The notes beneath the pieces are model-generated. The model had not been told where the DNA came from and searched no databases. It saw nothing but the letters and a program-made list of their open reading frames with translations. A DNA stretch of 64,000 bases, from the IMG/VR virus record IMGVR_UViG_3300044699_000100, positions 1-64,000 of that record; one strand, given 5' to 3'. The stretch comes from a virus. Each line of letters begins with the position of its first letter. Position 1 is the first letter of the stretch. Position numbers and translations under genes: made by a program. Shown one piece after another: positions 1 to 64,000 of this stretch.

Positions 1-118
1 GGCCACATATGCGTTTTTATATTTTTCGTATTAATTATAGATTATAGAATATAGATATATCTAAAAAAGAAAGGGGCATTTTAAGACCTTCAACGCCCTT
101 TTCTGCTGCAGTATCAAA

Positions 119-239
119 GGCTTGCGAGCGTCGGCTCACCGTCTTGCTGGAACAAACACTCGCAAGCCCTTGTGTTATGACGATTACCCCAATTCCCTGC
201 AGGATCAACCACTTAGGTCGCTTCACCTAACCTAAGTGG
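119..239. other. Structured non-coding leader with two hairpins
   Basis: An inverted repeat pairs GGCTTGCGAG (119-128) with CTCGCAAGCC (159-168). A second pairs CCACTTAGGT (209-218) with ACCTAAGTGG (230-239). Neither has a T-run, so these are not clear terminators. A 63-codon minus-strand frame covers 35-226 but has no convincing ribosome site, and the hairpins argue for non-coding DNA. Confidence 0.45.
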
Positions 240-264
240 TTGAAGAAACGCTCGCAAGTGCGCG

Positions 265-585
265 TTAGATGCGCGGCGGCTTGCCAATCCAAAGCCGACG
301 CTCGCACGTCCCGGCACCCTTGGCTTTCCGCGCGCCGCGAGCATATTGCGCCGACGATACCTCGCGCTCGGACGTTATGACCTCCCTGCCGTAAATCAGC
401 TTCTTGGTGACCGTGCGGGACTTGGTAAGCCGCGTGACCTTCACGCCAGCGCACAACACCGCAAGCTCGGACGACGTGATCTTGGGCGCGGAGATATAGA
501 CCGGCTTGAGATATTCGGCGTTTCCAAGCTCACGACGCTGAGTTGTGGCTCGCGCAACCTTAGCGAGTAGGGCTCTGTTAGCCAT
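265..585 (-). CDS. Small basic phage protein, unknown function
   Basis: This is a 106-residue protein starting MANRALLAKV. It is rich in Lys and Arg (motif TKSRTVTKKLIYGRE), so it is probably cytoplasmic and possibly nucleic-acid binding; no family is recognised. The start at 585 has an AAGGTT Shine-Dalgarno about ten bases upstream. A copy of the dispersed palindrome lies just beyond at 607-622. It is in the same orientation as the early genes at the right end of the window, so the early block may continue here if the genome is circular or terminally redundant. Confidence 0.55.
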   Translation of the reverse strand: MANRALLAKVARATTQRRELGNAEYLKPVYISAPKITSSELAVLCAGVKVTRLTKSRTVTKKLIYGREVITSEREVSSAQYARGARKAKGAGTCERRLWIGKPPRI

Positions 586-606
586 CTAAGTAACCTTTCT
601 GTTACA

Positions 607-622
607 TTACCTTTGGAGGTAA
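607..622. repeat. Dispersed palindrome TTACCTTTGGAGGTAA (family of about 55 copies)
   Basis: The consensus is (G)TTACCTnnnnAGGTAA(C): a 6-7 bp stem with a 4-base loop. Copies read by eye start at 607, 775, 4340, 8368, 11198, 12572, 14000, 18217, 18876, 21110, 24524, 25077, 28630, 31323, 32931, 35647, 36135, 38563, 39542, 40772, 42532, 43186, 43645, 45198, 45531, 45906, 47984, 48771, 50198, 50925, 51309, 51840, 52315, 53605, 54434, 55063, 55867, 56713, 57015, 57770, 58407, 59567, 59939, 60268, 60757, 60982, 61170, 61556, 61600, 62080, 62148, 62927, 63086, 63403 and 63534. Intergenic copies usually sit 3-10 bases before a start codon with AGGT or GGAGGT as the Shine-Dalgarno. The others are inside genes. 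Confidence 0.93.
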
Positions 623-649
623 CAGGCCAGCTAGCTGGCCTGTTGATAA

Positions 650-760
650 CTATTCGCGTTCTGCGCAGTGTGGATACACTACGTAATAGGCGATTAGATA
701 CTTCCACTCCGAGCCGTGGCCATACACGATAGGCTCGCTCAGCATTGCGTAGAAGGTCAT
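650..760 (-). CDS. Short phage protein (36 aa)
   Basis: The frame encodes a 36-residue peptide starting MTFYAMLSEP, aromatic-rich with several Tyr. The start at 760 was chosen because a GGAGGTAAC Shine-Dalgarno from the palindrome at 775-790 precedes it. The open frame continues upstream to 1018, but that extension crosses the hairpin at 792-826 and lacks a ribosome site. Function unknown. Confidence 0.45.
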   Translation of the reverse strand: MTFYAMLSEPIVYGHGSEWKYLIAYYVVYPHCAERE

Positions 761-791
761 GTTGCTTTCTCCTGTTACCTCCAAAGGTAAA

Positions 792-826
792 GGGCTCTCC
801 GACCTGCTATCGCAGGCGGGAGAGCC
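792..826. other. Long intergenic hairpin
   Basis: GGCTCTCC pairs with GGAGAGCC around an inner CCTGC/GCAGG stem. No T-run follows on either strand, so it is more likely an RNA-processing or stability element than a classical terminator. It lies upstream of the small gene at 650-760. Confidence 0.5.
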
Positions 827-1018
827 ACTAAACCTTTTGGTTACATACCTTTTAAGATATGTGTCTTTAGCCCTTAAGCCTTCCTGCCCTTCTAGTATGG
901 TTACCTCTTGCCAAGAGGCACTACATCTAGCCGCGCGGCTAGAGCTTTCTCCTGCGTCCTTAGCTTTTGTTTTACTTACGAAACCGTTTGTTACTTGCAT
1001 CGGATAAGACATAGGCAT

Positions 1019-1691
1019 CCTTCAGCCACTAAGTCTTAACGTTCCTGCAAGTCACGGACTAGCCAAGAATTTCTATAGGCGGGGAGCAATCTCCAAATTT
1101 AGCCGTTACCTTTGCACTTTAACGAGGCCGGTAAGAGCCCGGAGGATGCCACCGGCATCCTTCACTCGATGGCAACTTGCCACCGGCCTTGAGCAGATCA
1201 AGGTTCGCCCGCCACTCCCGTCCTAGGGGTTGCTTGCCGCTTTCGTGGGTGTCCAGAGCCTTCTCCTTAAAGGTTGTCCGCCCAATCGCGTGGAAAGGTC
1301 ATGCGGTATACGTGCCATGACCTACCGGGCCGGATCAGCTTTCACGCTGTCGATACACCCCGCGAGCTTGCGGCCATGCCGCGCTGCTCCGTCACGTGAG
1401 GGCTTAGGCTCCGGCTTCCTTCCGGCTCTCATCCTAGCATGTGGGGAGATGGGCAAACATCAGGGGACATTACCCCCACGGGTAATGGCCAAGGCCCCCC
1501 CACCCCCCGCGCCCCTTCTTAGGTGTTTGGCATATAGAAAATACTAAAAAACTAAAAGTAACATGATTGTTACTCTAAAGTAATTATCACGTAACAATCC
1601 ACTATTCCCTTGACTTTTCGCCCTAAACACGAGATCACTGGACCACGAAACCACACGACCACTAAATCCCGTTATCAGAAGGCCCACCCAC
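1019..1691. promoter_or_regulatory. Non-coding divergent region before the virion hydrolase gene
   Basis: No convincing gene is seen. It contains a short hairpin GGATGCC/GGCATCC near 1142-1160, a C-rich run near 1495-1515, and an AT-rich stretch from 1530 with the palindrome GTAACA-TGAT-TGTTAC at 1558-1573. The AT-rich part separates the minus-strand small genes from the plus-strand gene at 1692, so it probably holds divergent promoters. I cannot point to a clear -35/-10 pair. Confidence 0.4.
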
Positions 1692-3929
1692 ATGCCAAAA
1701 CCCAAGCCCAAATCAAAATATGAAAATATGACGCAAGCGGAGCTTGACGCGCTCCTCAAGAAAATGAAAGCCAAGGATGCCGAGACAAGAGAGTCCGCCC
1801 GCAAGGAGCTTATTTCGGTCTTTGCTTCTAGGCCCGCCAACTTAGGCTCTGCCGTTGGTGCAGGACTCTCTGCCGGATATAACGTCGCCAGCGCTAAAGA
1901 CAGCGCGTATCAAAGGTATGTAAAAGAACACTACGGTCCTAATGCTACCTCACATAACTCTGAGCCTATGGCCATGTACACCGGCTCTGGTGCAGGGCCT
2001 AATTACGCAGGAACATCAAGAGACAGAGCAGGCCCCGGTGCAGGACTAAGCTCTCCTGCCGTGTCCTATGGCGATGCTTCCGAGCCGACCACCTCTGCCG
2101 CACACGAAGCGCTTTATCGAGCAATAAGCGAAGCTGAAGGCACAACGCAACATGGATACAATACAATATACGGGGGAGGCCAGCGGGACTTGGGTAACAT
2201 GACCATCAGAGAAGTCATGGACATGCAAAGTAACATGATCAATCAAACCGGGCACTCTCCCGTGGGGAGGTTCCAGATTACCAGAGATACACTGGGGAGG
2301 CATGCCGGATTACTGGGGATACCCGATACTGCCAAGTTTACGCCCGATATTCAAAACAAGGTAATGCTCTCCATTGCCGACAAGCAGGGGCTTAAACCCA
2401 GTGTATGGGCAGGGTTTAATAATAACCCCGGTGCGTTCGCGCGTGCAAAGCAAGCTTACAGTACAATACAACAAGCCACGCCTGCCCAAGCAAGCTATGC
2501 GACTTCAGGCTACACTGGTGCTGGTGCCAGCGGTATTACTTATAATATTCGTGACAAGACCAGCGCACAGGGGCTGACTTCCGGTTTGATGGGTGCTTTG
2601 GAGTCGGCGCAGCAGGCGGCACGTGCCGCAGGGCTGGATCATATTGAAGTTCGTGCCGGTAAGGGGCAAGGGCATCTGAGCCATCAGCAGGGTACCGAAG
2701 CCGATATCGTAGGCTACAACGCCGACGGCTCGCAATGGAGCAAAGCCCAGCGTGTTGCAGTGGCGCAGGGCGCTGCCGGTGCAGGGGCTAACCGCTTCGG
2801 GTTTTACTCAGGGCCGACGCTGCATGTGGGCATGGGTGCCAAGGGGCTGCCGGGCAATGTCGTGTGGAACGACAAGCTCAGGGGGGTGCCGGGAGTTAAC
2901 ACTTTTGCTCCGGAAGAGCGTGACTTCGTGGGTGCGTTGCGCACCGGCAAGCTAAAGTCCCTCGCTCCTGTTACAGCTTATGCTCCAACTGTAGCTCTCT
3001 CACCTGCACAGCAGGCTGCCGCTCTTCAAGCATCTGGACAAGCTTCTGGCACGACAACTAATACAACACCCGATCCAAAAGTTGCCCAGATGCAGCGCGA
3101 CCTAAACTCCAGAGGGGCCAGTCTCGAAGTAGACGGTCTGCGTGGGCCTCTTACCAGAGCCGCAGAACAACAATTCTATGGTTCTCCCTCTTCTGTACGC
3201 ACGCCAAGTATTACTGCGCCTGCTCCTACTACTGGAAATAATTGGTCTTCAGTGCAGGGGCCATATACTAATTCTACTGGTGGGGCGAACGCTGTTGTTT
3301 CCAGTGTAAGAACGCCTAGCTTTACTGCCGCGCCACGATCATATACGTCGGGTCGTGGGGACGAGGGTGCCGGTGTTGCTTCGCCTCCGTCCATGGGCAT
3401 CCCACGGCGGGTGGAGACAACCGCTGTAGACGCTTCCGGCTACCCTCCCATATCAAGCGGGTTTACACGTCCAGCTACTCCACAAACCCCCTATTACTCC
3501 AACCCCTATACCATGGGTACCGGGGGCGCTAATGCGCTTGTTTCGGGACAAGTGGCGCGTACTCCGCAGGCACGTCCTGCACTACCAAGTGACACACCTA
3601 CGCCATATCTAAACCAACCATATGCAGCCCCCTCTTGGGGTGCCGTACCGCAAGCCCCCATAATCCCGACAATACCTACAACAGTAGCACGCCTGCCGGT
3701 AGCTCGTCCTCCGGGGCTACAGTGGTCACAGTTACAACAGTCTGCACCGCCACCTCCTGTGCAAGAAGCCGTGCCGTCGTTTATCGATAGGCTGAAGAAC
3801 CTTATAGACATAGACCCGAACAGGGCAAAGACTGCACTGACAAGCCTTGGAAGCGTCCTTAGTGGAGGTAATCAAGGTGGTTCCTGGCACGCGCGGTGCG
3901 GGTGCCAGCTACTCCGGAAGCGGAGGTAA
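1692..3929 (+). CDS. Multidomain virion peptidoglycan hydrolase (lysozyme-like, M15-like peptidase, PG-binding)
   Basis: The 745-residue protein has a charged N-terminus and then a lysozyme/transglycosylase-like region at about residues 135-255 (SPVGRFQITRDTLG, catalytic Glu candidates in ISEAEG). A D-Ala-D-Ala-peptidase-like region at about 275-385 carries HLSHQQGTEADI and LHVGMG, matching the H-x(n)-D...H zinc ligands of M15-type folds. A PG_binding_1-type repeat follows at about 455-490 (MQRDLNSRGA), then a Pro/Ser/Thr-rich tail. It probably opens the cell wall during DNA entry or lysis. The frame ends at 3929, but the next frame continues with a Gly/Ser-rich tail to a stop at 4006-4008, so a one-base frameshift near 3890 is likely. 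Confidence 0.75.
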   Translation: MPKPKPKSKYENMTQAELDALLKKMKAKDAETRESARKELISVFASRPANLGSAVGAGLSAGYNVASAKDSAYQRYVKEHYGPNATSHNSEPMAMYTGSGAGPNYAGTSRDRAGPGAGLSSPAVSYGDASEPTTSAAHEALYRAISEAEGTTQHGYNTIYGGGQRDLGNMTIREVMDMQSNMINQTGHSPVGRFQITRDTLGRHAGLLGIPDTAKFTPDIQNKVMLSIADKQGLKPSVWAGFNNNPGAFARAKQAYSTIQQATPAQASYATSGYTGAGASGITYNIRDKTSAQGLTSGLMGALESAQQAARAAGLDHIEVRAGKGQGHLSHQQGTEADIVGYNADGSQWSKAQRVAVAQGAAGAGANRFGFYSGPTLHVGMGAKGLPGNVVWNDKLRGVPGVNTFAPEERDFVGALRTGKLKSLAPVTAYAPTVALSPAQQAAALQASGQASGTTTNTTPDPKVAQMQRDLNSRGASLEVDGLRGPLTRAAEQQFYGSPSSVRTPSITAPAPTTGNNWSSVQGPYTNSTGGANAVVSSVRTPSFTAAPRSYTSGRGDEGAGVASPPSMGIPRRVETTAVDASGYPPISSGFTRPATPQTPYYSNPYTMGTGGANALVSGQVARTPQARPALPSDTPTPYLNQPYAAPSWGAVPQAPIIPTIPTTVARLPVARPPGLQWSQLQQSAPPPPVQEAVPSFIDRLKNLIDIDPNRAKTALTSLGSVLSGGNQGGSWHARCGCQLLRKRR

Positions 3930-4188
3930 TTACTCCGGTGGCAATTACGGGGGGCAGGGTGGCAGAAGTATAAGCCAAGGCGTCGGCGGGGCGTATCGTA
4001 ACCGTTAAAACACCCCTGCAAGCCCCACAAATGCCCGTAGAGGCGTTCCAAACCAAGGGAGGGTCCCCAACAGCCCCCACAGCCAGAACCGCTGTACGGG
4101 CATTTATGGAGGTCCACTAAGATGGCACTTACCGTAGGTTCGCTTTTTACCGCTCATAGTCCGTGCTGCTGGTCATCGGTATTCTACT

Positions 4189-4338
4189 ATGGCTGGCGTT
4201 CTATGTCTTGCGGCAATTTCCTCCTCCGGAGCCGCTGGGACGGATAATACAAGTATAATCGTGGTGATCGCGGTGTTGATACTTGTGGTGTTTTTGCTTA
4301 ATTTGGTGGGTATTGGTGGCGGTGTTCGTATAAGTTAG
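4189..4338 (+). CDS. Small membrane protein (49 aa)
   Basis: The frame begins MAGVLCLAAISSSGAAG, a signal-like segment. A strongly hydrophobic helix follows (IIVVIAVLILVVFLLNLV) with a short Gly-rich tail. It could be a holin-like or DUF3309-like membrane peptide. The start is uncertain: another ATG at 4121 lies in a different frame whose continuation also encodes hydrophobic residues, so a sequencing frameshift may split one protein. Confidence 0.35.
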   Translation: MAGVLCLAAISSSGAAGTDNTSIIVVIAVLILVVFLLNLVGIGGGVRIS

Positions 4339-4369
4339 ATAACCTTCAGAGGTAATGTTAGGGGCAAAA

Positions 4370-4680
4370 ATGGACAAGCCTGATCATCTAAAGCTGGTCG
4401 GCATGATCCTGCCTGCCGATGCACAGGAGATACGCTCTTGCATCGATGTGCTGGAGCGTGCACTTGCCGAAGCCAGAGAAGGCAGAGTGCTTGCCGTAGC
4501 CATATCTATGGTCCGGTGCAGGGTAATAAAATCGGGTTTTATTCTTCTGAGACCCGACGAAATTCCGCAAAGCTGCTGGCGTCGTCACAGCTTACGGTAT
4601 GGCGGCTATCCGAGAGTATGTGGCATGACATGAGCGTGGAGACGGAGGAGTATCCCGATCTTCCTCCTGATAGTGGATAA
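4370..4680 (+). CDS. Hypothetical phage protein, frameshifted
   Basis: It begins MDKPDHLKLVGM and continues through an alpha-helical segment (EIRSCIDVLERALAEAREG). It then switches frame near 4505 into YGPVQGNKIGFYSSETRR and ends at 4680. The two halves fit one protein of about 103 residues. A dispersed palindrome sits just upstream at 4340-4355. No family is recognised. Confidence 0.5.
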
Positions 4681-4695
4681 TTATGGGAGAATACG

Positions 4696-6706
4696 ATGCA
4701 GAACAAGCTTGCCGTAGCATTAGCGCTTTTTGCTGCTCCCGCACTAGCACAAGAAAGCACCACCACGGAGTGTCTTACCAACACCGATGGGGTAGAGGTG
4801 TGCGTCGATACGTATATCTACTTTAAAGCTACGCCACCCGTTGAGCCACCTATCGAACCACCTATCGAGCCACCCGTCCGGATACCTGCGGGGGCCGTGC
4901 TGCCACAGGACTTCGATCTGGAGGCGTTCGATGCCAGCGTCGGCACGCTGCGGTTCATTGCGCCGAACGGTGACGACGGCGCTGCCTGTACGGAAGCTGC
5001 TCCTTGTCGTTCTCTGGGCAGGGCTTACAGTGTCGCCACCAACGGTGACGCCATCGTAGCCCGAGGCGGCATTTACCGGGATAACGATATTTACAATGCA
5101 AAGAAGCCTGACCATCAGCAATTATCCCGGCGAAATTCCCGAGTTCCGGGGCTCACAGGACGTGACTGCCGCGTTTAACGCGGGCAAGGCCGATGGTAAT
5201 TATCGCTACATTACTTACACGGAACAACCAATCACTAATGGCTTCGGGGTTAATCTCTCAGGGCGGACAGAATATCGCAGGCGGTGTCAACGGCGTCGGG
5301 ATGCTGGTCGATCAGATGTGGATCGGCAATACTGAGCTTAAACAAGTCAAGAACAAGAACGAGATTGCCGAGGGTAAGTTCTGGATCGATGCCGCCTAAT
5401 AACCGCGCCTACTTAACAACCGCCGATGCAGCCAAAAGCGCTATCGAGATATCCAAGACCGATAATTTCATGGACGTTGTAGCAAAGGACATAACCCTGC
5501 GTGGGTTTAAGATCACGCGCTACTCGCCGTCGGGCGGGCGACTATGGGATGATCGATGTGAATTTAGTGGACGACTTTACGTGTAACAACGTCGAAATGT
5601 CGGACATCAGCACGGTCGCGTTGTTCCTCAATGGCACCTGGCTCCGACCAAGTAAACAACAGCGTCATTGACCATTGTTCTGTCCTGCGCACCGGCTGGA
5701 TGCCGTTTACTGGGAAGTTATAACTTTCACACCAAGATCGACGGCTTGAAGTCTGCCAACAACGATCCGTTTGACGAGTTTACCGGCAGTCCCGGAAGTG
5801 GCAATAAATTTACGCATTGCCACTACATGGACGTGACCAACAGCGAGATCACAGACAATAAATCCCATGGCCTGTGGTTCGATCAGTCCTGCTACGATGC
5901 AGTGGTTGCCGGAAATATCATTACCGGTAACAGCGGCACCGGCATTTTCTGGGAGCTTTCCGACGAGTTGTTGATGATCAATAACCTGCTCAAGTCGGGC
6001 GGCTCCAATGCTGCAAAAGTTAGGTGGTGGCAGCACTGGCATCAGGATGATCAACAACACCATTGTCGGCGGGCCGGGTGTGGTGGGAGTTTACACCGAC
6101 AAGCGCTCGTCGCCCAACTGTGCCGACGAGACTGCTTCGCCCAACCCGTCCGCCGAGTGGACACGTTGCGCCGGGCTTGGCACGCTGTCCAGCGACCGTA
6201 TTCCGCCTAGTCTATGGAAGGACACTATCGACTGGCTGCCGAGGATCGATGAGGCTTATAACAATATCATCGCGTGGCCTGACCGGGTGGACGACCTGTG
6301 TGGCGGTCTCGAAGTGGCGTTGTGCATCACCGATAATAATTCCGGCACGTCGGTGACGCCGCAGTCGATCATTCACAAGGCCTGAGCCGGGGCGCGATAT
6401 TCCTAGAGACTTATATGGACTACAACGTCTACCAGTCCGATGGGCCCAATCGTAGGGCTACCCGATCCTGCCAATAACAACACCATCCGCCACAACGATA
6501 CAGCGTCTGTCGCGGCAGCGCTCGCTGCCGCTCCATACAATCTCAACGGACTGGAGACCCATAGCCAATCCGACGATGGTCTCGTAGACGCCGAAGGGAC
6601 ACCGACTAACGCACTGCAGCATAACACCGCCAAGCCGATCCCCAGCGATCCGTTGATCAATAAGTTTTTACCGGAGGGTTTGAAGCACTACGGTGTGACT
6701 TTTTAG
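4696..6706 (+). CDS. Secreted right-handed beta-helix tail-spike or depolymerase, multiple frameshifts
   Basis: The start at 4696 gives a signal peptide (MQNKLAVALALFAAPALAQ), a Pro/Glu linker (PVEPPIEPPIEPP), and a beta-helix of the pectate-lyase/Pel9 type: RFIAPNGDDG, then PCRSLGRAY, then repeated strand-turn motifs such as NNTIVGGPGVVGVY and SEITDNKSHGLWFD. Open pieces are 4696-5178, 5193-5399, 5284-5586, 5668-6210, 6008-6385 and 6440-6706, giving about 665 residues if joined. Such folds in phages bind or cut surface polysaccharide, but a signal peptide is unusual for a tail spike. The breaks may be assembly errors or a genuinely decayed gene. Confidence 0.6.
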
Positions 6707-6739
6707 TGGAATAATTAATAAAACAAAGGAGCATATGAG

Positions 6740-6886
6740 ATGCCGTTGTCCAAGGGTAAGTCCAACAAGGACGTAAGTGCGAATATCCGCACGCTTAAGA
6801 AAGAAGGTTATCCACAAAAACAAAGTGTTGCCATCGCTTTGCAGAAAGCGGGGAAGTCCAATAAAAATAAAAAATCTAAGAAATAA
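6740..6886 (+). CDS. Small basic phage protein (48 aa)
   Basis: It starts MPLSKGKSNKDVSANIRTLK and continues EGYPQKQSVAIALQKAG before a Lys-rich end. Small proteins of this GKS...EGYPQKQAVAIAL type recur in tailed phages without known function. An AAAGGAG Shine-Dalgarno precedes the ATG. It abuts the convergent terminase gene, whose stop is at 6887. Confidence 0.75.
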   Translation: MPLSKGKSNKDVSANIRTLKKEGYPQKQSVAIALQKAGKSNKNKKSKK

Positions 6887-8346
6887 TTAAGTCCACCCCG
6901 CAGCCGTTACGGGCTCCTTGGAGGAGCTATTAAAGTTATTTTGTCCGAGATGCCGCATGACCATGCCGGTGACCATCCCTCCGTGTGCTCCAAGGCACAC
7001 ATATTGCAGTGCGTCAGCCACATGAGAAAACTCATTCTTGTCGGGGCTGGGCTTGCGCTGGCCTGCTTTAGTCTTGCCGAAACGATAGCCACCGCCCATG
7101 GCTCTAACCAGAGTGGGGCAACGGCTTCTGTCGAAGACAATAGCTGGACCGCCATCTCGTTGACTAAGCAGCATCGACTCTACTGCTCTTACGCGCGGAT
7201 CGATATCGTTGGTAGGGGCTGGGAAGCACATGAAACCTTCCCGTTTCAGTACATCAAAGCTGGTCTCTTCGTAGATACTATCTTTGCTCCTCCCGGCTGG
7301 GTCCCCGATTATAGCGACCTTCTTGCCGAGGTAACGTGTATCTAGCATCTTTGGCCGTAAAGACCGTTGCACGTGCTGTTCCAGCCCGATATCTTCCGCG
7401 CTTACTTCCTCAAGCACCAGAAGCCTGCCTTTGTGGTCGATCTGGCAGATTACCGACCACGGGTCGCGCCCGAAGTCCTGACCAATCAAGATCGGATGCC
7501 CTTGCACCGGCTCCAAGCTGTCCTACCGACATGAAACGTGGACTTGAAGCTCTCGCCAAAGACGGCTGATCCAGAAGGGTCGTCGCCGTATTTTGCGTGC
7601 ACATAGCGCTGGCACCAGCCGGGGGAGTTCGATCTGATAAATCTTTCGTAGTAAGTGCGTCCCTGCGCTAACCTTCGAGGGTCATTTTCCTTAAGCTTAA
7701 GCGTTTCGGGGGTTTGATGCAGCCATTGCAGATTTTCAGCATTGTCCGACATGCCGCCCGGTTGGATGAAAACTTGAAAAGTCCGGTGGGGTGTCTGTCT
7801 CCATGAGCTTTGTACCAAGGAGAGTTCTCGCTTGGCAGGTTGGTATCGATAATAATCCCCATCCACGTGCAGCCGCCCATCGTTGCAGAGGGATATCTTC
7901 CGCATCTACCAGCTAATGGCGATACCAAGTCCACCGATAGCTCGATGGCCTCCGAGAGCCACGCACCGGTCAACTGTAAAGACAGTAGTCTTCTTTGGTC
8001 TTCCGGGTCGTCCAGTGGTATAAACAGCCACTCTGATCTTACATCGCCTATATTTATGTATAGTGTACTATTACTTACTTTCCATTCAGCTATTTCTCTG
8101 AACCAACTCATGCAGTCTTTAAGTATAGTGTCTTTTAACTGTTGAAGCGTGCCTCTTACTACCTGCAAACCTAGTATAGCGCAACCCGTCTTCTGCAGGT
8201 ATTTGTTCACACGCTCTTCTGAATAATTCAAGTATACATGCAGTAGTCTTTCCTGAGCCGACCGGTCCAGCGGCGATCCTGCCAAAGCTCTGTGACCGCA
8301 TGAACTTTGCGAGCGTGGGCGGCGGGGTGTAATTTATGCTCGTCAT
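6887..8346 (-). CDS. Terminase large subunit, frameshifted
   Basis: TerL cuts and pumps DNA into the prohead through the portal. The N-terminal piece (8119-8346) carries Walker A GPVGSGKTT. The middle pieces (7668-8285 and 7486-7905) continue the ATPase domain. The C-terminal piece (6887-7516) is the RNase H-like nuclease with GQDFGRDPWS (first acidic residue), IIGDPAG and EFSHVADALQY (final acidic residue). Joined length is about 486 residues, normal for TerL. At least three frameshifts interrupt it. It is the only minus-strand operon between plus-strand virion genes and lies downstream of terS. Confidence 0.88.
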
Positions 8347-8347
8347 G

Positions 8348-8822
8348 TTATCCCCCCTCGTGGTCTATTACCTTTGAAGGTAAGTTTTTATCGAAGCTCA
8401 TCTTGTCGCCGCCGCCTAGATTTATGGTAACACTGAAGCCCGCGCCGGTAGACAGACTAGGGCTATCGCTTTTATCCAACCCCGCAATCCTGCTGATCAT
8501 CTTGGCGAGTTCGACCTTCGCGGGGAGTGCCTCGTTCTGGTCGTGCAGGCGCGCGTGTCCTTCTGTAAGCCATTGCTCGATGATGGCTCCAGCCTTGAGC
8601 TTGGTGCGCTCTGCCGTATTGGTTGCCGACTGCCAAGCAAGTATTTCTTGCTCCAATAGTGTCATAAACCTTGGGTTTTGAAGTATAGCGTCCCATTCTT
8701 CTTGGTTTATACTATATAGCTTGCGCACCTTCTTCTGCAGAGAGATGGTCTATCGCTATTTCTCTTGCGAGTTGGACTAGCATTATATCGCGAAGTGGCT
8801 CCTTTACTGCTATAGCGTCCAT
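8348..8822 (-). CDS. Terminase small subunit, frameshifted
   Basis: The main frame 8348-8728 (126 codons) encodes the oligomerisation part (ILAWQSATNTAERTKLKAGA) and a C-terminal beta segment (GFSVTINLGGGD) typical of podovirus TerS. A 36-codon frame at 8712-8822 starts MDAIAVKEPLRDIM with an AGGAGGTAACA ribosome site and ends LAREIAIDHLSAEEGAQ. That matches the usual TerS N-terminal helix, so one frameshift near 8720 splits the gene. The last residues NLPSKVI are encoded by a dispersed palindrome at 8368-8383. TerS binds the packaging site and recruits TerL. Confidence 0.75.
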
Positions 8823-8896
8823 TGTTACCTCCTCGTCACTTTAGCGTAACTAAATAGTAACTTGTAACCTCTTGTCCTATATAGTATTAGGCGGGA

Positions 8897-11019
8897 ATGG
8901 TCCAGACCCTCCCCCAGCGAGGGGTATTACGTGTTGTGCCCGGTGCGCAACTAGAGGCCCAGCTTCAGGCTGAAGCCGTCGCAAAGGTCCAGCTCGAAAA
9001 ACCTCCTCAACCGGATATGTCTTCGCTGGCTGCGTATGTGCGTGGCCAGTTTGAGATGTTCCAACGCCACCGCAACGACTCACAGTCGGGCTGGACCGAG
9101 CGCATGCTGTCTGCGCTCAGGACATTTAATGGCGTTTACGATAACACCAAGCTCGCTGAAATAAGAAAATTCGGCGGCTCGCAGGTATATGCCAGAATAA
9201 TTGCAATGAAGTGCCGGGGGGCGAATAGCTTACTAAGAGACGTTTATTTAGCGCCCGATAGACCTTGGGCCATCGAAGCACCAGCCGATCCGGATATACC
9301 TGCAGAGGTAATCCAGACCATAATGCAGTTGGTAGAGACCGAGATGCAGAGCTACATGCAGCTAGCTCAGCAGCAGGCTTTACAGGGCGGTGAGACTCCC
9401 TGAACCTCCCAACCCGGCGATGATCCGCGACCGCGTTAACCAGCTTATGGAGGCGGCGCGCAACGCAGAAAAGAAGAACGCGCGCAAGCGCGCGGCACTC
9501 GCGCAAGACAAGATCGAAGAAATATTAGAGACAGGCGGCTTCTACAAAGCCATGGCCGAAGTGCTTATGGACTTACCGTTGTTTCCGTTTGCTTGCTTGA
9601 AAGGGTCCCGTCGTTCGTATTGTACCGGACGTTAACTGGGAACCCGATGCACAAGGCAACGTCCAGCCGACAGTCACTGAAAAACCAAAGATGTTCTGGG
9701 AGCGTGTCTCCCCTTTTGATATTTGGTTTACTCCCGGTGTCTCGGATATCGAGAGCGCCGCCGTAATAGAGCGGACTTCTCTTACACGCGCGGACCTGAA
9801 CGACCTGTTGGACTTGCCGGGGTATGACACTGAGGCAATCAGAAACGTACTCATAGAACACGGGCAGGGCGGTTTGCCGGGTGACTGGGACACGGCAGAC
9901 TCAGAGCGCGCAACCTACGAAAAACGCGAGAACCCGCAGACCAACGCGTCTGGAATGATACACTGCCTTGCGTTTCACGGTAACATCCAAGGGCAAATGC
10001 TTCTGGATCAGGGGTTTCCCGCAGAGCAGATACCTGACCCGGTTAGAGACTACATGGTGCAGCTATGGCTGATCGGACGGCATATCATAAAACTACAACT
10101 GACGCCTTCGCCAAGGAAGCGCCATCCGTACTTTATTACGAGTTTCGAAAAAGTCCCCGGCACTCCCGTTGGCAATGGCTTGCCCGATTTATTGGCAGAT
10201 ATACAAGAAGTCTGCAACGCGGTCCTCAGGTCCTTGGTGAACAACCTCAGTATCGCGTCCGGTCCCCAAGTAGACGTGAACATAGAACGACTGGCTCCGG
10301 GTGAAGACCCCGATGACATGTTTCCGTGGAAGAGATGGAAGACCCTTACCGATCCGATGGCTAATAGTTCTCAGCCAGCCGTAAGATTTTTCCAGCCCAA
10401 CTCCAACGCACAAGAGCTTCTTACCGTCTACAAAGAGTTAAATATCATTGCCGACGACATTAGCGCTATCCCAAAGTACATGTCCGGAAGTGGAACGTCC
10501 GGAGGTGCCGGAAGAACAGCATCCGGCCTAGCCATGCTTATGGGTAACGCGTCCAAGATATTGCAGACTGTTGCAGCGAATGTTGACAGAGACATTATGT
10601 TTGGTGCGCTGCAACAGTTATTCGACATGATCATGCTCACAGACGAGTCGGGGGTGTTCCGTGGCGATGAGAACATTCGTGTCATGGGTGTCAACGTTGC
10701 CATGCAACGTGAGACACAACGTGCTCGTCAGTTGGAGTTCCTTTCTATTACTGCTAACCCGCTGGACGCTCAGATTATTGGCACGCAGGGACGCGCAAAG
10801 GTGCTCAGGACGGTGAGTAACACCATCGGCATGGACGGGGACAGTATTGTCCCGCCTGAGGACGAGTTGGCAAAGATCGAACAACAGCAGAAATTGCTTA
10901 TGCAGCAACAGGCCGCCGAAGCGCAGGGGAGTAAGCCCGGTGAGACTTCTACCGGTGACATGGGTCCGCGTACTAATATTTCTCGCGGGGCTGGTCCTGT
11001 TGGTGGTGGGGCTGGCTAA
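8897..11019 (+). CDS. Portal protein, frameshifted
   Basis: Large podovirus-type portal of about 705 residues, forming the dodecameric DNA gate at one capsid vertex. Pieces are 8897-9403, 9390-9635 and 9691-11019. Recognisable segments include RFFQPNSNAQELLTVYKELN, the flexible SGSGTSGGAGRTASGLAML loop and a Gln-rich C-terminus (EQQQKLLMQQQAAEAQ). Breaks lie near 9400 and 9620. Upstream, 8823-8896 separates it from the divergent terminase genes and includes the AT-rich stretch TATATAGTATT, a possible promoter. Confidence 0.88.
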
Positions 11020-11047
11020 CTATTTGGGTTCTGTCTAGGTTCTATGT

Positions 11048-11200
11048 ATGTCCCAGTGGATAACTATGGGGATAATTTTAGTTTTCTTTCTGGCTGGCCC
11101 TCTGGCTGCCTGTACGAGTCGCTATGAATTTGAGTTTAACGTGCTGCAGCCTAAACCCGTTGTTGTTCCGGCTTATCCGTCACCAGTTGTGATAAAATAA
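11048..11200 (+). CDS. Small predicted lipoprotein (50 aa)
   Basis: The frame starts MSQWITMGIILVFFLAGPLA and reaches a lipobox cysteine in LAAC at about residue 22, followed by a short mature part ending in a Pro/Val-rich stretch. It should be an inner- or outer-membrane lipoprotein, possibly a spanin-like or superinfection-related product; no family is recognised. It lies between portal and scaffold genes. Its stop overlaps the palindrome at 11198-11213 that provides the next ribosome site. Confidence 0.6.
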   Translation: MSQWITMGIILVFFLAGPLAACTSRYEFEFNVLQPKPVVVPAYPSPVVIK

Positions 11201-11215
11201 CCCTTGGAGGTAATG

Positions 11216-11446
11216 ATGCCAGAAGTAAAAAGATACACGAGTAAAGTCAAGTCCAGCGGGCCGCTCCCTTCGAACGCGCGGGCGCATGGCGGGTCTGGGC
11301 ATATGGCCAGTAAGTCAGGTGCTGGCCCTCAGAGTCCGGGTGGCACTACCGGGTCTGCGCATAACGCGCCCAGCAGGGCATATGTTCATGGTGGCTCCGG
11401 TCATATGTCGGGTAAGAATACCGCCAAGCCCAAGAAACCCATTTAA
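11216..11446 (+). CDS. Hypothetical Gly/Ser-rich protein
   Basis: It begins MPEVKRYTSKVKSSGPLPSN and carries two copies of an HGGSGHM element about 38 residues apart, with a basic C-terminus (KNTAKPKKPI). GGAGGTAATG in the palindrome gives the ribosome site; an ATG at 11213 is an alternative start. It overlaps the next gene by one base, indicating translational coupling. Function unknown, probably virion assembly from its position. Confidence 0.6.
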   Translation: MPEVKRYTSKVKSSGPLPSNARAHGGSGHMASKSGAGPQSPGGTTGSAHNAPSRAYVHGGSGHMSGKNTAKPKKPI

Positions 11447-11673
11447 TGGGTGTTGCCGACGATGCGTTGATACGGGCTGCTGCCGATCTTGCAAGGGCTT
11501 CTCCGGAAAATTGGAGAAAGTTCCTTTCTGCGATGGCTCTCAGGTCTGATCAGATGCGCGAACTTTTAGTTAGTTCCCCCATCGAGACCCTTCAGGGGCA
11601 CCAAGGACATGCGCGCGAAATCGCTCATCTCCTGAAGACGCTCAGAACTGTGTGTCGTTGGCGGATAAACTGA
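11446..11673 (+). CDS. Hypothetical helical protein (75 aa)
   Basis: It starts MGVADDALIRAAADLARASP, is predicted mostly helical, and has motif RKFLSAMALRSDQMRELLVS. Its start overlaps the stop of the preceding gene (TAATG). It is followed by the scaffold gene and may be an assembly cofactor. No family is recognised. Confidence 0.55.
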   Translation: MGVADDALIRAAADLARASPENWRKFLSAMALRSDQMRELLVSSPIETLQGHQGHAREIAHLLKTLRTVCRWRIN

Positions 11674-11685
11674 AAGGGAAGTGAT

Positions 11686-12837
11686 ATGGTAGCCAAGGCG
11701 TTTAGTAGTAACATCGTTCCTCCTAGTGACCCCAATGTCGTAGTGCCAGCCGGTGTGAAAGCTGCTGCCGCAAGAGCAGATGCGGCCTTTAAGGCTGCTT
11801 ATCCAGATCAAGTCCCTGCAGAAGCTAATCCTCCCGAGCCTTCTGCAGGAGGACCTGCAGGAGGTTCTAGTTCTGATCCTACGCCACAAGCTCCCAGCCC
11901 GCCACAGGCTGGAGAGCCACAGGTCAGAGAACATGAGCCTCCTGCTCCTTCGGCTCCACAAGAAGCACAGGGAGAAATAAATTGGGAGCACCGCTTCAAC
12001 TCTATGAAGGGGCGGCACGAAAAAGATCAAGAATACATCAAGCAGATGTCGGAGCAGATCAGCAATCTGCAAAACGTGCTTGCTACCATGAATGCTGCAC
12101 CTCAGGCTCCTGTCAGGAACCGTGAGCTGCAGTTTGAGAGTTTGCTATCTGCCGAGGAGGTAAGCGAGTACGGCGAAGAGTTCCTTGGAGTTGTCGGTAA
12201 GAAAGCCCAAGAAGCGGCAACGCCATTAGTGCAAGAGCTTAGGCAAGAAATAGATGCGCTTAAGCAGCAAGTGGGTCAGGTTGGTGGGTCTATTGCCCAA
12301 AACGCTAGAGAGAAAATGCTTGCACAACTCGATGGTACCGGTATGCCATGGAGAGAGGTAAACAAGGACCCAAGATTTTTTCAGTGGCTGGCCTTGCCAG
12401 ACACTTATTCTGGTGCTATACGTCACAATCTGCTGAAAGCTGCGTGGGAGCGGAACGATACCCCTCGTGCGGCAGCTTTCTTTCAAGGCTTCCTCGCTGA
12501 AGAGGCTGCCGTTGATCCCGCTAGGGGGAGCGATCCCCTAGGAAATGGGCCGAACGGTTCCCAAGCCCCCCTTACCTTTGAAGGTAATGGGCGCAACTCT
12601 GGAGCAAGTTCTGGAGTACAGAATGGGAAAGTTCCGCTAGAGTCCTTTGCGGCACCCGGCAGAGCCAAGTCAGCGGCAGGTAACCTCCCCGCTGAGAAGC
12701 CCCTTATCACACGATCCCAGATCACTAATTTCTATGCTCGATGCGCTGCGGGCCTGTACCGTGGCAACGAGCAGGAGAAAAACCGTCTCGAACGTATGAT
12801 ATTCGAGGCGCAGGCTGATGGAAGGATCACGGCTTAA
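11686..12837 (+). CDS. Capsid scaffold-like protein
   Basis: The 383-residue protein has a Pro/Ala-rich disordered N-terminal third. A coiled-coil segment (MKGRHEKDQEYIKQMSEQIS, then LRQEIDALKQQVGQVGGS) and a basic C-terminus (QEKNRLERMIFEAQ) follow. This layout and its place directly before the coat gene fit a scaffolding protein. A dispersed palindrome at 12572-12587 lies inside the gene and encodes PLTFEGN. The ribosome site is AGGGAAGTGAT before ATG at 11686. Confidence 0.75.
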   Translation: MVAKAFSSNIVPPSDPNVVVPAGVKAAAARADAAFKAAYPDQVPAEANPPEPSAGGPAGGSSSDPTPQAPSPPQAGEPQVREHEPPAPSAPQEAQGEINWEHRFNSMKGRHEKDQEYIKQMSEQISNLQNVLATMNAAPQAPVRNRELQFESLLSAEEVSEYGEEFLGVVGKKAQEAATPLVQELRQEIDALKQQVGQVGGSIAQNAREKMLAQLDGTGMPWREVNKDPRFFQWLALPDTYSGAIRHNLLKAAWERNDTPRAAAFFQGFLAEEAAVDPARGSDPLGNGPNGSQAPLTFEGNGRNSGASSGVQNGKVPLESFAAPGRAKSAAGNLPAEKPLITRSQITNFYARCAAGLYRGNEQEKNRLERMIFEAQADGRITA

Positions 12838-12893
12838 CTTCTTCGGGTAGAGTTTAATTACTCCCCGGAGATATTTTCTCAAAGGGGACAACT

Positions 12894-13955
12894 ATGCCAG
12901 TTGGTAATTATTTTCCAGTTGCACCGGTAGCGACTTCGGATCGTGTTCCGCCTTTTACGAATGCTACCCTTACCTATCCTGCCAGTAGCCCTAGTAATAC
13001 GTTTGCAGCTACTGGCTTTATTCCGGAAATTTGGTCTGGGAAGCTGATCGAGAAGTTTTACGATAGTACTGTTCTCGCCGCTATCTCTAACACTGATTAC
13101 GAGGGCGAAATTAAATCGTTTGGCGATAAGGTTAAAATTCGTTCCAAGCCGACGATTACCATTAGGGATTATACGGCGGATCAGGAGCTTCTGACGGAGC
13201 GTCCGACGGGTACCGTTATCGATCTGGTTATCGATAAGGGTAAGTACTGGAATACTATGCTTGACGACGTGATGCGGGTTCAGTCGGACCTTAACATTCT
13301 TTCTATGTGGGCCGACGACGCCGCCGAGCAGATGAAAATCACGATTGATAAATCTGTTCTTCTTGGAATGCTTGGAACAGCGCATGCTGCTAATAGGGGC
13401 CTTACTGCTGGTGTAGCCACTGCCTCTATTAATCTTGGTGTTACGGGGACACCGCTTTCGGTGGTTGCAAATGTAGCAACTCCTCCTATAGCAGCCGAAA
13501 CCGATATCCTTGACGTTATCTTGCGTCTGGGTCAGGCGCTTGACGAGCAGAATATCCCTGAAACAGGGCGTTGGCTTATTATCCCGCCTTGGGCAGCGAC
13601 CCTGATCAAGCGTTCTGAGCTTCGTCAGGCTTATCTGTCGGGCGATGCGGTATCAATGCTGCGTAATGGCCGCATTGGCATGGTGGATCGCTTTACGATC
13701 TATACCAGTAACCTTTTGCCGAAGGGCGTGATTGTCGGTCCCCCGGCACTGGCAGCGAGTGAGACGGTGTTTTATGCTGGCCATCCGCATGCATTGACGT
13801 TTGCATCGCAAATGACCAACATGGAAATTATTCGTTCTGAGCGTGCGTTTGGTGACTTCCAGCGTGGTCTTCAGGTGTATGGCTGGAAGGTCATTGCACC
13901 GGAAGCGCTGGCGCAGGCGGTTGTTATTCGCGATGTGGCTCCGGGCGTTGCCTAG
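12894..13955 (+). CDS. Major capsid protein (P22/N4 coat type)
   Basis: The 353-residue HK97-fold coat protein includes FIPEIWSGKLIEKFYDSTVL near the N-terminus, GRWLIIPPWAATLIKRSEL, and the C-terminal segment SERAFGDFQRGLQVYGWKVI, features shared by P22-like and N4-like coat proteins. It has a strong AAAGGGGA ribosome site and unbroken frame, and follows the scaffold. A GC-rich hairpin at 13975-13999 lies just downstream. Confidence 0.88.
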   Translation: MPVGNYFPVAPVATSDRVPPFTNATLTYPASSPSNTFAATGFIPEIWSGKLIEKFYDSTVLAAISNTDYEGEIKSFGDKVKIRSKPTITIRDYTADQELLTERPTGTVIDLVIDKGKYWNTMLDDVMRVQSDLNILSMWADDAAEQMKITIDKSVLLGMLGTAHAANRGLTAGVATASINLGVTGTPLSVVANVATPPIAAETDILDVILRLGQALDEQNIPETGRWLIIPPWAATLIKRSELRQAYLSGDAVSMLRNGRIGMVDRFTIYTSNLLPKGVIVGPPALAASETVFYAGHPHALTFASQMTNMEIIRSERAFGDFQRGLQVYGWKVIAPEALAQAVVIRDVAPGVA

Positions 13956-13974
13956 TTAGGCATTAATCTTCTCC

Positions 13975-13999
13975 CCCCAGCCCGATACTAGGGCTGGGG
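13975..13999 (+). terminator. Hairpin after the coat gene
   Basis: CCCCAGCCC pairs with GGGCTGGGG across a 7-base loop, followed directly by TTACCTTT of a dispersed palindrome. The T-run is weak, so it may attenuate transcription or stabilise the coat mRNA rather than terminate fully. Confidence 0.45.
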
Positions 14000-14019
14000 T
14001 TACCTTTGGAGGTTAGATT

Positions 14020-14388
14020 ATGCCCGCGCTGGATACTGTCGGGAAGATAATCGACTACGCAAGGGTCCTCTTGCAGGATACGCTTGCGCCGTATCGTTAT
14101 CCTACCGCTGATCTTATCGCAAATCTTAATATTAGCCTTTTGGATGCACGCAGGCTGCGTCCGGACTTGTTTTTGTATAATTCTACTGAAGTACCTTTTT
14201 ATAGCGTTACCTCTGAAGTTGTCGATATTGATCAGCAATATCGTATGGCATTGGTTTATTTTGTTGCTGGACATGCACAATTGCGCGACGAAGAAGATGT
14301 GACAGACGCTCGCGCTGCAGCTTTTATCAGTAAATTCACTTCGATGCTGACTGAGCCTATTATGCCTCAGAGCGTAGCAAGGCGATAA
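14020..14388 (+). CDS. Phage adaptor protein (DUF6682-like)
   Basis: The 122-residue protein starts MPALDTVGKIIDYARVLLQD and carries RYPTADLIANLNISLLDARR, a pattern of podovirus head-to-tail adaptor proteins that ring the portal. The ribosome site is GGAGG within the palindrome at 14000-14015. It follows the coat gene and precedes another connector-type gene. Confidence 0.65.
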   Translation: MPALDTVGKIIDYARVLLQDTLAPYRYPTADLIANLNISLLDARRLRPDLFLYNSTEVPFYSVTSEVVDIDQQYRMALVYFVAGHAQLRDEEDVTDARAAAFISKFTSMLTEPIMPQSVARR

Positions 14389-14392
14389 TTAG

Positions 14393-15019
14393 ATGAGCGC
14401 GTCTCTTGAGCGGTTTATGAATGATGTGCGGATGCGTCTTCCGGGCGCGTTGGACGACGCCATTAAGTGGGAGTTGTTTTATACACTGGATGAATTTTGC
14501 AAGGAGACTAACGCGTGGCAGGAGAAGATAATTCTTCCTGTTGCTCATGATGTATTTGAGTACGAGATTGAGCCGGAAGAGAACCGCGCGAAAATTGTAA
14601 GGTTGTTAGCTGTCACTGCAGGGTCTGGAGTGGATGAGCGGATAATTTATGACGCTACGTTGCCTGAGCCAGAGCTATTAGTTTTGCATCGTGATCCCGG
14701 TGTTCCTCCTGAAGGGGAAATCAATACATATAACGTGCTGGTGGCATTGACGGTTGTGGACCCGGTGGACGCTTATGATAGTTTACCGGACTTTCCGGAT
14801 TGGTTTTTCATACACTATAAGCAGGAAATTAGTGATGGTGTTTTGTCCCGGATGATGAGTCAGCCTGCTAAGCCTTATTTTTCAAGAGAAGGCTTTGCGT
14901 ATCACGGGCGAAGATTTCGAAACGGTATGTCACGCGCTCGTGTGGCGGTGAACCACCAGAATGTCTACGGGGCGCAGCGTTGGAGGTTTCCACGGTTTGC
15001 TCAATGTGATGTTAGGTGA
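14393..15019 (+). CDS. Head-tail connector or tail-tube-like protein
   Basis: This 208-residue protein starts MSASLERFMNDVRMRLPGAL. The motif KWELFYTLDEFCKETNAWQ, a Val-rich beta middle, and the C-terminal RARVAVNHQNVYGAQRWRFP are typical of small tail-connector genes downstream of portal adaptors in phages. Precise role inferred from position. Confidence 0.55.
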   Translation: MSASLERFMNDVRMRLPGALDDAIKWELFYTLDEFCKETNAWQEKIILPVAHDVFEYEIEPEENRAKIVRLLAVTAGSGVDERIIYDATLPEPELLVLHRDPGVPPEGEINTYNVLVALTVVDPVDAYDSLPDFPDWFFIHYKQEISDGVLSRMMSQPAKPYFSREGFAYHGRRFRNGMSRARVAVNHQNVYGAQRWRFPRFAQCDVR

Positions 15020-15025
15020 CACCAG

Positions 15026-15367
15026 ATGACCATTTGGCGCGGCTCACATTATAACGTGGTATTTAATCTTCGGCATTCCGATGACATGCTGCCTTTGGAT
15101 ATTACTGGATGGACTTTTAGAAGTCAGATACGGGATAAAAATTCTGACGAAGTGCCTATGATTGAACTAACAACCGAGAACGGTGGAATTAATATTATTG
15201 ATGCTGTTAATGGGCAATTTGAGATCGATATAACTGCAGAGCAGAACGTGAATTTTTCACTTGGTAATGTAGTTGGTGACTTATTTCATATGAACTCTGG
15301 GCCGGGACCTGAGAGATTATTTGGTTTTAGGGACCGTGTGAGGAGGCCAGTTACCCGCAATGAATAA
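15026..15367 (+). CDS. Small tail or baseplate beta protein
   Basis: It starts [20 protein letters not shown] and contains [14 protein letters not shown], the N-terminal beta-sandwich pattern common in tail appendage proteins. The C-terminus overlaps the next gene by 8 bases. The irregular end ([12 protein letters not shown]) may reflect a small indel. It probably sits at the fibre base. Confidence 0.5.
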
Positions 15368-16709
15368 GATGGTCACCTACAGCGTAGACTCTGATTTTGA
15401 GATCGAACTCGATCAGAACACAGAGGTAACTGTTGTCCTGTCTGCGCGAGGGGCTTCGGGGCCTTCTGGACCTATTGGAGAGCAAGGCCCTCCGGGTCCT
15501 ACTGGTCCACAAGGCCCTCCGGGTCCTACCGGTGCAACGCTTTTAATTATTGGCACGGTCGCTACAGAAGCAGAGCTTCCTCTTACGAATAATACTATAG
15601 GTGATGCTTATACTGTTACTTCGTTCAGTCCGGCGCATTTGTTTACATGTACTGCGTTACCTGCTACATGGGTAGATACAGGCGTATTTCAGGGCGAACC
15701 CGGTCCTGTAGGGGCGACTGGGCCTACAGGAGCGCCGGGAGCAACGGGTGCTACTGGTCCTGCTGGTGCTACCGGTTCAACAGGAGCGACGGGAGCGGCG
15801 GGGGCTACCGGTCCAGCAGGATCGCCGGGAGCGACGGGTGCTACCGGCCCCGCTGGCCCGACTGGCCCTACTGGTCCTGCTGGTGCTACTGGTCCAGCCG
15901 GTGTGGCCGGTCCTGCTGGCCCTACTGGTCCGCAAGGGATCAAGGGTGATACGGGTGCAGGTGTTCGTGTTTTAGGCTCAGTTGCTGATTTGGTTAACTG
16001 TCCCACGACCGGTAATGCGGTGGGTGACGGTTATATTCTTACATCTTATACGCCTGATCACTTGGCTGTTTGCACGGCTCTTCCCAATACATGGACTGAC
16101 GTTGGTGTATTTCAGGGACCGACTGGAGCTACTGGCACGACAGGCCCTACGGGGGCAACTGGCGCGACCGGTCCCGCTGGTCCCACAGGTCCTACAGGGC
16201 CTATTGGCCCCGCCGGTCCCGGCGTTATTCCCGGTGTTATGCCGACAGATGCTGGTAAGTTTCTTCGTAAAGGACCGACCAGCACTACGGATACGGCTTG
16301 GATAACTATAAACAAAACAACGATTGGTCTTGAAAACGTCGATAATACGTCTGACGCCAACAAGCCAATTTCTACAGCTACAGCTACAGCGCTAGGTAAC
16401 AAAGCCGATAAAGCCAATACAGTTACCGGTCTTGGGTTAGTTACCATTACTGGTGGGACGCTGGGTGGTAATAATATTATTAACGTAGCGAAGGCTACGG
16501 TCCCTGAGCAGCAGGCTGGTACGCGCGATGACGTGGCGATGACGCCACTCGGGGCAGAGAACCATGCTGACGCTTGGGCTAAGCGTGGCATAGCTGGTGT
16601 GGTTGTTGGGGCTCCTGCTGTAGCTTATCCTCTTACGGTTGGCGGGTACGTTGGCGGGCTTGGCAACTACGTTGCAGCGCATACGTTTGAGGCGAAAGTA
16701 CTGCTGTAG
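15360..16709 (+). CDS. Collagen-like tail fibre protein
   Basis: The 449-residue protein has a short beta N-terminus and three Gly-X-Y blocks rich in [10 protein letters not shown]. These are separated by two copies of a globular module of about 52 residues ([11 protein letters not shown] in the first, [11 protein letters not shown] in the second, each ending VDTGVFQG or TDVGVFQG). The C-terminus begins [18 protein letters not shown], a phage fibre motif. It should form a trimeric stalk. The Gly-X-Y DNA is repetitive and prone to slippage or recombination. A second collagen-like fibre lies at 22801. Confidence 0.8.
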
Positions 16710-16714
16710 TCGCA

Positions 16715-18020
16715 ATGAACGATTACACTGTTGATCTTACATATGATACTAAAGCAGGACCGGCTTTTGTCGTTGGAGAAAGAGTTAACGGAGCTACTGG
16801 CTGGACAGCCAAGATCAAGTCTTTTACTTCTACGGTCTTAACTCTTAGGGAGAAAACCGGTCCCGCTAATCCCACCAATAATGAGACTATAACTGGAACT
16901 ACAAGCGGTGGGACTGCACTCGTCAACGACACCATTTTTCGCAATCAGAATTTTGACTCCACTGGCTCTACTGAGTTTCTCTACGATAATCATTACACCA
17001 TGGCCGTCATAAACGAGGCCAAGGGATATACTTATACTAATCCATCTTCAGTTGGTAAAACCGATTACGCGCTTCTCGTGCAAGGCAGCCGTTCGGATTA
17101 TCTAACTAGTACTGTCAAAGGCCAAAACCGGGGCGCTCGCGGTTCAGCTTTACGCTCATGCTTATGCTGACTCTTGTGCTATTAGTTGGTCAAACCGGTC
17201 TGTTTATAAGGCTGGAGCGGGTGGTACTACAGGGGCACGCACTGGCGTAGAGGGAAATTTAGTTTTAGTACACTCAAATAATGCAACCTTAATGAATTTT
17301 GGTGGCATGGTTGGGAGTATTACTCCGTACGATGCTACTGCTAGTAAGACGGGACCACGTGGCGCTATGGCGTTTCGCGCCCAGCTTTCTACTCTGGACG
17401 CACAAGTGGACTTGGGAAGCGGCTTGGTAACTAACCCAGTTTTTGCCTATGGAGCCTATGTTGTAGAAGAAAACTATTCAGCTACTCCGGGTGCTGGCAC
17501 CATAGGAGTAAAATATGCTTTTGCGGCACATAAGGACTTAAATAATTATCCTTATTTAAAGATCACGGGTTATGCTCACCCAGATGGCCGAGGAAGAATA
17601 CGCGCTACTGGTAGCGAGGCTAACCCAGCTTACGGAGCTATTGATAACGAAGCTACTGGCGCTGATTATCGTGGAACCGGAATGTGGTGTGACAATACTG
17701 ATGTTGTCTTCTCGATAAGCCCAGCGGTTGAGCAAGATGGCGTTGAACGGCTTCGTATTAAAAATGATGGTATTTACTGGAAAGATACTGCCTTTTATGC
17801 TTCTTCGGTAAAATTGCTTGGTCCGAGGAAATCCGGTTGGGCAAGTGCTCCTACAGGTACTTTAAACCGTACTACCTATGCTACTTATAATGCGCCGACA
17901 GCTAGTGCATCTTACAGCACTGTACAGCAGCAAGCGTTGATGAATGCTGTGGAGGCTGTTAGCGAGCGGCTGGCGGCTCTTATCACTGACTGTAGGTCTC
18001 ACGGATTTATTGGAGCTTGA
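16715..18020 (+). CDS. Tail fibre or tail-spike protein, frameshifted
   Basis: Pieces 16715-17170 and 17292-18020 join through AYADSCAISWSNRSVYKAG in another frame to give about 434 residues. Beta-rich segments end in a helical tail (QQALMNAVEAVSERLAALIT, then RSHGFIGA), a C-terminus frequent in receptor-binding proteins of alphaproteobacterial phages. It starts five bases after the collagen fibre gene, so the two may assemble together. Confidence 0.6.
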
Positions 18021-18021
18021 T

Positions 18022-18213
18022 ATGGACATACAGGCAGAAGTTAACGCTCGCGTAGCGCAGGCATTGGGTGATGCGATGATCCGCAATATCGCACTTCAGG
18101 TGAATAACGAGGCTCTGCAAGCGGAAAAAGCTAGGATGCAGCAGCCGTTGGATAAATCCAACGTAGTGTATTCACAGAAGATGGATCAGCCGCCTAGAGA
18201 AGACAGAAAGTAG
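18022..18213 (+). CDS. Small helical protein (63 aa)
   Basis: It starts MDIQAEVNARVAQALGDAMI and contains IALQVNNEALQAEKARMQQP, a predicted coiled coil. Comparable short coiled-coil genes follow tail fibre genes in many podoviruses and may be chaperones. A palindrome at 18217-18232 follows the stop. Confidence 0.55.
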   Translation: MDIQAEVNARVAQALGDAMIRNIALQVNNEALQAEKARMQQPLDKSNVVYSQKMDQPPREDRK

Positions 18214-18245
18214 ATATTACCTTCAAAGGTAATGGGAGGGTAGTT

Positions 18246-19192
18246 TTGACACTTTCTTTAAAACATTCAAAAGCTATCGACAAAGCAGACGGGCAGGACC
18301 CCGCCCTGCTGCAGCCGTCTGACTGGAATGCGCAGCATGTACTTAAAGTCGCGGCTAAAAAACTCGTCGGTAATACTACCGACTCTGAAGCCTCTGCAGA
18401 GGAGGTTGCTCTTAGCGACGACTTTGAAATGGCAGGCGGTGTAGTAAGTCTTGCTACCAAGCTTAGTAACTTTGAAGTTGTCGTTGCTGACATTGACCCG
18501 GATAACCCCGAAAACGCGCGTGTCCTTATCACTACTCCGACAATTGCTTGGGACAAGTCAACTCCTGAGCAGATTGAAAGCGGATGTTGTCAATGACAGC
18601 ATTACGCTTGCCAAGATGGAGCATGGGGAAGGCGGCGAGATACTTTTTTACAATAAAACTAGCTCTCCTATCGGTTCACCGGGGCGGTTGCCAGTGGGTG
18701 ATCCCGGCACTGTTTTAACTGAGACTGGTACTAATCCTGCGTGGAAATATTCTGGCGCTCCACATTGTGTGTTAATAGATCAAAAAGACAACGGCGTGGA
18801 GGGTGGTACTTTTACTCAGGATGGTTGGCGTGATCGCGTAATTAATGTGCAGTTGTTTTGATCCTTATCATTGGGTAACCTTCGCAGGTAATATCTTTAC
18901 ATTACCGATTGGGGAGTGGATTATTGAGTGGAGTTGCCCGGCACGATCATGTGAGATGCACCAAACGCGTTTGTTAAATAATACAGATGCCGCCAAGCCC
19001 TTTGTGATGGGGTCTTCTGAATATGCGCCTGACAGTAATAATTCACAAACTAGGTCTGTTGGGATAACACAAGTTACTCACACAGTGGCTACCGGTTATA
19101 AACTCCAACATTATTGTACTAAAACCGGTACTTTTGGCAAAGCCGTAGGAGCTACCGGGGCGCTACTGCCAAAGAGATTTATACCATTGTAA
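18246..19192 (+). CDS. Tail appendage protein with jelly-roll C-terminus, frameshifted
   Basis: Pieces 18246-18596, 18451-18861 and 18845-19192 form one protein of about 315 residues. The N-terminus (HSKAIDKADGQDPALLQPSD) is followed by KMEHGEGGEILFYNKTSSP and VLIDQKDNGVEGGTFTQDGW. This last motif opens a beta module often found at the end of phage fibres, where glycan binding is suspected. Frames change near 18585 and 18858; the dispersed palindrome at 18876-18891 lies close to the second break. Confidence 0.55.
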
Positions 19193-19221
19193 AAATCTGG
19201 CGAACCGGTGAGACGTAAATT

Positions 19222-19431
19222 GTGGTGCAACGTGCACATGTCACAAAATCAATAGTTAGTGGGTTTCAGGGTGCGCCTTCTCTACTTCTTATTGTTGTGC
19301 TTAACGTGGCGATGATACTAACTGGCGGATATTATATGCTGCAGCAAGATCGCCTTCGGAATGAAGTTAACTCTCAGTTATTGGTTTACTGGAGAAATGC
19401 GTTCTTAAAGATAAATGAGGTAACCTTATGA
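19222..19431 (+). CDS. Single-span membrane protein (69 aa), holin candidate
   Basis: It contains one long hydrophobic segment (SLLLIVVLNVAMILTGGYYM) followed by a charged helix (QQDRLRNEVNSQLL). It overlaps the next gene by four bases (ATGA). Size and topology fit a holin or other small membrane protein, but no lysis partner is adjacent. The start is a GTG. Confidence 0.45.
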   Translation: MVQRAHVTKSIVSGFQGAPSLLLIVVLNVAMILTGGYYMLQQDRLRNEVNSQLLVYWRNAFLKINEVTL

Positions 19432-19706
19432 CGAATAGAATTATGCAGTTTTTTGCCTACGCGCATCTAAGGCCAGAACTGCAGGAGATAAGCCGTCCGT
19501 TCGGGGAGTTGGCTGAGTGGATTGTTGAGACGCTTCCAGACAACGCAGAACGTACTACCGCTTTGCGTAAATTGTTGGAAGCTAAGGACTGTGCGGTGCG
19601 TGCTTTGCTCTATAGGGAAGACAAAGCGGAACTTACTCCCCAGCGGCGTGACTATAAGAAACAAGGAGACGACGATGGGTACAGAGACCTATCCGCAGAA
19701 GACTGA
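19428..19706 (+). CDS. Acb2/Tad1-like hairpin protein, candidate anti-CBASS/anti-Thoeris sponge
   Basis: The 92-residue protein starts MTNRIMQFFAYAHLRPELQ and continues EISRPFGELAEWIV, then LPDNAERTTALRKLLEAKDC and AVRALL. This two-helix pattern, ending with ...ERTxALRKLLEAKDxAVRA, is that of the Acb2/Tad1 hairpin family. Characterised members form hexamers that sequester cyclic nucleotide signals of CBASS or Thoeris immunity. The remaining C-terminus is charged. It is embedded in the late operon after tail genes, so its expression timing is odd for an early anti-defence protein. Assignment is from recalled family pattern, not a search. Confidence 0.55.
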   Translation: MTNRIMQFFAYAHLRPELQEISRPFGELAEWIVETLPDNAERTTALRKLLEAKDCAVRALLYREDKAELTPQRRDYKKQGDDDGYRDLSAED

Positions 19707-19854
19707 ACCCGAGCAGGAGGATGTGTTTATCAAGCTTTCATCGGAGCGCCGGATACCGAGGTATATCGTACAGGTAAGCGATAACCCTGACGATCTTCCG
19801 CCGCCTCCACTTAAACCCGTTAACTACGACACAAAGGAGAGTGAAAATGGCTAG
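19675..19854 (+). CDS. Short acidic/Pro-rich protein (59 aa)
   Basis: It starts MGTETYPQKTEPEQEDVF with an AAGGAGAC ribosome site. The middle has LSSERRIPRYIVQVSDNPDD, followed by a Pro run. It overlaps both neighbours, so it is coupled in the operon. Function unknown. Confidence 0.5.
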   Translation: MGTETYPQKTEPEQEDVFIKLSSERRIPRYIVQVSDNPDDLPPPPLKPVNYDTKESENG

Positions 19855-20311
19855 AGAATTGGCTAGGGTTAAGCAGACCGAAGTAGACGCACCTGCTTCT
19901 GCAGAAGGGCTTGTTGAGCCTGTATATGATGTAGCAGTTGATGAACTGACCCATGAGGAGGTTCAGATATTAGCTACTGAAGTTCAGAAAGAAAAGCAGG
20001 CAGCGCGTAATGAAGAGGTAGTGGATCAGAAGATACAGGCAATAAATTCCAAGATAGCAGCCGAAGAAGCGTGGGATAAGAAAGTGGCTAAAGTCGAGGC
20101 TAAGGTCGATAGGATTGTAGCTCCGTTTAAGGGGTACGAAACTATAAAAGCCGAGACTAGGAAATTGGACGAGGCTCAGCTTAAGGTATATGAAGCTAAA
20201 GAGACGAAGCTCAGAGGATTGATGCTGAGAGGGAAAGCACTGCAGCATCTGAGGCTAAAAGGGTTGAGGCCAAGCCCGTCGAGCCAAAGAAACCTGCTTG
20301 AAACTAAGTAG
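19847..20311 (+). CDS. Coiled-coil protein
   Basis: It starts MARELARVKQTEVDAPASAE and continues as a long charged helix (EAWDKKVAKVEAKVDRIVAP). The frame ends at 20311, but an alternative frame after about 20222 gives a better C-terminus (AERESTAASEAKRVEAKP), ending near 20301, so one indel is likely. Function unknown; possibly a tail-assembly or internal protein. Confidence 0.5.
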   Translation: MARELARVKQTEVDAPASAEGLVEPVYDVAVDELTHEEVQILATEVQKEKQAARNEEVVDQKIQAINSKIAAEEAWDKKVAKVEAKVDRIVAPFKGYETIKAETRKLDEAQLKVYEAKETKLRGLMLRGKALQHLRLKGLRPSPSSQRNLLETK

Positions 20312-22560
20312 ATGGTTGCCTTCAAGATAGATATCTTTGGGGGTATGTTTCCGGCAATGAGCGATGAGCTTTTGCCGGAACGTGCTGCTGCGCACTCAGA
20401 AAATACATGGTTATATTCTGGGAGTCTGGTAGGTTTACCGGCTCCCAAATCACTTAGAACTTTGTTGATCCCGGACTCCTCCAAGGTTTATCGTATTCCT
20501 GCGACATATGACCGGTCTGCTTATTTATATAATTCGCTTTGGATAGAGTTTACCAACGGGGATACGGATGTAATCCGTGCGCCTGTGTTTAACGATACGC
20601 ACGACAGATATTATTATGCTTCAACGTCGCTTCCTCCAAGGTATAATACTCGTGCACGTATAGAGGCTGGCGCAAATAATTCACTTGACAGTCGTTCTTG
20701 GCTGTTGGGAGTTCCTCCACCGACCGTGGCTCCTAGCCTTGAAGTTGCTGGAGGCTCAGTTAAGCTGAATAACGTACGCGTAGCGACTACTGTAGCTGGA
20801 GTACTAAACAAAGACTTTATTGCAGGTAAGAAAGTTGATGGCGTAGAGCTAAAAGTAGACGACAGGATTTTTATTAAGAACCAAGTTGCTGCCAGCGATA
20901 ACGGTATTCGTATTGTTGTAGCTGGAACGGGGACGCCTCCTGTTGGGACACCTCCCCGTGCAGAAGACATGGATACTGCGGATGAATTTGTTAATAGATA
21001 TTTTAAAGTTACAGAAGGCACAGTCAACGGTGGTTCTACGTGGAAAATTACCAACGAAACTAATCCGGTTTTAGGTACGACCGCCATTACGTCCAAGGAG
21101 ATTTCAGAATTACCTTTGCAGGTAACGAGGTCGTATGTTTATACATGGGTGACAGAATACAAAGAGGAAAGCGCCCCCAGTCCTCCTGTTGTAGTGACAG
21201 GCATTCAGGATGGCTCGTGGAACTTAGATGGTTTTGAAATTCCGCCTGCTTCGAACCGGGGTTTGCCGCTGATCATAATGCTGAAAGGTGGATAACTAAA
21301 ACTAGAATATATCGTACTATTACTTCGGCCTCGGGAGTGGCTTCATTTTTCTTGGTAGCCGAGCAAGACTGCACGATAAATTTTTATAAAGACACTATTG
21401 AGGACGACGAAGTATCCTCCAATGCTTTGCTGGAAAGTTTTGCTTGGACGCCACCGCCTGAGGACCTCAAGGGCTTGGTGGTGATGTGGAACGGCATTAT
21501 AGCTGGCTGGCGTGAAAACGAACTATGGATGAGCGAGCCATATAGACCGCATGCGTGGCCAGCTTCATATACATTAACGATGGAATATCCTATTGTTGGC
21601 CTAGGCGTATCGGGACAAACTTTAGTTGTTTGCACTGTTGGCTATCCAGCCGTAGTTAGTGGCGCTCTTCCAGAGCATATGGGCACTGCCAAGGTCGCTG
21701 TTTTTGAGCCGTGCGTCTCGCGTGGGAGTATCTTAAGTTCAGATGCTGGTGTGTTGTTCGTAAGCCATAATGGGTTAATAGCAGTTACTCAAAAAGGTGC
21801 GACTAATATAACCAAGGATTTGGTTACACGGATAGATGGCAGCAGCATACCAAGGAGGCAAAGCTAAGGGCTGCTTGGCTGGGACAAGCTTATTATGCGT
21901 TTGGTGGAGTCGTTCCGGGTGTGTTTGAACCTACCGCATGGGCTGGCTCACACAATGATTTTAAGCCTGATCTTATTACCCCCATGGAAGACTGGGTATC
22001 CAAGGTGGACTATACGGGGGCGCATAATGGTGTTTTGATTGATCCTGCAGACACGCGCGTTGCTTTTAATCTACTCACAAGCGACTCCCCTGTTTTTGGC
22101 GTGCAGAACGATCCATGGTCGGGAGAAGTGTTTTTAATTCGTGATGGAGAGGTTCAGTGGATTGACATTAGCGATCTAGAAAACCCTGTTGAGCCGTTTA
22201 TCTGGAAGTCTAAAGTATATCAAACCCTCGATAAGAAAAATCTCGCGGCGATGCGGATTTTCTTTAAGGAGACGTTTGGGCTTCCTGCGCTGAACGATAT
22301 CAGGAACACTAACCCTCAAGAAGAACTTAGTGACGATCTGTGGGGGCTTTGCCGGTTTTATGCCGATGGGGAATAAGATACACCCAAGAGCTTAGAGAGT
22401 CAGGCGAGTTATGGAGATTGCCTCTGGGTTTTTGTATGATTTCTTTCAATACGAAGTGGAGACGAGACTTAAGATACTTAGCATTCAACTTGCTTCAGCG
22501 TTAAGGAGCTTGGAAGCGTATGACCCACACCGCAGCCCATATTATGCACAAGCGCTTTGA
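20312..22560 (+). CDS. Large tail (nozzle/stabilisation-type) protein, frameshifted
   Basis: Open pieces are 20312-21295, 21337-21867 and 21921-22376, then a last stretch to 22560, about 749 residues in all. It starts VAFKIDIFGGMFPAMSDELL. The repeated beta motif VVMWNGIIAGWRENELWMSE is the sort seen in short-tail tube or nozzle proteins closing the podovirus tail. Breaks occur near 21300, 21855 and 22375. A palindrome at 21110-21125 is in frame (ELPLQVT). Confidence 0.6.
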
Positions 22561-22777
22561 GCGGCATAATGTATTTCCGGCTATACCGGAACCTAAGCCT
22601 ACGACTGAAAGCCTTGTTATTGTATCTACGTGCCCTTAAGAAGCTGTTGAGCTTTTAACCGGGCAGCGTAATCGTGCTGCTGAAGGTAGCGCTGCGGTTA
22701 CTTGGGATGCGCTTCATCGTCGTGGGATTGATTTTACGAGCCTTGAGTCTGCACAGTTAGCTGGTGCGGACTGGTAG
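22544..22777 (+). CDS. Small tail-region protein, frameshifted
   Basis: It begins MHKRFERHNVFPAIPEPKPT and switches frame near 22635 to EAVELLTGQRNRAAEGSAAV, then TWDALHRRGIDFTSLESAQL, ending at 22777. Short genes of this TGQR...VTWDxL type lie upstream of fibre genes in related phages. It overlaps the end of the previous gene. Role unknown. Confidence 0.45.
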
Positions 22778-22800
22778 CATTATGGGTGGGGAGGGGAAGG

Positions 22801-24090
22801 ATGTTTGTTAGCGGTGGAGGTTATAGGCGCTAAAAGAAGGTGTAGTTGGTGGTGAAGGTTTAGGAGTACCGGGTCCAGAATGGTTGCGGCTGGACCAATA
22901 GGGCCAACAGGCCCCGCAGGTGCAGATTGGAGCTACCGGTCCACAGGGACCTATAGGCCCAACAGGCCCAGCAGGCGCGAGTGGGTCTCCTGATACCGCA
23001 GCAGATATTCTTACCAAGCTAGTTCACAGTTGATGGTGCTGGTTCGGGACTTGACGCCGACTTACTTGATGGTCAGTCCAGCGCTTTTTATCTGGCGCGT
23101 GCCAACCACACCGGTTACGCAAGCGGCCAGCACTGTCACTGGGCTGGCTGCTATCGCACGTCGGGCAGTGCCAGTGACCTGAGTTGTGGAACCGTAGCCG
23201 ACGCAAGGATTACTGGACCTTACACCGGCATTACCGCCCTGACGCTCAACGGTAATCTCGTCAACAATGGCGGTTATCTGCATCTTAACCGCGCCGGGGA
23301 TGGGACCACCGTCAACATCTTCATGATTGCGATACGGGTTTGGCAGGCAACGTCTTTTTCCGCACTGGTAGTGTCAACCGCTGGAGCATTACTAAAGACG
23401 CTGTTGCCGAAAGTGGCGCGGTCTGTCGGTTCTGATTTTAATATTACCGCTTACAACGACGCGGGATCGTCACTTGGCGTAGCGTTGAGCATAGCTCGCG
23501 CTTCGCGCGTAGTAAACTTTCCGGTCACGCCCACGTTGCCGGGTGTAGCTCTTGGTACTGCTGCCTTGCAGAACACTGGCACTTCTGGAGCTAATGTCCC
23601 GCGCTCAATGTAGCAATACTTGGTCAGCACGCCAGACCGGTAGCATTGTATCGGCTGCAGTCCGAAACCTTTCCATAGCGCTTTCTAACGCCGATAATAC
23701 TGCTGCCACTGGCGTCGGCATTGACTTTTGTGACGAACCTAAACGGCTTCGGCGTGCGCTCGGCGCCAGAATCGTGGCGAAGAACGTTAGCGCCTCCGAA
23801 ACCCAACTGGTGTTCCGCCACGCTTTCGGCTCTGTGGCGGCTAGACGCTTGACGATTGCCGGGGCGGGGCAGGTGAACATGCAACCGTCAACAGTGACGC
23901 CAGCCGGTGGCGGCGCGGGTAACACCATTCTCGCTCAAAATGGGGTTAGCGCGGGGGTAGGGTTCTGTTGTCGGCGGCGGGTGCGCCAACGCTCAGCGCT
24001 GGCATGGGTAGCATTTACGTGAACGTTACTGCGGCGACGGCGGCAACGCGGGTTTATGTTAACACCGACGGGGCGACGACCTTGGACTAA
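22801..24090 (+). CDS. Second collagen-like tail fibre, heavily frameshifted
   Basis: An ATG at 22801 opens a Gly-rich N-terminus. Collagen-like blocks lie at about 22880-22980 ([11 protein letters not shown] in different frames), then the phage fibre motif DGAGSGLDADLLDGQSSAFY, then a beta-rich tip (NGNLVNNGGYLHLNRAGDG at about 23245) and the end VYVNTDGATTLD at 24090. At least six frame changes are needed over about 430 codons, including around 22830-23000, 23110, 23320 and 23610. It resembles the fibre at 15360 in design but not in sequence. Confidence 0.55.
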
Positions 24091-24106
24091 TCTTACGGCG
24101 GCGGCA

Positions 24107-24576
24107 ATGATTGAATTGGCAGGATCGATCATGGCATTAAAATTGCGAAAGCTGCTGGATTTATATCTGGTCCAAGCGATGTCGTGATAAGCCGCACTGA
24201 TGAGTACGGGGAGTTACTTGGCGGGGTAGTGATTTATGACTTTACGGGTAGGGCTGTGTCGATGCACGTAGCGGGTTTTGCACCCAATTGGATCAATAAA
24301 GACCTTCTGTGGATATCGTTTCATTATCCATTTGTGCAGTTAGGTTGTGATAGTATTTTTTGTCAGATAAAATCAAGTAACGAGCGGGCTATTAAATTCG
24401 TAAAGAAAGTCGGATTTGAGCCAGAGGTAGTCATTAGAGACGTGTTTCCCGGTGGTGTTGACTTAGTGGTTCTTAGAATGTACGCTAGAACCTGCCGATG
24501 GTTGGGTATCCGCCCTTCCGGAATTACCTCGGGAGGTAAAGAAGATGACGCTAGAAGAAGTGCCTGCGTTCATTGA
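24107..24576 (+). CDS. GNAT-family acetyltransferase-like protein, frameshifted
   Basis: The main frame runs from about 24184 with VVIYDFTGRAVSMHVAGFAP, then FCQIKSSNERAIKFVKKVGF and EPEVVIRDVF. The helix-turn ...SSNERAIKFVKKVGFEPE is the acetyl-CoA-binding end of GNAT folds. An upstream ATG at 24107 in another frame probably gives the true N-terminus. GNAT genes next to tail fibres occur in many phages and may modify a virion or host protein. The 3' end overlaps the next gene. Confidence 0.6.
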
Positions 24577-25092
24577 AAAATTGAAGGAGGAGAAGAGGGA
24601 GAGGGAGAGGGAGAGGAAAAGAAAAAATTATCGGCAATGGCGGGTTGCTAACCTAGAAAAAGCTAAAGAGTATAACCGTGAACGGTATGCTGCTAATATA
24701 GATAAGGTTAAAGAGTATAATCGTAAATGGTATGCCGCCAACCCAGAAAAGGCTAAAGAGTTAAAGCGTAAATGGTATGCCGCTAACCCAGAAAAGGTTA
24801 AAGAGCTAAGCATAAATGGTATGCCGCCAATTCAGAGAATGAACGTAGTAAATTTTTTAAAAGAAAATATGGCATAACTTTAGAAGAACGCGATGCAATG
24901 TTCTTAGCACAAGGTTAGCGTATGTGCGGCGTGTGGTACCGATAAACCCGGTAGTAGGGGTTGGCATATCGACCACTGCCATATAACAAAAAGGTTCGAG
25001 GCATAGTCTGTCACAATTGTAATATTGCCTTAGGGATGGTGAAAGACAGCGTAGAAACTCTTTATAAGCTAATCGCTTACCTTCAAAGGTAA
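24545..25092 (+). CDS. Recombination endonuclease VII-like HNH protein with tandem repeats, frameshifted
   Basis: It starts MTLEEVPAFIEKLKEEKRER and carries about four repeats of the type EKAKEYNRKWYAANP (about 24655-24815). A frame change near 24810 leads to [14 protein letters not shown], then a zinc/HNH core (AACGTDKPGSRGWHIDHCH, further breaks near 24915 and 24985) and VRGIVCHNCNIALGM. T4 endonuclease VII resolves branched DNA; phage relatives are often free-standing. The stop codon and last residues YLQR come from the palindrome at 25077-25092. A relative is at 43122-43640. Confidence 0.7.
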
Positions 25093-25121
25093 TGCGACCT
25101 TAAGATGTAAAGGAGACAACC

Positions 25122-26168
25122 GTGGGTGGAAAAAGTAGCGCTCCTAGCCCTCCGGACTACGGTCCCCTCTTGGCCGCGAACGAAAAGACGGCCGCGTTCG
25201 CACGCAAGCTCGCCCAAGAACAATGGAGCTGGGCAAAATCCGTCTACAACGAAAATAAGGGCCTCATGCGGGACACAAACACATCATTTTTAAAAACCAT
25301 GGAGAACGCCCGTAATTGCTTCCGAAGAAGACCGCACGCGCTATAAGACTTTGTTCCAGCCCCAAGAGGACCGTCTCATCCACGATCTTCAAACTTATGA
25401 CACTCCCGAACGAAGGGACCGGGAAGTGGGCGCTGCGCAAGCTAATGTCGCCCAGCAGTTTGACGCCGCTCGCGAACAAGCTACTTCCCAGTTAGAGAGC
25501 TTCGGGATCAACCCTAGCGCCACACGGTTCGCTGCGTTGGATCGTAGTGCACGCACCCAAGAAGCGCTTGGCAAGGCAGCCGCAGGGACTGGTGCTGCGC
25601 TAAGTGTAGAAGATAAGGCCCGCGCGCTTAGGACCGCAGCCTTGGACATTGGTAAAGGGTATCCGGGGTCAATCACTGCTGCAGGACAGCTAGGTGTAAA
25701 TGCTGCGGGTGGGGCGCAGACGGGTACCACCCAAGCTTATGCAACGGGCGCTGAAGCCATGGGCACAGGGCCGCAATGGCTGGGTGGTAGCAACACGGCG
25801 TTGGGGAATTGGGGACAGGCGTTAAACAATCAGTATGATGCTCAGCTTGGTCAGTTCAATGCCAACCAAAGCGCGTCCAGTGGGTGGGGGACTGCCGCTG
25901 GGATACTTGGCGGTATGGCGATGAAGCGCTTTGGCTTTGATTTGGGCGGGGCTGTGTCTCCGGAAATGAGCCCGTCGGAGGAGCCGTGGAGGATGATGTC
26001 CCAGCCGCCGTAAACGTTGGTGAGTTTGTGGTACCGGCTGATACCGTTAGCTGGCTGGGCGAGAAGCATTTTCACAGTTTAACTGAAAAAGCCCGAAAGG
26101 AACGTGCTGAAGCAGAAGCCGTCCCGACAAACTACGACGAAGAATTAAGCTTCGGTATGGGAGCCTGA
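25122..26168 (+). CDS. Internal virion (ejection) protein, frameshifted
   Basis: Pieces are 25122-25346, 25351-26013 and 25986-26168, about 348 residues. The N-terminus is MGGKSSAPSPPDYGPLLAAN and the middle is Ala/Gly/Gln-rich and helical (AREQATSQLESFGINPSATR). The C-terminus is DDVPAAVNVGEFVVPADTVS then WLGEKHFHSL, the conserved end of podovirus ejection proteins. It probably forms part of the channel or core released with DNA. Breaks are near 25315 and 26000. Confidence 0.65.
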
Positions 26169-26169
26169 T

Positions 26170-28645
26170 ATGCCGTTCAATCGCGAACTCGAAGACTTTG
26201 CGCAAGCTTTCTCTTCGGGCTATGGCATGACTAAATCCAAAGAAGAGCGTGAGGCAGAGCGGCTTCAGTTAGAGGCTGCGAGATTTGCCAACGAACGTGC
26301 TCCGGTGGTAGCGGGGCAGGAGGATATAAAATTTGGCCTTGATGTAGAAGCTAAGAAGTGGGCGCTTACTGACGCACAGGCTGCCAGAGAGCGGGCTAAG
26401 ATAGATCAGGCGCACGACGATGCGGCGTGGGAGCTTGACCAGCAAATAAGAAAAAATCAAATTTCTCAGCAGGAGTACGATGCAAAGCGGAAAGTACTAG
26501 ACGACACACATAAAGATCAACTGCATGAACTTACCGTGAGAGAAGGAACTGCGAAAGCTTCTGCGGCTGAGATTGCAATTTCTCCCGAAGTACAGGAGCG
26601 GCAAAGAAGAATTGACGAAGCAAACATACAACAAAGTGAAGCTGCTACAGAATCTTCACGAGCGACCACAGCAGGACAACTAGTTGATGTCGATATAAAG
26701 AAACTAGGACTTAAAAAGGCTCAGCACGAAGCCAGTATATGGGACTCAGCAACTGATGTAATAAATAGCAGAAAAGCTGCTTTACCCAAAGAAAACCAAC
26801 CACATGTTATATTTGATCCTAATGCTCCCCCTGCAGAAGCTGTCCCTGAGGGGCCTGCTCCTTTTGTTTTGCGCAAGCCGGTGCCTACAGTCGGGCCAGT
26901 GATCGGAGGAGCACCCGCAGCGGGCGGGGGCTTGTCCGTTGGCGCAACGCCGCAAGGTCCCGGTCTAGGCCCGCGTGCCGAAGAGGGCGCAGTAGAGGCT
27001 CCTCCTGTTCCTGCTAATAGCCCTCTCGGTAGTGGGACATCTCTGGGTTCGTTTAACCCTCCGCTTTCGGATGGGGAGCTTGCACCTGAACCAGTGCCAC
27101 CTCCTACGGCACCTACTCCTACTCCCCCTGCACCTCCTGCCATTCCTCCCACAGAAGCAGTAGCTACTGGTGCGGCGGGGGCTCCAGCTTTACCGGTCAC
27201 TGAGGACGCTAGAATATCGTATGAAGACCCCAAGCAGCGGGTTATTGATAACATTGTTAACGGTAGACCTAACCAAGTACCCGGTGGCAAGAGTAATATG
27301 AAGGCAGGCGCTAGAGAAGCCGTGAAGGACGGTCTTAGCCTATTAATGCAAGAACATGGGCTGAACGACGACTACGCGGTAGGAACTCCCGAGGTAGACA
27401 ACCAGCAGCTTGGGTTTCTCACTGGCGCTCGCGCTGCAGACCCTCCTGTAGTAAAGATGGTCGAGGATACTATAGAGGAGCAAGTTGGCGAAGAGTTGTC
27501 TCAGAATGAGAAGACTTATTATACATTGGCTACTGGGTGGATATATTACAACGGAATTGGCGATGCCGACGCGGCCCAGAGATTTGCCGCAAACACGCTG
27601 GCGCATTATCAGAAAGCGTTTAGTCAGTACACTGCTGTCATGCAAGCTGCTGCCTCGTCAGGGAGACATAGACGGTACAATGGATGCGGCTGTGCGCGCT
27701 TACGCTAACGTGCCGACTGGCGATGAATTGCATTTATCGTGGACAGAAGATAAGAAGCATATCAAAGCGACCATTACAGATATGGACGGCAAGGTGATTG
27801 AAAAGCAGCTTATGACGCCAGAAGAGATGGGTGCGTTTGCTATGGGGGTTAACCCTTCTTCTTATGTTTCGTTTATTTCGCAGGCTGCAGGGAGGGAGGA
27901 TAAGACTATATCTCAAGCGGCAGCAGATAAGATGGGCATGCCCAATGTTGCGGGTCTTACCGAAGAGCAAGTGCGTATTAAGCAAGCACAGGAAGAAGCC
28001 GGTAAGAAAGACAAACTTTCACCAACTGAACTTGGAGAGGCTCGTACAGATGTAGCTACCGAACTCGACAACTTTATTACTAAAAATCCTACACTTGAGA
28101 AGTTTTTCAATGACGAGGCTAAAGGTAGGCGAGATGACCTACAGACGGCATCGGAGCAGCTTTTGATAAATAACGTAGAAATTGGCCCCCGAAATGCAGT
28201 TGCAGCGACTATGGATATATTGGCTAAAGGACTTAGCGAACCTCCAGTAATGTCCGACGATGATCCCATGGCTAAAATAAATGTCGAGGGTTTGGGGCAG
28301 CTTACCTTGCCTAAGGAAACTTATAAAACGCTTGTAACACTACGAAAGATGGGTGAGTTCCGTGAAGGAGCTTTTGGCCCTCCCGCTCCCGGCAAGAGTT
28401 TTTCGGACTATCTACCTACTTCTACTCCCGATGCAGTACCAGCACCAAACTTTTATGCGATAAAACCACCTGCTGTTTACGATCCAAATAGGGTTGATCC
28501 GATAATAGAAACAGTCAAGAAAGCTTGGGAAGGACTAACCGCAGTCCCCACAGGTCCCATTCCTCCATATAATCCGAGCGGTAGGCCGGGATATGGACAA
28601 CCTATGAATAGACCAAAAGGAAACAAAAATTACCTTCAAAGGTAA
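26170..28645 (+). CDS. Internal virion protein, one frameshift
   Basis: Pieces 26170-27708 and 27660-28645 give about 825 residues. The N-terminal third is a long charged coiled coil (EREAERLQLEAARFANERAP), followed by a Pro/Ala-rich linker and a globular C-terminal half. It lies between two other ejection proteins. The final codons and TAA stop are inside the palindrome at 28630-28645 (NYLQR then stop). Function is inferred from position and composition. Confidence 0.6.
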
Positions 28646-28649
28646 AGGC

Positions 28650-31600
28650 AATGCCAAGCATTTATGAGTCCCCCACTTATAACAAAGGCCCGTCAAGGGA
28701 CTGGTGCTGTATTATGGAGCGATTATCTCAAGCAGGCGGGGGCCGGTCTTGTTGGCGATGTGGCTGCCTCTGTGCCTGCTGCTACGCGTTATGCCGCAGA
28801 AGCTTTGCCGCAGAGCGAGTTTAGCGATCTTGTTGCAGGGTCAAGTCATTATCTGGAAGATAAATTAAACGAATGGGGCGAGGACATAGCGAGCGGTCTT
28901 AGCCCAACCGCTCAGAGCCGGATCGCGGCTGAGTTTGCTTCTCCTGAATATTGGGCGCATCCGTTCAGTAGCACAGCTTTAACAGCTACTCGTTCTGCGC
29001 CGTCCATGGCTGCTGCAGCGGCAGCGACGTTGCTCACTGGCGGCGGCACTGCTGGCGTAGCTGCGCTTATGGGGGCCGGTGGCTTCCTGAGTGCTGGCGA
29101 GACAGTCGATGAGATGTACGAAGCAACGGACAGAATGTCCAGCGCTGAACTGGCAGAAAATAACCCACTTTATGCTGGACTGCTTGAAGATGGCCTTAGT
29201 GAGGCACAGGCCCGTAGAGAATTTAACAGTACTATGCTTGGCCTTAAGCCGGTCCTCTTGGGTGCGTTTGGCGGGCTGACCACGCTTATAGGTCCGGAAG
29301 CGCAAGTACTTCGTAATTTCACCAAAGCAGGCATCAGGGAGGCTGCTACAGGCGGTATAGCTAAGCGTGTTGGTAAGTCAGCAGGCGAAGCATTCGTTGG
29401 CGAGACAGCGGAGACTGGGGCTGAAGATATTACGGCCCAGCAGGGGGCCGTTGATGTAGGACTACAGCCAGAGATAAATTTAGGTCAAACCGCTCGAAGC
29501 TCTCTGTATGGCGGTGTCATAGGTGCTGTGCTGGGTGCTCCCGGAGGCATTCGCTCGCACACCAACGCCAACCCTCGTCCGCAGCCTGTTAACCCGCCAG
29601 CAGCCGTTGTCTCGAACGCTGTAAAGCCCAATCAAGCTGCCGTGCCAGCGAGGGCGTCTAATACCAATGCTTCTCCACCCGTTGTACCTACGCCAACCAA
29701 GCGGACTGGGCCTACGTCCAGAGCCGCCACTATTCCCGGAGCGACAGGCGATGCATACAAGAAGCCCAAGCAAGCCCCCGGCGCACCACGCCGCCCAAGT
29801 TCAGGTGCAGTGGGAACAGTTGGAACTCCCGTTACCGCTGCCACCGCAACGACCGCCGAGGCCACTCCTAGTACCTTGGCCGGGATAGCTCCCCCTGCCC
29901 CACAGAGCCCCGTAGGCGCGGTTTCGGGGGTAGGGGCTACTCCTACCCCCTCTCCGGCCCAAGTCGCGCCTACGGGGCTCGTAGGGGGTCAAGGAGTGAC
30001 TTCTGCTCCCGATCCCACTGGTATCGTCGTTGGGACGACAGAGGCCGCCGCATTACCCAAGCCACGTACACCGTCTCAGGTTCAGCAAGCCACTGGCGTG
30101 CCTTATGCACAGGCGCGTGCCGTAGCTGAACGGGAGGGTGATACTTCAGGTGTTCCTGCCCCTGCTGCCCCTGCCCCTGCTGCCCCCTGCCCCTGCTGCC
30201 CCTGCACCTGCTGCTGTGCTGCCAGCCCCGACTCCAACACCAACCCCCGCCCAAACACCCGGTGAAGGTTTTGGGGCTGGCACCATAGCAGCACGTGTAG
30301 CTCCTCCCCAAGAGACTGTGCCTATAGGAGAGCCACGTCCTTCGGCTCTAGCTCCGGGTACTGTAGAGCAACCGGTCGGTATACCTGCTGCTCCCGCTCC
30401 TGCTGCTCCCGCTCCTGCTGCTCCCGCTCCTGCTGCTCCCGCTCCTGCTGCTCCCGCTCCTGCTGCTCCCGCTCCTGCTGCTCCCGCTCCTGTACCGGCA
30501 CCGGCACCGAAAGCTCGCGCCGCTCCTGTCCCCAAGGCACCTAAAGAAAATCCAAATGTTGCGCGTGCAGTAAAACATGGCGTGCCACCGCTTGAGGGTA
30601 AGCACACAGGTCGTAATACAAAACTTTACGACGATGCTGATGCTGCACAAGCATTACTCGATCAACGCCCGGCTAGTCCTGCAATCCCAGCTACAGAAGA
30701 AGGGATCGACGCACTCGCAACCGAGATAGGCGGTATTGTAAAGACTGCCGCAGGGCAGGGCGTGGAGCTTCGTGGCAAGGTTGGTTTTCCGACTACGCCC
30801 CATTCGCTTGTGTGGCTACGGGAAGCGCAGGAGTTTGTCAGCAGGCTTAGTGGCAAAAAGAAAATCGAGCTTGCCGACAAGCAAGCGGCTGCTATTCGGT
30901 TTCTTGATCGTGAACTTAGAATAAGAAAGGGTGAAGGAAATAGCGTTAAAGCCGAGCGCAATGCCGAAGGCGAAGCTGCTATGGCGGCGCGCGGCAAGGG
31001 CAAAGGCAAGGTAACAGAACAAACTCAAGCAGGAGATATTGTTGCTGGCCCCGCAAAGCTGAATGTTCCTACTGAGAAACGCGAAGTTGTTCAGGCGGGG
31101 GGCTTAATAAAGAGGAAAGACGTAGCGAAAGCTTTTACACGTGAAGTTTCTCCTGAGGCGCGTGCAGAGATAGAAGCTCGCACTGCAGCCGAAAGCATAG
31201 AAGCTGTTAAGAAAAAAGCGGCTGAAGCTGCTAAGCCCAAGCCCTTACCTCCAACGGTAGCTGAGAAGGTAGAAGCTACGAAAGCTAAGACCGCAGCGAA
31301 GAAACAAGCTCAGAAGGAGGCATTACCTTCGAAGGTAAGGGAGAAAAAACCTCTTACGGTAAAAGTTACTCCTGAAGCCGTAGCAAAAGCTAAAGCCGTA
31401 GCTGAAGCCAAGAAGGCACCGCCTAAGCCTTCCGGCAAAGCCGCGCTTGGGAGCGAACTGGCAAAGGTTGAGCCTAACCCCAGCAACGCGCAGATTGAAG
31501 CCGATAATGCTTCCAAGGGGCATATCCCCCTTGAAGGCATGCAGGTTGCTGTCTCTACTGCAGCGAAGACCGAACGGCATCTCGTGTTACCGAGTGGCTC

Positions 31601-34600
31601 TCGTGTCAGCCGTCTTTATAATTACTCTTATGGACATATCCTTGGAACAAAAGCTCCCGACGGCAAGCCCATTGATATTTTCCTAGGTCCGGAGGCTTAT
31701 CCCGGTAATCCTAAACTGGAAGGGCTTCCAGTTGTTGTGATCGACCAAGTGGACCCGGACACTAAGGCTCCCGACGAACCCAAGGTGATGTATGGGTTCA
31801 GCAAAGTAACCGATGCGGTAGAAGCTTATAAGGATAGTTATCCGCGCGGTGACGAGCGTGTTGGCGATGTTGTGCCGATGACGCCAAATGAATTTAAGCA
31901 ATGGAGAAGGTCCAAGGAGGAGATAAAGAACGCCGACGAGACTGCAGGTGAGCCTGTTAGCGAGCTAGAGGCTCTGATTGAAGAGCAGGCTACGGATGCT
32001 GCGTCGCAAGATGAACTGGATACTATTGACGACGGTTCGGTACCGCCCGTTCCGTTTTCAGACGAAGATATGGAAGATGCCAGTCAAGCTAAAGAAAATG
32101 CGGCTAAGCGAGAACTCATTGCTGCTGCGAGTGCCGTACGGAGCGGTAGATTTAGTGATTTTGTTGGTGAAGCAACTGATGCGTATCAGAATTTTTCTTG
32201 GTATAAACCTATTACCAGATCAATTTTCAGGAGATTTTTGCAGCAGATTAACTCGCTAGCCAGCGATGTTCCTGTCTATGTTGTTCCAGATACTGTGTAT
32301 GAGAATGACTTGGGGAAAGGTTTTGGTACTGCAGCTTTCTATAGTCCCCACGGGAACTTTATAGCTATAAAAGAAAGCCATGCTAATTTTAGCGCTTTTA
32401 ATACTGGAGCATCGCAACTCCTACTGCACGAAGGTGTGCATGCAGCATTTACTAAGGCCATATATGCAAACCAAAAAATGCTGGACCTTGTTAACGATGT
32501 ATACCATGAAGCGGTAGCAAACTCTACTAGATGGACTTTCCCTAGTAGACGTGCCCAGTATGGCTTGACGAACGTCGATGAGTTTATAGCGGAGGCTATA
32601 AGCAATAGGGACTTTCAGAAATTCCTCGCTAACATCAAAGCAACTCCATATCTCATAGAAAAACTTGGACTGACCAAGAGCCGCCCACGTTCCATGTGGG
32701 ATGTGTTTACGCGAATGGTTGGCAAGGCACTGCGCCTATCGCCAGTACACGATACGTTGCTTGGCGCTGCTATGAAAGTGTCATCGCAGCTAGAGCTTGC
32801 TTCGATAGGTATAGGACAAGGCGTTCCCAGCGATTTACGGTCGGCAAGCATAAGGTCTGGAAAACGTACTGGAGTGGTTGCTGACCTAGGTGAACTGGAG
32901 AGCCGGTTACCAGAAGCCCTCACCGACAGATTACCTTCAAAGGTAAATGCTCTTCTTGGCACCACAGCGAACATACAACCTCAACAAGGCACTCCGTGGG
33001 CGTTGGGCATTCGCACAATGGACCAAGTTGTGCAGTTGGCAAAAGGTTTTAACACTAAATTTTACGAGCATCTTAGAAAAGCTGCAGATATCGTTGAGAT
33101 GATCCGCACTACTGCGGATAGATACCTTAACGAGATGAAGCCTATTATCTACGAAAGCCATGCACTGGAGAACAAGTACAAGGGTACCGGGCTATGGGAG
33201 AGATTTGTTGATCTCGTAATGACGGAGACCAGAGTACAAGTTTACGCTGACCGTCTTCTTGCAAGTCAAAAACATCTTGGGAAAAATACGCTTAGGGGCG
33301 CACAACCCAAAGCCGAGTGGGCCGCGCTTAACGCCGAGTGGCAGGAACTTAGTAATCTAGCCCCTGACCTGATGGCGTTTCGTGCCAAGTCCATAGAGTT
33401 CTTTAAGGAGGCCCAGAATAAAGGAACGTATGGGCATCATAAAGAACTCGCTTAAGATTGGCGGGTTTGACGATCCCGATCTGGCGCAAAGATTACTCGA
33501 TGGCGACGAGACGGACGCAGATATTGCAACGCTTGGAAGATTATACGATCATATCAAGGACGCATCCGAGCTTGCCAAGCTGAAGGGACCCTATATCCCG
33601 CAAATGCGGAGGGGTAAGTATGTCGTTCGTGCGTTGGCTAAAATTACGGCTCCTGCTAACGCACTGAGAGCCATACCCGACGAGAACGGCGAAGTAAGGA
33701 CTTGGGAGTTTGCCGGGAAGGGCGCTCGCAAGCGCGCGATGGACTATGCTGCATCCCTGAAGGGCAGCGGCATGATAGCAACCCCAACCTCAGTATGGGT
33801 GGACACCAACACTGGCGAGAGATATTTTAATCTTAACCAGCCTAACGAAACACGTGTCAGACCGCAAGACGCTGACGCAGAACAACGCTTCAGGGTTACA
33901 GTTCAGAACCGCTACGTGGACTTCTTTGAGACCAAGTACGAAGCGCGCAAAGCTGCTTTTGAGCTGGAGAATGACCCTGACATAGAAACAGGGAGCGTAA
34001 AGTCTGTCGTCGAGCAAAGGTTTAATCCCGGCGACCGTCAGGCCGACTTGATGTCGCATCAGTTACAAGTGCTTGCTTCTAGCCTGCAGAGAAGGCCGGG
34101 ATATCAGAACCTAAGTCCCAACGAACAGAACCAAGTTATACAGGCGTTCAACACTGCCAGCTTGAGATTATTAAGTTCAACAAGAATACAAACAAAACGC
34201 ATGCAACGCACCAACGTGCTTGGCGCTTCCACAGATTTCACACGTAATACATTGGAATACGCTCAAAGCGTATCGGGTTACCTCGCAAGGTTAGATCACC
34301 AAGACAATCTGAACACTGCCATGCGGGAAGCCCGCAAGGAAGCCGATAGCTCCCGCGATGCAGGTAAAGGGCTGGGCCAAAGCCAGATCATGAATGACAT
34401 GGAGAAGCGTATCGCTCGCTCCACTGCATTTGAGCAGCCCGGAAGGATAACCGAATGGGTCAATAGGATTTTAGCAGCAAGCTTTGCGGATAAGTTGATC
34501 TCTCCCGCTTATAACCTGCTTAACTCCTTGCAGGTTATCATGGTGACCTATCCAGCGCTCGCATCCAGATACGGTGCCGGGCGTGCAGCACAGATGTTGT

Positions 34601-36059
34601 TCAGAGTTTATCGTGACATTGGCACGGGGCAGGCTCTCAAGAGTGGCCTTATCGCTTCCAAGCGCACGCTTATGCAAGGGCCGTTGGCTGAAACTCCAAG
34701 TGTTCTTGATGATATTATAGCTAGGCTTAAGCCGCAAGAACGCGCGATGATTAATTATCTCGTGGAGCGCGGCAGCATTGATCCGAATGCTGGCATTGAA
34801 ATTGCCGATATGATCGAGACCCGCACGGGTGCGGTAGGGACTTTGGACCAAATAATAAATTCTGTATCTACTTTTGGCAGGCAGATGCCGAAGAGCATCG
34901 AAGCCATCAACCGTTCAGTGACGGCGCTTGCTTCTTATAGACTGGAGATGCAGCGCAACGGTGGTAACCACGACGCCGCCATGGCGTTCGCGCAAGAAAC
35001 CACCAACATGACGCAGGGGCTCTACTCTCATTCTAATGCTGCACCCATATTCAATCATCCGCTTGGTAGGCTAAGCCTGCAGTTCAAGAAATATGGACAG
35101 CTTATCTATGGGATGCTAGGGCATAACATCGGTAAGGCAATACGCAACGCCGAGCCGGGGGACCGTGCAGAGGCAGTTAAGACACTCGCTTATATGGCTG
35201 CTACGCATGTTGTGCTTGCTGGCGCACTGGGGCTTCCCACGGAGCCACTTAAGTGGCTTATAATTGGAGCCAATCAGGCAGGCATCACAGAGGCGACTTG
35301 GGCAGACGTTGAAAATAATGTACGGGAGATACTTGCCAGCACGTTTGGGCAGCAACTTGGCGAGATAGCCGCAAGAGGTATTTCGCGCGCACTCCCAGAA
35401 GGCTTTGCGTTTGATATGAGTTCTCGTGTCGGCATGCAGGACTTGCTGACATATGGTGAGCCACGCGGTGCAGACGACCAATCTTTAAGCGCTTATATGT
35501 GGGATGTTGGCAGTAGGGTGCTCCGGGATCGTTGGTTAAGGACTGGCTTGCAGGCTCGCAGGCATTGATGAATGGTGAGTGGGTAGAGGCTACTCAGAAA
35601 TTTACACCCATTAAAGTCGTCGCTGACGCCATCAAGTCATACCAAGTTACCTCTGGAGGTAAGAAAACCAAAGCCGGTTACGAAAGCCTGTCGCCTTATG
35701 GTGCAGGCGAGGCAGCGCTTCGTGTTTTAGGGTTAGCTCCAGCACGTGACGTAGAAACAGCAGAAGCTAGAAATTATTTTTATTCGGCACAGAGCCGTGC
35801 CGCTGCATCGCGTAATGAACTCATGCACCAGTGGGTTACTGCATCTCCTAGTGAGCGTGGCAAACTCTGGGGACAGGTGGAAAAATTCAACTACGGTAAG
35901 ACTCGCGACGAGAAGCTTACCAGATCGGACTTGGATAAATATGCAAAGCGCCGCCGCACTGAAGAACGCGAAGGGCTTGTAAAGAGCGGGTTCCGCGTAA
36001 CACGGAGAGATACAAACCTTTACAAAAAAGTTCAAGGAACCTATAGTGTTAGTCCATAG
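28650..36059 (+). CDS. Giant polyvalent ejection protein (about 2,460 aa), frameshifted
   Basis: Pieces are 28664-30265, 30138-33455, 33430-35568 and 35532-36059. Domains in order: hydrophobic/helical N-terminus; long Pro-Ala linker; a pyrophosphatase-like domain (GHILGTKAPDGKPIDIFLGP, then DQVDPDTKAPDEPKVMYGFS); a zincin-like segment LLLHEGVHAAF with HExxH at about 32430; then a long helical C-terminus with PLGRLSLQFKKYGQLIYGML, a PLxRFG-type motif. This matches phage polyvalent proteins thought to be injected with DNA and act early in the host. Breaks lie near 30200, 33440 and 35550, with another near 28680 if ATG 28650 is the start. Palindromes at 31323, 32931 and 35647 are in frame. Confidence 0.75.
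30384..30490 (+). repeat. 15-bp tandem repeat encoding Ala/Pro linker
   Basis: About seven head-to-tail copies of CCTGCTGCTCCCGCT encode an (APAAP)n linker inside the giant ejection protein. A related Pro/Ala tract at 30148-30215 coincides with a frameshift, so slippage there is plausible. Confidence 0.85.
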
Positions 36060-36155
36060 GAGCTTCTGCCGAAGCTGACTTAGCCCTACAGCTTACGGCG
36101 CTAGCGGGCTGGCATCCCGACACCACTGCCACCATAACCTTCAGAGGTAACATCC

Positions 36156-36428
36156 ATGCCTAAAGGTATTCGTGATCCGTCCTCGCACAGGACCCCTGCG
36201 CAAATCAGGAAACAAGTTAAGGGCTATAACCATCGGCCTGAACAGATCAAGGAGCGCTCAGACAATAATAAAGCTAGAGCTATGCTAGCTAAAGAGGGGC
36301 TTGTCCACAAAGGTGATAATCTTGATGTAGATCACAAAAAACCACAGCGCAGCGGAGGCTCAAATAAACGGTCTAATCTCCGTGCCATTGATCGTAGTAG
36401 AAATCGTGGCTGGCGGGATGGAATATGA
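36156..36428 (+). CDS. HNH endonuclease-like protein (90 aa)
   Basis: It starts MPKGIRDPSSHRTPAQIRKQ. The C-terminal core GDNLDVDHKKPQRSGGSNKR then SNLRAIDRSRNRG carries the DH and late N/R residues of the HNH fold. It may be a packaging-associated nicking enzyme or a homing-type nuclease; the Arg/Lys-rich N-terminus should bind DNA. The ribosome site AGAGGTAAC is part of the palindrome at 36135-36150. Confidence 0.7.
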   Translation: MPKGIRDPSSHRTPAQIRKQVKGYNHRPEQIKERSDNNKARAMLAKEGLVHKGDNLDVDHKKPQRSGGSNKRSNLRAIDRSRNRGWRDGI

Positions 36429-36499
36429 CTTGCGTGCAGTCAGTAATTAGCGTAATAGATTAAAGTCTAACTAAAGTCTAACAAAGAGGAGGTAGAGAC

Positions 36500-37015
36500 A
36501 TGCAGCCATTTCTTGCTTTGATTACGCCGGTAGGGGATACGGGTGGTGGACAACCACAACCACCCTTGGGCATCTGGGGCGGCGCTGGTCAACCTTTCCC
36601 GACGCCGCCCATTGCTCCCGGTGGTCCGCCGCTTGGAACTTGGGGTGGTGCTGGCCAGCCGTTCCCGACGCCGCCCATTGCCCCCGGAGGGCAGCCTCCC
36701 TACCCAAGCCAAGGGCCGGGGTTCCCGACGCATCCTATCGTCATCCCGCCGATGCAGCCGCCTCTGGGTATCTGGGGTGGTTCAAATCAGCCCTTCCCGA
36801 ACCCGCCGATTTATATTCCAATCATGCCGCCAGAGGGCGAGAATGGCGAGACGCCCGAGCACCCGATCTATATTCCGGTGTATCCGAGCCACCCGATCTA
36901 CTTCCCACCCGGTAGCTCGCCGGAAGAAATCGCAAAGAAGCTGAAAGAACTGATGGACTTCGCTACTGGCAATCTGCCGGAAAACCCCAATGAGCGTCCC
37001 GAACCTGTAAAGTAA
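36500..37015 (+). CDS. Pro/Gly-rich repeat protein (171 aa)
   Basis: Three to four imperfect repeats of PPLGIWGGAGQPFPTPPIAP are followed by PIYIP/HPIYFP repeats. A helical C-terminus SSPEEIAKKLKELMDFATGN ends in Pro/Glu. It is likely extended and disordered. It is the last gene of the plus-strand block before the terminator. AAAGAGGAGG precedes the ATG. Function unknown. Confidence 0.6.
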   Translation: MQPFLALITPVGDTGGGQPQPPLGIWGGAGQPFPTPPIAPGGPPLGTWGGAGQPFPTPPIAPGGQPPYPSQGPGFPTHPIVIPPMQPPLGIWGGSNQPFPNPPIYIPIMPPEGENGETPEHPIYIPVYPSHPIYFPPGSSPEEIAKKLKELMDFATGNLPENPNERPEPVK

Positions 37016-37047
37016 TCAGGTAAAGAAGTAAGGTTTGACCAACTACT

Positions 37048-37083
37048 AAGCCCGTATATCGTTAGATATGCGGGCTTTTTATT
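37048..37083 (+). terminator. Rho-independent terminator between convergent blocks
   Basis: AAGCCCGTATATCG is partly paired with ATATGCGGGCTT and followed by TTTTTATTTATT. It lies 33 bases after the last plus-strand stop. The A/T flanks could also let it work for the minus-strand operon ending at 37079. Confidence 0.85.
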
Positions 37084-37291
37084 TATTAACAAGCGTAGTC
37101 GCATGCTCTAAAAAGTCATTCGCTTCTGGTATGCCAAGCTCTTCATTAATGAGTATGGCTTCCCGGAGGGTGTTCAATACTTGGGTTTCGTTCAGTCCTA
37201 GGCTCCTCAACTCTGTTAATATTCTCGTAGCTGAACGCTCCATTTGATTTGTTGGGGAGACTGGGGAGAGCGGTATCGAAAACGGGTTCAT
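37079..37291 (-). CDS. Small protein at the end of the primase operon
   Basis: The 70-codon frame starts MNPFSIPLSPVSPTNQMERS and contains a helical body (TRILTELRSLGLNETQVLNT). It overlaps the last 146 bases of the primase-helicase frame. Either it is a separate gene starting inside primase, or primase has a frameshift and this is its true C-terminus. Both readings are possible. Confidence 0.4.
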   Translation of the reverse strand: MNPFSIPLSPVSPTNQMERSATRILTELRSLGLNETQVLNTLREAILINEELGIPEANDFLEHATTLVNK

Positions 37292-40235
37292 TGACTAGCT
37301 CCTCTATATTGATATTACCTTCAAGGTCTGCCAAACTTATTTCCAGCATGTAGACTATACCGGCTACGGAGTACATTGTGCCGCCACCTATTTTGCCATG
37401 CACTACTTTTGTATCATATTCCTTCTCAAGCGCTTTGGTTAGTGCGTGGCGAGAAATACCTTTTTCTTTGCACCATTCAGATAAAGCAGTAGACTCGATG
37501 TGAAGAAGCTTATCGTCAACTCCGATGTGTACTCTGATATCTTCCAGCCGCGATGCGTCGTTTCTGATCAAGATACTATCTTTTGCTGGTTTGCCGCGCC
37601 CCTTATGAATGACATTAGTAACAAGTGTGTGGCGAGCACGCTGCGCATTAAGAAAGTTGCTAAGCACTGCACTGACGTTGGTTTCTTTAGTCAAGTCCAC
37701 TACCTGCGTATTAAGCTCTCTACGCATATTACCCAATGAGGTAATAAGAAACGCTCGTAATTCGTCCTCGTCTATCTCGGTAAACCCAAGTTTGTTAGCT
37801 AGTTTTGCACCCATGCAGACACATGCCATAAGAGAAGTCCAGAACCTCTCTTCCTGTAGAGCGTTAACCTCGTCGTCTAAAGTCTTCTGATAGTTTAGTA
37901 CTTCGTCTTCCAGCGACGAGAAGTTTTTACCCAGATATTCAGCATAGGCTTCGCCTACTCGCCCAAAGTTATCGCCCAGCCTGCCGATCATTCTGGCAGC
38001 ATCGGTCTTGGCGATCTGCCCCGGAGAGCCGTTGGGACCTTCTACCTGTATCTCAAACAGTCTATACAAGCTGGCTGCATCTGTCTGGGCGTTTTTGGCG
38101 GTAAGCTCCATCAGAGACGCATTAGATGTACTGACCATGATAGTTGACCATGTGCCGAACTCTCTCTGCTTTGCGTTCTGCATAAGTCTTTTTCGTTCGG
38201 ACCCATAGGTATGCTGGAACAGCATGCGCCAATACTTGCCTATGTCGTCAAATCTCAAATCATCCCAATAAACAGGTAGCGACTTAAGCTCACCGGCTTT
38301 GCCCATGACAGAATTATCAGTGTCGTTTACAGTGTTCTTAGCACGTACCCGGTGTCCCCATACCGTCAGTCCAACGTCTAGCGCCGTGCTCTTGCCGATG
38401 CCGGTGGCTCCTACGCAGGAAAGCATCAAACCGTCCATATGCGTAAATCTTACCAGCGGTGCCGCAAACGACGCAGCAACAATTGCATTTAGCGCAGGAC
38501 GATGTTGGTTGGTTATCAGCTTTGCAGCATCTACCCAAGGATCAATGGAGCCTGTAGGGGTATAACCTTTGGAGGTAACGGCATCGGGACTTGGCGCGAT
38601 CCTTATTTCAGTAGGGGTAAACAGCCTACCTCCATACACAAAGCCTTCTAGTTTTCCGTCGCGCGAGTTCCAACCGAAAGGTGAAGTGTTGACCACTGCA
38701 TCTTTGGTTTTCTTGAGTTCATCTATCCATGACAAGAGAAACTCTCCTATCAGTTTGACCTGATACGCATGCAGTGTTACCCCCTGACGGGACAACTCTT
38801 TGCGCATCTCCTGTGTGTCAACCAGTTCAAATGGTAGCGCTACCTGTCGGGTATCGCCGGGCTTTACTTCTGCCGCGAAGTGCATGCTCCAAGGGTCTTG
38901 CTGCAGCCACGCGTCTCCAATGGGTATCTCACTTATGACTACGTAGCTGGTGCTTCCGTCGTCTGCCGTGACGGCTTTCTGGATAAACCCCTTTGGACTG
39001 CGGGTATACCCCGCAGGTAATACACTAACAGTCTTCACCCCTACTCGCTGAGTCCCTAAGTTGGGGTGGAGTCTAATAGGATTAGACGAAAAATTCAGGG
39101 GGGACTTACCCTGATTAAAGTGTTTACACGTCGCACATAGCTTTGATCCCGATCCGGATATGGCTTTACACGAAGGCCAGCCTAACCCCTTCTCGGCTTT
39201 TTCCCTAAGTTTACGTTCATACAACGCATCGGTTGTTTCCCTAGTATAACCGGGATGGTTACGCCCCATAAGGTGTGCAACTTTATCGCCGTCTTCTACG
39301 AACGTCGAAAGCAGCGTGGTCAAGTTCCACAATGGGTTAGCGTAGTCTTTACCACCTGTCTTTAGAGCCTCCAAGATAAACGGACACTCACCCATTACGT
39401 CCTTGATATGGATAACTGGATACGATGGAGGCTCTATGCCTGCAGAAAGCTCGTCTATACCTTCTACTTTTTTAGGCGGAAAAAGACTAGCGTCTGCAAC
39501 GAACGGTGACTTGATGCTTTTAGCGCTGGAAGAACCAGACATTACCTCGAAAGGTAATAATATTTTCCTAAGGTCTTCAACGTCATAGTCTACAGGGGCA
39601 GCACCGATTAGTTTTACACTGGCATTACGTTTGAAGTTTGTCGTGTCTGGAACTCTCAGCACACGTGCAGCGTCAACCGTGCATGCCGTATCGGACTTTA
39701 AGCCTAGGCGCTTGGTGGCTTCCGCCAAGCTATGCGCCAGCGGTGACCATTCTGCAGGAGTAATCGCCGTAGTAAATGTCCAGTAGACGTGAAACCCACC
39801 TGTTGTGGACACAATCACACTGGGTCTAGGTAACGACGAACTGGCGATAAAGCCTATAAGCGCTTGGTTTAGCTCCATGCCAGAAGCGTAGTCCTTAAGG
39901 TCGATGTCGAGGAACAACGACTTTAGTAATACGCTATTGGCATGGTTTCTCAGTGGCTTAAGAAGCTTTCCACCCTTGCGAAAAGCCGCACCAGAACGTA
40001 GTTGTCGGCTCTGGCATGCGTAGATGTCACGCGTGCCAGAGGATTTTTGTGCCCGCTCAATGGCGTTAAGCGCTTCGGCCACAGACCGGCAAGCCTGTCC
40101 CGACCACGGGTAGGGCCTACCGGCCTTATGGTCCTTTGGCGTAAACGTCCAATGAATGTTGCAGAAGCCCAGATCGTCTTCCCCCGTGGGCCACGGAAGG
40201 ACTTTCTCCAAATAGGTTTGTTGGGCGAGGGTCAT
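37146..40235 (-). CDS. Primase-helicase (AEP-like primase plus DUF927/SF3-type helicase)
   Basis: The 1,029-residue frame has an archaeo-eukaryotic primase-like N-terminus: LFLDIDLKDY gives the paired acidic residues, VSTTGGFHVYWTF the basic/aromatic strand and DAARVLRVPDTTNFK the third motif. A Cys cluster (CKAISGSGSKLCATCKHF) is a possible zinc knuckle. The C-terminal DUF927-type ATPase has Walker A GATGIGKST and an aromatic/acidic Walker B (LPVYWDDLRFDD). It should prime and unwind phage DNA. Palindromes at 38563-38578 and 39542-39557 are in frame. The last about 48 codons overlap another frame. Confidence 0.85.
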   Translation of the reverse strand: MTLAQQTYLEKVLPWPTGEDDLGFCNIHWTFTPKDHKAGRPYPWSGQACRSVAEALNAIERAQKSSGTRDIYACQSRQLRSGAAFRKGGKLLKPLRNHANSVLLKSLFLDIDLKDYASGMELNQALIGFIASSSLPRPSVIVSTTGGFHVYWTFTTAITPAEWSPLAHSLAEATKRLGLKSDTACTVDAARVLRVPDTTNFKRNASVKLIGAAPVDYDVEDLRKILLPFEVMSGSSSAKSIKSPFVADASLFPPKKVEGIDELSAGIEPPSYPVIHIKDVMGECPFILEALKTGGKDYANPLWNLTTLLSTFVEDGDKVAHLMGRNHPGYTRETTDALYERKLREKAEKGLGWPSCKAISGSGSKLCATCKHFNQGKSPLNFSSNPIRLHPNLGTQRVGVKTVSVLPAGYTRSPKGFIQKAVTADDGSTSYVVISEIPIGDAWLQQDPWSMHFAAEVKPGDTRQVALPFELVDTQEMRKELSRQGVTLHAYQVKLIGEFLLSWIDELKKTKDAVVNTSPFGWNSRDGKLEGFVYGGRLFTPTEIRIAPSPDAVTSKGYTPTGSIDPWVDAAKLITNQHRPALNAIVAASFAAPLVRFTHMDGLMLSCVGATGIGKSTALDVGLTVWGHRVRAKNTVNDTDNSVMGKAGELKSLPVYWDDLRFDDIGKYWRMLFQHTYGSERKRLMQNAKQREFGTWSTIMVSTSNASLMELTAKNAQTDAASLYRLFEIQVEGPNGSPGQIAKTDAARMIGRLGDNFGRVGEAYAEYLGKNFSSLEDEVLNYQKTLDDEVNALQEERFWTSLMACVCMGAKLANKLGFTEIDEDELRAFLITSLGNMRRELNTQVVDLTKETNVSAVLSNFLNAQRARHTLVTNVIHKGRGKPAKDSILIRNDASRLEDIRVHIGVDDKLLHIESTALSEWCKEKGISRHALTKALEKEYDTKVVHGKIGGGTMYSVAGIVYMLEISLADLEGNINIEELVNEPVFDTALPSLPNKSNGAFSYENINRVEEPRTERNPSIEHPPGSHTH

Positions 40236-40379
40236 CTGTGACCCTCCATGTATATAGCCATGGCTAGACTAGCCGGTGATTAGCCAGCCCCTCATACACA
40301 CGTTTATGTAGTTTAAGTTATACCGCCCCTCCTCTCTTCTCATAGATAGAGAAGAGAGAGCGGGGCTGTGTATGAGGAG

Positions 40380-41571
40380 TTACTGAGAGCCAGCCGGGAG
40401 CAGCTTAGCCATCATAACATCCAAGCCCGCCTCAAAGGAGTTATCCTCAGGCGTCGTAGAGCTTGCTTCTACCGGGGTAGGGTCTGTCGGGGTAGGGGCC
40501 ACCGGCATCGCTGGTGCGGTATATCCAAAACCTTGGCTCTGCTCCGTACTGGCAGTTGTGGCACCACCAGCGGGGGGATTGCTCAATGCTTGTGGCGGCT
40601 GGGGGGATGCCGTAGCGGGGGCCGATACCTCCAATGGCACCGAGGAGACCGTAGGGACCGGCACCGCAGGTTGGGCAGTGGTCGTGGATACCTGCCCAGT
40701 CAAAGCCGGGTTGGTCTTCTGGGTTTGGCTTGGGGTTGGCCATGTGTTATCCTCTACCTTTGGGGCGTCCTTTACCTTCGGAGGTTGTTCGAACGCCCGC
40801 TCCAACTCAGAAGCGTTAACAACAGGCGCAGAAGCCAACTCACTCGCTTCCGCCAGTATCCTCGCAACGGCGGAAGAGTTCTTAAGTTCCAGCACCTTAA
40901 CCGCTTCGTCGTCAGTCAGCGGGCGGATGGCTTGGAAAGAAAACCGGGGATAGCTTACTTCGGTATCAAAGCTGATCCTCGTGCCGATGGCATAGGAGGG
41001 ATATCCCAACTGCTGCATCTTCTGGCCATACTGAGCCATCTCTTGCAGGCTTGCAGCGGGAACTCTTATGAGCATTGGCCCGCCGTAGATTTCGTTGGAG
41101 ATATCTGCTAGCGGCACAACCGCCATGCGCTTGTTATCGGCACAGCGCTTAGTCGGCTTACCACTAACAGCGCTAATGCTGCTGCCCCACACGTTATGTG
41201 GGCACGAGCCGCAGGTAGGGCTTTGTTTCGAAGCCGCGCTCGGGCTTGGGACGATACCGTCAGTGCTAAAGCAATCTGGGGCTGCATTTGCACCTTCGGT
41301 ATACCCTGACGCGTAGAAGATTTTAGCGAGGTTCTTGGCGGCTGCGAGGATTACAACCTCGATGGAATTTCTAGCGCCATCACCGTCTTGGCGAAGCAGT
41401 TGAACCTCCTCGCCACGGTGCTTGATGCTCCAGACCTTGCCCTTGTAGCCGATAACACCGAAGCTGGCTTGCACACCGGCAGACAGGTCGTCCTTGCACG
41501 GGGCCGTTGCCGAACACACGCGATATCTGTCCGGGCAACGTAAATGGATGAACGTTGACGTTGGATGCCAT
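40380..41571 (-). CDS. Putative ssDNA-binding protein with Cys cluster, one frameshift
   Basis: The N-terminus MASNVNVHPFTLPGQISRVF (start 41571) joins the frame from 41519 after a break near 41510. KGKVWSIKHRGEEVQLLRQD gives a beta-barrel-like start. A Cys cluster follows (CGSCPHN with flanking Cys), and the C-terminal third is Pro/Thr-rich and ends in acidic/hydrophobic residues. Proteins of this pattern neighbour DNA polymerase and primase in many phages, and a single-strand-binding role has been suggested; here it is an inference. A sigma-70-like promoter lies upstream at 41634-41663. Confidence 0.55.
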
Positions 41572-41633
41572 GATATTTGATCTCCTTTTGGGGTGGGATT
41601 TTACTTCAGGCTAATCTTCGAGCTTAGCCTTTT

Positions 41634-41663
41634 ATCGTATCATATAGGTAACCTCTTTGTCAA
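41634..41663 (-). promoter_or_regulatory. Sigma-70-like promoter for the putative SSB gene
   Basis: On the minus strand TTGACA (41658-41663) is separated by 18 bases from TACGAT (41634-41639). It lies about 60 bases upstream of the start at 41571, between the coiled-coil gene and the putative SSB. Confidence 0.6.
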
Positions 41664-41689
41664 GATGTTTGTTAAGTTACCCACAGATA

Positions 41690-42082
41690 TTAGTCACTGT
41701 CGGAAGGGGCGTCCTCCAGTTCAGAAATATCAAATTCTACGTTCGATGGGATCGGGAAAGTTAATCTCGATTTCGTCCAGAGTTACACCCGCCCATGCGT
41801 CTTTCCACTCTAACGCAGCCTGACCCTTCTCGCTCTCCTGCCACTTGTCCGACCGATCAGCATATCGCTGTCAGCCTGACTAGCGATGTCGGAAGCAAAC
41901 TCACGAGCTTCGTCTAGAGCCGCATTGTAGTTATCGAGCGCCTCCTGCACGGTGACCTGCTCCTGCTCCATGTTAGCGTTGTAGTTCTCCAACGCCTCTT
42001 CCAACCTTGTCTGCCGAAGGTTAAGCTCGGCAATGAGCTTGTCACGTTCTGCGTCTTCTTTTTTGGTCAAACGAAAGTCCAT
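41690..42082 (-). CDS. Coiled-coil protein, frameshifted
   Basis: The frame 41810-42082 starts MDFRLTKKEDAERDKLIAEL and forms a long coiled coil. Beyond a break near 41850 the other frame continues SDKWQESEKGQAALEWKDAW and, after a second break, ends EFDISELEDAPSDSD at 41690. The C-terminus is acidic. Function unknown; the acidic tail next to a putative SSB is suggestive only. Confidence 0.55.
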
Positions 42083-42108
42083 ATCACGCTCTCCTTTTAA
42101 GCTTTATT

Positions 42109-42525
42109 TTAGGCTCTACGAACGCCGACGACATGCGAAACGCTGTAGTTGACGCCGGGAGGTGCAGTGCCGTGTGTAGCTACATAGTCCGTCACCGCAG
42201 TCTTGTTAGCACGCTTGTCAATCAGTGACCAGTCCTGCGTGGCCATTACATGCCCCCAGAACGCGCTTACGTCTTGGATGGAGGCAGACACCTTCTCGGA
42301 CCTGTAAACCGTCCCAGAGGCCGTCCTAGCGCTTTCCAGACCGGTTTTAACGAGGTGCCCCAACAAGACGGAGCCGAGTTGCTCCAACGCCTCCTTGTAG
42401 GGCCTGATCATTTCGTCGTGGGCTTTTTCAAGGTCGCGGATTTTGTCCCTGATCTGGACATATTGATCCACTCGAACATCAATTGATGCTGGAGGTGGCG
42501 TCATTTGGTGCTGTGGCTTGTTCAT
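42109..42525 (-). CDS. Conserved phage helical protein
   Basis: The 138-residue protein has a coiled coil (QIRDKIRDLEKAHDEMIRPY) and a compact C-terminus with VYRSEKVSASIQDVSAFWGH then ATQDWSLIDKRANKTAV. This motif set recurs in phage replication regions; a Gam-like nuclease-inhibitor fold is possible. The ribosome site is in the palindrome at 42532-42547. Confidence 0.6.
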   Translation of the reverse strand: MNKPQHQMTPPPASIDVRVDQYVQIRDKIRDLEKAHDEMIRPYKEALEQLGSVLLGHLVKTGLESARTASGTVYRSEKVSASIQDVSAFWGHVMATQDWSLIDKRANKTAVTDYVATHGTAPPGVNYSVSHVVGVRRA

Positions 42526-42544
42526 GGGTGGTTACCTCTGAAGG

Positions 42545-42778
42545 TTATTTGGGTTCTTTGGTTTCTATTTTTTCTGCACGAGTTGCAGAAGCGTTGAGCA
42601 TCTTTGCCAGTAGCCGAGCTTGTTCTGGCGTTAGTCCTGCGGGGCTGGTGGAAGTCTTATCGAGTATGATGTTTCCATCCATGCCGTCGATGATGGTTAC
42701 TCCCTGTATATCTTCTCCTTTCATCGTTGCTGTCTCCACACGTCGAGCGTCTGCTATGCCGTGGGACTCTCTTATCAT
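42545..42778 (-). CDS. Hypothetical protein (77 aa)
   Basis: It starts MIRESHGIADARRVETATMK and has AGLTPEQARLLAKMLNASAT near the end. It overlaps the upstream gene by four bases (ATGA), so translation is coupled. No family is recognised. Confidence 0.55.
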   Translation of the reverse strand: MIRESHGIADARRVETATMKGEDIQGVTIIDGMDGNIILDKTSTSPAGLTPEQARLLAKMLNASATRAEKIETKEPK

Positions 42779-43011
42779 TTTATTTCTACCTCCCCTGTTA
42801 CAGTTCTGGGCTTCTCCTTTGAGACGAGTAGGTTGCGGTACTTATCTGCCACGTTTTCAGCCGCGTTCCCTATCACAGTGCAGGCTTCCGAGATGCGTCC
42901 GGGGTTGACACTGAAGGCTATGGATAGCTCATGCTGTTCAGTGCCCATGATGAAGTAGAGATACGCTGCCTTGATTACTTCCTCCTTTGTCAGGCTCCCC
43001 TTTAGCGCCAT
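42775..43011 (-). CDS. Small HTH-like protein (78 aa)
   Basis: It starts MALKGSLTKEEVIKAAYLYF; EQHELSIAFSVNPGRISEAC looks like a helix-turn-helix. It may be a DNA-binding regulator. It is coupled to the downstream 77-codon gene and preceded by GGAGGATAAC. Confidence 0.5.
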   Translation of the reverse strand: MALKGSLTKEEVIKAAYLYFIMGTEQHELSIAFSVNPGRISEACTVIGNAAENVADKYRNLLVSKEKPRTVTGEVEIK

Positions 43012-43012
43012 G

Positions 43013-43171
43013 TTATCCTCCGATCCATGTTTCCCTATATCTTAGTAAGAGTACTCGTAGCTCGTCGGATGCGCGGATAGTTTCTCGCGATAGTAGCCCT
43101 CCATGGATGCCGTTGTCGGTGTTAATAGCCTGAATAAGCTTCTCGGCCGCTTTGACAATCGCTTCTGTCAT
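43013..43171 (-). CDS. Hypothetical protein (52 aa)
   Basis: It starts [20 protein letters not shown] and ends [26 protein letters not shown] ribosome site precedes it. Its 5' part overlaps the 3' extension of the endonuclease VII-like frame. Function unknown. Confidence 0.5.
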
Positions 43172-43640
43172 TGTTATCCTCCCTGTTACCTACGAGGTAA
43201 GCTATAGCTGCTTGCAAAACTTGCGGATCGTCTCGGCTCATTCCGAGCATTAGGTTGCAGTGATGACACAAAATGCCGCGTACCTTCCCGGTTACGTGGC
43301 AGTGGTCTACGTACCATTTTATTGTTTCCGACGTTCTGCAGATAGCACATTTGCCACCTTGGGCTGCCAGCATGGCATCGCGTTCTTCTAGGGTTATCCC
43401 ATATGAACATTTAAAATGGCTCTTAAGTGTATGGGCTTTTTTCTTTTTTCTAAATTCTAGATCGGTTTATACTTATTGCGCGCCCAATTCCGCATGCGTT
43501 CGTTATATTTTTTCACGGTGATTGTTCGCGTAATTCCGTGCGTATTCGCGCCATTTTTCTCTCTTCTTATTTTTCTTCTCTTCCTTGTCTTGCTTAATCC
43601 GCTCAAGAACGCGAGCTAGTTTTTCTTCGTGAGCCAGCAC
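43122..43640 (-). CDS. Recombination endonuclease VII-like HNH protein (second copy), frameshifted
   Basis: A GTG at 43640 follows the palindrome ribosome site (43645-43660) and opens a charged helix ([20 protein letters not shown]). Frame changes near 43510-43460 and near 43400 lead to [20 protein letters not shown], then [20 protein letters not shown], the HNH core with four Cys and DH. It matches the plus-strand copy at 24545-25092 in design ([10 protein letters not shown]). Such genes often spread as mobile endonucleases between phage operons. The end near 43122 overlaps another gene. Confidence 0.7.
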
Positions 43641-43657
43641 GATATTACCTCCGAAGG

Positions 43658-45225
43658 TTATATAAGAAGCGACTGCGTTGCTTCCTCAAAAAGGTTTAGC
43701 AACTCGTTCTGTATATTCTGCTTGTTCTGCAGTAGCTGATAAATTCTTCGCTCTACAGGCGTTCCCTGAAACATGATGTACAACTGTCTGCGGCCTTGGC
43801 CTACTCGCCTTATTCTCATATTAGCCTGTTCAAAAGTCTCCAAACTGGTAATAGGCGAGAACCAGACAATTGTAGAAGCATTAGTCAGGGTCAAACCGTG
43901 AGCGAGACACTGGGGGTGTGCGGCTAAGACCTTGTATTTACTGGTATTTTGGAACAGGTTGAACGCTTCTCCTCTATCGTTCGCAGAAATATCTCCAGAA
44001 ACAGTAGTATGATCTATTCCCTCATTCTTGAGCGCGTGAGAGATACCAGCAAGAGCATGCTTAAATGGAGCAAACACTAACAATTTGTGATCGCTTGAAA
44101 GTACCACGTCTATCAACGCTTCGATGCGTTTGTCATTGTCTAGCGTTACCGTTGTTTTATCCGCTGCATACACATACCCCGTAGAAATCTGTAATAATTT
44201 AGAAAGCGCAGCACCTGCGTTTGCTGCAGTGATTTCTTTGTTCTGCAGTGCAGTGTAACAATGTCGCGCCATTTCCTTATAAATTTTAGCCTGCGTTGGA
44301 CCTAGCTCGATGTCCATCGTGCGGTAGATCGCCTCCGGTAGCTCCACCACGTCGTCCAACGTGAACCTCACGGCAGGCTGCAGAACCTTAAACGCTCGTT
44401 CTGCAGCATCCGGCTTGGGTATCCACTTAAAGGTGTTGACGCGTAGCATCAACTCGTCGCGAAACCCCTTGAAGTATTTTGGGACCGTATTGGGGGTTAT
44501 AATACTTGCAATTGCCCACGCATCGGTGGGGAGGGTAGGGGATGGGTGCACCAGTCATTCCTACTACCCATTCAAACCTATTAGCTAGTGATCTCATAGT
44601 CTTAGTACGTTGTGACTGTCCATTTCGATACACAGCCGCTTCATCAAGGGCCAGCATGTTAATGTCTTTACGCGAGCTAAGCGCGTCTAGTACTGTTTTT
44701 ACGCCATCATGGTTAATAATGTATATATCAGCGTCTTCCTTAAGAGCTTGCAAACGCTTCTCTCTTGTGCCGTGTAGTACTACGGCTTTCCTATGTGGCA
44801 GCGTAGCGAAAACTTCCCGATGCCAAGTAAAACGAAGGGTTGATAACGGGGCAACGACTAGTAACTTGTCTACGATCTTATTGAGTTTTAAGTAGTCAAA
44901 ACTCCAGAGCAACGATCTCGTTTTCCAACGCCCATACCTGACAAATTATACGCTCGGTTATTCATTGTAATCATAGCCGCCATTTTCTTTTGGCTTCGAA
45001 TGGCGGCTGATTAACTGGGTGTGGCCAGCTATAATTAGTTAGTATTGGAGACGGCACGTCGTAGTTAAGTTTCCGCAGCATAAAGCTCTCGGCTGGTTTG
45101 TGGGGCACCAGCGTATAGCCATTCATCTTCTGAGCAGTGGGGAAAAGGTTCTCCACCGCAGGCGTAGTAGGAACACCCAACATGCGGTGCTTGGCACTTA
45201 CCTTTACAGGTAATAGGTGGGTCAT
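43658..45225 (-). CDS. SNF2/SF2-type DNA helicase, frameshifted
   Basis: Pieces are 44971-45225 (N-terminus), 44427-44912 and 43658-44551, about 520 residues. Walker A lies in GMGVG-KTRSLL across a break near 44925. Motif Ia is VVAPLSTLRFTWHREVF, motif II LALDEAAVYRNG, motif III GMTGAPIP, motif V near LTNASTIVWFSP and motif VI ANMRIRRVGQGRR. It probably remodels or unwinds replication forks, or acts with the adjacent nucleases. A palindrome at 45198-45213 encodes LLPVKV near the start. Confidence 0.82.
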
Positions 45226-45238
45226 CGAGCATTCTCCT

Positions 45239-45556
45239 TTATTCGAGCACTTCAGTTGCTGAGTGTAACTCCATCCATTCTTTCAAGTGTGCTACTATTT
45301 CAGGGTTGTCGATAACCAGATACTCTCCACCGGCTTCTTGTATTTTCTTCATGCATATTTTCTGCAGCGCAGTGGGTTTCTCTCCGGGGGCTTTGGCTTC
45401 GAAGCCAAAGAACTTCCCCTTGTAACACACTAGAAAATCTAGTGTTCTGGCCCCCAGTCCCATTTGGACCGGCATGAAATAGTAGCACCCCGAAAGGGCA
45501 TCGAGGACTTTTTTAATGGCCCTCTTGATCTTACCTTCCGGGGTAACGTGGGTCAC
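45239..45556 (-). CDS. VRR-NUC domain nuclease
   Basis: The 105-residue protein starts MTHVTPEGKIKRAIKKVLDA and carries GLGARTLDFLVCYKGKFFGF then EAKAPGEKPTALQ. The D...ExK arrangement is the PD-(D/E)xK active site of VRR-NUC enzymes, structure-selective nucleases often paired with SNF2-like helicases in phages. The start is GTG. It is directly upstream of the helicase gene. A palindrome at 45531-45546 encodes VTPEG. Confidence 0.85.
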   Translation of the reverse strand: MTHVTPEGKIKRAIKKVLDALSGCYYFMPVQMGLGARTLDFLVCYKGKFFGFEAKAPGEKPTALQKICMKKIQEAGGEYLVIDNPEIVAHLKEWMELHSATEVLE

Positions 45557-45901
45557 TTATTGATCTCCGCTGTTTTGTTCTCTTGGATCATCGCCTCAAG
45601 ATCGGCTTCCTACCCTGTCCACGATGCTGGACACTGACATTGGTATTGGCACTGCAGCAAGAGCAGCAAGAGCAGCAGGTTTCTTCTCGGCACGTTTGAT
45701 TAGCGCCTCTACATGCTGCGCTTCCATATGCACTAGGCTTGACCCCCGGTCGAGCCGACTAATTGCCGCTTCGAGCGTAGCTTGAAGCTTCTGCAGCGCA
45801 GAAAGCTCTTCGCCAAACTGCTCAACAAGATCGCGCATTTTACGGATATGCGAGTTAACCGGCTCGACTGTTGCAGTGGGGTGAGTGGGAGTAGTAGCCA
45901 T
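45557..45901 (-). CDS. Coiled-coil protein
   Basis: It starts MATTPTHPTATVEPVNSHIR and continues FGEELSALQKLQATLEAAIS and VEALIKRAEKKPAALAAL. The frame runs to 45596, but another frame after about 45610 gives an ending to 45557 next to the VRR-NUC start. The ribosome site is GGAGGTAATAAA from the palindrome at 45906-45921. Function unknown. Confidence 0.5.
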
Positions 45902-45927
45902 TTTATTACCTCCAAAGGTTAGTCAGG

Positions 45928-46140
45928 TTAGTCGGGGACAAAACTATAGTAGTACCTTGGTTCTTTCTGAAACTCCAGTGAGCCTTTTTTACCGTCGATC
46001 CTGCGAGTAACTATCGCAAACGGCCCGAGAAGCTCGTGTAACTCGAAGAATGCCAGCATCTCAGCGTGGTTGTACACCTCGGTAAGATGCCTAGCAGTAA
46101 GCGCTTCTCTATCAAGCGCCTCGTTTTTGTCTTTTTTCAT
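45928..46140 (-). CDS. Hypothetical protein (70 aa)
   Basis: It starts MKKDKNEALDREALTARHLT and ends in an aromatic tail (RYYYSFVPD). Its ATG overlaps the stop of the Cas4-like gene by four bases. No family is recognised. Confidence 0.5.
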   Translation of the reverse strand: MKKDKNEALDREALTARHLTEVYNHAEMLAFFELHELLGPFAIVTRRIDGKKGSLEFQKEPRYYYSFVPD

Positions 46141-46838
46141 ATCCCGTTGAACTCACAGGTTTTGACGGCGCACCACTTACGGCACAAATATCCCGGCTTT
46201 GCCGGGTAGTCGTTTGTGTTGTAAGCCCGCTCCAGTTGTTCGATCCGTGGCCACAGATTTTTCCACATGGGCACCATGTCGGCTCTGGAAAAATCCTGTC
46301 GTGTGGACACGTTTGGTCCTTCTTTTAGCCATACAAATTCAGTGCGTATTTTTTGTAATTTGGGAAAGTTGGCGAACGCTGCGGCAGCCATAAGCGCAAG
46401 CTGCTGGCTGTCGTCGATCAGTTTTCCTGTCTTCCAGTCAACTGCAAGCGCTACCGGACCAGCAATACCAAGCACGTCGGCTTTAGTTCTAAACCAAACG
46501 TTATTGTCCCAGTATCCCGCAGGGGCAAAGTCCCTTGTGATGGCGAGCTTTTGCTCAGCAAGAAGCTTGTCATACGGCACAAGTTTTATTCTATCCAGCC
46601 AGTCCTGCAGCGCAGGCATCCCAATAGGGAGGGGCGTGCCTTTGGTCAGATATAATTCCGCAGCCTTGTGGACTTGCTCGCCCCACATGAGGACTTCGGA
46701 CTCGTCCTCCTTGAAGTTCTTTGCTATATCGATCTCGTAATGCCGCTTGGGACACACTTCGTAGTTCTTGAGCCGACTATAGCTAAACGTGAAGGGTTTT
46801 TTGGGTTTAGCTACCTGCACCTCTGCTATGTCGTTCAT
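46137..46838 (-). CDS. RecB/Cas4-like PD-(D/E)xK nuclease
   Basis: The 233-residue protein begins MNDIAEVQVAKPKKPFTFSY, has SRLKNYEVCPKRHYEIDIAK, GEQVHKAAELYL with the conserved His, and ALAVDWKTGKLIDDSQQLAL, the D..xK active site with the QL motif of RecB-family exonucleases. The C-terminal Cys (YLCRKWCAVKTCEFNG) together with the N-terminal Cys could bind an iron-sulfur cluster as in Cas4. It probably acts in end resection or recombination with the SNF2-like helicase and VRR-NUC. Coupled to both neighbours. Confidence 0.82.
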   Translation of the reverse strand: MNDIAEVQVAKPKKPFTFSYSRLKNYEVCPKRHYEIDIAKNFKEDESEVLMWGEQVHKAAELYLTKGTPLPIGMPALQDWLDRIKLVPYDKLLAEQKLAITRDFAPAGYWDNNVWFRTKADVLGIAGPVALAVDWKTGKLIDDSQQLALMAAAAFANFPKLQKIRTEFVWLKEGPNVSTRQDFSRADMVPMWKNLWPRIEQLERAYNTNDYPAKPGYLCRKWCAVKTCEFNGI

Positions 46839-46972
46839 GGCTTCTCCTTCGTTGTCGGAGTGGAGACACAGCGAGCCAACTCATAAATCAAATATGCCAA
46901 CACTGCGCTAAATGCTATCACCACTTCCACTAGGAGTATAGTAATAGCTATCTCTATTACCGGGTTGTGCAT
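46835..46972 (-). CDS. Small membrane protein (45 aa)
   Basis: It starts MHNPVIEIAITILLVEVVIA and continues hydrophobic to AYLIYELARC, then a short polar tail. One transmembrane span. Its stop overlaps the ATG of the nuclease. Function unknown. Confidence 0.5.
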   Translation of the reverse strand: MHNPVIEIAITILLVEVVIAFSAVLAYLIYELARCVSTPTTKEKP

Positions 46973-47283
46973 GTCTTCTCCCCATCTCGCATCTCAAGGG
47001 CTTCCAACAGCTTCGCTATGGCCCCCGGCTCGATCTCGATGCTGCCGCAGTTGACCACGACGCCACGCTCGAAGTCACCGAAGGGGACCTTGAGCCATTT
47101 GGCGAGGAGATGACCAGCGCGTTCGCACTGCGCCCGCGCTTCGGCCTTGCGGCGCTGCAGATCGACATCCTCCAGCTCGTCGCTCGCCTCTAGGCACAGG
47201 GCAGCTACAGCGTCTTGCCCCTGACCGGGGAGCAGATTGCTGACAGCCCGAAGCCGCTTCACTAGGTCGGTCAGGTCGGTCAT
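46957..47283 (-). CDS. Hypothetical helical protein (108 aa)
   Basis: It starts MTDLTDLVKRLRAVSNLLPG; acidic/helical. Base composition is markedly GC-richer than its neighbours, as in the next gene, suggesting recent acquisition. It is coupled through ATGA to the upstream gene. Confidence 0.5.
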   Translation of the reverse strand: MTDLTDLVKRLRAVSNLLPGQGQDAVAALCLEASDELEDVDLQRRKAEARAQCERAGHLLAKWLKVPFGDFERGVVVNCGSIEIEPGAIAKLLEALEMRDGEKTCTTR

Positions 47284-47657
47284 GGCTTCTCCTCCTCTGC
47301 GGCGGGAGGGAGAGGGGCGGCGGACCCAACTAACTGGGTCGGCTTGCGCTTATCATAGGCTCTGCCTGCTTTCAGGAGCCCATTGGCAAGACCGTGCAGA
47401 TAAGCCCGGCGCGGCGATTGCTCTTCTGGGTATTCCTTGAACTCGCGGACGGCCTTCCTCGCTTCCGCAAATATCTCCTCCATTGCCTCGCTCTGCCACC
47501 CTTCCGGCACGGCTGCCGTCTCCATGCGGTCGAGGGCGGCGAGGGCCGGAATGCGCACCTTGAAAAACCAGTCCATATACGGGACGAGACCGCTAATATC
47601 GGTAGGCGGGAGTGGGGCGGTTTCCAGCGCCTCGCGCACCTGTTCGATGTCGGTCAT
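47280..47657 (-). CDS. Hypothetical helical protein (125 aa)
   Basis: It starts MTDIEQVREALETAPLPPTD and has an EAMEEIFAEARKAVREFKEY helix. It is GC-rich like the preceding gene, and both start MTD. The start at 47657 overlaps the stop of the upstream gene; an in-frame ATG at 47669 is an alternative. Function unknown. Confidence 0.5.
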   Translation of the reverse strand: MTDIEQVREALETAPLPPTDISGLVPYMDWFFKVRIPALAALDRMETAAVPEGWQSEAMEEIFAEARKAVREFKEYPEEQSPRRAYLHGLANGLLKAGRAYDKRKPTQLVGSAAPLPPAAEEEKP

Positions 47658-47796
47658 GGGCACACCCATTTGGCTATAGTGATCCAGTAGTTTAGTTTCT
47701 TCCTTAGAATAGGGGCGCAGTGAACAACTCTACCTTGCTCAACAACAAAGCCTGCACACAGATACGAATTGGTTACCTGATAGAGCCCGTCTTTCA
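47654..47796 (-). CDS. Small conserved phage protein (47 aa)
   Basis: It starts MKDGLYQVTNSYLCAGFVVE and continues CAPILRKKLNYWITIAKWVC. This MKxGLYxVxxxYLCAGFVVE...APILRKKLxYW pattern is widespread in phage early regions with unknown role. It overlaps both neighbours. Confidence 0.65.
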
Positions 47797-48153
47797 TAGC
47801 GCGTTCTCCTCTTGTGAAGCTTCCTGTGCAGCCGTCATGGCTTTTATTTTTAGCTTTGTCTCGTCCGAGAACCAATACCCCAACTTTCGTCTGGACTCCA
47901 AAGGGATTTCAAACTTGGCTAGGTCTTTACGAAGTCTATTCATTGCGACACGAACCTCTATGTTTATACCCAGCCGCCTTGTTATTACCTCAGGGGTAAC
48001 AATTGGCAATGTCAAAAGTAACCCCATGAGCTTCATCCTTTGAGGCGACAACTTAAACGTCGCGATTAGCCTTTGGTCAGTTTGCCTAAGCCTATATTGC
48101 AAATCGCGTAGTTGTGCCTCTAATATTGCTATCCTTGCAGTAGGATCGTCCAT
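47794..48153 (-). CDS. Winged-helix regulator candidate (119 aa)
   Basis: The start at 48153 gives MDDPTARIAILEAQLRDLQY, a short coiled coil. A helix-turn-helix region follows (LTLPIVTPEVITRRLGINIE, then VRVAMNRLRKDLAKFEIPLE) and wing RRKLGYWFSD. A MarR/response-regulator-like DNA-binding role is inferred. The palindrome at 47984-47998 is in frame inside the HTH. It lies next to a divergent region, so it may be autoregulated. Confidence 0.6.
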   Translation of the reverse strand: MDDPTARIAILEAQLRDLQYRLRQTDQRLIATFKLSPQRMKLMGLLLTLPIVTPEVITRRLGINIEVRVAMNRLRKDLAKFEIPLESRRKLGYWFSDETKLKIKAMTAAQEASQEENAL

Positions 48154-48302
48154 CACCGCTCCTTTGGCCTCGAAACGGCTCAACTTGGTAACACTGTAAC
48201 TATACAGTAACAGTTGTATTTCTGCAAGGTATACTAGTAGATAAGCTGGAACTTTATTGTTACTAAGCCGTTTAACTTGGTTCCCAACCATAGGAGACAG
48301 CA
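48154..48302. promoter_or_regulatory. Divergent intergenic region
   Basis: It contains repeated AACACTGTAAC/ACAGTAACAG elements near 48188-48215 that form an inverted repeat around CTATA, suggesting an operator for the adjacent winged-helix protein, and a TATACT box near 48229. Promoter boxes are not clear. Confidence 0.4.
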
Positions 48303-48459
48303 ATGCCTTCATACCAAGGCAAGAAGGTTACTATCGTGCGCCCCGCCAAGCAGGGCGATCAAGGGGTTTGACCAGAACAAAGACGATCAAGTTGTTATCT
48401 CCATGCCTGACGGCACCGAAAAGACTGTGCCGAGAGAAGAAGTTACTCAGCAGGAGTAG
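48303..48459 (+). CDS. Small plus-strand protein, frameshifted
   Basis: It starts MPSYQGKKVTIVRPAKQGDQ and, after a one-base break near 48365, continues FDQNKDDQVVISMPDGTEKT to the stop at 48459; about 51 residues. It has a TAGGAGACAGCA ribosome site. It is the only plus-strand gene in the early block, opposite DNA polymerase. Function unknown. Confidence 0.55.
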
Positions 48460-48490
48460 TAACTTGGGGGCAGTTATTTGGCTTCGCTCT

Positions 48491-50384
48491 TTACTTGGCT
48501 TCGCCATAGCTGTCCCCTACCCCAGTTTCTGCCATAAGAGGCAGAGCTTCGCCCCAACTAGGGCGTCTAGTCATCTCCTCCACTAAGATTGATTTTACCG
48601 TGTCTACGTGTTCTTCTTTGACTACGTAGCAGTTTTCGTCGTGTGCTTGCTGCGCCAGCCTATAAGGATGTATCCGCTGTTGGATGCGCAGTGCGGCATC
48701 AAATACCAGTATCCTGTCCAGATACTGCACGATATTTTCCAGCAACTTCCCGCCATAGAGGTACTTAACTTTACCTCCGAAGGTAAACATCCACCCCCCT
48801 CTCTGGGTATTGGTCTTGGGCTCGTAGTGCAAATTATGGTAATACATCTTGAGCCTGCCGGGCATGCGTATTACGCCCTTTTTGATAACAACTGGACCAA
48901 GCACCATGAGATCGTCATCAGCGCCATTAGCTAAAATATTAATGGCGTTGTTATCTAAAACATCCCACGTCGCAGCAATCTTAAGATATCTCCGTCGATA
49001 AGTTGATACTGTATCTATGGCTGCCGTATCAGCTAGCTCAATAGCTTTTCCAAGCTGATTTTGAGATTGTATTTTTACTTGTCCTTGATATTTTCTCCAT
49101 CCCATACCGAACCCAAGCCCTAGGATTGCAGTCTTCGATATGAAGCGAATTTCTGGATCGTCTTTTTTGTTAATAGGTCTACCGTAAAGGACCGAGCCAA
49201 AGTTAGCATATACGTCTTCACCTCGCTCAAACTGCTCCAGCAAGGATGTCTCCCCTGCAAGAAACGCCACTAATCTTGCTTCGATCTGCGAACTATCCAC
49301 GTAATTACTTTATGGCCCGGAGGAGCCCTTAGTGACTTTCTGAGTTCTCCACCCCTAGGCATATTCTGCACGTTCATTTTCCAGTCGCCACCCAGCCTGT
49401 GCGTATGTGCGCCAGAAAACTTAAGCGGCATGGGCATTGCCAGATTATAACCTGCAGAGGTAAGGGGCCACGATAAGTTACTAATATTTATGAACCGCTG
49501 CGTGCGCGTTTCTTCGATAGTGCTCTTAGCGCCCAACCGTGCAGCGACAAGCGCCTGCACCATCGGGTTCTCGTGTTCTTCCAACTCAAGAAATTCAGCA
49601 TCAGTCTTGGCAAACGCATAGCGTTCCAAGCCAGTGGTTGGAGATATCTTTCGTGGAGGCTCAACCCCTTGGGCTCTTAGCATGTTCGCAAATGTTTCGT
49701 CTTGTCGGATGGCGGTATTGTCAGAGCCGACCATTGCCAGCGTTTGCTCTTTTGCCTGCAGCACAGTGCGCAAATGTGTGTACAATGTATCTTGCCCCAG
49801 CACAAAATTTGGCTGCGTTGCCATACGCATGATCATATCGAGTATCGGCAACTCCATAAGCGGAAACTCGTTGGAGACTACTAGCTGCTTGAATATCCCG
49901 GCGCAAAACTCAACGTCGTCCAGCGCATAAGCCACATACTGATCGTACAAACCCGCGGCTTTTATCATCTGCAGGTTCATGCCCTTTACGTTCGTGAGTG
50001 CGCTCTTCCCCTTGACGCCCAGATTTAAATACTTTGCTCCCATCTCCAATGACAGGGAAGAAAGCTTATAACTTAATGTTTGCACGTGAAACACTGAGGG
50101 TGCAGCACGCCAGCTTCGGCACAAAGTTATAGCGCCAAGCAAAGATACACCCATCAAAGAGAAAATTATGGCTGCAGAGCAGCAGGTTATTAGGGTTTAA
50201 CCTTTGAAGGTAACCCGGTAGCTGGTCGCCGTCGATCCAGTACGGCTTGCCAAACAAGCCCTCTTTGAAAAGCGCAGCCGTTAGCTTCAAAGCGTGGGTC
50301 TAAAATATATTCAGCCGGGCTCATTCGCTTAAGCGAGTACTCGTCGGTGTAAAACGTTTCGAAGTCGGCAAACAGTAGCTTCAT
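48491..50384 (-). CDS. Family A DNA polymerase with 3'-5' exonuclease, frameshifted
   Basis: Replicates the phage genome. Pieces are 50190-50384, 50066-50290, 49270-50157 and 48491-49300, about 630 residues. Exo I lies in MKLLFADFETFYTDEYSL. Exo II is in LLLCSHNFLFDG and Exo III around YDQYVAYALDDV. Polymerase motif A is VDSSQIEARLVAFLAG (after a break near 49300), the finger helix lies near KTAILGLGFGMGWRKYQG, and motif C is QQAHDENCYVV. Breaks also lie near 50270 and 50080. Palindromes at 48771 and 50198 are in frame. Confidence 0.88.
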
Positions 50385-50387
50385 TAT

Positions 50388-50918
50388 TTATATTACACCT
50401 TCTTTTTTGAGCATCTCGTTTATATCACGCAACAGCGCTTCCATCCTGAAAATCAATTGATCATACTCGCTTGCCGGTGTTCGCTTGAGTTTTCTTGAGG
50501 CAGCCAGCTTGATCACGTTTACTTTACTGATGTTGAACATCTTCCCTAATTGTGTCGCACTCTCGCCTGCGGCATAGCGCCGCGCCACCTCGTTACGTTG
50601 TTCACGAGACAACTTAGTGGGGTAGTACGGTTTGGTTCCAGCGTTAGTCATAAATATATCCCCTTGACACACTGTGGATAACCCTGTAGATTGCCACTGT
50701 ATTGGTCTCTCGTGGGTGGGAGTCCATCGTGCGCCCGGTATGTTCGAGCCATACCGGGCGCTTTTTTGTTTAAAACAACCGCGCTTAGTGTAAGCGCAGT
50801 CGTTCCAAGAAGGTTGTTCGACGCACGTAGTCACGTTACCATTAGTCGTGCAAACAACCGTACCGGCATGAGCAGAACCGGCAAACAACACACTCAACAC
50901 TACAAAAACGATCTTCAT
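50388..50918 (-). CDS. ORF covering a secreted-peptide start and an HTH protein
   Basis: The 176-codon frame starts with a signal peptide (MKIVFVVLSVLFAGSAHAG), then crosses a strong hairpin and the 23-bp repeat, then continues from an internal ATG at 50651 as MTNAGTKPYYPTKLSREQRN with an HTH (ESATQLGKMFNISKVNVIKL). An AAGGGGA ribosome site precedes 50651. Two genes are more likely: 50388-50651 (87-residue HTH regulator) and a short secreted protein from 50918 that ends near 50770 after a frameshift. Confidence 0.55.
   Translation of the reverse strand: MKIVFVVLSVLFAGSAHAGTVVCTTNGNVTTCVEQPSWNDCAYTKRGCFKQKSARYGSNIPGARWTPTHERPIQWQSTGLSTVCQGDIFMTNAGTKPYYPTKLSREQRNEVARRYAAGESATQLGKMFNISKVNVIKLAASRKLKRTPASEYDQLIFRMEALLRDINEMLKKEGVI
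50664..50692 (+). promoter_or_regulatory. Plus-strand sigma-70-like promoter
   Basis: TTGACA (50664-50669) and TAGATT (50687-50692) with a 17-base spacer. It is antisense to the flanking minus-strand ORF and points into a terminator about 40 bases further on, as expected for a small RNA gene. Confidence 0.6.
50699..50767 (+). ncRNA. Candidate small RNA, about 70 nt
   Basis: It lies between the promoter at 50664-50692 and the intrinsic terminator at 50731-50767. It begins with a 23-base element (50703-50725) repeated with one mismatch at 51708-51730, where another hairpin and T-run also follow. No known RNA family is recognised. Expression is a prediction. Confidence 0.45.
50731..50767 (+). 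terminator. Strong intrinsic terminator on the plus strand
   Basis: GCGCCCGGTATG and CATACCGGGCGC flank a 7-base loop; TTTTTTG follows on the plus strand only. There is no plus-strand protein gene before it for more than 2 kb, which supports a dedicated small RNA. Confidence 0.8.
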
Positions 50919-50961
50919 CTTACATTACCTCCAAAGGTTACCGGGCTTCCCCCCGGCAGGA

Positions 50962-51291
50962 TCAAGCTATCTCAAGCTCAAGCGCTTTTGATTGAAGTAT
51001 TTGACAAGCACCCTTTCTCGTTTTGAACAGCGTGCCGCTGTAGATTATCTCCCATTCCTCCTCAGAGATACCGCTTGCTCTGGCCACTATACCGAATGAT
51101 GTGGTCCATACGCTCAGCTTATCGCCGAGAAGCTGCCGCGCGTGACCGTAGGCACACATATTGCAATACCCCATATGGAACGGGCGATTGTGATCGCTGA
51201 TACGGTCTGCCAGCTTGCGTAGAAAGATCGCCTGCTTGTTCTTAGGCTTTAGAGCTACTGCCTGCTCGGCTACGATTGTTTCATGCTTCAT
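50962..51291 (-). CDS. Hypothetical protein (109 aa)
   Basis: It starts MKHETIVAEQAVALKPKNKQ and has MGYCNMCAYGHARQLLGDKL with two close Cys, and EEEWEIIYSGTLFKTRKGAC. CAGGAGGATTAAA precedes the ATG. No family is recognised. Confidence 0.55.
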   Translation of the reverse strand: MKHETIVAEQAVALKPKNKQAIFLRKLADRISDHNRPFHMGYCNMCAYGHARQLLGDKLSVWTTSFGIVARASGISEEEWEIIYSGTLFKTRKGACQILQSKALELEIA

Positions 51292-51472
51292 TTTAATCCT
51301 CCTGTATGTTACCTTTAAAGGTTAAGTGCAGCTTACAAAGTTTCACCGGGTGGACAAACAAGCGTCACCTGAGAAGAGCCCGGAACTTTGTCTTGTATCG
51401 CCTTCCAATTACTTGGTCACGGTCACCCGTTGCTGCAGCGGTTGTGGGGAAAGATGCCCTTCCTCAGGTAAC

Positions 51473-51835
51473 TTATTTAAGCCTTGCATAAAGACCGGCA
51501 TGACGCCTTTCGATGAAACCGTCATCCAGAAGTCTTTTCAGTGTGGTATAGAACGTGCCGTCCTTCATCTTACGCGGATATATGAAGGATTGATCTTGGA
51601 GTGAACTCGTCTCCAACTCCGTAGGCTTCTTCAACGATCTTCTTAAGAGCGCTGAAGGTACCCCTCTCGGTACAGGGCCATCTTTAAATACTCTAGGTAT
51701 TTCTAGCTGGTCTCTCTTGGGTGGGAGTCCTGTCGTGTTTGCAGCCTAGCAGCTTCACACGAGTGTTTTTCAGCACATAGTCGAGCACTGCACCCAGATC
51801 GTTGGCTTCAACAGCCAACGTACAACAAACGGCAT
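51473..51835 (-). CDS. Winged-helix protein, frameshifted
   Basis: The start at 51835 follows CGGAGGTAACGTG (palindrome at 51840). It reads MPFVVRWL, then in other frames AVEANDLGAVLDYVLKNTRV, GCKHDRTPTQERP, TFSALKKIVEEAYGVGDEFT and a winged-helix end DGTFYTTLKRLLDDGFIERR, stopping at 51473. At least three frame changes are needed for about 120 residues. It shares the peptide TPTxERP with the ORF at 50388-50918. The short stretch 51325-51472 downstream shows no clear gene. Confidence 0.45.
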
Positions 51836-51920
51836 CACGTTACCTCCGAAGGTAATGGCATTTCATGCGTGAACAGTGGGCGGGTGTCTGTTCTATATCT
51901 AAAAGTTTCAGACCAAACCC

Positions 51921-52311
51921 TCACCTCACCATCTGCAAACAACGCCGCAACAGGGATATCCGTGCGGGTTCGCCCTTCTTGAACAACACGGCAAGCTCAG
52001 CTTTCTTGGCCTTTGCGTCCATGTCGTCAATGCGCACCATGCTCCATGTCGCGTTCTTGCGCCGCCATACGAGCTTGGGATAAGCTTTTTGCACTTGCTC
52101 CTTGGACGAGAAAAAACCGCTGAAACACGCCGTGGACCGTCCACACGCCCCACCACGGCTCGCCGCCGCCAACGAGACACGTTGCATAGTGAGTAGCACG
52201 CAAGCGTCCCGTGTCTTTGTTTACAGTAGCAAGAGCATATACTCCTCTATATGCAAGTATAGCTCCGAGTGGCGGAACGACTAAACTTTCTGTGTTTGGG
52301 CTATCTGTCAT
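51921..52311 (-). CDS. Hypothetical protein beside the repeat array, frameshifted
   Basis: It starts MTDSPNTESLVVPPLGAILA, has GGGEPWWGVWTVHGVFQRFF, then changes frame near 52110 to SKEQVQKAYPKLVWRRKNAT and ends with a basic helix at 51921. About 130 residues. The ribosome site lies in the palindrome at 52315-52330, which directly touches the array. No family is recognised; association with the TIGR-like locus is positional only. Confidence 0.5.
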
Positions 52312-52330
52312 GTGTTACCTCTGAAGGTTA

Positions 52331-53602
52331 TGGTTCGCTCCATTTGCTTGGTACTCTCCTCTGGGCTGGCTCGCTCTCTAATCATGGCACTCTCGGCAGC
52401 GTTGGCTCGCTCTTTTTTCTTGGTGCTCTCAGGTCCCATGGCTCACTCTTTTTGCGTGGTTCTCTCGGCGTTCATGGTTCGCTCATTACTTTTGGTGCTC
52501 TCACTCGTTATGGCTCGCTCACTTTAGGTGGTGCTCTCTCGTAAGATGGCTCGCTCACTGAATGTGGTTCTCTCTTGTTGAGTGGCTCGCTCTCGTGGTT
52601 TGGTACTCTCTGAGAGGGTGGCTCGCTCTATTTGTATGGTGCTCTCGCAGGCGATGGCTCACTCATTCGATAAGGTTCTCTCGGCATCCATGGTTCGCTC
52701 ACCGAATGTGGTCCGCTCTCTTAGTAGGGCTCGCTCAACTGATATGGCGCTCTCTGATTGGCTGGCTCGCTCTTCTTTGAGGGTACTCTCACTGCACAGG
52801 GCTCGCTCACGTCGGTTGGTTCTCTCACACTGAGTGGCTCGCTCATTCCACGTGGTACTCTCTCCTTAAATGACTCGCTCTTCTTGCTTGTTCTCTCGGT
52901 ATTGGTGGCTCGCTCCGTTGGTTTGGTTCTCTCATTCTTCATGGCTCGCTTAGATTTTCTGGTGCTCTCGCTTCACGTGGCTCGCTCATATAGAGTGGTG
53001 CTCTCTACTGGGATGGCTCGCTCTATTGGTTTGGTACTCTCCGACGTTGTGGCTCGCACGTTTGACATGGTTCTCTCGCGTTCTATGGCTCGCTCCATAT
53101 TTTTGGTGCCCTCACTGTATATGGGCTCGCTCACTCCATATGGCACTCTCGGCTATTCCGGCTCGCTCCGTTGTTCCGGTACTCTCTATTCCAATGGCTC
53201 GTTCCGGATTTGTGGTACCCTCATCTGCTTTGACTCACTCTCGGTACTTGGTACCCTCGCTGCCTATGGCTCGCTCGCCAATCGTGGTGCTCTCAGAGCA
53301 GGTGGCTCGCTCATTCTACATGATACCCTCAGGTCCATTGGCTCGCTTATCATTTGTGGTTCTCTCTTGTCGAATGGCTCGCTCTAGGCCGACATGGTAC
53401 TCTCTGCTCCAATGGCTCGCTCACCATATATGGTTCTCTCGTGCCTAATGACTCGCTCGTATTGGATGGTGCTCTCCTAGCAAGTGGCTCGCTCACTCCA
53501 TATGGCACTCTCGGCTATTCCGGCTCGCTCGTTTTACATGGTACTCTCAATTCTTTTGGCTCGCTCATCGATTATGGTACCCTCTACCGAAGTGGCTTAC
53601 TG
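52331..53602. repeat. TIGR-like array 1: 71 alternating 10-bp repeats with 8-bp spacers
   Basis: Repeat A (TGGCTCGCTC) and repeat B (TGGTnCTCTC, n variable) alternate without exception through 70 units, each followed by 8 variable bases; a degenerate final A (TGGCTTACTG) ends at 53602. The double unit is 36 bp. Irregularities: one spacer of 10 bases after the A repeat in the region of 53380, a B repeat lacking one base near 52890, and one extra G at 53123. Spacers 45-46 and 65-66 are duplicated. Open frames on both strands arise because 18 is a multiple of three. The layout matches TIGR arrays whose processed guide RNAs are about 36 nt with two short spacers. Confidence 0.92.
53488..53530. 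repeat. Duplicated spacer block in array 1
   Basis: The stretch 53486-53530 is identical to 53124-53168: two spacers with repeats A-B-A. Between them lie 19 other units, so the copy arose by internal recombination or re-use of a spacer pair. Confidence 0.85.
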
Positions 53603-54430
53603 CTTAACCTCCGGAGGTAATGGGCGTTCGATCTTGTGCGCGTGCCCAAGGTGCGCGATAGGATACGGCAGAGGAGGGGCTACACCAAACTTCTGAACAT
53701 ACATTTCCTCATGCAGATGTGCGAGAAACAGCTTCACTGCATATCTGCGGGCACGTGCATGGATATGCGCCGGGGGCAATCTCCCTTGGATGTAAGCTTT
53801 GTAAGCGTCTGTCGCCTTGTTGTAGTTACGCTTAGCGAGGATATCAGCCGCTTGCTGTGCAAAGTCCCCGTTGTTGTTTTTGGTAGTCTCCTGCTCTTTG
53901 CGAGTCTTATAAATTACGCCATAGAAGCAACCATCCGGTTGCAGTTCTTCACAAAACTCTCGCCAGCTTTCCAGCATAGTGTTTAAGATCGGCGTTATGC
54001 GGTCGTTTCGTGTTCTTGGCCCAGACCTGAGTGGGGTTCAGTCCCGCAAAGGCCCAGATGTGCCCAACCGTCGGAGCTTTGGTAATATCGATATGGGCAA
54101 GCAAGCCTGCACTAATCACTGGCCCAATACCGACAATACTTATCAACCACTTACCGACTGGATGCCCTCTACGAAAGCTGCAAGCGCAGCTTTGGTTTGC
54201 TCTTCGAGGCGCTCGCTTTGCGTGGTCAAGTGTTCCAGTGTCTCGTGCGGCTCCGTAATCATCGAACGCACTTGCCCTGCGGCACGGATGCGACTGCGCT
54301 GCATGGCATAGTAGTTATCAACGAGAAACTTAGCCTCCGCTGCAGACATGGTAGCTGCAGCTTTACGCAAGTCACGGGAGAGCTTTACAACGCTCGTCCA
54401 GATTTCGGGGTCAGTTCCCATATCGCTCAT
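53597..54430 (-). CDS. Tas-like protein (IS110 C-terminal/Nop-related), frameshifted, no nuclease domain
   Basis: Pieces 54143-54430, 53949-54146 and 53597-53977 join into about 278 residues. The N-terminal half is a coiled coil (EPHETLEHLTTQSERLEEQT). The core SIVGIGPVISAGLLAHID, then VGHIWAFAGLNPTQVWAKNT and KRPHNADLKH, is the helix-hairpin-helix region of IS110 transposases. The C-terminus has PPAHIHARARRYAVKLFLAH and PYPIAHLGHAHKIERP. No DEDD/RuvC or HNH residues precede it, so it fits the nuclease-less TasA type of TIGR-Tas. It lies between two arrays; its TAA stop overlaps the last repeat of array 1, and its ribosome site is the palindrome at 54434-54449. Confidence 0.8.
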
Positions 54431-54433
54431 TTG

Positions 54434-54449
54434 TTACCTCTGAAGGTTA
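54434..54449 (-). promoter_or_regulatory. Palindromic ribosome site between array 2 and the Tas gene
   Basis: TTACCTCTGAAGGTTA lies 4 bases from the start codon at 54430 and 4 bases from the first repeat of array 2. Read on the minus strand AGAGGTAAC is the Shine-Dalgarno, folded in a hairpin. It separates guide array and protein if both come from one transcript. Confidence 0.7.
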
Positions 54450-54453
54450 GGGT

Positions 54454-54823
54454 TGGCTCACTCAACTTTAATGGTTCTCTCGTCTCGCTTGGTTCGCTCG
54501 TCTATTGTGGTGCTCTCTGGGCAAATGGCTTGCTCCATTCTCATGGCGCTATCAAGTCGTTTGGCTCGCTCCACCCTTTGGTTCTCTCTCTTGGCTGGGC
54601 TCGCTCGTTCGATATGGTTCTCTCGGTACTCAGGGCTCGCTCGTCTCTGATGGTACTCTCTTCCAAGATGGCTCGCTTGCTTTGCTTGGTTCTCTTCGGC
54701 TTGAATGGCTCGCTCCCAGTTTATGGTTCTCTCTTGGCCAATGGCTCGCTCGTCTGTTGTGGTGCACTCAACTGACATGGCTCGCTTCGGCTCTCTGGTT
54801 CTCTCTGTTGGCTTGGCTCGCTT
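54454..54823. repeat. TIGR-like array 2: 21 alternating repeats
   Basis: The same A (TGGCTCGCTC) and B (TGGTnCTCTC) repeats alternate through 21 units, beginning and ending with A, so ten complete pairs plus a terminal A. Spacers are 8 bases except one of 7 and one of 9. No spacer is obviously shared with array 1. It lies upstream of the Tas-like gene on the minus strand and overlaps the 3' end of the open frame at 54721-55056. Confidence 0.92.
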
Positions 54824-55056
54824 ATCTTCCATTTGGGAAGTATTTTAACTACTAAGACACGACGGATATGGTCTCCAAGGGTATCTTCCTGAAATAAATC
54901 GACCGTATTCCAGCATGGGCTGTCGTCGTGTGCTTTCGACCATTCCCGGCCATACTTCGCTGCCTCTTTCTGGGTCTTAAATGGACCGTAGACAACAATC
55001 TCGGTCTTAAGCTCATCGGTGAAGAGCCACGTCAGGATATAGTGTTTGAGTGACAT
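54721..55056 (-). CDS. Hypothetical protein running into array 2
   Basis: It starts MSLKHYILTWLFTDELKTEI; VVYGPFKTQKEAAKYGREWS then DTLGDHIRRVLVVKILPKW forms a small alpha-beta domain like short phage ssDNA- or host-binding proteins. The last about 35 codons are encoded by array repeats (SEPSQQREPESRSEP), so the true end was probably near 54835 before the array arrived or through an indel. Ribosome site weak. Function unknown. Confidence 0.5.
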   Translation of the reverse strand: MSLKHYILTWLFTDELKTEIVVYGPFKTQKEAAKYGREWSKAHDDSPCWNTVDLFQEDTLGDHIRRVLVVKILPKWKISEPSQQREPESRSEPCQLSAPQQTSEPLAKREP

Positions 55057-55062
55057 GTGGGT

Positions 55063-55251
55063 TTACCTTTCGGGGTAATAATTTGGCTCGTCGATACCAA
55101 ATCCGCCGCGAAATACTTTATCTCGGTCAGGATGCAGTCCAATCCACTCAGCGCATTCTCTCTCCGAGTTTCCTCGAAAAACGACTGGTATGCGCGACCC
55201 AGCCGGAACTTCTACGTCTACTACTTTCCACGCTCTTTCATTGTCGTTCAT
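55063..55251 (-). CDS. Hypothetical protein (62 aa)
   Basis: It starts MNDNERAWKVVDVEVPAGSR and contains FRGNSERECAEWIGLHPDRD. The palindrome at 55063-55078 overlaps its last codons. Domain pattern suggests a small alpha-beta protein. No family is recognised. Confidence 0.5.
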   Translation of the reverse strand: MNDNERAWKVVDVEVPAGSRIPVVFRGNSERECAEWIGLHPDRDKVFRGGFGIDEPNYYPER

Positions 55252-55273
55252 GGTTCGCTCCTAAATGAGTGCG

Positions 55274-56689
55274 CTAGTCCCTCGCCTGCTTGGGTATCAT
55301 CACCACGTCTCCCCACGGATACTCCTTCTTGTCGATGCTCGCCCAGATCATGGGGCACTCGGGCTTATAGCTAGGAAAGTCCCCATGCCCGTCCGTGAGA
55401 TACACAATACAATCCGGCCTTAAGTCGTTATCAGCCACATAGTCGAACACCGGCTTAAAGCTTGTGCCTCCCCCACCCGGAGCGCCCTTGGCACGTATGA
55501 CATAGAGATCGCTCGGGCTATCGCAGATGTCCGTGCGATGCAGCGCAGCGTCACACCAGCAGAGATGTAGTTCTCTCGGCTTCACGTCCTCCAGTATCCC
55601 ACCTACTTCTGCGAGGAACATGTCCACTTCTTTTGAGGAGATCGATCCTGACGTGTCTACGCCCACGACAACCGTGCCAGCACCGTAGCCCGATCTTGCG
55701 GGAGTGTAGATGTCCCTGACGATCAGCCTGCGATCCGGCTTCTTCCAGTCATACGATCCGGTGCCGAGCTTCCGGGCAAAGAGCGCCCTGATTTTGTCCT
55801 TCCAGTCAACGGCAGGGACAAGGACTTCTTGGAACACACGCTCCAACCCCGCAGGCATCTTACCTTGTAACCTTTGAAGGTTAGCTGCTGCAGCGATATG
55901 CATGTCCCATTCGGCTTGGTTACGCTCCTTTGCTGCCGTCTGTGGCTCCTTACCCTTGGAAGCACCCGGTTTCATATGCTCGTCGAAGCTCTTGCCCCTT
56001 GGACCCCTTGGCTGGGTAGGCGGCTCGTTAGAAGGCACATTGCCGGGGCTGGGAGGCCCCTTGGGAGGGTTAGTTCCCGGAGGAGGTGGTTGGCTACCCG
56101 GCCCTGAAGGCCCCTGTCCTTGCCCGGCTCCTTGCCCGTCCTTGGGGGGACGCTTAGGCGGTGGCGGCGGTGGAAACATCTTATACAGCTTACGATACGT
56201 GTCCACGCCAGTATCAGCATCGGTGGCGATGCTTATGTCATACAGCCAGTCCTTGTTGAACTTACCCACTTGCGCTTTGACTAGAATTGCGTTGATCACC
56301 AAGTCCAGCGCAATGTTCATAAGCTCAGGGTTCCACGGCAGTGACTTGCCGTCGGGATAAGTTATCTTCCCGGCTCGCTCATACTTATGTCCTGCAACTA
56401 TGTGGTTGAGGATATTATGTAATATCTCGTGAGCGAGAATGAATACGCGTTCCAGCAGTTCATACTTGAAGAACACGTCGGGATTGATAAGTATGCTGCA
56501 CCCGTCCGTAGCTGCAGCGTTGGGAAACTCTTTCGTAAACACTGCACCGTGCTTGCCGTTACTCAGCAGTGTAATAAAAATATGCGTGAACGCTGGGCAG
56601 TGCCATGAGAGTGCAACGCGCGTGTCGCCCCAAAGACGCTCCTGCTCCTTGGTCAGCTCGACTTGCTTGATGTCCGTTGAGATGTGCAT
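55274..56689 (-). CDS. DUF2201-type metallopeptidase with VWA domain
   Basis: The 471-residue protein has FILAHEILHNILNHIVAGHK near residue 90 (HExxH zinc site), a Pro/Gly-rich linker, then a VWA-like C-terminus with MIDAS VVVGVDTSGSIS, and LTDGHGDFP near the end. In N4-like phages such proteins pair with a MoxR ATPase, here at 58420-59535 with four to five small genes between. The pair may remodel a host complex. The palindrome at 55867-55882 is in frame (NLQRLQG). Confidence 0.8.
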   Translation of the reverse strand: MHISTDIKQVELTKEQERLWGDTRVALSWHCPAFTHIFITLLSNGKHGAVFTKEFPNAAATDGCSILINPDVFFKYELLERVFILAHEILHNILNHIVAGHKYERAGKITYPDGKSLPWNPELMNIALDLVINAILVKAQVGKFNKDWLYDISIATDADTGVDTYRKLYKMFPPPPPPKRPPKDGQGAGQGQGPSGPGSQPPPPGTNPPKGPPSPGNVPSNEPPTQPRGPRGKSFDEHMKPGASKGKEPQTAAKERNQAEWDMHIAAAANLQRLQGKMPAGLERVFQEVLVPAVDWKDKIRALFARKLGTGSYDWKKPDRRLIVRDIYTPARSGYGAGTVVVGVDTSGSISSKEVDMFLAEVGGILEDVKPRELHLCWCDAALHRTDICDSPSDLYVIRAKGAPGGGGTSFKPVFDYVADNDLRPDCIVYLTDGHGDFPSYKPECPMIWASIDKKEYPWGDVVMIPKQARD

Positions 56690-56766
56690 GGGTGGGTTAC
56701 CTTTCTAGGTTGTTACCTCTGAAGGTTATTTAACTTCAGAGCACAGCTTAGCTGTGCTCTGTGTGG

Positions 56767-57009
56767 TTAGATTTCGTTGTAGATGTCCTCATCGGGGTTA
56801 GCGTGCCTGTGGTCGTATAATTGGGCGCGTGCACACAGGCCGAGTAACGCAACGCTGAACTCAAAGCCCCAGTGGTCCCTGTCACTTGGTATCCAGTTAA
56901 GCTCCAAATCAAAGAGCGCACCTTTACGCCAGTAAAGCTGGACTTCTACGGACTTGTTCTTCGCAACCGTCCAGTCACGGTCGAAGATGTCATGAGATGT
57001 TATAAGCAT
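56767..57009 (-). CDS. Hypothetical protein (80 aa)
   Basis: It starts MLITSHDIFDRDWTVAKNKS and includes WGFEFSVALLGLCARAQLYD with an acidic end. A hairpin GAGCACAGC/GCTGTGCTC lies just downstream at about 56738-56760. Proteins of this pattern occur in phages; function unknown. Confidence 0.55.
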   Translation of the reverse strand: MLITSHDIFDRDWTVAKNKSVEVQLYWRKGALFDLELNWIPSDRDHWGFEFSVALLGLCARAQLYDHRHANPDEDIYNEI

Positions 57010-57023
57010 TGTAGGTTACCTTT

Positions 57024-57437
57024 CTAGGTTATGGGTTGTTCGATGCCGTGTTCCTGCAGCAGATGATGGATCAACGCCAGCGCATGCAGCAGACCGTCGC
57101 AGTTTACTCTTACTGTTCCTAATTTGTGTAACATTCTTCCTGATTTATGTGGCCATAAGTCAGTAAGCTGCGACCCCTCACCTGCTCTAGGATGGCGTAG
57201 TCTAGAAGGTTCTAAACTACGCCATATAAAGAAGGTATAGTCTGGCGAAATACCGATCTCCAGCTTGCCATCCCAACAAGCACGATAAGCACCACTCGCC
57301 ATCGTATGCTCGTTAGGGAAGCCGAACTTAAGCTCGGCATGTTTATTTTGCACGTATTCACTCCATCCTTTTATCCATGTCTCCATATCTTCTGGAGACC
57401 AAGGCCCAAAAAATTCATTAGAGGTACTCGTCATCAT
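57024..57437 (-). CDS. Hypothetical protein (137 aa)
   Basis: The start at 57437 gives MMTSTSNEFFGPWSPEDMET; later KFGFPNEHTMASGAYRACWD and a possible frame change near 57230 (SRLRHPRAGEG). The frame extends upstream to 57497, but the start inside the previous gene is preferred because the upper extension lies opposite conserved residues of that gene. Function unknown. Confidence 0.45.
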   Translation of the reverse strand: MMTSTSNEFFGPWSPEDMETWIKGWSEYVQNKHAELKFGFPNEHTMASGAYRACWDGKLEIGISPDYTFFIWRSLEPSRLRHPRAGEGSQLTDLWPHKSGRMLHKLGTVRVNCDGLLHALALIHHLLQEHGIEQPIT

Positions 57438-57768
57438 GTCCGCATGTAGGGCAAGGTCCATCCGTGTGAATTTCCGCAAGATCAACCTCCCTGTCACCGT
57501 TGATGTTGTCAGATATAGTCATGCTAAGCTTCGGACGTGAACGGTCCTGAAGTAGCATTGCAGTCGATAGCAGTCCCTTGGACATGCGCGCTGCAGCAAC
57601 CTTCAGAAGCTCCTCCTTGTCTGCTCTCAGAGCATCGTCAAAGTTGACTTGCAGTTCGATGAAGTATCTTGTCGCGGCCATGCTTTCTTCCTTCCATAGT
57701 TGGAGTTGACGATAGAGGTCCCGTGGTAGGTTAGGCGGCACAGGTATATGTGTAGCTTTACTACCCAT
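57418..57768 (-). CDS. Zinc-ribbon-ended helical protein (116 aa)
   Basis: It starts MGSKATHIPVPPNLPRDLYR with the palindrome (57770-57785) as ribosome site. The C-terminus CPTCGHDDEYL has one CxxC. The middle is helical (DALRADKEELLKVAAARMSK). It overlaps the next gene by 20 bases. Function unknown. Confidence 0.55.
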   Translation of the reverse strand: MGSKATHIPVPPNLPRDLYRQLQLWKEESMAATRYFIELQVNFDDALRADKEELLKVAAARMSKGLLSTAMLLQDRSRPKLSMTISDNINGDREVDLAEIHTDGPCPTCGHDDEYL

Positions 57769-57769
57769 A

Positions 57770-58336
57770 TTACCTCCGAAGGTTACCTGCCGGAAGCAAC
57801 CCCAAGCATATCCTGAACACAGGGTCGTTCTCACATTTGTGCAGCCAGTCGTCCTTAAGCTCGATGCCCTCGGGACCGACGAAGTAGAACTCCCACTTAC
57901 GTTCATGCGCGATGTGCTTGATAATGGGATCGGCAGTGTTATCGCTTACCATGAGCAAGCCAGCGACAACGTTCTTGAGCTTGGGAGCTTTCGGCACATT
58001 CAGTATCCAATATTGGCACCAGCCTAACTTGCTACCGTCTCCTAGATAACCTTCATTTTGGACCAGATGAATGAAAGGCCGGTCCAGCGAAGTGTTAATG
58101 CTTTTAAGATACTTGAGCTTGCTCTCTCCAAGCCGGTTGACCCAATTCTCATCTTCGTAACGCTTGACAACGGCAATGCCAGTGTCGAGAAACTTTCTGG
58201 TCTCGTTGGTAAGTGTTACAAGAAAGTTCTCGGCATCGCTACGATAGTTGCGCGCACGTTCCTCATATTGATGGATGGCGCTCCAAACTTTACTGCGTGC
58301 TTTTTCCAAGGCTTTTATCCCGTTTATGTCTGTCAT
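57770..58336 (-). CDS. Hypothetical protein (188 aa)
   Basis: It starts MTDINGIKALEKARSKVWSA, continues with a long helical part, then SKLGWCQYWILNVPKAPKLK and KWEFYFVGPEGIELKDDW. The pattern resembles phage proteins of unknown function between VWA and MoxR genes. The palindrome at 57770-57785 overlaps its last codons and provides the next ribosome site. Confidence 0.5.
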   Translation of the reverse strand: MTDINGIKALEKARSKVWSAIHQYEERARNYRSDAENFLVTLTNETRKFLDTGIAVVKRYEDENWVNRLGESKLKYLKSINTSLDRPFIHLVQNEGYLGDGSKLGWCQYWILNVPKAPKLKNVVAGLLMVSDNTADPIIKHIAHERKWEFYFVGPEGIELKDDWLHKCENDPVFRICLGLLPAGNLRR

Positions 58337-58419
58337 GGTGGGTGGCTCTCTTGCTTTCTGGTTGGCTGGTTAGGGGTTACCCCCCGGATCAAGTCCGAGG
58401 GGGTTATTACCTTCGAAGG

Positions 58420-59535
58420 TTAGTTCCGGTTGATCTCGTTCATGAGGTGAGCGTTCGTCATCGCCCACTTATGGAACGCGGGAGCCATAGCCAGCTTATA
58501 GTCACGCTTGACTGCAGCCCTAGCGAACGTCGCCGCAAACTCCTTCGGCAGACGGTTGATGTATTTGATCACGGCTTCCGCGTCCTTGGCGTTCACCTCA
58601 TGTGCGAGATTATAGCACACGAGCATCACGGCATCCGGTTTGTCGGACACTTTCACTCCCATCGGGTCCTTGATGATGTCCGCATAGTCCGGTATCTCAT
58701 TCTCCAGACGAATGAAATTCATCATCTGCCCACAGGCTTCCGGCCCGATACGCCCGGAAATCTCAGTAAGCGCCGCATTGTCGTCAACCGGCATACCCAT
58801 CTGTATGAGAAGCTGGATATACTTGTCAGCTTTCACCAGCGAGCGTGGCGTGCAATACGGCCCTTGCTTCTTGGGCAGTTCGTCAGGCCAGACAATCTGC
58901 GGGTTCTTGCTCGCGAAGATGATGGTCGTGCCTCTGACATGGTTGTCTTCAGCCCAGTCAACCCAGCTACGCAAGTCCCCAGTGATCTCGATCTGGCAAC
59001 GGCGGTTGATCAGATGATCAAGCTCCTTCGTTGATCCCGAACGATGCTCTGCAGTGTTGCCCGCCATCCACACCACCCAATTCGGCGGCAAGCGATGCGG
59101 CCCAAAGCGCCCTGAGTGCGCACCTTCTCCCAGAACTTTCTTGATATCGACATCGGCCTTGTCGGCCTCATCGATAAAGATAATACCACCGTCCGGGTAT
59201 TCATCCAGAAACTTCCCGCCCTCGTCAATGGACGTGGCATCGGTCTTCCAGAAGAAGGGGTTAGTGAACACCATGATGGAACGCTCGGCAGTTGTGCCAT
59301 CCGGGGCGGATGAATGCGTGTGCTTCGGTATGCCAAAGCCCACGGTATCGCCCGGCGTGAGATTGCCACCGTTGATCACGACCAGCCCGATATGCTTGCC
59401 GAGTTTCTTCTTGATAACTTCGGGAGCTTGCTCGACTGTCGTCGTCTTGCCGAGACCGGGAGGTGACGTGAAATAGTAACAGTCCCCACTCAAGAAATAA
59501 ATGGGGAGGCGTGCAAGGATATCTCGTAGGATCAT
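58420..59535 (-). CDS. MoxR-like AAA+ ATPase
   Basis: The 371-residue protein has Walker A FTSPPGLGKTTTVEQ, Walker B GIIFIDEADKADVDI and sensor-1 VVWMAGNTAEHRSG with Arg finger HLINRRCQIEIT. It works as an AAA+ ring with the VWA-domain metallopeptidase at 55274-56689, a pair known from N4-like phages and implicated in host takeover or replication. A good promoter lies at 59654-59682, and the palindrome at 59567-59582 lies between them. Confidence 0.85.
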   Translation of the reverse strand: MILRDILARLPIYFLSGDCYYFTSPPGLGKTTTVEQAPEVIKKKLGKHIGLVVINGGNLTPGDTVGFGIPKHTHSSAPDGTTAERSIMVFTNPFFWKTDATSIDEGGKFLDEYPDGGIIFIDEADKADVDIKKVLGEGAHSGRFGPHRLPPNWVVWMAGNTAEHRSGSTKELDHLINRRCQIEITGDLRSWVDWAEDNHVRGTTIIFASKNPQIVWPDELPKKQGPYCTPRSLVKADKYIQLLIQMGMPVDDNAALTEISGRIGPEACGQMMNFIRLENEIPDYADIIKDPMGVKVSDKPDAVMLVCYNLAHEVNAKDAEAVIKYINRLPKEFAATFARAAVKRDYKLAMAPAFHKWAMTNAHLMNEINRN

Positions 59536-59653
59536 GTGTAGCTCTCTCTTGTGTTACGTGAAGACGTTACCTTCACGGGTAATGGGTGGGACGGCTTAGT
59601 TCGAGCAAAAGCCGTTGTGGGTCAAGCGGTTAGTGTTCTTATTGTTAACGGGT

Positions 59654-59682
59654 ATTGTAACATAGTGGTAACCGTTTGTCAA
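59654..59682 (-). promoter_or_regulatory. Sigma-70 promoter for the MoxR-VWA operon
   Basis: On the minus strand TTGACA (59677-59682) and TACAAT (59654-59659) with exactly 17 bases between; close to consensus. About 115 bases of leader containing one dispersed palindrome precede the MoxR start. It is the strongest promoter-like signal seen in the window. Confidence 0.75.
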
Positions 59683-59709
59683 GCCACTATATGTAGTAGG
59701 TCGTGTTCG

Positions 59710-59934
59710 TTATTCTGCAGGAGGTGCAAAGAACACGGAGAACTCGTATTTTTCGTCAGTCATACTACTAAGCGCAAACGACGCGCCGTCAGTAAACTCA
59801 AAGACCAGCGTGCCTTTAGCTTCGTATTTACTGAACGATGTCACGTCCGTTATCGTGATGTTGGCGATGGTTTTATTCCGCAAAAAGCCAGTAAGCTCCT
59901 GACTGCAGCGCTCGTCCTTTGATTTGTAGATCAT
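59710..59934 (-). CDS. Hypothetical protein (74 aa)
   Basis: The start at 59934 is preceded by TTGGAGGGTAACATC. It reads MIYKSKDERCSQELTGFLRN then beta strands (KGTLVFEFTDGASFALSS). A small beta-rich protein; no family is recognised. Confidence 0.55.
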   Translation of the reverse strand: MIYKSKDERCSQELTGFLRNKTIANITITDVTSFSKYEAKGTLVFEFTDGASFALSSMTDEKYEFSVFFAPPAE

Positions 59935-59938
59935 GATG

Positions 59939-60259
59939 TTACCCTCCAAGGTAATCTGTGATTTCGGCAGCCAACTTGTAGCTGTCGTCTCGCGTGCCAC
60001 GATCATTAAAACTAAACCGTGGCTTGCTACCGAGTGCGACCACTACACGCCTGAGAAGCTGCTCAGCCTCCATTACACGTCGAAACATAAAGGTATAGTA
60101 GGTTCTTTCATGCTGCGTGAGAAACACCATCTGATCGACAAGCTCAGATATGTCATTACGCAGCTTATTCTCAAGTCCTACATGCGTAGTAGGCGTGCCG
60201 TGTTGGTCTTTGATTTTCTGTAACTCTTTCATGTGATGGCTGATGAACGACTTGATCAT
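59939..60259 (-). CDS. Hypothetical helical protein (106 aa)
   Basis: It starts MIKSFISHHMKELQKIKDQH; helices DISELVDQMVFLTQHERTYY and AEQLLRRVVVALGSKP. Its start overlaps the upstream stop (ATGA). Function unknown. Confidence 0.55.
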   Translation of the reverse strand: MIKSFISHHMKELQKIKDQHGTPTTHVGLENKLRNDISELVDQMVFLTQHERTYYTFMFRRVMEAEQLLRRVVVALGSKPRFSFNDRGTRDDSYKLAAEITDYLGG

Positions 60260-60513
60260 GATGTCATACCTTTAGAGGTAATGAGACTGTCAATCAGCTT
60301 CCAGCTTTTCGGCATGGGGTAGCTGGTTGTGTCGATTACTGGCGCGATGCTCATGCGCGTGCGTCGCACTTCGTCGTCAATCAGCGCAAGAAATTCACGC
60401 ACGACGTGATCGGTGTTCTTGGTTGACGTGTCCTTGGCGTAGTCCTGCAGCAGAGCACGAATGTCCTTGCGCAAGCGTCTTTCTGCTGGTGACTTGGTGG
60501 TTGGTTTGGTCAT
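60256..60513 (-). CDS. Hypothetical protein (85 aa)
   Basis: It starts MTKPTTKSPAERRLRKDIRA; the helical, charged N-terminal half has TDHVVREFLALIDDEVRRTR. Coupled to both neighbours by short overlaps. Function unknown. Confidence 0.5.
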   Translation of the reverse strand: MTKPTTKSPAERRLRKDIRALLQDYAKDTSTKNTDHVVREFLALIDDEVRRTRMSIAPVIDTTSYPMPKSWKLIDSLITSKGMTS

Positions 60514-60752
60514 CTTTCTACCTCTACTAGCTTATCGTTATACTCGGCAAGCACAGGCTCTTTCGTTGCCCGCAGCATGGACTTGAGCGTTTTACGTAGC
60601 TCTTTGGGAGTTTCGGCAAAGACCGGCTCTGGCGTCTTTGTCCACGTATATGGTATGCTATCGGTAGGCTTAGTATAAAAGCACTCGTGTATGGCGTAGC
60701 TCGCGCCCCATACAGGATGCATGGTGCGCAATACTCTGTGGTTCCAGTGCAT
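60510..60752 (-). CDS. Hypothetical protein (80 aa)
   Basis: It starts MHWNHRVLRTMHPVWGASYA and contains KPTDSIPYTWTKTPEPVFAE; small mixed fold. The palindrome at 60757-60772 gives the ribosome site. A CATAGCACAG hairpin at 60781-60804 separates it from the upstream gene. Confidence 0.55.
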   Translation of the reverse strand: MHWNHRVLRTMHPVWGASYAIHECFYTKPTDSIPYTWTKTPEPVFAETPKELRKTLKSMLRATKEPVLAEYNDKLVEVER

Positions 60753-60809
60753 GATGTTACCTTCGAAGGTTACTTAGCTTCATAGCACAGCTAGTTGTGC
60801 TATGAGCGG

Positions 60810-60974
60810 TTAGAGCTTGCATGCTTCCATGAACTTAGTGCGGTTAAAATTAGCACTATTTCTGGCACACAGATCAGCCATGTCATGGCATATGACTATG
60901 TATGCGTTATGTGTAAGAAACTTACGTGTCCTACACATAAGCTTTGCCAGTTCTACGAAGTGTTTCTTGGTCAT
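60810..60974 (-). CDS. Small conserved phage protein (54 aa)
   Basis: It starts MTKKHFVELAKLMCRTRKFL; CHDMADLCARNSANFNRTKF is a helix pattern (ADxCAxxNxNFxRxxF) common in tiny phage early proteins. A CACATGACC start with the ribosome site from the palindrome at 60982. Function unknown. Confidence 0.6.
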   Translation of the reverse strand: MTKKHFVELAKLMCRTRKFLTHNAYIVICHDMADLCARNSANFNRTKFMEACKL

Positions 60975-61001
60975 GTGGGTGGTTACCTTTGAAGGTTAGA
61001 G

Positions 61002-61145
61002 TTAGTGCCAGCGTTCGTAGGCAGCGATCAGGAGCACTATAATTATCGCAAATACCAAGGGTCCTCCAAAATCATTGGCGTGGGACTCGTATCTTTGGTT
61101 TTGCTCCACAGCAAGCTGCCACTCGCTAAAATAATCATCGTCCAT
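61002..61145 (-). CDS. Small membrane protein (47 aa)
   Basis: It starts MDDDYFSEWQLAVEQNQRYE and has a C-terminal hydrophobic segment (PLVFAIIIVLLIAAYERWH). Probable single-span, N-out or N-in unknown. AGAGGACTTACCC precedes it. Function unknown. Confidence 0.5.
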   Translation of the reverse strand: MDDDYFSEWQLAVEQNQRYESHANDFGGPLVFAIIIVLLIAAYERWH

Positions 61146-61182
61146 GGGTAAGTCCTCTTTCTGGTTTGGTTACTTTCGAAGG

Positions 61183-61551
61183 TTAGAGTGGGATGGCGTC
61201 GGCAGGGGTTGCTGGCACGCTAGCGTTAGGCATTACGAGACCGGCACCAACGATCAACTTGTCCATCCACTCCCACTGCTTAGGGGACAAGCGCACCGTG
61301 TCGTATTGATTGGCACGAGCGAACGTTTGCGCTAAGAACGTTTGCGCCGCTGGCGTAAGCTTGCGCGTCCTAAGCACCGCCTCAATCAGCGGCTTAAGCG
61401 TGTCGCTGTCAAACTCTGCAGCGTTGAAGGTTTTGGTTGTGGTTGCTGCAGGAGCCACGGGCGCAAGGTGAGTGCGCAATTCGTCCCAGCTTGTATTCGT
61501 CTGCTGGAGCAGCGAATTGATAGCGTTGAGTAGTTCGGCAGTGACTGGCAT
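61183..61551 (-). CDS. Hypothetical protein (122 aa)
   Basis: It starts MPVTAELLNAINSLLQQTNT; helical N-terminus, Ala/Thr linker, then RKLTPAAQTFLAQTFARANQ and LSPKQWEWMDKLIVGAG. The last motif (LSPKQWxWxxKL) recurs in phage proteins of unknown role. Palindromes flank both ends (61170 and 61556). Confidence 0.55.
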   Translation of the reverse strand: MPVTAELLNAINSLLQQTNTSWDELRTHLAPVAPAATTTKTFNAAEFDSDTLKPLIEAVLRTRKLTPAAQTFLAQTFARANQYDTVRLSPKQWEWMDKLIVGAGLVMPNASVPATPADAIPL

Positions 61552-61914
61552 TGTGTTACCTCGAAGGTAATGTGGTGGATATGACGTTTCTGACAGACAT
61601 TACCTCGCAGGTAACGTTCTGTGGTCGAGCTGAGCAAAAAAGTTTGATGCATAGTGCGGAGCGCTTTACGCAGGAAGCGTGAATTTTAACGCAAATGAGG
61701 GCTGCAGCAGAGTTGTCCCCTACTGCAGCCCCCACTCTCGCTCACTTTACGCTTACGCTACGCTACGCTACGCTAGTGTGAAGGACGGCAGCAAGCTGCC
61801 GTCAATCACTTCGTTGAGTGACCTTTCAACTGCCCCTGCCAAGGCTCAGGCTCTGATCTGATGGCAGGTTTGCGACGGCTAGTAATCACTCGTGAGTTCG
61901 TGGCGCGGTATTAA
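61552..61914. other. Hairpin-rich intergenic region
   Basis: No convincing gene. It contains two palindromes (61556 and 61600), a GGGCTGCAG/CTGCAGCCC hairpin (about 61699-61732), a CTACG tandem run at 61756-61777, ACGGCAGC/GCTGCCGT (61787-61803) and, overlapping the next gene's stop, CGCGGTATTAATTACCGCG. It may be an origin or regulatory zone. Confidence 0.45.
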
Positions 61915-62058
61915 TTACCGCGCAAACACTGGCACTGGATAAACACAGTAACTAAACCATGCTGCACTTGGGCGCGTCCATACAGTTGGTTCATAAAGAG
62001 AACTAGACCAAGTTTTTGTCCAGTAATTATAGTTGTAAATGAAGCCATCTTTCAACAT
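61915..62058 (-). CDS. Small aromatic-rich protein (47 aa)
   Basis: It starts MLKDGFIYNYNYWTKTWSSS; rich in Tyr and Trp. GCGGAGGACGAT gives a strong ribosome site at 62058. No family is recognised; composition suggests membrane or protein binding. Confidence 0.55.
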   Translation of the reverse strand: MLKDGFIYNYNYWTKTWSSSLYEPTVWTRPSAAWFSYCVYPVPVFAR

Positions 62059-62165
62059 ATCGTCCTCCGCAGTTGGGATTACCTTTGAAGGTTACATGTC
62101 TACGGCATGGCTACCGGTTATCGGTAGGGCATTGGTTGGGTAGAATGTAACCTTCAAAGGTAATA

Positions 62166-62198
62166 GGGGTGCAGTCCTTGAACTGCACCCCTGTTTTT
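62166..62198 (+). terminator. Intrinsic-terminator-like hairpin, plus orientation
   Basis: GGGGTGCAG and CTGCACCCC around an 8-base loop, then TGTTTTTAG on the plus strand. It lies downstream of the minus-strand gene at 62213 and next to palindrome 62148-62163. Without a plus-strand gene its T-run orientation is unexpected; it may protect the minus-strand mRNA end. Confidence 0.5.
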
Positions 62199-62212
62199 AG
62201 TGGGTAGGTGGA

Positions 62213-62611
62213 TTAGATAAGACCGGCTTCCCGCAGCTTCGCCTCCTGAGCGCGATAGGCGTCAAGCTCGGCAGCCAGCGTCATCTTGGCAGACCATTGC
62301 TGCAGTTGCTCCACTGCGTTGGTGATCTCCACGTCCTGACAAGACAGGCCGTCCTTACGCTCGCCACTTATCAGGTCCGTGAGAAGCTCGGTGATGTGAT
62401 CAACCACGTTCTGGACAGTCTTCTCCGGCTTGTCCTTCGGCTTCATTGCCTCGATGATCTCGGCATCCGTGGGAGAAGTAACGTCCGGCGTGTTCGGATC
62501 AGCCTTCCAATCAACCGCCATGCGCGCGGCATTGACGTATGCAGCATAGACGCTCTGCATCTTGGTCTCGGCAGCGATCTGCTCATGATAGAGCGCAACT
62601 ACCCTATCCAT
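62213..62611 (-). CDS. Hypothetical helical protein (132 aa)
   Basis: It starts MDRVVALYHEQIAAETKMQS; helical throughout with TVQNVVDHITELLTDLISGE and an Ala/Glu-rich end. It overlaps the upstream gene by 13 bases. Function unknown. Confidence 0.55.
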   Translation of the reverse strand: MDRVVALYHEQIAAETKMQSVYAAYVNAARMAVDWKADPNTPDVTSPTDAEIIEAMKPKDKPEKTVQNVVDHITELLTDLISGERKDGLSCQDVEITNAVEQLQQWSAKMTLAAELDAYRAQEAKLREAGLI

Positions 62612-62976
62612 GAACTCTCCGGGTCGAAGTCCTTGATCTGACCAAGGTCATATCCACGCTTGAGCTTCGACACTTGCGCGGCACGCCCCTCCTTGCCCTG
62701 CGAGTGCACGCCCTTCTTGACGCGCTGGTCCCAATACGCGCCGTAAATGGCGTGCATCGCCTTCTTGTCGGCTTCCAGGTCGATTGCGCCGTCCTTCGAT
62801 GCGCGCACGACTTCGAGCAACAGCTTCGGCAGAGCATCGGCACCGATGGCAGTGTCGCGACCAAGCGCACGCGCCGTCTTCACAATCTTGTCGAAGCGCG
62901 TATCGTTGACGTTGTTACCTGCTTCATTACCTTCAGGGGTAACGTCGTTGGTGTCGGCAGTGTTAAGGTCAGTCAT
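62599..62976 (-). CDS. Hypothetical protein (125 aa)
   Basis: The second ATG (62976) has better spacing from GGGAGA; an ATG at 62982 is also in frame. It reads MTDLNTADTNDVTPEGNEAG, the DVTPEGN part coming from palindrome 62927-62942. Then KIVKTARALGRDTAIGADAL and a basic QVSKLKRGYDLGQIKDFD end. Function unknown. Confidence 0.55.
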   Translation of the reverse strand: MTDLNTADTNDVTPEGNEAGNNVNDTRFDKIVKTARALGRDTAIGADALPKLLLEVVRASKDGAIDLEADKKAMHAIYGAYWDQRVKKGVHSQGKEGRAAQVSKLKRGYDLGQIKDFDPESSWIG

Positions 62977-63104
62977 TCTCATTCTCCCGTTTTGGGCTAA
63001 GGCCCGGTTTGCGCGTGAGTGCGCTGGTCACTCTGCATCATATGCAGAACTAATCACAGCCACAAGCGGCTGTGAATTTGTTTGGTTACCTTTGGAGGTA
63101 ACGT

Positions 63105-63399
63105 TTAGTCGGCAACCTCCCATTTCATGTCATCGCGGTAGTCTATGCTCTCCCAACCATCGTATTCGTGAATACGGTAGTGAGCGCCCGATCTTAACGT
63201 GATCACGCTCAGGTCGCCCTTGTCGGGCATTGCCTCGACAATCCGCACGAGCAACGGGTCAGTGCGGTCGATATCGTAGTGGGTATACGGTATCGTTGTC
63301 GTTCTCGATTGGGAGCCCACGCGCGGCAGCGAGCACGTTGTAACAGTCGCGCGGCAGACTGAAGCCGCCGTAGTTGGTGTTGAGAACGATCTTTGTCAT
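63105..63399 (-). CDS. Conserved small phage protein, frameshifted
   Basis: The start at 63399 reads MTKIVLNTNYGGFSLPRDCY; after a break near 63290 it continues HYDIDRTDPLLVRIVEAMPD and ends RIHEYDGWESIDYRDDMKW. The MxxIVxNxxYGGFxLS...DRxDPxLVxVVE...DGxExI pattern is frequent in phage genomes, role unknown. The ribosome site is the palindrome at 63403-63418. Confidence 0.65.
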
Positions 63400-63426
63400 G
63401 CATTACCTTCTGAGGTTAGCGTTAAG

Positions 63427-63723
63427 TTATTTGCCCCAGCGCAGCTTACTGCGCTTGTCTTGAAATTCACGTTCTACCTCTTCCTGATACGCGAGCGCGT
63501 CGTAGTCTGGCATGGGCTCAGGTATCGTAGAGTTACCTTTCAAGGTAACTAATTCCTGCTCGGCAGCGAGCAACTGTGCAAACCTAGCGTGGCGTAGTTC
63601 GATGGTAACGCTGAGTTTGCCACAATTAGAACACTTTTTACGCCGCAGCGTCGTGGTCTCGGCGTGTCGTGTTCCAGTGACCTTAAGCTGTTGTCCGCAC
63701 TCGTGACAGTGGTTAGCCTTCAT
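63427..63723 (-). CDS. Zinc-ribbon protein (98 aa)
   Basis: It starts MKANHCHECGQQLKVTGTRH; two Cys pairs (CHEC and CSNC, 27 residues apart) form a zinc ribbon; a helical C-terminus with EEVEREFQDKRSKLR follows. It is the first gene of the early operon, downstream of a promoter at 63751-63779, and could be a transcription or RNA-related regulator. A palindrome at 63534-63549 is in frame (LVTLKGN). Confidence 0.65.
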   Translation of the reverse strand: MKANHCHECGQQLKVTGTRHAETTTLRRKKCSNCGKLSVTIELRHARFAQLLAAEQELVTLKGNSTIPEPMPDYDALAYQEEVEREFQDKRSKLRWGK

Positions 63724-63750
63724 AATTACAACTCCCGCTTGAGTAACCTT

Positions 63751-63779
63751 AAAGTAACATAGGGAGTTAGCGCGGTCAA
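63751..63779 (-). promoter_or_regulatory. Probable early promoter
   Basis: On the minus strand TTGACC (63774-63779) and TACTTT (63751-63756) with a 17-base spacer, about 30 bases upstream of the first early gene. The adjacent GGCC palindrome at 63781 could be its operator. Confidence 0.55.
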
Positions 63780-63780
63780 C

Positions 63781-63986
63781 GGCCACATATGGCCTTTTAA
63801 TGATTTAGGGATTAATTCCTAGCAATTATAACCCCTTGATATCATTGAGGAAAATGGAATTCTATAATCTCTAGTTTATTTTCATACTTCTCAACAAAAA
63901 AGTAGGCCACATATGGCCTATCGAGTGTTGCAACTTTACAAGGGCAGTTGCATAGTTGTAACAGGGGACTAAGGCCACATATGGCC
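63781..63986. repeat. Three GGCCACATATGGCC palindromes in the terminal leader
   Basis: Copies at 63781-63794, 63905-63918 and 63973-63986; a partial copy (GGCCACATAT) opens the window at 1-10. Each forms a GGCCA/TGGCC stem. The surrounding 63787-64000 is AT-rich with no gene. They could be operators, replication-origin iterons or restriction-related sites, and the copy at position 1 hints that both window ends belong to one repeated region. Confidence 0.75.
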
Positions 63987-64000
63987 GTGTTTTATATTTT

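What the first reader, a model, noticed from the sequence alone, without database searches (positions are those of the whole stretch)
52331..54823. Phage-borne TIGR-Tas-like RNA-guided system
Two arrays of alternating 10-bp repeats and 8-bp spacers (double unit of 36 bp) flank a gene related to IS110 C-terminal/Nop domains. Established knowledge: TIGR-Tas systems use dual-spacer guide RNAs of about 36 nt bound by Tas proteins, including nuclease-less forms, and some are phage-encoded. Seen here: exact periodicity, strict A/B alternation, and a Tas-like protein whose stop codon lies in the last repeat. Inference: array 2, Tas and array 1 form one minus-strand transcript, and the complex binds DNA of competing phages, plasmids or the host.
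Basis: partly seen in the sequence, partly recalled or inferred. Interest (0 to 1): 0.97.

Follow-up and report, generated by a model that had tools for sequence, protein, structure and literature searches.

The report
Phage TIGR-Tas RNA-guided DNA-binding locus
This phage carries a long TIGR-Tas guide array and its Tas protein, a recently described type of RNA-guided DNA-targeting system; related phages swap whole guide units quickly, which hints at an ongoing arms race with other mobile DNA.

Summary
On the minus strand, an array of 10 units (54823-54454), a Tas gene (54430-53597) and an array of 35 units (53597-52331) lie head to tail. Edge repeat GAGCGAGCCA and loop repeat GAGAGNACCA alternate without exception over 91 repeats, separated by 8-nt spacers (unit 36 nt). 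The Tas family matches solved TIGR TasR (E 6.8e-24) and TasH (8e-16) far better than IS110 recombinases, and its predicted fold has TasR and TasH as best matches. It has no nuclease domain, so it is TasA-type. Of 80 relatives, 78 have an array on the tas strand. The window copy has two frameshifts; other conserved genes of this record are broken too, so indel errors are likely. Its edge repeat is nearly identical to that of the characterised Salicola phage array. It is a new member of a known kind. New here: phages with 94-99% identical tas differ in most spacers, mainly by exchange of whole A/B units; 1,554 spacer pairs show no targets in their own phage genomes; one lysogen has an exact 16-nt match in the excisionase-like gene of a second, co-resident prophage (one case, suggestive only).

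The parts
54454..54823 (-). TIGR array 2 (upstream of tas): 11 edge and 10 loop repeats, 10 units of about 36 nt
53597..54430 (-). tas gene (TasA-type, nuclease-less Nop/IS110-C-terminal protein) in three frame pieces: 54143-54430, 53949-54146 (open further upstream) and 53597-53977
   Evidence: frameshifts probably sequence errors
52331..53597 (-). TIGR array 1 (downstream of tas): 35 units; begins with a truncated edge repeat that holds the tas stop codon, ends with edge repeat GAGCGAACCA at 52340-52331
53495..53530 (-). duplicated unit (spacer A GAATAGCC, spacer B TATGGAGT), copy 1
53133..53168 (-). duplicated unit, copy 2 (362 nt further on)
54434..54449 (.). palindrome holding the Shine-Dalgarno sequence of tas, between the end of array 2 and the tas ATG
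52315..52330 (.). palindrome holding the Shine-Dalgarno sequence of the next gene (52027-52311, minus strand), abutting the end of array 1

Best explanation
A phage-encoded TIGR-TasA locus. Array 2, tas and array 1 are transcribed together on the minus strand (inferred). Tas binds the array RNA, which is cut within the edge repeats into about 45 tigRNAs of 36 nt, each carrying spacers A and B (established for three other Tas proteins in PMC12045711, inferred here). A Tas dimer with one tigRNA opens and binds a 16-bp DNA site whose two halves pair with spacer A on one strand and spacer B on the other (inferred from TasR and TasH). Lacking a nuclease, it would act by binding and bending DNA, most likely silencing genes or replication of competing mobile elements rather than cutting (inferred; weakest step, about 0.4 on its own). 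The guide set is changed by gain, loss and replacement of whole A/B units (shown in relatives).
For: Array anatomy. Tas homology: PF02371 on the middle piece; all three pieces hit consecutive parts of phrog_4285; family profile hits TasR 9mty 6.8e-24, TasH 21kl 8.3e-16, IS621 only 1.8e-5; model pLDDT 89.8 has TasR and TasH as the ten best PDB matches, IS621 next at 6e-3. Linkage: 78 of 80 relatives have a dual-repeat array, always on the tas strand, 60 downstream only, 14 upstream only, 4 on both sides. The Salicola phage CGphi29 array, the SpTIGR of the paper, has edge AAGCGAGCCA, loop AAGACAACCA and 8-nt spacers. Units turn over as A/B pairs: discordance within units 39/332 versus across units 99/333. 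No self-targets: 0 exact and 1 one-mismatch self hit for 1,554 pairs.
Against: Tas as sequenced is broken by two frameshifts. No rho-independent terminator ends the arrays, unlike typical TIGR arrays. Repeats start with GA, not the UG of TasR. No target is known for any window spacer. The element-competition role rests on turnover, on absence of self-targets and on one candidate target.
Confidence: 0.88

Rival explanations
1. A decayed TIGR locus: tas is a true pseudogene and the arrays are relics.
For: Two frameshifts in tas, while the 80 relatives have an open frame.
Against: The record has several other frame breaks in essential genes (DNA polymerase, helicase, portal region), so indel errors are general. 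The frames compensate and the protein stays conserved along its whole length. The repeats are well preserved over 91 copies.
Confidence: 0.12
2. An IS110-family transposase remnant beside unrelated repeats.
For: Pfam and PHROG call the gene Transposase_20 or transposase.
Against: No N-terminal DEDD domain. TasR and TasH match many orders of magnitude better than IS621. The array stays linked and co-oriented in 78 of 80 relatives.
Confidence: 0.01
3. The arrays code for a hexapeptide-repeat protein (18 nt = 6 codons).
For: Long open frames run through the arrays, up to 209 aa on the plus strand.
Against: No frame spans the whole of array 1. Spacers of 7, 9 and 10 nt shift the frame. The variable base of the loop repeat falls on codon position 1, not 3, of the open plus-strand frame.
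Confidence: 0.01
4. The system regulates the phage's own genes.
For: Nuclease-less effector in the same operon area as phage genes.
Against: Window: 0 matches with 0 or 1 mismatch and 3 with 2 mismatches in its own 64 kb, against 4.7 expected from re-paired spacers. All arrays: 0 exact and 1 one-mismatch self match for 1,554 pairs, against 2 in the re-paired control.
Confidence: 0.05
5. The system targets host chromosomal genes, for example defence genes.
For: Host of this phage unknown, so not excluded.
Against: In three lysogens the only exact match in the host genome lies in another prophage; only 13 units were tested, some without gaps.
Confidence: 0.2

Closest known systems
TIGR-TasH of Salicola phage CGphi29 (SpTIGR, HQ634153; PMC12045711)
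   Same: Edge repeat AAGCGAGCCA (window GAGCGAGCCA), loop AAGACAACCA (window GAGAGNACCA), 8-nt spacers, 36-nt unit, phage-borne, homologous Nop part
   Different: SpTasH carries an N-terminal HNH nuclease; the window Tas has none. One array there, 45 units on both sides of tas here
TIGR-TasA (solo Nop domain, for example Flavonifractor plautii; PMC12045711)
   Same: Nuclease-less Tas with dual-repeat arrays; the commonest TIGR type
   Different: Reference sequence not compared here; 8-nt rather than 9-nt spacers; more units than the usual 5-15
TIGR-TasR (PDB 9mty)
   Same: Homologous fold, dual-repeat guide, CCA at the end of both repeats
   Different: TasR has an N-terminal RuvC nuclease, 9-nt spacers and UG at repeat starts
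IS110/IS621 bridge-RNA recombinases
   Same: Distant homology of the C-terminal domain
   Different: DEDD catalytic domain and bridge RNA, no guide array
Stem-loop TIGR arrays (described in PMC12045711), seen here in cluster-A mycobacteriophages
   Same: Distant Tas homologue (about 29% identity) next to paired spacers
   Different: Hairpin units with 9-nt spacers instead of edge repeats

Membership tests
TIGR-Tas | Nop-domain Tas protein related to TasA/TasR/TasH | tested here: met
   (profile and fold of the relatives' family; the window pieces align to it)
TIGR-Tas | Two alternating 8-12 nt repeats separated by about 9-nt spacers | tested here: met
   10-nt repeats, 8-nt spacers as in SpTIGR; 91 of 91 alternate
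TIGR-Tas | Array next to tas | tested here: met
   both sides in the window; 78 of 80 relatives
TIGR-Tas | Array starts with a truncated edge repeat | tested here: met
   array 1 starts with GTAAGCCA holding the tas stop; a first repeat starting 5 nt before the end of the tas ORF recurs in 12 relatives
[quoted passage not shown]
   each array ends with a full edge repeat next to the Shine-Dalgarno sequence of the following gene; no minus-strand terminator there. The paper calls this typical, not required
[quoted passage not shown]
   both end CCA and start GA; L050-type arrays start GTG in both, L170 ends CCG in both, as expected for a symmetric dimer
TIGR-Tas | Processing to 36-nt tigRNA bound by Tas | not testable with these tools
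   needs small-RNA sequencing
TIGR-Tas | Tandem-spacer DNA targeting | not testable with these tools
   only indirect support: spacers exchange as A/B pairs
TasA subtype | No N-terminal nuclease domain | tested here: met
   profile 41-188 aligns to TasR 123-268; about 270 aa; no HNH or RuvC hit
IS110 transposase | N-terminal DEDD RuvC-like catalytic domain | tested here: not met
Functional TIGR-Tas (this copy) | Intact tas reading frame | tested here: not met
   two frameshifts as sequenced; probably errors

The most novel reading that the evidence does not exclude
TIGR-TasA arrays of phages are actively re-armed guide sets: whole A/B units are gained, lost and swapped inside the array much faster than tas evolves, and the guides are aimed at other mobile elements in the same cell. 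In the lysogen KBS 96 this would mean Tas blocking the excisionase-like gene of a rival prophage or capsid-bearing satellite. The exchange part is shown by comparison; the aim is one case.
Probability: 0.25. Interest if true: 0.82.

Novelty: new member of a known kind. Interest (0 to 1): 0.5.

Why it matters
TIGR-Tas was described in 2025, and its authors list natural targets, the role of nuclease-less TasA and the way arrays gain spacers as open questions (PMC12045711). The clade around this phage gives comparative material for the last one (unit-wise turnover between near-identical phages) and a candidate case for the first two (an isolate lysogen with an exact match in a second prophage). 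The test would be simple in a laboratory strain.

Tried and rejected
Self-targets in the window and in relatives' contigs, four pairing geometries, wrong-phase and re-paired controls: all at chance. Targets among related phages: at chance. Targets of two units in IMG/VR: about 20 hits each, about what I expect by chance for 16 nt, none from the array's own study. Targets of Halomonas NO4 and Propionivibrio lysogens in their own genomes: none for the units tested. Exact 18-nt targets of 13 units read by eye from SarFire, Euphoria and Morrissey hairpins among 50,697 phage records: none (a sensitivity control with two units per query was found, but the three-unit queries had no control of their own). 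The KBS 96 spacer pair in IMG/VR: 94 hits, background. A first array parser without a threshold gave nonsense and was replaced (then 40). Neighbouring small ORFs: no family.

Full report
What is there. On the minus strand of 52331-54823 two arrays flank a gene. Parsing gives 91 repeats that alternate without exception between GAGCGAGCCA (edge) and GAGAGNACCA (loop), with 8-nt spacers (five are 7, 9 or 10 nt), 45 full units: 10 before the gene and 35 after it. The chain score is 266 against at most 6.2 in 100 shuffles. One unit (GAATAGCC/TATGGAGT) occurs twice. The stop codon of the gene lies in the truncated edge repeat that opens array 1, and each array ends within a few bases of the Shine-Dalgarno sequence of the next gene. 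No minus-strand terminator separates them.

The protein. The gene is in three frame pieces. The middle piece hits Transposase_20, and all three hit consecutive parts of PHROG 4285, a 277-aa family labelled transposase. A scan of IMG/VR with the C-terminal piece found 124 relatives, 80 kept. These align over the full protein in one open frame, except one truncated at its contig end. A profile of 41 relatives hits TasR 9mty at 6.8e-24 and TasH at 8.3e-16, and IS621 at only 1.8e-5. The model of relative L016 (pLDDT 89.8) has TasR and TasH as its ten best PDB matches. No nuclease domain is present, so it is TasA-type. Homologues of other relatives' proteins change frame at five or more other places in the window, so the tas frameshifts are probably indel errors of the record.

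Array linkage. Of 80 relatives, 78 have a dual-repeat array on the tas strand, none on the other strand; 60 downstream only, 14 upstream only, 4 both; median 15.5 units, up to 62. So the 45 units and the two-sided layout of the window are at the upper end of, but inside, the family range. The array of Salicola phage CGphi29, used as SpTIGR in PMC12045711, has edge AAGCGAGCCA, loop AAGACAACCA and 8-nt spacers. In L050-type arrays both repeats start GTG, in L170 both end CCG, the edge-loop covariation that the paper reports.

Unit turnover. Phages whose tas genes are 94-99% identical share few spacers, for example 1 of 29 for L030/L031 and 10 of 44 for L066/L070. Aligned arrays show blocks replaced as whole units. 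Sharing status differs within a unit (A,B) in 39 of 332 pairs but across units (B,A) in 99 of 333; 47 of 70 changed blocks start at a unit boundary and 55 of 70 change by an even number of spacers (pairs of loci are not independent, and with exact matches only the contrast is 37/332 versus 70/333). Spacers held in place between shared neighbours differ by 1.7%. Guides are thus changed by unit exchange rather than by drift. Across 1,000 units spacers are near random in composition, with no A-B covariation.

Targets. With the geometry worked out from the paper (spacer A followed by the reverse complement of spacer B, gap 0-2), the window units have no match with 0 or 1 mismatch in its own 64 kb. 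For 1,554 loop-centred pairs from all loci there were 0 exact and 1 one-mismatch self matches, and matches among relatives were at the level of wrong-phase and re-paired controls. In genomes, Tas loci were found in isolates and MAGs. In Acidobacteriaceae KBS 96 one of six units (TAAAAGCA/TTCGATTC) matches its own 6.7-Mb scaffold exactly with gap 0 at 6329962-6329977. I calculate a chance of about 0.06 for such a match with six units, and about 0.08 over all lysogen tests made; one exact match also turned up in an unrelated genome. The site lies in an 86-codon ORF with HTH_17 and excisionase matches, beside an integrase, head protease and major head genes, that is, a second prophage or satellite. 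A second unit matches the same element with 2 mismatches. The location makes this worth testing, but it is one case found after looking.

Verdict. A genuine TIGR-TasA locus on a phage, new member of a known kind. The DNA-binding mechanism is taken from solved relatives. The role in competition between mobile elements is the best guess, supported by fast unit exchange, lack of self-targets and one candidate target.

Noticed in passing
whole window, e.g. 8368-8383, 12572-12587, 48771-48786, 51840-51855, 52315-52330, 54434-54449: 58 dispersed copies of a palindrome TTACCTNNNNAGGTAA (at most 2 mismatches; shuffles give 2), many holding the Shine-Dalgarno sequence a few bases before an ATG. Only two near matches in 36 Tas-bearing relatives' contigs, but several copies in phages sharing this one's structural and replication genes (L329, L359, L375). 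The phage encodes a protein weakly similar to N4-type virion RNA polymerase, so hairpin promoters or repressor sites are possible.
   Followed up: partly
L218:9962-9977 (KBS 96 scaffold 6329962-6329977): Exact target-like match of a TIGR unit of the same lysogen (L166) inside the excisionase-like gene of a second prophage or satellite.
   Followed up: partly
L319, L320, L323: Cluster-A Mycobacterium phages (74 records matched; SarFire gp72, Euphoria gp70) and Gordonia phage Morrissey gp42, annotated as transposase, DNA-binding or hypothetical, look like Tas genes with hairpin-type arrays of paired 9-nt spacers: a tractable laboratory model.
   Followed up: partly
L322:4600-5000: Microcystis phage Mvi-JY20 has a dual-repeat TIGR array (edge ATGCGAGCC, loop ACGAAACCC, 9-nt spacers) next to an unannotated Tas.
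   Followed up: partly
PHROG 4285: The PHROG family labelled transposase matches Tas proteins over their full length; the label seems wrong.
   Followed up: partly
9300-9600, 44500-45000, 49300-50270: Conserved genes (portal region, helicase, DNA polymerase) are broken by frame changes, suggesting indel errors in the record.
   Followed up: partly
55274-59535: DUF2201 VWA-like gene and AAA ATPase gene near the TIGR locus.
   Followed up: no
15471-16240, 24647-24830, 30155-30509: Tandem repeats inside predicted genes: collagen-like, 45-bp units and 15-bp CCTGCTGCTCCCGCT units.
   Followed up: no
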